A stretch of 64,000 bases of DNA, taken from positions 9,373,501 through 9,437,500 of the forward strand of contig OW285196.1 of NCBI GenBank assembly GCA_935421135.1. Reading direction: 5' to 3'. Below, piece by piece: positions 1-64,000 of the stretch; positions within the stretch are counted from its first letter, which is position 1; the number at the start of each line of letters is the position of its first letter. The notes under the pieces were generated by a model, which was given only the letters and a program-made list of their open reading frames with translations, was not told the DNA's origin and did not search any database. Source of the DNA: Bugulina stolonifera (taxonomy: Eukaryota > Bryozoa > Gymnolaemata > Cheilostomatida > Bugulidae). The translations under genes were made by a program, and so were the position numbers.

Positions 1-2463
1 CTTTCTAGTCTGAGCTGGTTTTTCTACTGGGAAATGAGGACATGTGAGCAAAGCGTGAGTGAAGAGTGAGTTCTTCGTCAAATGGGGACATTCAACAGGA
101 GACGACAATTCCTCAAAATGGTCAATTCTCCATAAATTGTCTTGAACCATCACAAGCATATAGTAGCGAATTATCTTTAATAAGCAGTGGGCAGATATGA
201 ATAAGTATGGGATTGGTAACTTCATTGCGCCTTATCTATTGCCTCTTATGCACATGCAGCACAATAATGAGGTGTTGACTAACTCTGCAATGCACTTTTG
301 CATCTATTTACTAGAACAAATAATAATATGCCAAATATTGCTTCTAATTCTTAGTGCAAGCAGTTTTTGCCTTCATTCGCACTTACTTTTGAGTATTTTT
401 ATATATATAACCCATGTATTGGGCATTGATTAGACGATTGATCTGATATTTAGTTGCACCATTTATTGGAGTAAACCTAATAGACATGAAAGGTGAAACA
501 CAAAGAAATTAGAAGTTCTCTATCACTCAGATATAATATTTCAAACCCTCCCCGAGAGCTTCTTCAATTACCAGACTTTTCTATAAAAGAGAAGAAAACA
601 GAGTGATGTAATTTCCTTATGGCTCATGTGAAATTGTCTATTATTGGTAAAATGGCCTGTCAAAAAAGAATCAATTTTGCATGTGTTTTAAGAGCATCAA
701 AGGCTTACCACAGAATTTGAAAAAACTTATGATTTGTGTACCAAGCATTGCAATAATAAACAGTGCTAGTTTGCTTCCACAGAGCTTAATACAACTATGG
801 CAACTTATTCTGCGAGTTTGGATGCCAGTTGACTTGCACACCAAAAGCAACATTTTCTATTAAAAATGTTACACTGGCGAAAGCACATTCTTTAACTATG
901 CTGTATTTTTAACTACTTGCTTTCCTTCTGCAGGCAATATCCTACTTAATTTTCTGCCATTCTTTTTTGCATCCACGAGTTAACTTAAACATTTCAATGC
1001 TCCTGCATGTTTGGGATAGCGCTCCAAGACTCCCTGAAGCAATCACGAACAGCCGTCACCTTCCTCGGTATAAACTTCGGGTTTCACTAAAAGTAACAAG
1101 TGAACAACGGAACAGCGAAATGTTAGTGTTTTTAGACATAATTACATTGTTCTAGCCAAAACCTCCACTGTCTAATGGAACAAATACACAGCCGTTATTG
1201 TGACAAAAGTGAACTTGTTGACTTGGATGGTTCCTCCTGCAATATATCGCAATTAATTTTTAAGAAGAAAACTTGTGTGTCAATAAAACATATCAAAAAT
1301 TTGGAGCAATACAAAAAACAACTAAAATATATGCCAACTCAGTTTGTAAACGCTCGATCTATGTTGTCTGGGGTGAAATACACTAAAACTTGCTTAATTC
1401 AAACTCCAAAGGACTACCATAATTGGTGTGAATTAGGCCCATGTTGAATTGTAAGATCACTTCACTTAACTTGTGTCATTATACATGTATAGTGCTCAAC
1501 AGGGACCGGGGCTGATAGTTTGAACTAACCAGTTTTTGAATTATTCAAGGCCAAATTAAGCATATTTCACCGCACACAAACGTTTAATCAATCCTGATAT
1601 TTTCCTATGGTGAAAATGTTACTCAATTACCTAGCTCTGTGAATTTCTGTAGAATATCTACATGTACCATGGACAATTTCAGTAATTACTATGATCAAGA
1701 TACTACCTTCTTTTCTTCTTTGGATAGAGCCGCTACTGGCTCTCCCTGCTTCTTGTTTCTCTTGACACCTAAAATATTTTATCAACCCTACATTAAACTT
1801 AAATATGCTGTACACAATATTAAGAGACGCACATCATAGTGTATTCATAACAATTTACACAGCCATGCATTTCTAGCTAGCTAGGAAGTTGTTGGCAAAT
1901 CATGTCTTAACGAGTTCGCAACTTTGCACAAAACATTTTGGACAGAAATGGACACCGGTAGATTAAAATAATATTTGATGCTACCAGTTCAGAATCATGT
2001 TGAGCAAATCTTACCTCTATGTGATGCATTATATGTTTCGCTGGCAATGTCAGTTTCTGAACCACAGCTCTCATTTTCATTGGCAAGATCTTTAATCTCA
2101 CCAGGCAATTGTTCACCAACTAGAATGTCATACACCATATACTTAATTCACAAACATTGTAAGTAAATTTGTTGAGCTGCACTCTGTTGAGCTGCACAAC
2201 ATGTCATCATGTTTAGACATTAAATACATTGTTCATCCTGCAGCGGGATGATATAACTTATAGGTTAGACCATATTGTTAAATTTATGAGTGTTAGTTAC
2301 ATGTACAGTAAACGAGACGTACAGTATAGTATATTCCGAAAACCAGTATCATAAACAAATTCACTTTAGCTTACCATTATACAGGTATATTTTTCGACTC
2401 TAAAGGCTGTTTTAGACATTCACAGGAAGTACTTCAAGACCTTTATCGCCCATTCACTTCTAT
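1..2463. other. Intergenic, no supported gene
   Basis: Open frames here are under 95 codons, lack recognisable domains and are not bounded by convincing splice sites in series. The sequence is AT-rich. A few AAATGAGGACAT-type words occur near positions 31-95, related to the array at 3.8-5.8 kb. An exon-like minus-strand stretch around 2010-2113 ends in a good GTAAGAT donor and encodes an acidic, serine-rich peptide, but I cannot connect it to a gene. Confidence 0.5.
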
Positions 2464-3300
2464 TTAGTCGTCAGGCTCATCTATCTCGAACTCATCAGCT
2501 AAAAATCATTGACAGCTATACTGTTCTATAGCATGTATAGCATTTATTGACAGTCTTGTCAAAACTCAGTTTCCTTCACTCATATAAGCTTTGCCTTCTA
2601 ACAAAGTTCTGAATGTGCGGCAGGAAGAGGAGAAAGATATTCGGAGAGTCAATAATATAAGTGTTGAAGGCAAGATAACTAGAGGTAGACTGAAACATAG
2701 ATGGATACCCTCAGAGCAGAGTGAGATGGAGGTCGCTGATAGAGTTGGCTACGATGCAGAACCCTGTTACATGCAAGGTTTAAAACAGCCACGATAAGAA
2801 ATGCTGAGAATTGCTGAATGTGTGACAAGCAACAAAATATTAGTGTTAGACAAATCAGCTATAATGCAATACTCGAGTTGCACATATAGTGAACAACATA
2901 ATATAAGACAGGAAGCAATTGTAACTTTGCGACTACTTGCACAATAGAAAATAAACTTTAGAAAACTGTAAATTCAGATAAAAAAATACTCACAATCTAG
3001 TTCTTCTGCAATGTCAATTTCTTCCAAACTCTTGCCATGATATTGGAAGCGATTTACTGATACTGCAGCGATGAGCAGCTTAGACACCTTTGCCAACTGG
3101 AAATGTGTATCTGATTGTCTGTAAATCTTCCTAGAGGCAGAAATGTCATGGCCCATGAAATCGGCTACAATCTCTAGTTCAAAGCTGCCAACTTTCAAAT
3201 TGACATTGAACTTTACAAACAGAAAATTGTGACCCATAATATTACGGTATGATACCGCAGTGGCACAAATTTTATTTGCTTGTAACAAATACTTTATCAA
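2464..3300 (-). CDS. C-terminal exons of a tyrosine-recombinase-like mobile-element protein
   Basis: Two exons join cleanly. The upstream one runs from about 3300 to 2994 and ends in T|GTGAGT; the last runs 2498-2464, starts after TTTTTAG and ends in TAA. The phase-1 junction makes a serine codon and gives an acidic tail ending DEFEIDEPDD. The upstream exon contains VADFMGHDISASRKIYRQS followed by QLAKVSKLLIA and GKSLEEIDI. The GH, eight residues, then Y spacing is that of the C-terminal box of tyrosine recombinases, where Y is the nucleophile. From memory, this block recurs in many uncharacterised Crypton-like proteins of invertebrates and fish. The catalytic core exons are not visible upstream; the start given is only the open-frame limit. 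It may be a decayed element or the end of a domesticated gene. Confidence 0.5.
2591..2797 (+). mobile_element. LINE reverse-transcriptase C-terminal fragment
   Basis: The plus-strand frame reads a basic, charged peptide with an IRRV...VEGKITRGRLKHRW core. This resembles the region after the reverse transcriptase in many LINE polyproteins, where a glycine-lysine-arginine stretch (GKRxRGRPKxRW) precedes a short helix. Only about 65 codons remain, with no reverse-transcriptase core nearby. It sits in the intergenic or intronic space of the recombinase-like exons on the other strand. Identification rests on one short motif, so it is tentative. Confidence 0.4.
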
Positions 3301-3482
3301 TCATCAAATATATTTAAAGGGATGCTGTTAAAGCTGAAGGTCTCTGCAATGACAGAGGATAGAAATAGTGCAGCTCAATGGCAGTGTGGCAATTGATGAC
3401 CATAGAACAGTACCCCCATGTGAATAAAGAATGCACATTTCTGACAAGCAACTCATGTCACCTATCAAAGTGTTTTTTCAAA

Positions 3483-3572
3483 GTGGCTGAGCTGGTGAAG
3501 TGGTCGGGTGTCCTGTCTAGAGCACAAGGTAACTGGGTGATGTAGAGGCCCCAGGTTCAAACCTGGTCGGGC
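3483..3572 (+). repeat. tRNA-like SINE head (remnant)
   Basis: The segment has an A-box-like TGGCTGAGCTGG near its start and a B-box-like GGTTCAAACCT near its end. CCAGG and CCTGG flank the TTCAAA loop as a T-arm. Spacing between the boxes is about 55 bases, longer than in an ordinary tRNA. The acceptor stem does not close convincingly, so this is more likely a tRNA-derived SINE or tRNA pseudogene than a functional tRNA. I found no second copy in the window. Confidence 0.45.
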
Positions 3573-3835
3573 ATGTAGTTTTATAAATCTGAAATCAAGT
3601 TCCTAGAAGCCGCGTAAACAAATTGAAAAATCCTTGTGTAAGCTCTAACATAAGACATAGAACACACCAAAAGACAATTTTTGTTAGAATAGTTACCAGC
3701 AAAATACTGATGGCCAGTCTCATTCTCATCCTTCAGGTCATCATTCTCCAGCTCACCACAGTTGTGTCACCTGTAAAATTTAAATGGCTTAAAGTTGATT
3801 TTGAAAACCAGTGTTTGTAGAGAGAATATCAAGAA

Positions 3836-5835
3836 TGGACCTGGTCATAGATATATCTATACGCTGCTTATCCCAAAGTGTAGTGTTTGCCTCTCTCTTG
3901 TCTTAGCTAAATGAGGACCTGGTCACGGATATAATACTATATTGTCATTTGAATATCAAAATTAGAAATACTTTTAACCAACACCTGTCAAATGAGGACA
4001 TAGTACAGTGGGTAATGGTCAGTTTAACCATGTACCAAATGAGGACATGTACGTGTGTGCAACAGTTCGGTGCCAAAGAAAGTATTGTTTGCTTCTCTCT
4101 CATCATTGCCAAATGAGGACAAGGTGCAAGAGATGTAATGTCTAGTTATGTACCAAATTAGGACATAGTGAGTGTGAGCAATGGTAAGCTTGTCAATATA
4201 CCAAATGAGGACATAGTGCAGTGAACAATGCTAGGTGCCAAATGGGGACACAGTGCAGTTAGTAGAACCTGTTCATCGATGTAACAATCAAACGAAGTTG
4301 TGTTCGCCACTCTCTCATTTTCACCAAATGAGGACATAAGCAAACTGTATAGCCTATGATTGTGAGTATACAAGTTTGGCTAATACCAAACATGTACCAG
4401 TTTGATTTGAGTAGTGTTTTTTTATGCCTGCTAATTGAGAACATGATATCCAATGTCACAACTCATAAGTGTGAGGGCTACGACAGTCCCGCACCAAGCC
4501 AGCACATGTTTTTCTCTGTCGTTTCTGTTAAACGAGGGCATACTAACAAAAAATGCACCTCATGAGTATGAATCATGGTAAATCCAGCTATATTATAACC
4601 GCTGATGTTAATGCTCATGAGAGAACTAAATTTTGCTAATAACTTTACCTGCTAGAAGGTACTGGTCGGTGACATCATCATTGTCTTCTCAATTGTCCTT
4701 TTCCATGTCACTGTTTTTCTTATCTGTAAAACAAAACAAATGGTACAAACATGACTATGGCAGAGGTGCAATGAGCACTCTGGAATAGCGAGCGAGTACA
4801 AACGGGAGGTCAATGTATCATGGACCAACTGAGGATAAGTTCATAGATGTAACAGTCAGTTTGTTGCCGAATGGAGTAGTGTTTGCCCCTCTCTCATTTT
4901 CACCAAATGAGAACCTGGCTATAGACATGATATCTGGTTGTCAAACAGAGTGGTGTACACTGCTTTTTCCTGTCAAATAAGGACATAGTGAGTGTGAGTG
5001 ATGGCAGGTTCGCCCATATACCAAATGAGGACCTGTTTGTAGGTGCAACAATCAATTTGTTGTTAAAGTAAGTGTTGTTTCCTTCTCTCTCATCTTGTCA
5101 AATGAGGACATGGCAAAAAGCTGTATAGCCAATAAGTGTGAGTAATGGTAAGTTTTGCTATGTACCAAATGAGGACGCAGTGTAGTGAGTAATGGTAAGT
5201 TAAACTATACCATGCCAAATGTGGTCTTGGCTATAGACATGATATCTGGTTGTCAAAGAGAGTGGTGTACATTTGGTTTTCCTGTCAAATAAGGACATTC
5301 TGAGTGCGAGTGATTGCCGGTTTAGTCATATACCAAATGAGGCCCTGTTTGTAGGTGTAACAATCAGTTTGTTGTCAAAAAAAGTATTGTTTGCTTCTGT
5401 CCTGTCAAACGAGGACATGGTAAAAAACTGTAAAGCTTATGAGCGTGAGTAATGGCAAGTTTGGCTATGTACCAAATGAGGACATGCAGTGAGTAACAGT
5501 AAGTTTAGCTATTTACCAATTGAGGACCCGGCTATAAACATGGCCTTTGGCTGTCAAAGAGAGCGGTGTATGTTTCTTTTCTCTGTCAAACAAGGACATA
5601 GTGAGTGTGAGTGATAGCGGCATTAGCCATATACCAAATGAGGACCTGTCCGTGGGTGCAACAATCAGTTTGTTGCTAAAGGAAGTATTGTTTGTTTCTC
5701 TCTCGTCTTGTTAAATGAGGACATGGTCTAGGTATATGCCAAATGAGAAACTGCATAAATGGCTACATGCATATTGGTTTAATCCTCAAATAGAGTAATG
5801 TTAATTTTTTTATTTCTGGTAATTGAGAAAATGGG
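3836..5835. repeat. Diverged tandem array with AAATGAGGACAT motif
   Basis: The word CCAAATGAGGACAT, with variants, recurs dozens of times, usually followed by AGTGAGTGTGAGT or GGTGCAACAATCA. A higher-order unit of about 300 bases is visible: the stretch beginning CCAAATGAGGACCTGTTTG starts at 5021, recurs at 5333 and again, modified, at 5634. Copies have diverged by substitutions and small indels. Related words reappear at 31-95 and 8866-9200. No coding potential is visible. Confidence 0.75.
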
Positions 5836-8800
5836 TTTATTACCTTTAACAATTTGACAGAAGCTCTCTCCAGATCGGCCTAGTCTGTCACCTATAATAG
5901 AATAAGACAGTGGTTTTCTCAGGACAAATCGATTAGTTTTACAAACATTTAGATCATTGCCATTTCAACTACATAATTAGGCTGTCCCCTTAACAGCAAT
6001 CATCAATATTATGTAGGCTAACTTTTAAATTAGCAGCTTATTTTAAATCGCAAAGCCTTTGGTTGCAGCAAGGCAAAACTCTAGGTTTAATACAATGAAG
6101 TGTCGCGCAAAATTTAGATATACAGGAGAGAATTTGAGCTGAAAGTACAATTGACATTACAAGAACAAATAACTATTCTTCCTGGCTAGATTGGGGCTGA
6201 TTTGACTATAGCTAATGTTACAATGTAAGAAAAAGTAAAGGCGCTAGACTAAAATATTTGCTAATATCATAATCAGCCATTGGTACTTTCGACCAACAAT
6301 TAATGTTTAGAGAACCTATGCGCATGGACATGTTTGTCTTAGCACATACATTTGCATGATAGAATAACCTCAACTGAACAGCTACATGCAGTAATAAAAG
6401 GGCAATAAATCTAACAATAAATGAAAATGTCCAATCTATGTATTCATGTCACTTCAGAAAATAAATTATCAATTTTTTAGCGTAATATATAAAAAACATC
6501 TAATACAGATTAAATTCATGCACCAACTACAGTCTGGAGAAAGTAGTATGACAAGGGGGCCAACAATATAAAATGGCGCATTCACTTACCTTTTAATGTC
6601 TAGCGTTTTGCGGCTATTCAGTCAAACTCTCTCTCAATATTTGCTGGCACAGGTGCTAGACTAGTGGTGAAGCAGGGAAAAATGAATGAGCCTGGTTTGA
6701 GCCTTTCCTTTTATACATATAGGTGGAATGAAGTTGAAAGAGCAACATCTGTGACAACACTTTGCTCAAAGAAAGTTAGAAATAGGATAGTACTCATGTT
6801 TACTGTAGGGATGAGCACTTGCCACTTGGTTCATGTCTCCAAGGACAAAAAGGGTAGTTGGACTGAGTCGAATGAAAATACTAAAATTAAGCCAATCGGT
6901 ACTCAGTATTACTGGTACTCAGCTCTCTGTACTTTGAATTCTGTACTGTGTATTCTGTACTATAAATTCTGTACTGTGTATTCAGCTATTGTTATCACTG
7001 AATTATTATCACTAATTGCTGCTGAAACCCACTAATTATGAGAATGCAACAATGGCCAGCACAACCTACCCCCATTCATTGATACCTTGTCTAAAGGTGA
7101 CAAAGAAACCAAGGTAGAATCAACCTACATGTATAATGATGGAAATATTTAAATTTAACTGAACTAGATGGTTGGTGGAGATGGGAAGAAACTTTTCATG
7201 TGACACAAATTATATTTTATGTACATTTCACACTGTCTGCATAATACGGGTAATCCCAAGTGAAAATTATAATGTGAAGATAGTGCACACACTTCTCATG
7301 GAGAGTCCTGGTGCTGAGTAATATTAAACCTTTAAATTTCCATTTAATTAGCTCTTACAAAACTTAGTTAATGCATTTAAATGTAAGAAGTGTATTTACG
7401 CTCTTCAAATGCATTCTTTTTAAAATGTTATCTCACCAATGTAAACTGATACCAGATATCTGTTAATCAACCAACATTATAAACATCTTTAGAAATCTAC
7501 CTTTTAAAATACCTTTCCATGCATCTACAAATTATATAGATTTGCACCCTAAAAAGTAATTTTGCTCTAAGTTCTACGCTCAAATCTTCCTAATTCCTGT
7601 CTTTCCTTCTTAGCAACTATGGGGTAAACTTAAAATTTTATCTCTGGCTATAAAACTATGGTATGCACTGCTTAAAGTTGACAAGGCAATTTACACTGGC
7701 TAAATTTGACAAGGCAATGCAGGTGCAAGATAAATCGTTGACATAAAGATAAAGAACTCTCAAAATTCATTCCTTTTGCTATGTTACGACATCTATCCTG
7801 TAAGTACATGTAGATACTTGTGCATCCAGTTAGATGTCTATCAAACCAACTAATAATTTTAGAAATCTGAGCTTTCCAATGCAGCCACAACCTGTGTTAT
7901 AAAGTTCAATCATTGTGATTAAGTGTCCCACTTGCCAATAATCCAGATTTACATGTAAATGTAGGTGGGATACTCCAGATTTTGAAGCCTTGCTCTTACT
8001 TGGAAAAAACTTAGTGAACCAATAAAATATAACTTCAATGGGCAAAGCGACGGTGCTTCATAACATCAGTTACTAAAAAAGTTGGATAAAACACTGTGCA
8101 TGGTGCAGGTGGGGCATTTATGTGGCACATGAAAACCTCAACCATCATGCTACCAATTATTAAGCAGAATTTGAAAAGTTAGAGGGAATTACATGGAGTT
8201 ATAACATTATTATTTTGTTAAACAACAATATTCTCTTCAAATGCATTAAACACACTGTCAGAAGTACAAAAATTTAATGACAATCATGAACAAACAGCTT
8301 AATATTTTCATGGAAACGAACACATACATGATGCATGTAGTCAGGAGTTGTTGCACACCATAATGAGTGCAGCCAAATTAAGCCATTCAGTACTCCACAA
8401 CCCTTACTCAATTGCTACTCAGTTTGTACTCCGTCCGTACTCAGTTATTGCGACACTAGGTTTTAACCAACTTGCCACTTACATTAACAGAATTATTGTT
8501 ATTAAGGGAGATAATTCTAGGGCATTGAGATAAAAAATAAGAATAGCATGAAGATATATTAGTGTTTTGTGCTTCAAGTTCTTAGCGAGCACCAAAATAA
8601 CTAAACTAGTTGCATTTCTTGCTGTACACCATATTCTCATAATGAAGTACATGTAGGTAAAGGAGATAATTGCACAGTGTTGATTGTGCTGTCACAACTA
8701 CATGAAAATAGACTAAGAATAAAAGCAGAGGTTGAGCATCGCTGGAAAAATACATCAGAAAGCATCTGATAGAGTATAAACATATTATACTTATCTCAAT

Positions 8801-9247
8801 TGTGCGTACAACTGCTTCTTGAATAACTATACCACCTATTACTGCCCATAAACTCCCAGAAAAGCAAATGAGGACATTATGTTGGAGAGAGGACAAATCC
8901 AATAATTACTTTGAGGCAGAACTCTATGTACAAGAACTCACACCATGTAAATGAGGACATTGTTAGAAAGGTCAGACAACTTCAAAGACAGTTTTATATG
9001 AGGAATCCCACCAACTAAATGGGGACACATGAATACAAATTCTTAAAATGCACATACTCACTCTGTGTCATAAATGATGTCAAGTGGGGACTGGCTTGGA
9101 TTCTAATGAAACCAAGACCGTCCCGCATAAATTTTCTTGCTGATCAAGGAAATTAGGCTACGACAACTGAGGACGTCCTCATTTGACGGCATGTCCCCAT
9201 TTGCAGGCGAGAGTACTCGCCAAAGACTGCATTTGACACCTTCCGCT

Positions 9248-9252
<5 letters not shown>
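5836..9252. other. Non-coding, repeat-strewn stretch
   Basis: No gene can be supported. The longest frame (123 codons at 6664-7035) is low complexity, built partly on repeated ACTCAGTATTCTGTACT words. Around 8860-9200 the AAATGAGGACAT word occurs several more times. At 9164-9185 two copies meet head to head in a 22-base near-perfect palindrome centred on GGACGTCC. This may be an upstream intron of the filamin-type gene or intergenic sequence. Confidence 0.5.

Positions 9253-9319
<67 letters not shown>
9250..9319. repeat. (CA)n microsatellite
   Basis: A pure run of alternating C and A of about 68 bases lies just upstream of the first visible filamin exon. It accounts for the poly-threonine/histidine and cysteine/valine open frames here, which are not genes. 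Confidence 0.98.
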
Positions 9320-9320
<1 letters not shown>

Positions 9321-9451
9321 GTGTCTGCAATCAGTGTTTCAGACTAGGAATTGTTTTATTGTAATAGGCTGCTACTTTACTATAGAATCTTGTATGTCTG
9401 AGTATTTATTATACTAACTTCACTAACGAATGAATAAAATTTTATTTTCAG

Positions 9452-12400
9452 CTGCTGTGACCAATTATATTACACCAGCCATCTCTCCGATATCTGTAAC
9501 AGGAAGTGGGCTGCATGTTGGAGAAGAGGACAAAACGGCATCTTTTGTTATAAACCCGTTTGGTCAGCAAGGTCACCCAGATGTCAAGATTGAAGGTAAC
9601 GCTATTGTTTTATACACTTAGGAGTTGTCTACCCTTTGTAGTTATCAAGGTGTGTGGGTGGACAACTCCGTTTTCTAGTTTCAACTTTTTTCCTATTTGC
9701 TATGAAATAGTGTAAGCTACATTGTATACCATATTCTAACTAAATGGTCACCTTTTACCTTGACTGTCTAATTTCAAGCTGAATGCAGATTTTATTCTAT
9801 TATACTACTATTCTTTGTTAAGTAGACTGAGTGACTTGATCTAATTGGCTATTATGTAGCACTTCTAGTACAAACATAACTAGTATCATTTGATGTTCTT
9901 AATTAGCTAGTTATATAAGAGTATGTTTCCGTTATTACTCAACTCAGCTTACCTAGCCTGGGTTCCAAAAGCATCCATAAGAAGAACTATATTATGCAAT
10001 CAATGATCAATACCCCCAACTAATTTCTGAATTTTTTTAATGGAACTAAATTATAAATGACAGTTTGCTGTAGGTCTGTTTGTACAACTAATGCAAACTT
10101 GTACTGTGAGCAGCGTACCACATACATGAAAGTGGTGCAGGCTATATACATGTAATGTAATTACATACTTGCCGTTGTGTGTATGGACGAATTGTATTAA
10201 TATACTGTACATGAATTTCTTACTATTAGGCTTATTACGTTTGTATAACATGTGAATATTTGTTTTTAATAAGATACTGTATATCTGTATAATATACTAT
10301 CTTGTGACAGGTCCGCACTCTGTAGCCAAGTGTAACATACGTTCCCTGGATTCCCCTGAGGGGAATAAGTATGAAGTTACATATGTCCCAGTGGAGACAG
10401 GCACATACAACATCTACATACAGTGGAACCTCAGAGATATTGAAGGTGAAGTAATAATATATCCTGCATTTTATTTGCTGTATGTCGACTATGGTATTTA
10501 GTGTGCTTGGTGGTGTTACAGCAGTACCTGTCTATAGACAGGGTTACCAGTCCCCCCCTCCATAGACTAGAGTCCTGACTGATTATAAATGTGATCATTT
10601 GTAGAACATAGGCTTTGCAATCAGTGACCTGATGCAGTAGCCAGTCCATTGCTAACACATGTGAGAGTTGTGCTATCTTGTAATCCATGGTGGGGACAAT
10701 TCCAAAACACATTCCCACACATTCTCTTATGGTGTATTGTACAATGAGTTATTGTATATTATATGTTACAGGCAGCCCCTTTCACCCACGTGTGGTTAAT
10801 ACAGCAAAGGTGAAGGTAGAAGGGGAGTGGCACTCGCACCTCGACTCAGACGGAAGGCTACCTTTACAGGTTTCTCAGGCTAAGAGACTGTTATTTGACG
10901 TGAGCAGGGCTGGCCCAGGTTCGTACACTGTACACATTTTATTTGTTATACATAGTTTTATTGACCTTGTTGAGTCTAAACAAAAGAACGGACATCTCTG
11001 TGTATTCAACTGTAACTTACTTACATGTAGCATTAAATTTTTATAGGTCGTTTATTACGACTGTTGTAAGCTAATTTGATTGCAGTTGAATTTCATTAAG
11101 AATTGGTTAATCATGCAAAATTTTCTATGATCTAAGCAGTTAGGATATTATAGATTGGAAGCATACTTTACTTGCTTATTTGTCTCCATGAATAATATGA
11201 TTTAGGCACATGTCCTTTCACGCTAATGCGCTGACTATGTGTAACAGGTGTACTGAAAGCAAGAGGAAGACATTTAGGTACAGGTTCCCCTCTGCAATGC
11301 ACAGTTACTGAGAAAGACATGTATAACTATTGGGTGGATATCGTAGCCAGTGAACCTGGTGATGCTACTATTGACATCGAGTGGGGTGACTTTCCCATCC
11401 CTACATCTCCTATCAGGTTAGACAACAGGAATTAAGTTTAAGACAGGATGCCTTTCATTTAAAACAATTTTATATCTTCCATTCGCAACGCACTTGTTAC
11501 TTGCATAATACATAATGCTTCCTGTCATGTCTATCCATCATACTCTCTAGAGCTACAGTGACATCACTAGTACGGGAGACCAATGGGCACATTGAGAAAC
11601 CACCTCAGGTTGTACTCAGTGGATACGGACTGGAATCAGCTGTTGTTGGTAGAATTTCTGAGTTCTATATTAATGGCAGCTTGGCATATGCAGGTATTAC
11701 AAACTATAATATATTATTACACTGTAAGGTTGTAGGTCTACGTGATAGTGATTAGTAGTGAGTATATACACTGTAGTAGTCAGTAGCTAGTACTCAGTAG
11801 CTAGTAGTCAGTAGCTAGTAGTCAGTAGCTAGTAGTCGGTAGCTAGTAGTCAGTAGCTAGTAGTCAGTAGCTAGTAGTCGGTAGCTAGTAGTCAGTACCT
11901 ATTAGTCAGTAGCTAGTAGTCGGTAGCTAGTAGTCAGTACCTATTAGTCAGTAACTAGTAGTCAGTACTCTTATTAGTCAGTAGCTAGTAGTAAATAGCT
12001 AGTAGTCAGTACCTAGTAGTCAGTAGCTAGTAGTCAGTAGCTAGTAGTAAATAGCTAGTAGTCAGTACCTAGTAGTCAGTAGCTAGTAGTCAGTAGCTAG
12101 TAGTAAATAGCTAGTAGTCAGTAGCTAGTAGTAAATAGCTAGTAGTCAGTACCTAGTAGTCAGTAACTAGTAGTCGGTAGCTAGTAGTCGGTAGCTAGTA
12201 GTCAGTAGCTAGTAGTCAGTAGCTAGTAGTTAGTAGCTAGTAGTCAGTAGCTATTAGTCAGTAGCTAGTAGTCAATAGCTAGTATTCAGTAGTTAGTAGT
12301 CGGTAGCTAATTACCGGCAACACGTAGGTGTCAGGGAGAACTCTTTCCCGTCTGTTCATGCGTCTGTTCAGCTTGGAAACAGTTGTACCTATCTACTCCC

Positions 12401-15400
12401 TCAATACACATATGTTTATTAGGCTCTCCTGAAGTGAGGCTCACTAATTCTAAGCTCCAGCCATTACAAACAGAAATATCAGCACTTGGTGAGAAGGAGT
12501 ACATATGCACCTACACCGTCAATGATCCAGGTATGACAAGCTGTGACATGTGTGTGATAAGTTTATACTGGGAACTTGTATAATTTACTGAGTCCTAAGA
12601 TTACCTTTGCATTGTGTCTTGAGTGAATGTTTGTTATTTACATTCGTTTGACTGCTCATCTTTCTGGATGGTTTGGTTTACTACTGCATTTCATAAATAG
12701 ATTTAGAGATAAAAATCACTTGTCTGAATTTCTAGATATGATTTTTTATCACCTCTAGTCACATGTTGGATAAACAATCTGTTTTGTCACAGTAAGAGGT
12801 AACAGTATCAAGTTCTGTAATTTCAATTTCATCCATTTTAACATAAAATTCTCTCAGGGTGTAGCATTTCTTTTACAGGAATATATATGCTGCATGTTAG
12901 CTGGAATGGAAATAATCTTCAGGGATCCCCTTTCTCCGTCACAGCTCTGGACAAGACTTCAACTGTTTCCTCCCGAGGGTCAGGTAAATGTCAAATGGCA
13001 ATTGTTAAAGATGTGCTGACAGTTATCAATGGAACACTGGCACTTTATACCAATACATGTATGTTAGCAGTACTAAATACTCGTATGTGTGCATATTGAC
13101 CATCATTGTCATAATGTTTATAGAAGGACCAGATAAGATATCAGTTAGAGGTGATGGAATCCTTCCTGGAATACTAGCTAACTTCAACGGTACTTTCTAC
13201 ATTGACACTGAAGATGCAGGTAGAGGGGAGTGTGTGGTGAAGGTGCAGGGACCTAAAGGTATATACATGCACTCCTTAGATATTACTAGTTCAATGGTAT
13301 GTTATACAACAATCACATTCTCCAGGTTAGCCGCTTCTATTGGAGTTGCCTGACCTTCAACTTTGAGTAGACAACTCCCCAAGACTATACAAATAGTACA
13401 GTATATTGCCACTGACCTTCGATGACTAGTTACTATAATATTCTGTTCTAATCATGTTTCCATGCATGTACGTCTGCTGGTAGTTCCATCCATGTACGTC
13501 TGCTGGTAGTTCCATGCATGTACGTCTGCTGGTAGTTCCATGCATGTACGTCTGCTGGTAGTTCCATGCATGTACGTCTGCTGGTAGTTCCATGCATGTA
13601 CGTCTGCTGGTAGTTCCATGCATGTACGTCTGCTGGTAGTTCCATGCATGTACATCTGCTGGTAGTTCCATGCATGTACGTCTGCTGGTAGTTCCATGCA
13701 TGTACGTCTGCTGGTAGTTCCATACATGTACGTCTGCTGGTAGTTCCATGCATGTACGTCTGCTGGTAGTTCCGTGCATGTACGTCTGCTGGTAGTTCTA
13801 TGCATGTACGTTTGCTGGTAGTTCCATGCATGTACGTCTGCTGGTAGTTCCGTGCATGTACGTCTGCTGGTAGTTCTATGCATGTACGTCTGCTGGTAGT
13901 TCCATGCATGTACGTCTGCTGACAGCTCTATTCTGGTTCGTTATCTGCAGGAGATGTGAAGACAACTTCCTCACTGCAAGGGGCTAAGAAAAGGCTGATA
14001 CAGTGTAACTATAACCCTACGGAGATTGGCCTCTATGTGGTTAGAATCAGGTGGTCTGGACAGGATGTGGCCGGTAGTCCAATCAAAGTACACATATTTG
14101 ATACTTACGATGAGCTGGAGAGGTAAGAGTTTTAGAAAATGTGTCGGTGGGAGTTGTCCACCTCATTTACGGAAAATCTAGATCTTGAAATGCAGTCTGG
14201 TAGCAAGTGTTCCAGTCTACCTTACATATTTATTATCTCTAGAAATTATTTTATCTGCCCTTTTGTCATGAAAATACTTAACTATGGTACACTTTATTTA
14301 TTTCTATTTGCCCAACGGTGATTCAAAAGCACTTCCATTACTTGATGTCACAGTGATAGCTTATGTATACACACATTGTTAGTCTGTAATATTTGCATGT
14401 AATTAGATAACTGTAGACTGTAAGACTCTACTGTTGACTATTAAGCTGCATTTACACTACACCAACTCCGACACCAACTCCGTCTTTTCTGCCCAACTCC
14501 GGCAAAGTTGGTGTAGTGTAAACACAAAAGTCGGTGTCGGTGTTGGAGATCCCTATTGTCGGAGACGGAGTTGGAGCAACCCAACAGTGCTGGGTTACTC
14601 CGACAAGTCGGAGGGTATTGACCAATCAGAACTCAGTGTTTTAATCATAGCTAGCATCTGTTTTGCAAATCTAGGATTGGCTCTGGATTATTGATGATAA
14701 ACCTAAAGCTTTATTATGGGAAAAACCTTTCCTAGCACTAGCTATTCAAAGTGATACTTACAAAACTTTAATTTGAAGTACATGCATAATTTCCAATAGC
14801 TAAGGTTATAACTACCAGCCATTTCACAAATCTAGGATTAGCTGTTGATCATACATGTAGATGATAAATCCAAAGCTTTTTGCTTATTTGCTATAACCCC
14901 AGTACATGTACACTTGTACAAGCATGCTTGCTGATGTGGGTACTGGCAATTAATTGATTATGTGGTCAACAACTAGTTGGTATAGTGTAAACACATAGTT
15001 GGGAGTCGGAGTCGGTGTTGGTGTTGGAGGTTGGAGTTGGTGACGGAGTTGGTGTTGGAGTTGGTGTAGTGTAAACGCACCTTTAGTCTCGACTTTTCTC
15101 ACTCAGCTGGAATGGAAGCAATCATCAGTAGTCTCCTCCTTTCTTTCACGACTCTGGATAAACCATCAACTGTGTTACCTGAATCCTGTGTTGTATTCTA
15201 GGTTTAAGAATTCTGGTGAGATATCAATGTACATGCCTGATGATGATGAATCCATACACTCCAGCATTCTTCCAACATACCTAGTAAACAGTAGTAAGAG
15301 AGCTAAGTCTGTACCTTATAACAGAGGGGCTCGTCCGGTTCAGCCCGTTGCCCAGAGGTCATATACGGCTGGTCCTAGGGCTCTTCCCCAGCCCGCTCCC

Positions 15401-15505
15401 ATCAAGTCAACATCTTGGAAGAAATCTTTCTTTGTGGTTAAAGAGAATGGACCAGAATTTACTCCAGCTCCTGCTCAGAGGTCTGTTTTCATAGCCGATA
15501 GATGA
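9452..15505 (+). CDS. Filamin-type immunoglobulin-repeat protein, C-terminal part
   Basis: Ten exons with consistent phases: 9452-9595, 10311-10445, 10772-10918, 11248-11416, 11551-11693, 12423-12530, 12879-12983, 13124-13258, 13951-14122, 15202-15505 (TGA). About 519 residues are visible. They form roughly four filamin-type Ig repeats, recognisable by GSGL/GDGI starts, Y.V.Y.P...G.Y.I.I.W cores and the GSPF or GSPI signature closing repeats (EGSPFHP, QGSPFSV, AGSPIKV). Filamins crosslink actin and scaffold receptors. No actin-binding calponin-homology domains are seen, and the last exon encodes a proline- and serine-rich tail of about 100 residues instead of a recognisable dimerisation repeat. 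Either the 5' exons lie before the window, across an intron of over 9 kb, or translation begins near 9430, where an ATG precedes the exon in frame. A polyadenylation signal AATAAA lies at 16006-16011. It converges on the ankyrin-caspase gene. Confidence 0.88.
9621..9669. repeat. Short hairpin MITE-like element
   Basis: GGAGTTGTCTACCC at the left is inverted as GGGTGGACAACTCC at the right, with a 21-base loop, inside the first visible filamin intron. A similar hairpin of about 38 bases with GGAGTTGCC/GACAACTCC ends lies at 13342-13379. The termini resemble the AGTTGTCCTCTC motif of the hairpin elements at 34.3, 35.5, 44.9 and 47.4 kb. Confidence 0.55.
11757..12310. repeat. 14-bp minisatellite in filamin intron
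   Basis: A tandem array of CAGTAGCTAGTAGT and variants (CGG for CAG, AAATAG for CAGTAG, CCTAT for GCTAG) fills most of the intron between exons 11551-11693 and 12423-12530. Variant units recur in blocks, which suggests internal duplication. Confidence 0.95.
13461..13920. repeat. 26-bp minisatellite in filamin intron
   Basis: About 17-18 copies of a 26-base unit containing CATGTACGTCTGCTGGTAG lie between filamin exons 13124-13258 and 13951-14122. The unit is highly homogeneous, with a handful of single-base variants. It has no stop in three minus-strand frames and so makes long spurious reading frames. Confidence 0.96.
14441..15084. mobile_element. MITE with CATTTACACTACACCAACTC-type inverted ends
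   Basis: The left end reads GCTGCATTTACACTACACC and the right end, inverted, reads GGTGCGTTTACACTACACC, each followed by runs of CCAACTCCGACACCAACTCC. Internal inverted copies of the same motif occur near 14509-14560 and 14975-15020. The element is about 640 bases and has no transposase frame. It lies in the last filamin intron. The target-site duplication is not clear. Confidence 0.75.
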
Positions 15506-16697
15506 GAACCCTGATTGCTCGTATTCCAATATAATGGCTTATATCTCTATATCATTATTATAATAGTTGCCATTCTCAATATTATATAGTGTATTTATCT
15601 ATCTATTTGCAAGCAACTTTAGCCATTACTTGGAAAAATATTTATTCTAATATTATTATGATTTAAACAGAATTAGCCAATCATGATTCAGGTTCTATTT
15701 CACTACTATCTTCACAGCCAATAGAAATAAATATGGGAGATGAAGCTTTTCTTAGTAATGCGTACATAACATTATACACAATATGTACTTTATTGTTATA
15801 TAAAACTAAACTCGTAGAGAATTTATATACATTTATCATTTTATTTTTAACGTAACTTTAGCTCTATGGACCTTTATTATCACTATTCGTTTAGCATACA
15901 TTGTGCTGTGTATAACATTCCAATATATTTTATTATGAAAATACAGTTAATTTGCTTATCTTTGTCATACTGCAGGTCAAGTTTAAAACTCCCTATGCTA
16001 AACTGAATAAACAATCATGACTTGTACATTGTATACTGTTCACGCAGATACAAGTCAAACTAGGGATTTTGATAGTGAGTCTCCTTATGTGGTATATAGA
16101 TCTAGGGGAGTAATAAAATAAGTTTAGTTCACATGACGAAAAATTCTTGGTGACCAGTCAAATCATATTACAATATAAAGGATTGTCTTCTCTTAGAATG
16201 AACTCCATACAAATGTGCACATAGAGTACAAAAACCAATATTAAGTTACAACAGCGTTTGGATAAACCTAAAATATAAGTCATGCTTCAAACACTAGTTT
16301 GAGTAGATAGGAAAGCAGGCCGAGGTGAAGGTCACCAGATAATTGCTGTACAGCTGTGAGACTGGAGCTTCTCATCACTTTGGGTAGAAGTACAAAAATT
16401 TACAAAATGCAAAATACAAAAACCTGTTGTCATGCTTGACCCAAAAACAGTTTGTGCATATAGAAAGTTGTCATTTTTCCAATCATCTCAGAAGCATTGA
16501 GAGATGGATACTTGTAAGCAGAGTGGCATTAGGCGAGGTGATCGTAATATTAGGTAGGTGATCGTGATATTAGGTAGGTGATCGAATAGCGTTGAGCTAT
16601 TGTTTAGTTGAAAGCCAACTTGATATCTCAAAATAAGAACTCTGGCAAAGATGAGTGACTCAGAAGTGATACACCAAGCAATAGTTGAGTTGATTCT
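15506..16697. other. Convergent 3' intergenic region
   Basis: Contains the 3' ends of the filamin-type gene and of the ankyrin-caspase gene. A near-perfect 20-base unit (GGTGATCGTAATATTAGGTA with variants) is repeated three times at about 16535-16585. No gene is visible. Confidence 0.6.
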
Positions 16698-19600
16698 CTA
16701 ACTGTCACGATTTCTAACTGGATAGACCTGTAGGACCACAGGCTTGCTGTCTTTATTAACCATGTAGCAGTAGTTCATATACTGGGTGAATTCTGACCTC
16801 TCCCGAGCTATGCCCGACACGTCTGTGAACAATGTAATTAGCTCTACTGACTGATAAGCTGAACCAATCTCCCTTTTTGTTCTGCACTTCTGAGGAGACA
16901 ACTCACTGGTTGAAGTTGCTGTAGAGCTACCAATGTGAGACTTACTAGTGTTAGTTACATGACCACTGGGTAAGGCGACTGTCACACAAGGTGGTACATC
17001 CTCATCAACATCTGAGCTGTCGTCACACCCGATGTTGATGTCGGACATAAAGCTTGATAAGCTTTCATCTCTGTGAAGCATAGATGCGGTCTTTGTGAGG
17101 TCATCTAGATACGAGCAGTATGTCTCAAACATCAATCCTCTCTGTGCTCTAAAACATGGTTGCATGTTCTATACAATTTGCCACATACATGTAGCTCCTA
17201 TTTGATTAAGTGTAGGTCTACATGTATGCCTATTTAAGCCTATTTAATCCAAGTTGTCTGCAGTCTTCTTCTGTACATATCGCTACTCAGATTTTGTTAG
17301 ACTTACGGACCAATTGTACTGTCGTTGGATATTTTCTACATACCCATCTATGATTACGTGTCATTATTAGGTAGCCAAATGGATAGCCAAATGACATCTT
17401 TACAATTAGACTTGAATGTAAGCTGTAACATCTGAATACACTATTCACTATAGCCAACATCTGTTAGAATGGACAACTAGTTTCAAAATTTTTGTAACAT
17501 TCTACATGTACAGATCGATCAGCAGTCAACGTCATGTCAATAATTGACAATAAGGTTTTTGACTATGAGGCACAAGAAATGTGCTACAGTGTATACATGT
17601 ACATATAGTCGTAAGTAATTACTTGCTATCTGGAAGGGTCGAAAAGCAGATATAAGTGTCCACTTGCAATGTGAGAGGACGTAGAGGGTGTATTGACCAT
17701 TCCCTCTCCTTTTCACCAACATCCAGCTCTCTCCTGATTAGATTAAATGACGTAGACTCGTACAGAGTTGGTAGTACTGTACATTCCCATGCTTGTCTAG
17801 TTCTGTTACTGCGAGGTTGACCAAGTTTCCCACGACAGAAAGAGAGAAATAATATCTACAATGAGCAATTACTTTAGCGGAACATTTCAATTTAGATCAC
17901 AATCCTCAGCATACATAGTAATGTTATCAGAAGTGTACAGCGTAACAACCCTGATACTTGGGAACATAACTACCTGCCGTGTATTGGCTACAACACATAG
18001 GGATGTTACTATTTTGGCTAACTTGCCTTTGGTATTCCCTTCAGCATGTGGTGATCCAGCTTATTTACTAAATCCTGTACAGAACAGACAGACTCTTTAT
18101 CGTTCCCACAGATGTTCCCATTCATATCTCCATGAGCCATCAGAGCGAGTGCTAATACTTCGCCATGGTCAGATGATTCAGCAAACTCACCAGTTACTTG
18201 CAGCATTTCATTGGCAGTTAGATCATATTTTACCAAAACCTTAAACAGAGGATTGAGAGTGTGAATATTATATTAAACATATCATACTGCATTTATTATT
18301 GTCTCAGGTCTCTATTGTTCGTGTTTGTATTCAATGATAGAGACAGCAACTGATAGAAAGAACAAAACTACGGTAGTGATAATGGAATGATCGTCAATAC
18401 AATAATAGGTAGGTCTTGGATAAGATATCACGCTATTTTTAGCCTAATAAATAATACAAGAGAAAATAATAAAGTAGCACAGATAATAATGGAGAGTATG
18501 TCTACATTGTACTATGTAATAACGCAGTTTTCTGGAAATTATCAATTTAGTTTCACCTGGAATTGAAGTTGATACTCGAGTAGTTTCTTGGCATTCCTCA
18601 ACTCTTTCTCCCATCCATCTCTGTTGCGACAGTTACAGATAATCAACGCCTTCTTCTCTGTGACAGTATGAGCTGCAGACCTGGGCCTTGCTTTAGCAGA
18701 GCTACACCTTTTACCCAGTGTAGAATCAACTCTTACATGCACCACACCTCCACTATCTCTAAGGTCATCTACCAAGTTATCTATACTTGTGAGCACCTGC
18801 TTCTGACTCTCTCTGAAATGACACAAACTTGCATAGCTCAGGGGAAACAGCAATAGTCAGCAATTGGTTTACTCTAACAACACTATAATATCATAGCAAT
18901 GTTGATAATGCTCTGCCCGCATAATCTTAACAAAAGAAATTGTGTGAATATTTTGATTTCATCACCATAGGTTGCTATACTGAAATAACGATGGAGCATC
19001 ATTGGCGAAGCAGGAAATATTGACTGAGCACTTTGTACTCCAAAGCAAATGCGGTTCACAATAACTGATGGAATATCATAATCTATACCTCAGCCCTTTA
19101 CTGAGCAGCCTCTGAGTTTGGTATTACCTGTAGCCATGCCACTGAGCAAAAGTAGCTGTGACGATCATGAAGTCAGGTCCAGGTGGTATGACATATGTCT
19201 GGTTACCATTCTCGTGTTGCATTTCCTCAATTACAATGACCTACTAACAAGTTAAGTGAACAATGACTAAACATTCATCTAGACAGTTTGAAGACTTCAA
19301 TCATGGAAATATCAACATCATTATATAACTTAAAAATAATTCCTCTGGCGAATAAAATTGGAACATCCAATGAGGGGCTAACAGTAATCTTGGAAATTTC
19401 TGTTCTAGAAAGCCTCTAAGTAACAGTTCTTGGAGAAATCCATTCCTGGTTCTTAAAACTATTTTTACTATTTTAAACATATTATCCATTTTATTATCAT
19501 AAGAAACCAATGTCTATGCTGCAGGCACCAACCTTTGGCTTCCCATGGTATTCTGCAATGTCCATACTGTTTGCAGTCTTCTGGAGGTTTATTCTGTTCT

Positions 19601-21964
19601 CTGGGATTTTGAGCTGATCTGAGGTGACATGCAGCCATAACATAGGCTTGACTTGAGAGGCAGCACTGACAGTATCAAATTCACTTTCACCAACTGAAGC
19701 TTCTCCCTGAAGTTGTGATTAGGAAAACTATGTTAATAGTTCTATCAGTGAGTGTAATTTTATATCGGCATATTACTGTACAGTAATAAAAAACATGTAC
19801 CGGGCCAGAGTGACTGAAACTATTTTACATGTATTATAATATTGCTAGCTATTAAATAGATGACGTTGTTTTAAAATATCGATGCCAAGAATTTAAAAAT
19901 ATAGAATTTAAATTTGAGTGGTCATCCTAACTTAGATCTGCTGCAAATTATGATGTAACTGATAACGTTAACATATTATTATACATACTATGTTTTACAA
20001 ACATTGTTTTAAACAAAATAGATAGCAACATATTAGGACCGACTCACTATTAGCTCATCTTTGTCACATACAGATATGTGTCAAAGATAGATTATACAGA
20101 GTTTACAGAACACAGAGAATGGCTCATATCAGTGAGCATAATCCATGTAACTGTTGTTATGTACCATTCTCCAAATGTGCCAGCATTCCGGGCACGGTTG
20201 GAGCCAACTGGCCAAACTCAGCTGAAACTCTGAATGATTTTGCCAATCCTAACTACCATGTAGTCATTATTAGGCTAGTTTTAGATTATTTTAAAGCCTG
20301 ACATCATATTAATATAAGCAGACATTCATACTCACTTGATACAACAAAAGACGAGGCTGTGTAGAAGTTAAGACCATCGCTGCAAGTCTATAACTACGAA
20401 AATAGTAGGATTCTGTTAGGGAGTACTCATTCAGTGCATACTTTAGCACTCTCCTCATGTCTTCGTTAGCTTGTACAAAGTCCAACGGAAATATTAATTC
20501 CGGGGTTTTTGACCCATATCGTTTTCCAAAAGTTTGAAATCTTGTTATATATTGGTGCTTGCTTTTGCCCATACGTTCACAAAGAATATTTTGAAGGAAG
20601 AAACGTTCATAGAATTTTGGTCTGTGGACAATGGTTCTGCAGTTAGTACCCCTCTTGTTTACTTGACTGACCAGCAGCTTTCTCACAGACAGTGGAATCT
20701 TCATTATGAGGGTGGCAAATAGCTGTGTTGAGAATCGCGCAGCTATATAATTGAGGAGGGTGTTATTATATCTATCTGGTAGTATTAGCTGATCAATATC
20801 AACGTATGTTATATATTCAGCTAGTATATCATATAACGCATTGATGTATGGGGAAATTGCTGCCAGGTGGAAGATTGTTTGATCAAATGCATTCCTATCT
20901 GCCAGGATCCTTTTCATTACATCGGGTTCACCGAGATAGGCTGCTTCCAGGTATTCCAAGCAGTATTCCATAGTTTGGCAATTGCCTTCCTTCGCAGCTG
21001 TCATTGCCACGGAGTTTCCAGAATGATCTTCTGCTAAAAGGTACCCCACGCTGTCCTTCACTGATTCAACTAATACTTCTGCAATTTGGGCATTAACGGC
21101 ACAATGAAGGGCTGTTCTACCATCTTCTGAACAGCTCTGTAGAAGCTCTTCTTTAAGGGCTGAGAAACTACACAAATATTGTACAACATATAGTCTACCA
21201 AATAGAGCAGAAGTGTGAAGTACTGTATAGCCACTCATATCTTTCTGTAAAATGTAAGCAAATCTTTCCTCTACTGGTATACGAGCAATAATTGACTGGG
21301 CCAGCTGTTCATTTTTAGCACCATGTAAAACTGTTCCATGAAATATGTCTTTCTCTGTCAGCAAATAATCTCCTGACTTGTTGATCAAATATTCTGCCAA
21401 CTCCGTGTTTCCATGTTTTACTTCTTCAATGTAGTGTGCCACTGACTGTCCATTTGAGTTACGGATGGAAAGCAGCTCTTGTTGCTTTTCTGTAGACTCG
21501 ATATAGTCTATGAGTAAAGCAGCCACATGCTTGTTTTTTGCACGAAGTAGAAGAGTGAATCCATGTACATCTTGTGAAAATAACAATTTTTCTGGGAACC
21601 TCAGCTTCATCAAGTATTTGATCACATCTGTTCTGCCCAACAAGGTTGATGCATTTAGCAAAGCTTCGACTTTTTCCAAGTACACCCACAAAGATCTCCC
21701 TACTTCTCCAGTGTTATTATCTTCTAGCATTGATTGTTTTTCGGGATTAATCGTACTATGATCATCTTGATTGAAGTGAAATAAATCAATCAGTCTTTCA
21801 GCAAAGCTTTGGTTGAATGCAGCTAAGCTCGGTTCTTCACTGATTGGTGCAGCTTTCAGAAGAATTTGAGAAAGTGTGGAGATGTCATTTCCTTTTACTG
21901 CTCTATGCAGAGAACATTGCCTAAGCTGTTCACTTTCTCTTACTAGCATGTACTCACTCTCCAT
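16698..21964 (-). CDS. Ankyrin-repeat protein with tandem pseudo-caspase and caspase domains
   Basis: Seven exons encode 1022 residues: 21964-20336, 19706-19533, 19240-19128, 18812-18557, 18239-18027, 17855-17623, 17148-16698 (TAG). Every junction keeps frame. Residues 1-543 are ankyrin-like repeats (for example GYTVLHTSALFGRLYVVQYL near 243, DGRTALHCAVNAQIAEVL near 281). Residues about 690-1022 form a caspase: R703 in NRDG, catalytic His760 in LMAHGD, catalytic Cys802 in FLSFCRG (usual QACRG), then the small-subunit strand YICFSTLPDS with R876. Residues about 510-675 look like a second, degenerate caspase domain: a possible His569, GKPK at 598-601, VIVIEEM where M608 replaces the cysteine, and DFMIVTATF with R639. 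Such an arrangement recalls caspase-8/c-FLIP, where an inactive domain tunes an active one; here both would be in one chain. Intron 5 has a GC donor (AAAG|GCAAGT). A role in cell death or immune signalling is inferred. Confidence 0.88.
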
Positions 21965-24014
21965 ATTATTCTCTCTCAGTCACCATGAGGCTAGTGTCAA
22001 AGATGAATCTAAATAGAATGTGATTTCTCCTTGGGTGTACACATATAATAACATTTCTCCTGAGCAGTGATAACTAGAGAGTGCGACTTGGATAACAGCA
22101 TTTACTATGTAAATAGCGTAGATAATGAGGGTGTTGGTTGTCTACTCATGAAATAGGGTTACAACTGTGTGTAACATAATGAGTGCATCGGGTTTAATCA
22201 CATTATTAAACTAATGCAAATTAAAACCTGCAAAAAACTAAGCACTCCTAAGTTTCCAATGCTTTTTGTAAACTCGAAAAGAAATCAGCTGACCTCTTCA
22301 ATGTTTGCTTTAGTAATCTTTGTTCGAATAGAGAAGGACACCCCCTAGATTTACGTATTACTTACTAATTTTAGCTCCACCACTTGCTCATCATATCAAC
22401 TAATTATTATCAAAGTGGTGTTGCACTACTTTGGTTATTAGGCTATAGCCCACATTGCATAACACCATGATGACCATAACCAATCAGGGAGCATCAATTC
22501 AATTAGTGGGTTTCCATAGATTAAACTCAGTGCAGTTCAACTTCAACTCGAGCTATGGAATGGTAAAGCTTCCCCTATTTAGCAACTCTGAACAGTGAAT
22601 AGTTTCGTACGCAGTCACGTGACCTAGCTATATTCGTGGGAGCCTAACTATAGCCTACTAGCCAAGTGGAGGGGTCAACAAGGTCAAAATTTTGAAGTAG
22701 TAAGCTATGGTCAGACCAACCAAAGGCTTTCTTGAAGTCAAACATTGTAATCATTGTTTGGCATTCGGCTAGTCAGGAAACAATGCATGCAGGATCCGAG
22801 TTCGGCCCGATGGGTCGGGCAAAGGATGTGATGTAGGTATAGTAATGATGCTCAATTACAAAATTATAGGCTACAGAAGTCGGCTTTCGGCCTTATAGAA
22901 ATTCAAGCACAACTAGTTACAAAGTAGCTAATACTTTATACACATAATATGTACAAATATACGAATCATGCAACAATGAGATTGTCCGAAATCGCCACAA
23001 TACTCCCAGTTTTGCATCTCGACATTCCACATTCCGCGTCAGATAGCCGTTACAATAGCGCATAGTCATCTGAACCAGAATTATATTGTATGTTAGTAGT
23101 TTATATTTTGGTGCCGTAGTAATAAAGCGTCACTAATTGGATCGAGGTACCCCCAATAGGAACACCAGATTACAGTGCAAGATAGCAAAACTCCTTGTCC
23201 AATAGGGACCACGTCGATTGCAGGGAGGAGAAGGATGGTTTTTGGCCAAAGTCAAAGTGAATTTGTCTTCCTCAATTTATACTTGTATTCTCATCATACA
23301 TTGCGTAATTACTCTTATACAGTGTACTTGCCTTACATTGTGTACATATGCTTGTACTTACTAATAATGGTCTTATATTGTGCATTCACCTTATATTGAT
23401 TGTAACTCATTGAATACTTGATGAAAATCCTACCTGTATACCTGGTTGTATAGGGCATCGGCCCTTCTACATAGTTGCAATTGTACCATTTATGTATCTA
23501 CATTACTATACGAGTTTCTTGTATATGACCGAACCTAAAGGGGTCTAACGTCGTACCTTCCACCCTATTGTTGCACAATACTTTGTGCCGATACTCTATC
23601 GTACCTTAACGGAAGTTTTCACCGGAAATGTGAAACTATATTAGGCGGTTACTTTTCATGTATTAGTTCATTTGTTGCTTGGACTCCAAATAAGACACAT
23701 CTGTACAGAAGAATACTGAGGCGTCTTTTCTAGAATAGCATAGTTCCTGCAGCTCTCGGTCCCATTGGACCTTGAAGTCTGAATTGACTAAACTAGCCTA
23801 GACCATAATCATGCAAGCAATCTATAAGCAATAACTCAGGCCCTATGGGTCGTACACACAACTCAGTTCAATAATCTGCCATACAATCACTGCTCAGTCT
23901 TTTATGTAACTAGAAGTAGGTCTAGCCGACAACTCCTAGACCTTTCTCGCACCCGTACTATCATCGGTACTCGTGTGTTGCATTACATAATTTTACTGTC
24001 GTCTGTCTACATGT
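21965..24014. other. Intergenic region upstream of ankyrin-caspase gene
   Basis: Holds the presumed promoter of the minus-strand ankyrin-caspase gene next to 21965. No further gene is supported; frames are under 75 codons. Short GGGTCGG and GGCCTTATA-rich stretches near 22800-22910 and 23400-23560 may be mobile-element remnants, but no ends could be defined. Confidence 0.45.
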
Positions 24015-24022
24015 GTTATAAC

Positions 24023-25968
24023 CAGGGGTGGGACTTGATAGTTTTAAGAATAGAGTAATATATGCTATTCCCTATTCACTACAAGAATAGAGAATCTGCC
24101 TAACGTAATAGTAAAATTTAAATATAGGGAATAGCATGCATATCGGCTGAATTGCTATTAATTAGAAGTTGTCTTCTCTCAAATCAGTTTTGAGAGAGAA
24201 CAATTCAAAAGCGCCCATTTATTTCCATGAAAACTAAAAAGCACAAACACAGCTATTTCTTGTTTACTTCTCTTCAGCTTCATTGTTTTTCAGAGTTCAT
24301 ATCGTGTTTATATTATTTTCTACAATGCACAGTTAGGGCGGTGTCATGGATTTAAAACATCATTGATCACGTGATAAGAAGGCATCAGGGTAGCAGCAAT
24401 ATACTCAATTGAATATAGCCAAGTCAAATGCATGTGTATTAGGCATCAAATATATAACCTTCAAATTGTCTGTGGAAACTGTAGAAGTATTAATGTTGTA
24501 CAGTTGTACTATTGCAGCAATATACAATGTTTGTAAAATTTAGACTTATCTCCCCATGATTTACTGTCAATATCTAAAATATTATATTGTAATGTTTTGT
24601 GCTATGGTTTTCTCACGGGTGCCGATGTTAGCACAAGTGGGGGAAGCGCTTGGTAGTGGTAGTGGGCTGCCAAGGTTAACTTCCACACATTACATAAAGA
24701 GTGAACAGTTAAGTAAGCTCTTGTAGTTATTGTAGAGGACGTAGGCTGATGCTTGGACTCATTAAAGAGCCAAGGGTCGACGTAGGTCCTATAGTTTATA
24801 CTCCGTAGGAGTGTAGAAAGTATCTATGTTAATGTGGGACGTAGACCCGATGCTAGATTCATTGAAGAATCAAGGATCGGCTAAGCTCTGATGGTTTATA
24901 CTCAGCAAGGAATGTAGTAAGAGACTTATACGAATATGAGGACGAGCTTGGGCGCTAAAGGGCCCTGAGGACCAAGGCTGGAGCTGCCTGCCTGCAAGAG
25001 TAAGACTCTGTAGGTTGAGTTAGGAGATGTTGCTTTATTGAAGCGCAATCAACAACTGATTTAGCATAGAAAATTTGTTGGCTTTTATATGATTCAAACT
25101 TTCGGCTAAAAGGGCCGACAGGGGGTATGACAATATGATAAGGTATCATCCCCAGAAATTACGTAACAAGATAGCTGAAATATGCCCGAGGTCCGACCAT
25201 AAAAGGGTCGGCCATGCACAAAAAGTGCTTACAATAGTGAGAAACGGATTATATATTAATATGAGAAATACCCATGACATTGGCCATCAGTTACAATAGG
25301 CAAAAAGACATAGAAAGTAATCAGATAATAAATGTACTTGCAATTAATAGCGTAGTTTTTAGATACAGGCAAATACAGAGACTTGATTGGTTGAATAATA
25401 ACTATAATGCACATTAGCGAAGCAGTTATTGACAATGATAGTGGATAATAAGTATAATAAGCATGTAATGAGAGACATGCATAATAGCTGAATGGTACAA
25501 GCATACTGTAAGTAAGTAATTATAGTATGTGCAGGCTATGTGAGCTGGGACACCACAATTTATATTTGTGGTTAAAGCAGTAGTATATAAGACTTCTAAT
25601 ATAAAAATGTTCACCACACATACTATAATCTATTCTTTGTATGTTTCTTTTTTGTAAAAACGATGTTTTTGAAGTAGAAAAAGCCATATAATCCGGATAT
25701 AAAATTGAGTTGGTTAGCGACTTCACAATGTATAATATAGTTACTAGACGGCCAGAATTGGCCGCAGCAGCAAGGGAACTAGTAACTAGTAACTACTAGT
25801 AACTAGTTACTAGCTAATAGCAGATTGGGCTGAAAATAAAAGCGGATTGGTTGAACTGCCACTAAAAATTGAAAGAAATTGAAAGAAGCGTGTCACAGCT
25901 GTTTGCTGGTGCAAAAGAAGAGAAAAGCACAATCGAATAGCATTTCAACCGCACTAGTCACACCCCTG
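24023..25968. mobile_element. Non-autonomous hAT-type DNA transposon
   Basis: The element begins CAGGGGTGGGACT and ends, inverted, CAGGGGTGTGACT. It is flanked by identical 8-base copies of GTTATAAC (24015-24022 and 25969-25976). Eight-base target duplications and CAGGG-type ends are diagnostic of hAT transposons. The 1946-base interior has no frame above 82 codons, so no transposase is encoded. It contains a hairpin remnant with AGAAGTTGTCTTCTCTC (about 24150-24230) and two imperfect copies of a roughly 100-base segment around 24735-24935, which suggests nested insertions. Confidence 0.88.
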
Positions 25969-25976
25969 GTTATAAC

Positions 25977-28199
25977 TTAATTTGAGGGTTTTGGGGTTGT
26001 CCATTATAACATTTAATTGGAATCAAAGTACTCAGGACTCACCAGATGTACATGTACTTAGTCTGTAGTGGTAGTACGCTGTCTGTAGGTCCTGCCGTCA
26101 CTCAGCACCTTGATCTCTAATGTAGTAAGTTGTGTGGTGTAGATTCTGTTTCTGCAGTCTAACATGTAGCAGGTACACTCTATTTCCTGATCTATGATGA
26201 GATAGTTGTTTTGCATATACATGTATCATTGCTTCTAAGTATGCATTACTATGAGTTATTTGTTAGCATACATCCACCTACACTCTACACGCTGCACACG
26301 TTGTAGTTGAGTTTAGTTTTAGTGTTTTTGTTTTAGAGTTTTATTAGTTTTTATTTTGTTTTCTGTTTTGTAGTCTTTTTGTCCTTTTCTCATTTCCCGG
26401 TAGTTTATACATTTATATATTAATATGTACTGTACCTGTAACGTCTATGTCATTGTCCATTCTTGTCACTGGCTATATAATCTATGTTTACAGTCTGTTC
26501 ATTCTCACTTGGCACTATACTCTTAGTCTACTCTCTGTACTGTCTCACAGTCCTACTCTCTGTACTGCCTATTATATACAGCACTAGATAGTTTATTTAG
26601 CCAATCATATCACATGCCCAATACGCAGTGTTAGTGAATTTGATTAGGAGTTATGTTCTCCTACCTGCTAGTGTACAAGAGTGGACAATTCCTATATGTA
26701 CTCTTTTGTTGCTATAATTATACTACTCAGTATCATGTACCAGATTTTAGGATGCCCCCAGGGCACTTTAAATCTCCTTGTTTCCTCCTGGATTTACAAC
26801 ATGGGAAATTATCAAAAATATTTTGATAAAAACTCTCCCGTACTATCCCTAATTGTGCAATTTTAAGCCATATGACGAGTAATCTCAATACAACTACAAT
26901 TATTTGTAATTCCTGTTGGACTAATGTGCTAAAGTGTTGTAAATTTTGCATCATTTCAAACCACCTGAAAAGTTAATATTGGGATACTGGCGTTTTAGTC
27001 AAATCATATTTTGTCATCTTGTGAGCGTTTCTAAACCGGTTCTCATTTCTGCTTACCAGTATAAGATGGATTTCCTCCCCAAAGTTGATGTGTGTACATT
27101 TGTACATCAGAACTAAATTCTAAACAGTCTGCAAGACTGCACAGAGGTTCGATATATTTATTTACAAACATGCATTAACTAAACTGCACTTGCTTGTTAT
27201 CACTGCATAAAAATAACGTGTCTATTGACTATTTCTGTCTACACAATATACATAATAATCTGATTGCCTAACACTTATGGCAATGTTTAAATGTATCCCT
27301 GTATTAGTTTATCAAATGTGAGTACAATGCTTAGTCTCTATGGATTGACTCTTCTTATTGTCAATTTATCTTCTTAAATATACCGTTGCTATAAAGGCTT
27401 TTACTGTATATCTTTTACTGTTAAAGCACAGTTAAAATATTTCACAACTACAGTACTGTTGTGAAATATTTTAGAATTACATAATCCTATCAGCTTTTTC
27501 ATAGAAATTAGTAGTTTTTTGTTTTCCAAATTATAATTGATAATTATTTACTGCATGGTTTAACATTTGGTAATTATATTCTCTATATGTAAATAGGCAT
27601 GAATCCTAGCATTAGACCTGTGAATCCTATTATTTTGTAGATGAATGTACCACCACTGTAATATCAATCATCCTTGCTCTAGCCTATGTTCAGCCTATAA
27701 CATACTACATAGCCTTAGTTTATCACAAGTATTATTATGAAGGCTAGTGAGAAGTAGATAATTTATTACAATGCTATCTATCGACACTAGGAACGGCTTT
27801 CATGCACTCTAAAAATAATGTAAGCTTATAGCACTGTCTCTCAATCAACAGCAACTCATTAGCATGGTCGTCTTGATTTGAGTGGAATTTAGAAAGTAAT
27901 TTTAGATGTTAATTGTTTTATTATTGAACTCATTTGTAACGGGTAAGGTGATAAAATGTAGGTAGGTCATACACACAAGTGTGGTAGTGAGAGACAACTC
28001 TACCCGTTATTGAGTAAAATGTAATATGTATGCCCTCAGTGGCTGAAAGTAACATTGTCTTTCATCCCCACAGTCAACAGTACTATTAATAGACACATAC
28101 CAGAGAATAGATACATTTATTCAAGGAGCAGAAATTTAATTTTTATTATCATCATCGTAATATTTTAGTTGACAGTAGTAAAAGTGTTGAATCAAAGTT
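25977..28199. other. AT-rich intergenic region
   Basis: No gene is supported. A clean inverted repeat (AAAATATTTCACAAC...GTTGTGAAATATTTT) lies near 27434-27474. Otherwise I see only low-complexity AT-rich sequence and scattered short frames. Confidence 0.5.
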
Positions 28200-28227
28200 T
28201 TTATTGATTAGTACATTTGCTGCTCCA

Positions 28228-29090
28228 TTACTTTTTCCTTATGTCAGCTACACGGCGGGTGGGGTCGTAACAGATGCACTCATGTCCATCACACTTCCCT
28301 CTAGTGTTCTTATCCTCTTGCATACATAAATGGTTGCAGATGATATTGGAAATTGGACAGTTTGGTAGCCCAGAAACATTGGCAGCCACACCTTGAAATA
28401 ACAAATAATCAGATAATAAAAATGGCGTCTCACGGCCTGTCTTTATGATCTATATAATCTGAGTTGTGATCATAATAAAAATTTTCCCTCTCTCAAAGAA
28501 GAATATTTAGTAATTTATTGTTTTAGATTCCTAAGTAGAATATTGATAAACATACGTATACATGTTAGTAGTTATCAACCCTTATCTTAATGAAGTTAGA
28601 CATTATTTTCTTGTAAGACTATTACTTACACATGATGACGAAGGCAGACAGTAGAACAGTGGAATACTTCATTATTCAGGTGCAGGTTTTAGCAGAAGTA
28701 TCAGGTTGAGATTGTTATCTGCAAATAGTGATGAATGCGTTCATGGAATGAAGTAATATTTGATGTACAAGTATTATGTAGCTAACATTTATACATGTAA
28801 TTATGTTGTTATACAGCATACATATGTTTGTAATACAGTACAGTAATATTTGTTATACAATACATTGTATATACATGTATATGTACATGTAATGTATTAT
28901 ACAACACATTGTATATACATGTATATGCACATGTAATATATTATACTTTTAGCCTGCACCCATCATACTGCACCCAGACTGTACACAGACTGAATTAGTA
29001 ATTTCAGACTATTTAAACTTCCCGCTCACCTGAATATTGCTTCCCAGAGGTTTGAGATGTTTCTAGACTGTGTAAATCTTGTTGTTGTGG
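28228..29090 (-). CDS. CSαβ defensin-like secreted peptide (copy 1)
   Basis: Coding exons are 28672-28630 (43 bases) and 28391-28228. The protein has 68 residues. Residues 1-22 form a signal peptide (MKYSTVLLSAFVIM start, ending VSG). The mature part has six cysteines spaced C-x6-C-x3-C-x10-C-x4-C-x1-C, with GKC and CIC. This is the cysteine-stabilised alpha-beta motif of invertebrate, plant and fungal defensins, which disrupt microbial membranes or bind lipid II. The peptide ends in a basic tail (RVADIRKK). A 5' untranslated exon, about 29090-29030, is inferred from a TATA box and a CAG|GTGAGC donor, with its acceptor just before 28718. The first coding intron interrupts the signal peptide in phase 1, exactly as in the paralogue at 48.6 kb. 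The same fold occurs in ion-channel peptides, so antimicrobial action is inferred from the pattern only. Confidence 0.85.
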
Positions 29091-29112
29091 TTAAATCCTA
29101 CCAGCTCCAGAG

Positions 29113-29120
29113 TTTATATA
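29113..29120 (-). promoter_or_regulatory. TATA box of defensin-like gene 1
   Basis: TATATAAA on the minus strand lies about 30 bases before the inferred start of the 5' untranslated exon. The paralogue at 48.2 kb has an equivalent TATA element in the same relative place, which supports both. Confidence 0.6.
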
Positions 29121-29935
29121 CAATAATGGATTCCCTAATGGGTAAAATAGTTGGCAAATTAAAACGATTTACTTTGTTAAATACTGTAAATTTGACAGCA
29201 TTATTCTTTTTTATGGTGTAATACCTTTCGTTGATTGGTAGATTGATTGTGCAATCACAGACACCCTAATAGTTGAAGATAGTGGCAGCACATCATGCAG
29301 TATGCCAGTTGCCTACATTATTTCGTGCAGCTAGCCTAATTTTTAGTTGAAACATAAATTATACTTATTTGTACAAAGCAAAACATAATATAATTCATCT
29401 TATTGATATGCCAATATTCAAACAAGTAACATCCTGTACCTGTATATATGAGCATACTGTAAATGCATCATACAACCCATCACAGAATTATTCCATTAGT
29501 GCCATTACCAACTTGAGCATCAGGATTTGTCAGTTTATCTACCAATCAGACACAAGCATGGGATATCACGCTACCAAACAGCTGCTACAGCATGTACATT
29601 GTACATGTACATGTATAATACATGTACTTACAAAGTTCACCCATACACATACATGACAAACCAAATAGTAAGCCGGACTTAGTTTCAGCCATAAAACTGT
29701 GTAGTCTATGTTTTGGATAACTGGAGCAATCGAGAGAGAATGAGTAAGTCACTTTTCATTGCCCAGCATAGCCACTGAGCTAGAATACCTTTCTGAGCAG
29801 GTTATCAGAATTACACTTGTGCATGTTTGCTGTTCCCTCCATATCAACTAGGGCTCTACCTGAAGAAGGCAGCAGCAGCAGCAGCAATGCCCATGTAATT
29901 TCGCTGTGTTGACTGTGAGTAAAGCCTACACAACG
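29121..29935. other. Intergenic region upstream of defensin-like gene 1
   Basis: No gene is supported. The region includes ACATGTAC-rich palindromic stretches near 29590-29640 and a short (GCA)n run near 29868-29885. Regulatory sequence for the defensin-like gene may lie here but no site can be named. Confidence 0.45.
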
Positions 29936-29938
29936 ACC

Positions 29939-30162
29939 TATCATACTGCACCCACCATACTGCACCCATCATACTGCACCCATCATACTGCACCCATCAT
30001 ACTGCACCCATCATACTGCACCCATCATACTGCACCCATCATACTGCACCCATCATACTGCACCCATCATACTGCACCCATCATACTGCACCCATCATAC
30101 TGCACCCATCATACTGCACCCATCATACTGCACCCATCATACTGCACCCATCATACTGCACC
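29939..30162. repeat. 15-bp minisatellite
   Basis: About 15 nearly identical tandem copies of CATCATACTGCACCC. The unit length is a multiple of three, so it makes a spurious periodic reading frame. One and a half isolated copies of the same unit lie at about 28955-28977, inside the 5' part of the defensin-like gene. Confidence 0.97.
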
Positions 30163-31792
30163 TATAGCAAGGTGTGAGACTATGAGTATATTTACTACAT
30201 GTAAATACAACATCTATTATGCATGTATAGTAATTATAAGCCTGCATGTAGTACATTTGGTAAAGCTTTCTTGACACTTTGAGGCACTACACGTTATAAG
30301 TCTGGCAATATGATATTTTTTTCATCATATATACATGTACATGTACATGTACATGTAATATGATGCAAACAGTAAACAAATAGGCCAAATACAATGTCTA
30401 CAACTACCATTTCAACGAATGTAACCGTGACAACATGCAAATAAAACTAAAATGTAAGCAAGTGTTCATCTATAAAGGATGAATAAAATCTGCTGCTTTC
30501 ACAGCTTAGAAAACATGGCTACACCTTCCTTCAGTACAATGTATACTTACACATTATGATGGGATCAAAGAAATTTTTCCTGGTGAATTCCTCTTAAACA
30601 ACGCATGATTGGCTGCAGTTGAGCCAATAGCAGATTAGGACCATGTTGATCCATTTTCTTGCACACAAAGAATTATTTGATCTTGTAAATGGATAATAAA
30701 TCAATTTAAAATCAAAAAATAAAGTGTTAAAAGTTAATGTATACACACTATGCGAGCCATTAATCTACAGTAAAGCACAAATTTGATTTGTTATCTAGGT
30801 AACTTTAGACTATCTAGCAACTTTTACTTCTAGCCTTATTTCATGCTAAACCATACAGTAGAAAACGATCTCCTCTCAAATGCACCAGCTTGCGCTACAA
30901 CAATACTATTTTAAAATAATCAAAATGCAGCAGAATCATGCAACATAATAACATGTAAGCCAATGAAATGCAATAATTGTGTTTACTATGCAGCATCCAT
31001 GTAGTGATTCAGAAATCCATACAGGCACTGTTTCTTTTATTCATGACGAGTGTTACTTTGTAGGTGTGTTCGTACAATACAATGTAATATGGCTGTGTCC
31101 ACTCGAGCAGCACAAGGGAACAACTCACATCGCCTGATCATGTTGACCAGATCAGCACTCAACTTGGTCCCAATGATCTACTACATGATTGTATGTTATA
31201 GTATTGAAATAGCCAGTGAATGGAAGAATATACAGGTACTTCCACTGCCTGTTGGATGCAGTAAGAGAACTAGGTTCCAGGAAGAGTAGTAGCCACTAGG
31301 AGGGGAGTAGCCCTCCTTCCCCCCCCCCCCACCATGAGTCAACTGTTCTGTGACGATACAAGTGTTCCAGTAACTGGGGGGGGGGGCAATAGTACAATGC
31401 AATATCTGAAAGGTAGTTAGTCTAGGTATGAGTAATGGCAAATCCTGCAAGGTAGTGCAAATGTACAGGTACACATGGGGGGGGCACTATTATTAGCAAT
31501 TGTCATCACTATACTAGTATGTACATGTATACATTGCTCACATATTTTTCAAAGCTTAGATTAGAAAATGACTCCCTGCGCAGATCTTCACAATGCTGAA
31601 CAAACATAATAATAGAATTCTTTTCATGATGTGCATTAAGAATTATAATATTGGCATTGTGTTTGTTCATAGTATACAGTACGTAACATATACAGCTGTA
31701 ATAATAGAACTGGTTATAATTTTGATATACCTTGTAAGTTGTTGGTAGTAAAAGTCGAGGCTACGCGACGTGACGATTGTTGCATTCTTGAT
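30163..31792. other. Intergenic region upstream of sulfotransferase gene
   Basis: No gene is supported. It holds an (ACATGT)n stretch near 30330-30357, a run of 12 C at 31319-31330, a run of 11 G at 31376-31386 and 8 G at 31478-31485. Confidence 0.5.
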
Positions 31793-34141
31793 ATGGCTCT
31801 AAGTAGAAAAAGAAAAGTATGGTTAGTTGGAGCTTGTATTTTCTTCACGACTGTATCATGTTATTCAATATATTATACCTCCACTTCACCATTGTCTAAC
31901 ACAGGTATGTTATCTAGTAAAATACAGGGTGAATCACCAAAATGTAAAAAATATTTTTCAGGATATTACATTGTATGTTATTGAATAATGACTGCACAAA
32001 TTAATGGCATGGTCAAAATTCTCCTGTACTTTTGTACCAAATTGCATAGGTATTTTAAATAGTAGAATGTATTATTATATTTTTGCCATTTAGCTTTAGG
32101 TGATCTACCAGGCATAATTTGATTATATTGATGGAATGAACCCTGACTTTCTATCTACATAATTATATATTCTATCCTACTACATTGTGAGACCAACTTT
32201 CATACATTAGCAGAATGAAGTCTACTAAAGAGTTTGGGACATAAAAGATGACAACTCCCTAGAAATGTTAACAACGTTTAGAAGAGGCCAAATAGGCTAT
32301 TTACTGTAGCAAATGAAGGAGTTCAGCTTCCACACAATGAGTCACGCCTGAAGGCTAAACCTGTGTTCAGATATTAAAAGCAGTCGCATATGAACTAGTG
32401 CAGTTTCCGAAAATGCCTAATATGTGTCATGAGTCCAACTAGCAATTGTTTCTCTAAAATGCCTACAAAACTTGGATATTTTCACCACTTTTTCAAAGAC
32501 CATCGGCACTATTAAAACTTTCAAAGTATCAATCTACATGCACATGTAAATGATACTCATAAGTACATTAGAGCAATGGAGAGAGATATAACCTGGCAAG
32601 TTTTGCTTCCTAACTGTGGTATAGGTTTCTGACTGTTAACTATACAGTAGTCTTTGTCCCCTCTTGTGTAACGCCAAACATGGTACATGTATACTGAATC
32701 TACTCATCCTAGGCTAGTCCCAAGGTTCGGTTTGTGAGCTATAACCACTCTGTAGGCCTATTGGGTTTCACCTAAGTAACGTTGTATGTTTAACATGATG
32801 CTGCAAGTCCCAGAATCCAGCATCAAGTAAGTGCTTGTTATTTCTCTTGAAGAGGCATTACATATCTAACACTAGTCATGACTTCTTTATTATTTAGGAT
32901 GGGATCATTTGCTATGGGTAAAGAATGCAACAACAGATTTGTTATACTCTAATGGCAACATATCAACGTATATCCATAACAGAAAATCTCTTCTGGATAG
33001 CATAGATAAGTGGAGAACACAGAGGCTTTCTCCAAATGCTGCAAAAGCTGAGTCGATATCTACGTCGTCTAGTAGTAGTATTGTAACACCACAGGTTTCT
33101 GCAGACCGTCCAGAGTTGTCGCTTATACGCAGGAATACACCTTTAAATCATGTCGCATTTATTAAGACCCACAAAAGTGCCAGCTCTACTATACAAAACA
33201 TACTAATGAGGTATGGATTGAACCACAATCTCACTTTTGTTCTACCGGTGTCCGGTGCGAAAACGGGATGGCCAGATCCGTTTGACCCTGAAAAGCATAT
33301 GCGACCAATCAAACAAAATAAAGCAGACATTCTGTGCTTTCACTCAGTTTTTTCTCCAAAGATAGAAGAAGTCATGCCAAATGATACATTTTACCTGTCG
33401 ATACTCAGAGAGCCATTTTCCCGGCTGAAATCGGCATATACCTACTACAACTTCTATAAATGCTCAAAGTTGAGTCTCCGTGAAATTATTAAACAATTAC
33501 CTAAAAACATCAAACCGTGTGAAAAGCCGGTTTTTAATGCATTATTCTATGACTTTGGTTTCCCTGTAGAAACGTCTTCCGAATCTACCAGAGAGATCAA
33601 TGATTATATCGACATTCTGGACAAGAAGTTTGGTCTCGTTATGATAGTTGAATACTTTGATGAATCTTTAATTATTATGAGAGATTTGTTAGGTTGGAGT
33701 ATGGAGGATGTTTTGTCATTTGCAAGTAATTTTCGGCAGAACAATACTGACTCTAAAAGTGACGCCAAATCATTGCGAGGAGTTGACATACAGGATAATA
33801 AAGAAGGCGGGACTCTGATGTACCAGAAATCAAAAGCAGATGTCATTTTATATTCGCACTTTAAAAGAAAACTAGAAAGGATTATAAAAGCTAATAAATC
33901 ATATATTGAAATGGAGAAAGATAAACTACAGAAGCTTAGGTTGGAATGGATGGGATACTGTATACAGGCCTCAGTGCCAAATAAATATATTACGGATCCA
34001 CGATTCAAGCCTTGGCATGGATACAACTCTTATGGATACATTCTTACTGAGGAAGGCATGCTAAACCAAACTTGTGTTGCTCTAGCCATGTCTGAAGTAG
34101 CATTTCACAAACAGCTTGCCAACTTGCAGCCTGCTTTCTGA
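31793..34141 (+). CDS. GAL3ST: Galactose-3-O-sulfotransferase family protein
   Basis: Two exons, 31793-31904 and 32898-34141 (TGA), encode 451 residues. The N-terminus (MALSRKRK followed by WLVGACIFFTTVSCYSIYY) is a type II signal anchor, as expected for a Golgi enzyme. The donor-binding 5'-phosphosulfate loop is seen in HVAFIKTHKSASSTIQNIL, followed by LNHNLTFVLP. The 3'-phosphate motif is SILREPFSRLKSAYTYY. Both are hallmarks of the galactosylceramide/galactose-3-O-sulfotransferase family, which transfers sulfate from PAPS to the 3-hydroxyl of galactose on glycolipids or glycans. Length matches the family. Which glycan is used cannot be told. AATAAA lies at 34155-34160, just after the stop. 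Confidence 0.92.
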
Positions 34142-34269
34142 AAGGTGCAACTATAATAAACAATGTTGTGATGTTTGCTCAGTAATAGCACTATCACATA
34201 TATACAATGTACATGAAAATTACTATGACTGTCTTATCAAATAGACGATAGAATTTCATGCAGATAGAG

Positions 34270-34396
34270 CATGGGCACTAATAAGCTATTGATCGTAATT
34301 AGAAGTTGTCCTCTCTCACGTTATCTTCTAAGAAGAGAAAGATAAATTGGGAGAGGATAACTTCTAATTACAATCAACAGCTTATTAGTGCCCATG
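34270..34396. mobile_element. 127-bp hairpin MITE with 8-bp target duplication
   Basis: Both ends read CATGGGCACTAATAAGCT inward and stay inverted for about 46 bases through AATTAGAAGTTGTCCTCTC. It is flanked by exact AGATAGAG copies (34262-34269 and 34397-34404). An 8-base duplication points to mobilisation by hAT transposase. Related hairpins with the same AGTTGTCCTCTC arm lie near 35450-35515, 44850-44960, 47340-47410 and inside the hAT element at 24.2 kb. Confidence 0.88.
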
Positions 34397-34404
34397 AGAT
34401 AGAG

Positions 34405-36272
34405 CAATATTCAACACTAATAATGCAGCTGTGCGCAGTTATACCTGTAACTATGAACTGCAAAAGAAGAGGATAGTAATATGAACTGGGTGTTAAGTAT
34501 CTTAGCATATTATATTCTGTGGGTAAACTACTGTGTACACATAGGATTAGCTGAGATATTTTATTTAAGGAGTTTGCAGATCACAGCACATGACTAAGTG
34601 CTTGTGAGCGTAAATTGCACCAGCCCGTAGTACTACATGTACATGTATAATAATAATCAACTCTCTTGGTGAACTTATACTTGACGTAACAGTTGACGTA
34701 ACAGTTAACGTCATGATAATTTAGTGTCCCACTAACTGCATAACTTCTGCATCTCTGAAATCAAATTTGAATGTGTAATTACCTCCCTTGTTACTAGAAC
34801 TGTAAAGACCCCAAATAATATACACATACATGTACATGCATAGCTATTCTATTCCTTGGGATCTAATAAATTGCATGAATTGTCATTACATCAGTCGGCC
34901 CAAAATATTGTACATTATGCTGGGTGAAAGTTAAACGCTCCTCGTCCACATTCTACACAAGCAGATAGTTTAGAAGCCTCTTGTCTACTCATTTTCAACT
35001 AAAGAAATTGATGCACCCAATGCAAAGAAACATAAATGGTGGAAAGTCTTGGGTATAGCAAGAAATTGTAAACATCTAAACAGTAGTTGTCTACTCAATG
35101 AGTGGTTGCTAATTTGCTGAGCAAGGGAAGACAAATTTAAAGTAAATAATTTGTTAATCCAAGGGAAGTTGACCCACTTATGTGGAAAAGTTTTTTTGTG
35201 GGAGGGCAACTCCCATTTACTGTAAGATATCGATTTTGTATTGCTCTTAGAGCTATCCTTAGCCAATAAGCTTATTGGCTAAGGATAGCTCTTATTGGCT
35301 ATCTGCTTTATTCTATATACTTTATGAATGCAGGTCTCCAAAATAGTAGGAAGACATCTTTAACGTATTGCAAACAATTCAATTTTCTAACCTCAATAAA
35401 ATGATGGAATAAAATATTATTTTGATAATAAGTAGTTGTAGTCACACACAGAGGAGACACAACTCCTAATTATTATGACTGTGCCCGTTTAAACAGACAT
35501 CATTAGGAGTTGCACTCTCACTGCCCATAGTTAGAGTATTGAACAATATTACTAAATAAAATGAAGTTGGTTTCTATAGTTGTCCAGGTACAGTTCTATA
35601 TTGGTCATAAAGTACAGATACAGACTATACAATTGCACAGTCGGCTAGAACCACTCCCGGTATACAGTACATGTCATTGTAAGCCAAGTCAGTACATTGG
35701 AGTAGTAAATATTGATATTCTGATACTTGAGGCAGTTTGCTGGTAGATGTTATTATCATGGTTCATAACATTTAGCATTCTAGTAGAAGCAGTGACTCCC
35801 TATTAGCAGAGGCAAGAAAAACAAGTTCTAAAATTAATCATATTTTTATACAGTGAAAAAAACTAAAACACCTTTCTTTATTAAACATGTACTTTACTTT
35901 TTTATAACCAATTATTCTACATATAGATACATTGAATTATAATTGGGAGTTGAGCACAATACATTGAAAGTGCAAGTAAATAAATTCAATCAGTAGTCAT
36001 AACTATTACACTATCTACCTTAGACATTTGGCAACTACTATTCGTTGTTACTGGGCATGTACAATGTAAGTATAAACTGGATATTCTATCTATCTACATG
36101 CCAATCAATATTCTGATGGTATTAGAAAATATTCCATAGTGTGAGCCTATAGTTATTCCATGAATTCTTTTAATATTTTCCTCACTCATCATGTACATCT
36201 ACATTACTATACATTCTCTTTTTCCTGACTAGAAACCTTAGCTAATAGGTCAGCTAATCTATATAGCAATAA
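34405..36272. other. Intergenic region with hairpins
   Basis: No gene is supported. It contains a 44-base perfect palindrome at 35249-35292 and a related hairpin (GAGACACAACTCCTAAT...ATTAGGAGTTGCACTCTC) at about 35450-35515. Confidence 0.6.
35249..35292. repeat. 44-base perfect palindrome
   Basis: The half-site AGAGCTATCCTTAGCCAATAAG is followed directly by its exact reverse complement with no spacer, centred on AAGCTT between 35270 and 35271. A further CTTATTGGCTA copy follows immediately. It could be a minimal MITE or fused element ends. Confidence 0.95.
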
Positions 36273-37275
36273 CTATCTACAATGTATCTACAATGTATCT
36301 ACAATGTATCTACAATGTATCTACAATGTATCTACAATGTATCTACAGTGTATCTACAATGTATCTACAATGTATCTACAATGTACCTACAATGTACCTA
36401 CAATGTATCTACAATGTACCTACAATGTATCTACAATGTATCTACAATGTATCTACAGTGTACCTACAATTTATCTACAATGTATCAACAATGTATCTAC
36501 AATGTACCTACAATGTACCTACAATGTATCTACAATGTATCTACAATGTATCTACAATGTATCTACAATGTATCTACAATGTACCTACAATGTATCTACA
36601 ATGTACCTACAATGTATCTACAATGTATCTACAATGTATCTACAGTGTACCTACAATTTATCTACAATGTATCAACAATGTATCTACAATGTACCTACAA
36701 TGTACCTACAATGTATCTACAATGTATCTACAATGTATCTACAATGTATCTACAATGTACCTACAATGTATCTACAATGTATCTACAATGTACCTACAAT
36801 GTATCTACAATGTATCTACAATGTACCTACAATGTATCTACAATGTATCTACAATGTACCTACAATGTATCTACAATGTATCTGCAATGTACCTACAATG
36901 TATCTACAATGTATCTACAATGTATCTACATGTATCTACAATGTATCTACAATGTACCTACAATGTACCTACAATGTACCTACAATGTATCTACAATGTA
37001 TCTACAATGTACCTACAATGTATCTACAATGTATCTACAATGTATCTACAATGTATCTACAATGTATCTACAATGTACCTACAATGTATCTACAATGTAT
37101 CTACAGTGTACCTACAATGTATCTACAATGTATCTACAATGTATCTACAATGTATCTACAATGTATCTACAATGTATCTACAATGTACCTACAATGTATC
37201 TACAATGTACCTACAATGTATCTACAATGTACCTACAATGTACCTACAATGTATCTACAATGTATCTACAATGTA
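36273..37275. repeat. 11-bp minisatellite, about 91 copies
   Basis: Tandem TCTACAATGTA with a T/C variant at the first position (CCTACAATGTA) and rare others. Because 11 is not a multiple of three and the unit has no stop in any plus frame, all three plus frames stay open for over 1 kb with an 11-residue periodic product. These are not genes. A distinctive variant block (CTACAGTGTACCTACAATTT) occurs near 36451 and again exactly 187 bases (17 units) later, showing internal duplication. Confidence 0.98.
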
Positions 37276-39608
37276 TATCTATATTATATTGATTTCTGCA
37301 AGTCAATCCTCACAGCTACTTATCCCATCAGGGTATAAGTTAATTATTATAAGATTACTTATGAATGGTATATTAGGCTATGCCCTATATATTACATTAT
37401 AAAGCATTGCTAGTATTATATTATTTGCTTTCCATTTGTGCTCATCCAAGATGTATCATTAAATACATGTAGAATCTATATACTCTCTCTAGTCCTTTCT
37501 TATTAATCCATTATACTAATATCAAATAAGTTTACCTTCACAACATATCAATAGATTACAAAAATGTTGGAATAGTTTTTATTCTTTTCGTACAACATGA
37601 GACTGGTAAGAATTGGTAGCATGGAAATCATTATATGTGTATATGAATAAAGATATTATTTAAATAGTTACATATAACTAAAAATATATGTAAACAACTA
37701 TATAACATGATATAGTGTCACTCTACCTATATAATATATGCATGTATACAATGCACATGTATGTACAAATGTAGTACATAGTTACATACATGTAAGCAAT
37801 TTACAATGAAAAATGCATATATAGTTATAATACTGACAGCAATGTAAATATACGTAGAAGTCACATGACTAACAAAAGAGAGGTTCTTCCTGCACTCTGA
37901 ACTCTACTAAACATCAACCGTTAGGAGTGGCAACACATTCACATGTAAGTAAATGGTATGCAATAAACAGAATACAGGTGGATTCATGGGATAGCAAAAA
38001 GTGGGACATGGCCCTGAAGGCCTCCGCCCTATCAATAACAATTAGTACCTGAATGTGAAAAGAGCCTGGGAATGTGTATGTTATCGGTACATTGTAGGCA
38101 TAGTTCCACTAATGACCCTCGATGTGATACAATTTGCTTATGGGGATCCGGTGTTCTGGTTCCAAGGACAATTATCTCTAAGAAATGTAATGCTATATCT
38201 TGAGGCATATCACTGATGTAATGTAATGCTATATCTTGAGGCATATCACTGATATAAGATAACATTTTGAAGGCAACCTAAGGACAATCTTCTGTAGACA
38301 TTTCATAAAATTTGATCGAAGGTAGCGCTAAGAAGGTACTCAATCTAGGATTTGAACGCTGATTGGCTGAAAGCCGAAATGCAAGTTACATGGACATGTG
38401 TTTGTTTACAATAGCTGTTTCAATGTAAGCAATGTAATTAGTTTCGGCGAATGCAATTTTAATAGTGAATACTTTCTATTAATAATTTCTGACAAGCATT
38501 ATTATTGAATTGAAGATAAAACAAAAAAAGCTAATATGATTTGCCTTTTAGAGTGTTATTGCTGTATCCAAATGTATGATACTACCCCTACTGCAAAATC
38601 CGTACCCATGTATTCCGAGATTTCTTATAAATTCATTTCCGGAAAGTTTTTTAGGTGACTGATGTGTTAGTCTTACTCAATTTATTATTCAAATTTGCAA
38701 TATACAGCATAATTAATGCTTCAAAGCTGTTAACCTACAACATAATATGATGCATAACACACTACATGTGTTGTGTGTATCATTATTAATGCATTCACTC
38801 AATATTTCCTGACTTTAATATAATAAATAACATAATAATATACTGTACAATGCATGCATGCAACAGACCTGGTGAAACTATTACAAAAATGTGCAAACTA
38901 ATACATGTACCTACCGGTAGAATCGTAAGTTGTAATAACTCAGGGGTGGGCCAAGGCCGGATATACATGTATAACAAGGCCGGGATATATTAACAAATTA
39001 ATAATCTTCATTGTTTATATTTTGAGCAGAAAACAAGCTCTCTGTATATAAAAAGGTGTGATTTATTTTGTACCCCCTTAAACTTTCAAAGTTACAGCAT
39101 TATATGCGGGCTTATTGGAATTCATGTTCACAGCACTATTTACCCAATCATACAGTAGATGCTACATAACTATAATTACATACAAGAAAAACCTGACTAC
39201 TAATTATATGTAGCATGCAGCCTATGCAGCATACTGGTACAATTTGTTATGGGTGTGAGAGTAGGAAGCAGCGGCAGCAAAGAGAATATGACCATCTGTG
39301 ATAGTATCCTCCTTCATTATAGCCATTCATCTGCTCTGACTGCTGTTATTGTACAGACAGGACTAAATAGTGGACAAGTACCCTTCTATATTTCTCACAA
39401 CTCAACCATTTATCACCCTAGATAGTTAAGAACCTAAGCTAATATTGCATCAATAATGTGCAATGTTATAATAGGCTAGCTGCTAGGCTGGTACAGCTAT
39501 ATGCATGCAGCAAGTAGCTACATGCCAGCAGGTGTAAGCTATTGATCTGTAGGGGTGCAGCCACTCCACTACTGCAGGCATATCTATTTGCTGACTGCTA
39601 GCTGCAGG
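37276..39608. other. Intergenic region upstream of RGM-like gene
   Basis: No gene is supported. There is a two-copy direct repeat of a 36-base unit at 38184-38255 (core TGCTATATCTTGAGGCATAT) and several TACATGTA-type palindromes. The promoter of the RGM-like gene must lie at the right end, but no TATA box is obvious. Confidence 0.5.
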
Positions 39609-42600
39609 ATGAATCCAAGCGTATCTCTCAAACTGATAGTGCTCATAGGTATGTGACTTATGAAATAATAGTAATTCTCAAAATTTACCTTACTGCTTGA
39701 AAATAATGTAGGAAATTGTATTTTATTTCACCATTTTTTATCGTTTTAGTCACACCAACGCACGTATCTGCACAATCATAGTATTATTATATGGGATAAT
39801 ACTTTTATTGGAAGCTAAAACGTGTACATAATCATATTATATTTTAGATTCAGCTGCGTTTAACGCTTGTCTAGTTTCGAGGTGTCTAGGTCATATACAG
39901 ATTGTACATTACCTACGCGTTAATTAGTCAAAGTTTACTCTTTCGATATCTTTCAGCCGTCTCCTCTCTCTTCTCGTCAACAAATGCTAGAGAAGAATGC
40001 AATCTGTTCAACTTCTGGACTCAAGTTCAGACTTGTGGGATACAATGGTGGACAAGTAATGACCTCTCTAAGGAAATCACTGTTACCAACAAGGTTTCAA
40101 CTATGGTCAAATCAGTAATGGACAAGTTCAACCCAGGATACTATGATAAAGTTAACATGGTACTACAAGGCGGTGGCCAAGGCGGTGGTCAAGGCGGTGG
40201 TCAAGGCGGTGGTCAAGGCGGTGGCCAAGGCGGTGGCCAAGGCGGTGGTCAAGGTGGTAGCCAAGGTGGTGGTCCAGGTGGTGGCCAAAATGGTCTAGGG
40301 GGACTATTCACTGGTGTTGATGACCCGATGGCAAAGATTATTGAGTCCTCACTGACGGTTGAACCCTCCATTGTAGCCTATCTGGCTGACATTATTTATG
40401 GTGTAGAATTAACAGCTGAAGAGTTAGAGGCATTGGGACTTCCGCGTGAACTTACCAGCAAGGAGGCTTTGGTTAGGATGGTGGAGGAATACTTCAATTT
40501 CTCCTGCACCATGTAAGTTTAAACTCCCGTATAGTTTTATACTGTAATACTGTATAAACAATTAAATATATACATATGCATTTTCTTGTCTGCACCCTAC
40601 TGTCTTTTTAAGAACTACTGTATGGGCTCTCAGGTCCCTACTTTTTGTGACCATTTGAAGAATCTGACATAAAACCCTTTAATTGTTGATAAACTTGAAA
40701 ATATGCCTGGGTATGGCATTGTCTAGCAGTAGTATCTGATCCTATCTTCACTAAAAGGCATGCATGTTTAACATGTTTTAACTCATTAAAATATTCCTTA
40801 TTGTAAGATTGGTTTGGTACGATGTTACCTATATTGGTATTAGATGGTTTGCCATGTCCTTGCTAATACCAACACTATTTTCATTGGTTAGGTTTGGAAT
40901 GAAGAGTTTCACGAAGTGTATAACTGACTGGAAGCTCTTCAAGTGCAACTCGACAGATAAAGCTGTCTTCATCCAGGAGACATTAGAAAAACTAGACAAC
41001 ACCTACTGTTCTGGAGACCCAGATGCTGTGGAAAGTAAGTTGAGTTAACACGTTAACTGTTAACTGTTATATGAAAAGGATTTTCTCGGTTGGTGAGAAG
41101 TTGTTTTTGCAATGAGGCACTATACAAGCTTCTAGTCCTGCTAGAAGTGGTGGTCCCAGGAACACGCACTTGAGTCAGATGCCCCCGCAACTGCTGTCTC
41201 ACCTGTATGGGTGCACAGACCTGCCAATATTGCAGTAAATCTTGTCACATCTGCCGTCAGTACCTTACTAGTCTCATGTACAGTGAATACCACATGATGT
41301 AGGTTTCATGGGTAGCCCAGTAAATGGCTAAATTTATACAACTGTTCCATTTTATCCACTAATAATGGTTGCGCAACTAGTGCCTTCTGGGTATAATTAC
41401 ACTACATAGCACTTGGATATACATGAAGTGCTATTCTGACAAGTGTGTTGAGTGGATGAACTTAATTATTATATGCGAGAAGATATCAGAATCATACACA
41501 TGCACATGCACATCGTAGATAGTACATGTATGTCTATTCATAAAGAATTTAGAATTGGATGTAGCATGTAGGGGGTGCTAGTATTGGTTTTTGCATTGTA
41601 TTGCTGAAATTACATGATCAATGCTATTAGTTGTTTTTGCTGACAGTACTACTCTAACACAGGTCAGCAAAGGTCAACACAGGTCAGCAAAGGTCAACAC
41701 AGGTCAGCAAAGGTCAACACAGGTCAGCAAAGGTCAACACAGGACAACACTAGACTGTAAATTTATGACATTAGGTTGAAAACCTGCCCTACATGTTTAG
41801 AACATGCCGTAATAGATGCACGTGTAGTTTGAACAATATCTAACACTGCTTGTAGCCAGCTTGTCTCGTTTATATGGTCTCACTGGCCAGATATTAGGTC
41901 AATATTTCTTCAAAAGTTATAATGCTGCTTCATAATTCTGTGGTATGATAACATACTAAATATAAAACAAAAAAAGAATTAACCTGTGACATGAAGCGTG
42001 TTTAGCCGAAACCACCGAGAAAGCATCTTTCAATTTTTTCTCAGCGGGTACCGGTGATATTGCTGGAGATTGCACATTGAGATAGCCACATAGACGCTCC
42101 TACATGCATTTGAAATTTTGGCAAGGTGATCTAGCTAATATCATGTAGATAATAAAAATAATATGGAGATCAGTGAGTAACCAGGAAATGATGCACCTGT
42201 AACTAAGCAACAAGTAAACATTGAGTGCTGCATGAATACAATGATTAACATGATTCTATTTAGAAAATAACTAGACAATGAAGAGCTAATATTCAAATCT
42301 GCTGGTATCTTTATTCACCAACAGTAACAATGACTAGTGACTGCACTGGTAAATCTTACCAGCAAACAAGAATTAGCATGAAAATGGAGAATAATATTAA
42401 TCTATAATTCTAGAGCAACAATTCTGTGACATAGACTGAGGAGAGACCATTGCCAACCTGAGTAAATAATGTACATTGTAGCTATCTGACTGATACAATG
42501 TTTAAATTAAATATACACTACACTAATCACAATTAACTAAATTTAATTAAACTGAGCATACACCACCGCATGATTAAACAACAATGTCTGCTACCTATTC

Positions 42601-45600
42601 TCAGTTTACATATTTGGGTTTGTTTAAATCCACAGGGAAGGTAGTAGGTTAAGAAGATAGAGCTGTTTTTACAAATTCAAGCACATTTTTCTTGCTGCTG
42701 CTCCAGAGTAGGGTGCTCGACGGCAAACGGGGATAAATTTGTTGCAATATTGTGTTATTGTTAGCTAAAAATCAACCACATTTCAGTGGGCAGCTGGGAG
42801 ATGTAAAAAGAGAAGCACAACCTAAGCCTCCAGTCATATTAACCTTAGACCTACACATTTATGACTTTGTAGCACACATTCAAATCACCATCACTCTCAT
42901 ACAGTAATATTGTAATACGCAACACAAGTAATTGAAGGTGTGTTTACAGAACGAGTTTAATATACTGTACTTTGTACATGTACATGTAGGCCTACAATAT
43001 TGTATTTCACACGAGGATTTTATGTTAAGACACATTTTATTCCCAGCATTTACTAAAGATCTTGGTTCCATAACTAAGGGAGCTTTGGAATTCTTTGGTT
43101 TGGTAAGAGATCCACAGAGTCCATACAAGTTTAGCATCTCAAATGATTCTATAATTGTAAACCCGGATGCCATGGAAGAGTGGAACAGTAAGATGGAGAA
43201 TGATTGCGGTCTCTACGTGTATGTTGGCGCAATGAGCAATGAGTACTCTAAGTTTTTCATGCTGAACAGCACAGTTGGGACTGGAGTGGTTATAAAGAAC
43301 TCGAGAGGGTGAGTAAATCAATTGTTGCTGCCATATGCAATGCAACTATATAAATTATAATATACATGTAATATTATTATACAATGGGTAGATATTGAAC
43401 TGCATGTATGATAATCTGCCATCTTTTTCAGCACAGCTGTCGTGATATTTACAATAGACCAACTTTATGAAAATATTTTTATCACGTCAAAACATTTCAT
43501 AGAACATCTACATGCACCTGTCCTTTCCAACTGTCCTATTCTCCTTAAATAAACATGGTGGAAGACATTGACCATATAGTGCTGAAAGCCTGAAATCAGA
43601 AAACCTTACATACATGTATATTGTAGCTGCTTGCAATACATAAATGCTGCAAACATGACTGCAATCGATTTCTGATGCATGTGTCAGGTATTTGATAGAA
43701 TGTAAAATGTGTATAAACTGCTTGATGTGTTTTAGAGTGCTCAAAGGCTATGTGCAATGTATGATAGAGAGTATGAGATCAGTTGCACCAGAGCTTGTTA
43801 CAGAGAGCTTCCTGGAGAAATACAGTCTGCTCCTGGAGAGATATGGTCTATCTGGTCTCTCCACCAAGGTATCTATCCATAACATATTTAAGTGCTATTG
43901 TGATAATTGTATACACCTGTGTCTTGTCTACATATTTCGATGGAAATACAGATGGATTGCGGGATATATGTTACTGAATTCTCATACCAATTTAGAGCGA
44001 AATGCACATGATAATGTATTGTTGTGTACCAGTACTCAATAAACACAGGGTACATATCACAATTGGCATTATCAACTTACATGTAGGATGTAAATGAAAT
44101 ATATCACACATACATATTGTATATGTATAATCTTGCCTATACGAGTACCATGGAAATGTTCTTAATTAATAGAATCCTAGCTAACTGCTCTTCCCTACCC
44201 TTTGAATGATCTAGGTCGCAAATAATAGATCAAAACAGCTAGCGATTTGCCCTTTTGGTTGTCCGAAGCAAACCATTCATAGCCCTTCACTATTCTTAAA
44301 TTTATCGCAAGACAATTCAGTATTTGGTTCGACTTAGGCTGGTAATTTTCTAAAATGTGTGGCGAAGCAGGCCGGAAACTGCCGAGCCAAATTGTCTGGG
44401 ATTTGAAACTGGGCTCATACCATTTATTGGGTGTTGGCTAGATAAACTTTATCCTTGTAGAAGTTCGTTTGGTGAATGCCCCTTTCCTATTATCTGCTGA
44501 CATTATATATTTTCAGTTTGTAGTTAAAAAGGCGCCTCGAGAAACTCTCTCTGTGTTTGGCGACCCACATCTGACAGTTTATAAACGCTCCGACCCAGTT
44601 ACTTGTTCTGCTCTGGGATGGCAGACATATTTATTCAATGAGTTTGTTAACTTCTATGGCTTTGCTGAGCCTGTAGCTGAAGGAGCGGAGGCTTCCTATC
44701 TTACCAAGGTGACTACTATTTACTTGTCGCATGCAATAGATTCTCTAGTGAATGTGCTTTGAAAACTAGTCAATACTGTAGGCTAACTCTCAAAATTCAA
44801 GCAAGATATCTAATTGCTGTCCAGTAGGAACACAAGCAAAGGGGCCCATACACTATTGAATATGTTGTAATGTAGAAGGTCTTTTAGGAAGGAAAAAACG
44901 GAAAGTAAAACCGATGAGAGGACAACTTCACAACATACTCAATAGCCTGTGTGCCCATGATTAGAAGTTGGTTTATAGCCAAGTTTGTGCAGGCGAAAGT
45001 TTAGGAGATTGTCTATAATGTTTAGTAACAAAGATTATGGCATATGCACATGCAGATCTTATTATGGTGTGGTGATGGAGATATTAGTGTCATTCCGTAA
45101 ACCTGTGGGGTTGTTCCTGCGGCTATAAAAATATTTGCAATAAGACGATGGTGGATGATGTGTCTATTACTTTAGATTAGGATTGACTTTGTGAAGAAAT
45201 CAGGAAATGTAAGCTATTTATCTGAAGGGGGAAGCAAGCCGAACAACAAACTTATGCTGCATGACTTGATAGGAGAAAATGCCGGAGACAAAGGTGCCGA
45301 GACTGGTAGGTGATTACTATGTGTTTCAATATGAATGTTATAGCCTGTATGGTCTGTGTACGCCTACAAACAGGCTTTTAGTTGGTTACCTCAATATTAG
45401 TTACATTTTTGTTCTGACATTCAGCGCACAACCGTCACAGTTTAAAATAGAAATTCACAGGAAAACAGGGAACTAAGATTTAAGGCTTCTATTGTTATGG
45501 CAAACATGTACCTTACATTATAACATTATGAATCATGTACTAACTTTTAGATGTATAATAATTACTGTGCAACTTCTAGATTCTGTAAAGATAACAGAAC

Positions 45601-47309
45601 TTGAGGACAGTGTACAGATAACTCATGGCTATAGTGGAACAGTCATCGCCATTCGCAAGTATAGGTATGCAGTAGTAAGATTTATGTAGACTGATATCTA
45701 ATTACAGTGCGTTACATGAATTTAAGTGTTGTGATAAATACAACATTCTAATTTGATCTCCGTTTGCTTTGTTGTGACTTTCGTTGTTACTTGTAGGTAC
45801 ATGTAGATCTCTGCGTACACTAAAATTCAATGTATGCTTATTCCCAACACAAAAACTACAAATTTGTAAAAATAACCTAATTGCCAACTCAAACTTGAAA
45901 ATGCAATAGTAGACTAACAATTTGTTCTAACCTACAGTGTCAATGTGTATTATATCACCCAATCATAGTTTGCAAAGAATATTAATTTATTATAGGGATA
46001 CGTACTCTGTCACAATAAGAGTTGGGCAGGATATCCTAGACCTGTCTTATGGGCTGTTGGTCTCAGGATGCCCAGAGCCTATCCAAATGTGTGAGTTAAT
46101 TTCTACTTATATAAACCCGCATATTTTACTCTTCAGCAATTTTTATCTCTGCACACTCATTAATATTTTCCGGTGAGAAAAAATTATCAAATATGTTGAA
46201 AGAAAATTTCCTGAGATCGGTTTGAATGTCATCTCAAGCAGTTAACCACTGGTTCAACTCTTCATATTCTGCTTTTACACCAACTCCAGCGTTCAGTGGG
46301 ATCCGCCTCAGTTCAGTGGGATCTGTCGCCACAGTATATACAGTAGAATATAGACACCCTGCATGCTGTTGTAAAAGTATGAATGTTTATAATTTTAGCA
46401 AGAAGAAAGAGAAGTGTTGAATGTGAGAATGCATGTTCAGCTGCTGAAATGAAATACAAACCACTGTGTCTATTTGATTGTGAGGCTACGGGAGACACTG
46501 AGGTAGGTCATGTGACTGTGATGTCATTAATTGAGATGATACATGTATGTCATGTGACTGTGATGTCATTAATTGAGATAATATATCATGTAACCGTGAT
46601 GTCATTAATTGAGATAGTATGTCATGTGACTATGATGTCATTAATTGAGATAATATGTTGTTGTGACTGTGATGTCACCAAAGATACTGAGGTTTATGAT
46701 GTGATATAGCGATAGCACAGTGATTATTGTTATAGTCATGTGATGTCGATGCAACTTTGATGATAGTGTGTTCATGTAAGCGCTCTACTAGGTACATATT
46801 GTACTAGACTTTGAGTAGCTTCATTTATATTTTTTCCATTTCACTGAGCTTTTCACTTCATCTTTGCAACATTGTTACATGCTACTCACTATTAGCAATA
46901 CCTCTTTATCTCGCGACTCTTGCGTCGAGTCTAACTTTACATTCAGTAATCGGGCTAATGACAACTCAAATATAGCTTTTGGCAGGAGAATAAGATGTGA
47001 ATATTTGACAATATATCCATAGTTTATGTGCTATTGTAGTGATCTCTAATTCTACAGGTTGCAAATATCACTGCTGGAGTGAGGAGCTTAGAGCGGATGG
47101 TTAGTAGTGAGGATAAGGTAGTGCTACAATCTATTGGGATAGAGGTTGGATCTGAGTCTAAAGAGAACATGGACGACGACGATGATGATGATGTTGGGGG
47201 TGACAAGAATGTAGTCACAGATGACAAGAATGATAAGAACATGTCAGCTTCTCTGTTCTCTTCTCCATTAGTAATTCTTATTTGTATCTTGAAGCATGTT
47301 TACGCCTAA
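39609..47309 (+). CDS. RGM: Repulsive guidance molecule (RGM)-like GPI-anchored protein
   Basis: Eleven exons sum to exactly 664 codons: 39609-39648, 39957-40512, 40892-41034, 43047-43308, 43736-43868, 44517-44708, 45176-45305, 45580-45664, 45996-46090, 46399-46502, 47058-47309. Residues 1-23 are a signal peptide split by intron 1. Residues 85-124 are ten GGGQ-type tetrapeptides. F392-GDPH-396 is the RGM/von Willebrand D autoproteolysis site (between D394 and P395). SVKITELEDSVQI, GYSGTVIAIRKYRDTYSVTI and LVSGCP match the rest of the partial vWF-D domain. LCLFDCEATGDT then VANITAGVRSLERM matches the conserved RGM C-terminus. RRKR (547-550) is a furin-type site. An acidic loop precedes a hydrophobic tail (SPLVILICILKHVYA) typical of GPI attachment. 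RGMs are BMP co-receptors and bind neogenin. The N-terminal half is longer than in vertebrates (663 versus about 430 residues). AATAAA at 47589-47594. Confidence 0.9.
40166..40288 (+). repeat. 12-bp coding repeat (GGGQ tract) in RGM-like gene
   Basis: Ten tandem copies of a GGCGGTGGTCAA-type unit within exon 2 encode glycine-rich tetrapeptides (seven GGGQ, then GGSQ, GGGP, GGGQ). Codon-level homogeneity suggests recent slippage, and the length is likely polymorphic. Confidence 0.97.
41655..41750. repeat. 20-bp minisatellite in RGM-like intron
   Basis: About four and a half copies of AGGTCAGCAAAGGTCAACAC in the intron between exons 40892-41034 and 43047-43308. The rest of this 2-kb intron shows no coding sequence. 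Confidence 0.95.
44850..44960. mobile_element. Hairpin MITE in RGM-like intron
   Basis: The left arm GCCCATACACTATTGAATAT pairs with a right arm that, inverted, reads CATGGGCACACAGGCTATTG; both continue as ATGTTGT. The inner arm has AAGTTGTCCTCTC, so it belongs with the 34.3-kb element. No clear target duplication is visible. Confidence 0.65.
46505..46690. repeat. ~38-bp imperfect repeat in RGM-like intron
   Basis: About five imperfect copies of GTGACTGTGATGTCATTAAT followed by TGAGATAATAT lie directly after the exon ending at 46502. They produce a spurious periodic reading frame. Confidence 0.9.
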
Positions 47310-48241
47310 GAACAGGGATAACATTAAACTTGGGCACTTTTAGCGCCTACTCATGAGAAGTTGCCCTCTCCCAAGGTGAGAGAGGACAACTACTTATTAT
47401 CGGCAGTGGCTTGTATGCCTGTATTGTTCTACAATCAAAAAGAGCTCATAATCATGTTCATTTCTGTTAATTGTTGTTTGTCCTATGAATAATTATTCTT
47501 GCATACTACCCATAGCATTAGCATACAATCAGCTCTCCTAATGGGCTCTTCCAATGAGCACTTAGTTATCATTGTCAAATTTTTCATTAATAAAATATAG
47601 ATCCTCCTTATCATATTCTGCAGAAAAAGTGACTTATTAATCTTTAATATAATAATATAGTATTTATTGCATTTTATGAACATGTAGGTACAACATGTAA
47701 ATAACTCAACAACATATTTTGACACAAGCCAGATCCCAAGGCCTGGCAGTAGAGCACACACCTGTTACTGTCGCCATCATATGATAAGAGATCAAATCTA
47801 TTGTACACAGGTAACACTTTGCAGTCTGATTCAGTTCCTGAGTTTGATTCAGTTCCTCATGAATGTCTTTATCTAACACCATGGAAGGTAGAGAAAATAA
47901 AGCAAAAAGACTTAAACACTAGAAAATGGCAGAAGTATAAAATAATACATGTACACTGTATACATTACACGTGTAGCCTGCCACAACTATGTTATGTGAT
48001 GTACATGTATGTGTACAGCAGGCAGTATAGTCAGCATAGGCAGTATAGGCAGTGTTATGAACCGTTACAGGAATTAGCATAACATACGTGCCTTAGGGAA
48101 AATAAATGTGCAACTTTCTCTTCTAATATATCAATATACCATTCATGCATAAAACCACTTACACTTGTATTTGTGAACCAATCATAGGACAAGCTATGGG
48201 TTGCCCTCCCACATCCTATTTGACCTACTACCACTTCTATG
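47310..48241. other. 3' region of RGM-like gene and intergenic
   Basis: Includes a hairpin of the AGTTGTCCTCTC family at about 47340-47410 (GAGAAGTTGCCCTCTCCC facing GAGAGAGGACAACT), probably in the RGM-like 3' untranslated region, and AATAAA at 47589. No further gene is supported. Confidence 0.55.
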
Positions 48242-48250
48242 ATATATAAA
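48242..48250 (+). promoter_or_regulatory. TATA box of defensin-like gene 2
   Basis: ATATATAAA sits about 30 bases before the inferred 5' untranslated exon, which ends at 48328 (ATTAAG|GTGGGT). It mirrors the arrangement in the paralogue at 28-29 kb. Confidence 0.6.
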
Positions 48251-48274
48251 TTCAGGTTATAGGTGTGTACAAGA

Positions 48275-49336
48275 CTGAATTTACTTTTAGCCAGAGTAAC
48301 AACATTATCATAGCCTCAGGATATTAAGGTGGGTAGTAAAGTTTAGCCTGAAGTTATTGCTATGAGTAAAGTCTGTACATGTATATACATGTAAAGTAAA
48401 AAAGTATAATAGTTATTCTAAACCTTTTTTCTTATTAATCTTATCATCAGTTCTGCTATAAGCCGTGAATGTATTATTATACCAATATTATACCAGCTGC
48501 GTGCTGCTTAGTACTTTCTGTATATACTATAATACACTCACCATGTGCCATTCATGAACAATAATATTATTTCTAGTAACTTTAACTTGTTTTGCAGACC
48601 GTAATTCTGAACTTAGACTTTGTACTTATCAGCTTGTGGACGATGAAGTCTTCTACATTTCTACTGTTTGCTTGCTTCTTGTTTTGTAAGTATTAAACAA
48701 ATACTGTAATTGACGTTTTGTATTCTATTTTTCTCAACAGTAAATAATATAATTACTATATTTTACAAAGTTGAGCGTGTTTTTTGGCAATTAGAAACAA
48801 AATTTGTCCTCTATACGAAGATAATACTCTCTCAGTCACAGCATGAGTATTACATGTATAAGCTTGAAGTTAGTAGTTATGATCAAGGAGTTGTCACCAC
48901 TATGTCTTGTGTTTTGTATATTTGGAAATACCAAAAGCAAATTTATTTTCTATTGGTAAATATTGTTATATTAGCCTTAGCTCCATTACATGTGTATGTT
49001 CTACGAATCTTTAGGCAGTTCACAATAAACTTAGGAGCCATTAGAAAAAAAACATTTCTTATCATTTCAAATATAGTATAAATTATATAGTCTTATATTA
49101 TTTTGACAGGTGTCATGGTGAGTGTTTCTGGCCTTCTAGGTTGTCCTGAATCCTCAGATGCCTGTTACAATGCATGTCTGGATGCTGGAAAACTTGGTGG
49201 AGGGTGTGTTGGCGATGAATGTCAATGTGATAGTGATGGGACAGACGGCGGCGTGAACGTAGAGCCTAACGGCGGAATTAATGTTGGAATAAACACTCCA
49301 CAAACTAGAAAAAAGCAGCGTGTTAGATCAACTTAA
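48275..49336 (+). CDS. CSαβ defensin-like secreted peptide (copy 2)
   Basis: Coding exons are 48643-48685 (43 bases) and 49110-49336 (TAA), giving 89 residues. A signal peptide (MKSSTFLLFACFLF start, ending VSVSG) is followed by six cysteines spaced C-x6-C-x3-C-x9-C-x4-C-x1-C, with GGGC and CQC, the defensin CSαβ pattern. It differs from copy 1 in a 40-residue C-terminal extension rich in glycine, asparagine and valine, ending in a basic stretch (TRKKQRVRST) that may be a cleavable tail. The mature core is acidic, unlike most antimicrobial defensins, so its target is uncertain. An untranslated exon (about 48275-48328) and a second exon from 48598 carrying the ATG are inferred. AATAAA at 49605-49610. 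Host-defence function is inferred from the fold pattern. Confidence 0.83.
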
Positions 49337-49610
49337 AGATGTGGAACGTTGACTTAGCCTGTGTTACTAAGGTAGCCTGTATAGACTGTGTTCCTCTAAA
49401 CATACCAATTATGGCTACATCACATGTACACATAGTTCATAGTTTAGTCCACTAGAGTAACATGCATTTCAGACTCAATGTATGTATTTACAATATTTTA
49501 ATATACAAAAAATATATGCAAATAATGTAATAATAAATAATCATCACATGGACACGTGCTAACTTTTACATACAGTGTATATGTGTTCTTTCTTTTTGTA
49601 AAGAAATAAA

Positions 49611-51589
49611 GTTTATGTATGCATTATACATGCTAGTCTCGTATGCTTATTTCAAGTTGGTGAATGTTCTACAATATAAGGAAAACTGGACAATTTGCCA
49701 CCAAGCCATTTCAAACATAGAAATAGTGCCACCTTACCAAAACTTTCAATCTGGCATTGGTAATGTCTAAAATTTTGTATCTTTGAATCATGCAAAGTCT
49801 TATCCCCAGCAAAAGCTCTCTCTTTTGGATTAACTTGCTCCTAAATGGACTATGCTAGAACTTTTTACTAAAATTATATTATACAAATTAAGTAATAGAA
49901 TACCATAATGTATTCAAACTAGCTATGACGTCAAGTACCGTGTGAACATTTTAATGTTGGGACGCCTACCTAATCATGATGAAAAGTGCTTCAAATCTGC
50001 AATTTGTACAACCCACTGAGCACGGGTGCACAGCATCTCCATGCATACCTGGTATTTAAAATTGACTTGAATAAATTACTGTTACACTGCTACAAATTTT
50101 TTTGCTCAAGGAATAGGGCTTCCATCAGTGTTCAAAGTGGAACAAATGAGGTGGGTACACTGTGCGTGTAATAGTAATGTATACTTAATCTTATAGTAGC
50201 TAAGAAATTAGTGAATTACTAAAACAAAAGAAATTATGCTCTGGTTGATGGTCAAGCATTCTACCACTACACTATCAGGTTCACAGTGACTGTATGGGGA
50301 AAACTAGCTATTGAAATGAGGGCAATGAGGGCAAATGCCTGCTGACGGTGTACCCACTAAAATTGAAGTGGGTACACACCGCATACTACCGTATAACCAC
50401 ACTTTGAACACCAGTTCTGCTCTATCTTTATTCTTTACCTTGCGCTAACAGTATGGCTCTCAATAGAGACCCTACAACCTACAGCACTGCATAATTCACA
50501 CTGTTAGACTTTCTACACATGTACAATATGATATGTATCCTGGCCCTTTCAACAAAAAAGTCATGATTTCAAACAACTCCAGCGATAAAAGGCTGTGTTT
50601 TATCTAGCCGTATTACGATTGTATCAGCATCATAGATGGCACACTTGAAAGACATCAAAATGTAACAAAGGTGGCAAATGATAAGAGTTTAGGTTTGGCA
50701 GCAGTTTGCAAAGAGTATGTTGAATCCACTTTCTTTAGCATGAAGTTAAATTAGCAGAATGTTTGTGACTAGTTTCAAATTTGAAGCATAATTCACCCAG
50801 GAATCCTCACAAAAAGCTAAGAGCATGTACAATTAAAACTAGCAGAGCATCACCATACCCAGATGAATATCCAAATACAGTGTATGTACATGTTTACATA
50901 CACATGCCATAATAAATTATCCTTGTGAATCCAATTAAAATTTTAGATTATCAAAGGAACTTTTTCTGCATACCCTAGGTTGTTGGCTGTAGTTCAACCA
51001 ATGAAAGTGTCAGTATCAAATTATTTTGACCAAGTACAAGATTAAGCATTTAATAGATGGCACAAGTTGGCATCATCACCTTCTGTGCCTAGTGAACATG
51101 AATCAACAGATTTCATGCACTCATAAACAAATAACAATCCTGTAGTCCTGCGCCAGAAATGTTTATTAATAATGCAGTATACTACGATATGCATGAGTAA
51201 AGAACAAAACCATGAGACAGAAAACAATATTATACTCCTCCATATGCCACAACATTGTAATAATAGTTATACGAGTAGAATATAATACAAAATGACTTCC
51301 TTTTATTGAACAATATTCCACTTGGTTCTTTCTTACAATAATAAAATAATAGACAGCTAGAGTTATGTAGTAACTGCATATTAATACCAAACTTGTTATA
51401 GACAGTAATAGACTAGAACAATAAAGCCATTTTTGTTCATATTTATATTATACATGTACTACGCTAGTGTTAACAATATCAACTCTTATAGACAGGGTCA
51501 AGACCATAAATTTAGATAGTACAGCAATACACTAAGTATTCCTCCCTAACAAATACAATGTACATCCCTATACTATGTATATTTACTGT
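49611..51589. other. Intergenic, convergent with HSP110 gene
   Basis: No gene is supported. It includes the 3' end of the minus-strand HSP110 transcript, with several AATAAA-type words on that strand between 51150 and 51460. Confidence 0.5.
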
Positions 51590-62681
<11,092 letters not shown>

Positions 62682-62880
62682 CTACCATTTGGGTCATTGC
62701 AACATATTGATGGTTATAGCAATTTGTTAGAGGAATCGGTTTGGATTTTTTGGGTCAGCTAGGGTAAATGACCAGCGACAGTCAAATCAGGAAATGAACT
62801 TCAGTTGATACCTGGTGAGATTCGAACCCACAATCTTCCGATTGTGAGTTTTGCACTCTACCAACTGAGCTACCCCTGAT
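62682..62880 (-). mobile_element. tRNA-derived SINE, copy 2
   Basis: This copy has the better-preserved tRNA head on the minus strand: GTAGCTCAGTTGGTAGAGTG (A box) and GTGGGTTCGAATCTCACC (B box), with a tRNA-like D arm. The body and 3' end (GTTGCAATGACCCAAATGG) match copy 1. A short duplication of CTACCCCTGATCCCC borders the head. Confidence 0.9.
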
Positions 62881-62889
62881 CCCCTATAC

Positions 62890-63949
62890 TACCCCTGATC
62901 CCCAGGCCACTTGGTATTGGTAGTATTTTTTACTTGTGCTTCAGCATGCAAACATTTCTGTGTTTGTCAGCAGAAATTCTGTTCTGTGTGTATTTTAAAG
63001 TGGACTAACTTATCTGGAAACCTTCGTTTCGGAAGACCCGCTAAGAGCTAGAAGAGATGCACCTCTTACGGATGGCCTGTTAGATAGATGTATCTAGGGT
63101 TTAATTGATCACTTCAAAGTCTTGTGCTAGCATTGGTTCTAATGGAACAGTGCGTGTATAATATACCCCTCTTGCTGTTTTCTTATGTTCTTTGAATAGC
63201 CAGTTCAGACTTGTACTTCCCCTTAGCAAATATCTGTTGTATTATTAGTTACTGGTGGTCTGTTTAACTGAGCTCTTGTCGTCCAATGTTCTTTGATGAA
63301 CTCCTTATAAGATGTACACTACTCGTTCTGAAGCAGCATGACTCATCAATCCTTTCGCCTGAGTTCCAAGGGTCTGCTGGATCACACAATAGAATCAAAT
63401 TTCGTGTTGAATTTGGAAAACTTCGTTATGTCTATGTCTAGTGGTACCAATCTGATATGGGTCTACAGTGATTAGCATTTGTAGTGACTGGTGAGTTAAA
63501 CATAGCCGTCTGAAACAATGCCGACAAGTCTTATTTAGGTTCCTATGTTGGTTATCCCAACTGACTGAATTATTAGGATATCAATATTTATTTTCTCGAC
63601 TAATAAGATAGATAATTCTTTGACTATTCGACATCATAATTGCTCAAAAGTTTCCATTTGATGACCAAATTAACCTAACAAACCACAGACAGAATGGGTG
63701 TGAGAAGAATTACGTGTTAACTCGGTTTATTCTTCGGTGAAATAGTCTCTAAAACATAATAAGAGCTCTGGTAAATGCTTATAGGATATCAAATACCTGT
63801 AATCTCATCTACCACATTATATCCTTCACTTTTCTCAGCTTGGTCAATCTAGTGTATGTATGAAGCGAATTCTACAGACATCAACTACTCAGCTGGTCGA
63901 CCGATACACTTTGTGTTAGTTTAATTTTCGTAATAATCCACTTTTTTAG
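62890..63949. other. Unassigned region before kinase exon
   Basis: No domain is recognised on either strand. It should hold the promoter and 5' exon(s) of the plus-strand kinase gene, but no first coding exon could be chosen; an ATG at 63856 gives only a short frame without family similarity. Confidence 0.4.
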
Positions 63950-64000
63950 AATTACCAGTTGCTCAACATGATTGGAAGAGGAGGATTTGCTTCTGTACAC
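63950..64000 (+). CDS. Protein kinase, 5' exon with glycine-rich loop (partial)
   Basis: After a CTTTTTTAG acceptor the frame reads NYQLLNMIGRGGFASVH up to the window edge. GRGGFASV is the nucleotide-binding glycine-rich loop (GxGxFxSV) of eukaryotic protein kinases. The YQ-LLNMIGRGGFASV wording is closest, from memory, to polo-like kinase 4/SAK, which controls centriole duplication, but 17 residues cannot settle the subfamily. The upstream exon is not identified. Confidence 0.55.

Follow-up and report, generated by a model that had tools for sequence, protein, structure and literature searches.

The gene on the minus strand of the window, a 64,000-nt stretch of the Bugulina stolonifera genome (contig OW285196.1), is a member of a bryozoan multigene family and not a single oddity. 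Its predicted protein consists of ankyrin repeats, a small segment (segment 1, aa 544-676), and a caspase domain (domain 2), in this order. We lean slightly toward the view that the family encodes, on a single chain, a variable ankyrin array, a fixed cap and tail, a shrunken caspase-derived gate, and a complete caspase-type protease.

Independent re-reading of the DNA between 21964 and 16698 gave a seven-exon, in-frame model for a protein of 1022 aa (Table 1). A purpose-written spliced aligner with residues 441-1022 as the query gave identical splice junctions. The model of the first-pass annotation was thus reproduced, and M608, R703, H760, C802, and R876 are at the residues it had reported.

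Table 1. Features of the predicted gene, in window positions.
Feature	Position	Strand	Residues (aa)	Remarks
Exon 1	21964-20336	(-)	1-543	donor GTGAGT
Ankyrin repeats and C-terminal ankyrin cap	20648..21964	(-)	1-439	Pfam and repeat profile
Conserved tail, RVLKYALNEYSL	20336..20647	(-)	440-543	between ankyrin and segment 1
Exon 2	19706-19533	(-)	544-601	putative caspase-like segment 1; HGKPK at end; phase-0 junction
Exon 3	19240-19128	(-)	602-639	VIVIEEM with Met608, then PPGPDFMIVTATF strand
Exon 4	18812-18557	(-)	640-724	end of segment 1, linker, start of domain 2
Segment 1 end, VHVRVDSTLGKRCS	18704..18812	(-)	640-676	first part of exon 4; family alignment
Linker and domain 2 start	18557..18703	(-)	677-724	KALIICN, R703; Peptidase_C14 from aa 692
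Exon 5	18239-18027	(-)	725-795	domain 2 with His760; GC-AG donor AAG|GCAAGT
Exon 6	17855-17623	(-)	796-873	Cys802 (LSFCRG), intersubunit stretch, CFSTLPDS
Exon 7	17148-16698	(-)	874-1022 and stop	R876, acidic/Ser-rich insert, C-terminal VELITLFTDVSGI...YMNYCYMVNKDSKPVVLQVYP

The ankyrin repeats were recognized by Pfam as Ank_2 (59.6 bits against a cut-off of 27.3), and Ank_3, Ank, and Ank_4 are likewise above their cut-offs. A 73-aa repeat profile found three double-repeat units in the ankyrin part of the window gene. Ankyrin had originally been assigned to aa 1-543. The repeats are present, but they end at around aa 440, and aa 440-543 constitute a separate conserved tail. The ankyrin cap is shared with the paralogs and with a predicted protein of Bugula neritina, P0001, in the alignment. 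The arrays themselves differ greatly from gene to gene within the family.

With the 96-aa tail of the paralog L046 as the query, 22 matches were found in the genome, one of them in the window. All these matches are in open frames, which are 157-3053 aa long. At 20 of the 22 places, a family caspase-exon match is located at most 16 kb downstream. The tail at C8:2177117 has a family exon match 28 kb away, and the tail at C7:4114308 has none among the 80 candidates scored, the best of 110. At least 77 family exon matches in at least 26 caspase clusters, the window counted, were observed in the genome; these are lower bounds, as scoring covered the top 80 of 110 candidates. Ankyrin, segment 1, and the caspase domain were read together from the DNA in 17 of the 20 genes examined, including the window gene.

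In B. neritina, P0001 is collinear with aa 316-1017 of the window protein (303 bits). The same order of parts, for which the first-pass annotation had proposed a search of related genomes, is present in the predicted proteins of this species. P0001 and P0002 unite the cap, tail, segment 1, and domain 2, while P0006 unites the cap, tail, and domain 2 with a shortened segment 1. P0009 is a 1013-aa ankyrin frame that overlaps P0001 at 95% identity. P0005 begins within segment 1, P0007 skips it, and P0008 stops in it. P0001, P0002, and P0005-P0008 belong to the same family and are mostly partial predictions. Their names (hypothetical protein, caspase p20 domain-containing, or CASP9) give no hint of ankyrin repeats or of tandem caspases. 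These relatives were retrieved with a paralog query and then with an alignment query. A homology search with aa 480-900 of the window protein had no match among 3500 candidates; this blank result reflects insensitivity, because the other two queries found B. neritina. The many caspases had first suggested a sponge, a reading abandoned after the B. neritina matches; of five cathepsin exon pieces inspected for a sponge marker, four yielded a motif, and these were ordinary cathepsin motifs.

With at least 25 further clusters and a collinear protein in B. neritina, the architecture is more than chance. It is very improbable that two adjacent genes, one for ankyrin and the other for the caspase, were misjoined by the exon model. 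The model was predicted from DNA alone, and P0005, P0007, and P0008 each hold part of the chain. However, at the 20 places above the caspase exons follow the tail within 16 kb, as they do in the window gene, and P0001, P0002, and P0006 join the parts in another species. Exon 1 of the window gene also has no stop ahead of a good donor, and the exon phases are compatible. The union of ankyrin and caspase in one predicted chain is supported by the model, by the family, and by P0001.

Peptidase_C14 matches the window protein once, at aa 692-879, not twice as might be expected from the tandem caspases first proposed. When aa 689-1022 were analyzed alone, the match scored 66.5 bits against a cut-off of 21.4. 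The catalytic dyad is H760 and C802, and the annotation of this domain as a caspase with an intact His/Cys dyad holds. The Cys is conserved in all 19 readable family genes and the His in 17 of 19. The latter is Tyr in L036, and L048, whose aligned H is a misplaced alignment and was scored as a loss, apparently lacks the His-bearing stretch; L035 was excluded from this count as its exon 5 was not found. The exon 7 C-terminal stretch shows up to 58% identity at other family loci among the matches listed. L029, L030, L035, L036, L047, and L048 were removed from the domain 2 alignment as incomplete or badly modelled, and L029, L030, and L036 were removed from the tree.

The QACxG pentapeptide and the SWR substrate strand are caspase motifs. 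Domain 2 of the window protein has SFCRG and STLPDSKAQRG instead, and the Gln of QACRG is replaced by Ser in all eight rows of alignment A2 (8 of the 15 domain 2 rows). R703 and R876, taken at first as active-site arginines, are both conserved in all eight readable genes of the group to which the window gene belongs. They are both absent in all 10 genes outside this group that are readable at both positions, five of which have Arg one position before 876. These substitutions, together with the changes at His in L036 and L048, are consistent with a scaffold or decoy whose protease no longer cuts after Asp, or no longer cuts at all, and whose caspase domain docks or regulates. We consider this reading unlikely. 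A dead domain would hardly be expected to retain the Cys together with the His, and both are kept almost throughout the family, as are both arginines in the eight genes.

Segment 1 is probably derived from a caspase, judging from profile comparisons and intron positions. In a gapless 25-column profile alignment between segment 1 and domain 2, M608 falls under C802. The catalytic Cys is absent at this position in 16 of 17 aligned segment 1 rows; the sole exception is L029, which keeps it in VVVIQAC. Pfam found nothing in aa 485-676 of the window protein at E up to 1, and Peptidase_C14 matched segment 1 in none of the 12 family members analyzed. The segment 1 profile matched no caspase and nothing relevant among the PDB-sequence profiles. 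The built-in pseudo-caspase of the first-pass annotation is thus retained as to its probable descent and the missing Cys, but is not recognized by Pfam or PDB profiles. Alignment A1 contains 12 of the 17 rows. The segment 1 alignment leaves out L030, L035, L036, and L043, whose models are incomplete or poor.

Segment 1 scored 35.75 when compared with eight further caspase-type sequences from this genome, and none of 300 column shuffles matched this score (maximum 18.8). This outside reference consists of rough models from 3-4 kb loci, several of them partial; L002 and L004 are near-copies, and L001 and L005 themselves lack the catalytic Cys. The score between segment 1 and domain 2 was 26.3, with a maximum of 20.9 in 300 shuffles. 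The HHalign probability was 71% against the other caspases and 7-12% against domain 2. When the four GKPK columns were masked, the score fell to 16.9, under the best shuffle. The p10-like half is in register with the caspase C-terminus, but not significantly, as 33 of 300 shuffles were equally good.

The two introns of segment 1 mirror those of domain 2 in position and phase. The junction at aa 601 is phase 0 in 16 of the 20 modelled loci (one in another phase, three not placed), and that at around aa 639 is phase 2 in 17 of 20 (one in another phase, two not placed). In domain 2, the junctions at aa 795 and aa 873 are phase 0 and phase 2, respectively, each in 18 of 20 loci (two not placed each). 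Among the eight outside caspases, a phase-0 intron directly after GKPK is present in two (L006 and L007), a phase-1 intron around five residues further on in four, and no intron in two.

An alternative is that the ankyrin-caspase family is real but that segment 1 has no relation to caspases. It would then be an alpha/beta linker domain that resembles them in GKPK and in the strand by chance or convergence. The lack of a Pfam or PDB-profile match, the dependence of the profile signal on GKPK, and the non-significant p10-like half are all consistent with this alternative. It is unlikely, in view of the shuffle test against the other caspases, the phase-0 intron shared with L006, L007, and domain 2, and VVVIQAC in L029. 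The order of the elements also fits a caspase (helix, GKPK strand, PPGPDY strand, helix, and final STL strand, in an alignment read by eye). Returning to segment 1 as a probable caspase derivative, the dN/dS ratio of its core lies between 0.19 and 0.38 in all but one of the 12 pairs with a ratio (14 listed, all in subfamily B); dS exceeds 0.8 in 11 of these pairs. These values indicate purifying selection on segment 1 in the subfamily B pairs, the window gene being in the other subfamily.

c-FLIP and procaspase-8 are separate polypeptides with DED prodomains. In contrast, Pfam found no DED, CARD, or death domain in the window protein, and no death-fold prodomain was found upstream of exon 1 in the 10 scanned of 18 minus-strand frames (at least 55 aa, at 22-32 kb of the window). 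The likeness is that a pseudo-caspase partner regulates a caspase, a pairing also discussed in PMC4715348. Since segment 1 falls far short of a caspase domain in size, any c-FLIP-like partner surface on it is putative.

A single chain that pairs an inactive with an active caspase has been described before. In Acropora caspase-X, a caspase-like domain without catalytic residues is followed by an active-type caspase, the first restrains the second, and removal of the inactive domain increases killing (PMC4715348). This order fits the bryozoan chain, with the identity of the first domain being putative. The first domain of caspase-X is recognizable as CASc (PMC4715348), whereas segment 1 is shrunken and invisible to Pfam. 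The bryozoan chain also differs in its ankyrin array ahead and in forming a multigene family; the word ankyrin is absent from the caspase-X paper (PMC4715348).

In marine invertebrates, expansions of TRADD-N proteins with ankyrin ends are described in the available text of PMC8195603. Like the bryozoan family, they are lineage-specific expansions of cell-death proteins whose ankyrin repeats may serve as sensors, but their fixed part consists of TRADD-N and death-fold domains, not caspases, and that text contains no ankyrin-caspase chain (PMC8195603). The architecture had been thought undescribed. In view of caspase-X this does not apply to the inactive/active pair (PMC4715348); the ankyrin arm, the marked shrinkage of the first domain, and the family did not come up in the titles and abstract openings of the literature searched.

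The predicted protein looks like an immune or cell-death receptor. The ankyrin array, variable in length and sequence, would be a sensor or scaffold. Segment 1 may pair with domain 2 inside the chain, as c-FLIP does with procaspase-8 and as modelled for caspase-X. It would hold the protease inactive or licensed until the array binds a ligand or is gathered by one, and the released protease may start cell death or an immune signal. The protein would thus probably act as a protease that is triggered through its ankyrin array and gated by the pseudo-caspase in the same chain. The turnover of the arrays and the size of the family suggest a role in immunity or colony allorecognition.

More tentatively, bugulid bryozoans may possess a single-chain class of receptor-proteases, with a fast-changing ankyrin array as sensor, a pseudo-caspase as gate, and a caspase as executioner, without a death-fold adaptor. 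This class would have expanded separately in each species into a germline-diversified repertoire that serves immunity or the recognition of self and non-self by colonies, and the subfamily without the two arginines may cut non-Asp sites. In animals, initiator caspases are generally recruited to their trigger through death-fold prodomains. A chain with a built-in sensor array and a built-in pseudo-caspase gate would need no death-fold adaptors. The occurrence of inactive/active caspase pairs outside corals would point to a repeated or very old origin of such regulation. In this colonial animal, the family is a candidate for an immune or allorecognition repertoire. The mechanism can be tested directly with natural variants, namely L029 with Cys in segment 1 and the two gene groups distinguished by the two arginines.

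The gene encoding ankyrin repeats and two caspase-like parts was reconstructed in seven exons with our own splice model. Its 1022-codon open frame is closed by a stop codon, and splice sites are usual in all seven exons; one donor is of the GC type, in the context AAG|GCAAGT. The junctions were found again starting from the protein with a purpose-written spliced aligner. The residues singled out in the first-pass annotation (Met608, R703, His760, Cys802, and R876) occupy the same positions in this model. That annotation had also proposed a search for Peptidase_C14 twice in the chain. Besides Ank_2 (59.6 bits), Pfam detected a single caspase domain, scoring 66.5 bits with aa 689-1022 alone; this part, with His760 and Cys802, is referred to as domain 2. 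No Pfam match was found for aa 485-676, the region of the other copy sought, whose caspase-like part with Met608 is referred to as segment 1. The search for a death-fold domain gave none in the window chain or in the 10 of 18 upstream frames that were scanned.

Features of the window and the evidence for them
Feature	Position	Strand	Evidence
Ankyrin/putative double-caspase gene	21964 to 16698	minus	seven exons, own splice model
Galactose-3-O-sulfotransferase long open frame	32882-34141	plus	PF06990, 183 bits
HSP70 family gene, two exon-sized pieces	56661-56981 and 59316-59684	minus	65 and 98.5 bits
Weak filamin repeat	13009-13350	plus	20.7 bits, under 26.9 cut-off
Piece like repulsive guidance molecule C-terminal domain	44442-44759	plus	26.5 bits, slightly under 27 cut-off
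Tandem repeats	13448-13940	minus	long open frames that overlap across several reading frames
Tandem repeats	36229-37402	plus	long open frames that overlap across several reading frames
Short cysteine-rich frame	28231-28449	minus	scorpion-toxin/defensin likeness, sub-threshold, 20.9 vs 27 bits

Judged by sequence, the window gene is a member of a family. The search of the genome (235 Mb, 27 contigs) with aa 485 to the end of the protein revealed at least 77 exon-sized matches in at least 26 clusters including the window, a lower bound with the best 80 of 110 candidates scored. Twenty loci (L029 to L048), spanning 19 of the 25 other clusters, were fetched; the cluster at C9:5.49-5.50 Mb is divided between L029 and L030. 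In 16 of 19 fetched paralogs, or 17 of 20 genes including the window gene, domain 2 is readable together with both the ankyrin exon and segment 1. The exceptions are L043, whose ankyrin exon lies beyond the locus borders, and L035 and L036, which are incomplete. The tail between ankyrin repeats and segment 1, represented by a 96-aa piece of the paralog L046, has 22 genomic matches. Twenty of them are followed by a caspase-part match at most 16 kb downstream, one by a match at 28 kb, and one by none. Across the whole genome, 139 exon-sized matches to Peptidase_C14 were observed, and of the eight caspase-type sequences that were read from outside the family, two (L001 and L005) have no catalytic Cys; thus, further pseudo-caspases may exist in this genome.

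The ankyrin arm varies in length. Counts of the 73-aa double repeat are three for the window gene, 17 for L044, and 19 for L032 (C9:7467500-7477400), whose first exon lies within a 3053-codon open frame with ankyrin repeats. The repeat units of L044 are on average 72% (maximum 97%) identical to each other, in contrast to 38% between genes, which points to recent growth of this array. The units of the window gene are only 31% identical to each other, and therefore no recent growth is visible in this copy.

The evidence on the descent of segment 1 from a caspase domain falls on both sides. Against it, segment 1 has no match in Pfam or PDB, and its HHalign probability is 71% against other caspases and 7-12% against domain 2. 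In its favour, the segment-1 profile scored 35.75 against the eight other caspase-type sequences of the genome (best of 300 column shuffles, 18.8) and 26.3 against domain 2 (best of 300 shuffles, 20.9), and M608 falls under C802 in the gapless alignment with domain 2. Against descent, masking GKPK lowers the segment-1 score to 16.9. The p10 half also speaks against it: the top match is in register, but 33 of 300 shuffles were equally good, which is not significant. The introns favour descent: among the 20 loci modelled, segment 1 contains a phase-0 intron after GKPK (aa 601) in 16 and a phase-2 intron near aa 639 in 17, and segment-1 introns mirror the domain-2 junctions at aa 795 and aa 873 (18 loci each). 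The comparison with the eight other caspases speaks against it, as only L006 and L007 share the phase-0 intron after GKPK. In L002, L003, L004, and L008, the intron is of phase 1 and lies ~5 residues further on, and L001 and L005 have no intron there. The phase-2 intron of the family has a phase-1 counterpart at its place in L003, L006, L007, and L008.

The aligned Cys is absent in 16 of 17 segment-1 members, five of which have Cys one position earlier. L029 (5600-5697) still has VVVIQAC at the catalytic place, a further point for descent from a caspase, and could be a natural test case for the loss of activity in segment 1. The dN/dS of the segment-1 core was obtained for 12 of 14 listed pairs, all from the subfamily other than that of the window gene and with dS mostly near or over 1; it is 0.19-0.38 in 11 pairs and 0.61 in one. 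Due to the origin of the pairs and the high dS, constraint on segment 1 of the window gene is only implied.

In domain 2, the catalytic Cys is conserved in all 19 readable genes and the catalytic His in 17. His is replaced by Tyr in L036, and the His-bearing stretch is apparently absent in L048; these two are possibly dead copies. In an alignment of eight of the 15 domain-2 rows, the Gln of QACRG is substituted by Ser throughout. The invariant columns of this alignment include no Asp from Cys to the STLPDS stretch, and thus activation through a cut at a fixed linker Asp is not indicated. Domain 2 lacks the SWR strand in the family alignment. R703 and R876, which we take from caspase-3 to form the substrate pocket, are both present in eight genes (the window gene, L029 taken with L030, L031, L032, L033, L034, L037, and L040). 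Both are absent in the other 10 genes readable at both places (L038, L039, and L041-L048), five of which (L039, L043, L044, L047, and L048) have Arg one position ahead of 876. Only one of the two places is readable in L035 and L036. The difference requires one or two events on the domain-2 tree.

The window protein as a query gave no match in a search of 5.8 billion proteins, and two later searches of 5.8 billion proteins found proteins of Bugula neritina. The order of parts, proposed for comparison with related genomes, recurs there: the alignment of P0001 with the window protein covers aa 316-1017 of the latter (303 bits, 31% identity). P0009, a metagenomic 1013-aa ankyrin frame, overlaps P0001 with 95% identity. 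Among the ~8000 candidates scored, those sharing most words, Bugula neritina is the sole named source of matches, the remainder being nameless. In the domain-2 tree (23 rows), the five Bugula neritina rows, sampled through protein searches only, form one clade (100/100) nested within Bugulina genes. This single clade suggests that the family expanded separately in each species.

The architecture had been noted as without known precedent. The tandem of inactive and active caspase domains in one chain is already known: according to PMC4715348, the first domain of coral caspase-X is inactive and the second active. The same paper reports that the second domain alone cut surviving HeLa cells more than the whole protein did, and models the pair after c-FLIP with procaspase-8. 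By analogy, segment 1 might act as a gate of domain 2, and the ankyrin array might be the source of the trigger. No description of an animal ankyrin-caspase protein was found among the titles and abstract openings of the open-access papers listed, up to 20 per search, and none appears in the keyword-matched passages of PMC8195603 or PMC7836458. As far as literature searches go, novelty lies in the addition of an ankyrin arm, in the reduced first domain, and in the existence of a family.

Elsewhere in the window, the weak filamin repeat is perhaps part of a filamin-like gene. The overlapping open frames in the tandem repeats are probably repeat artefacts rather than genes.
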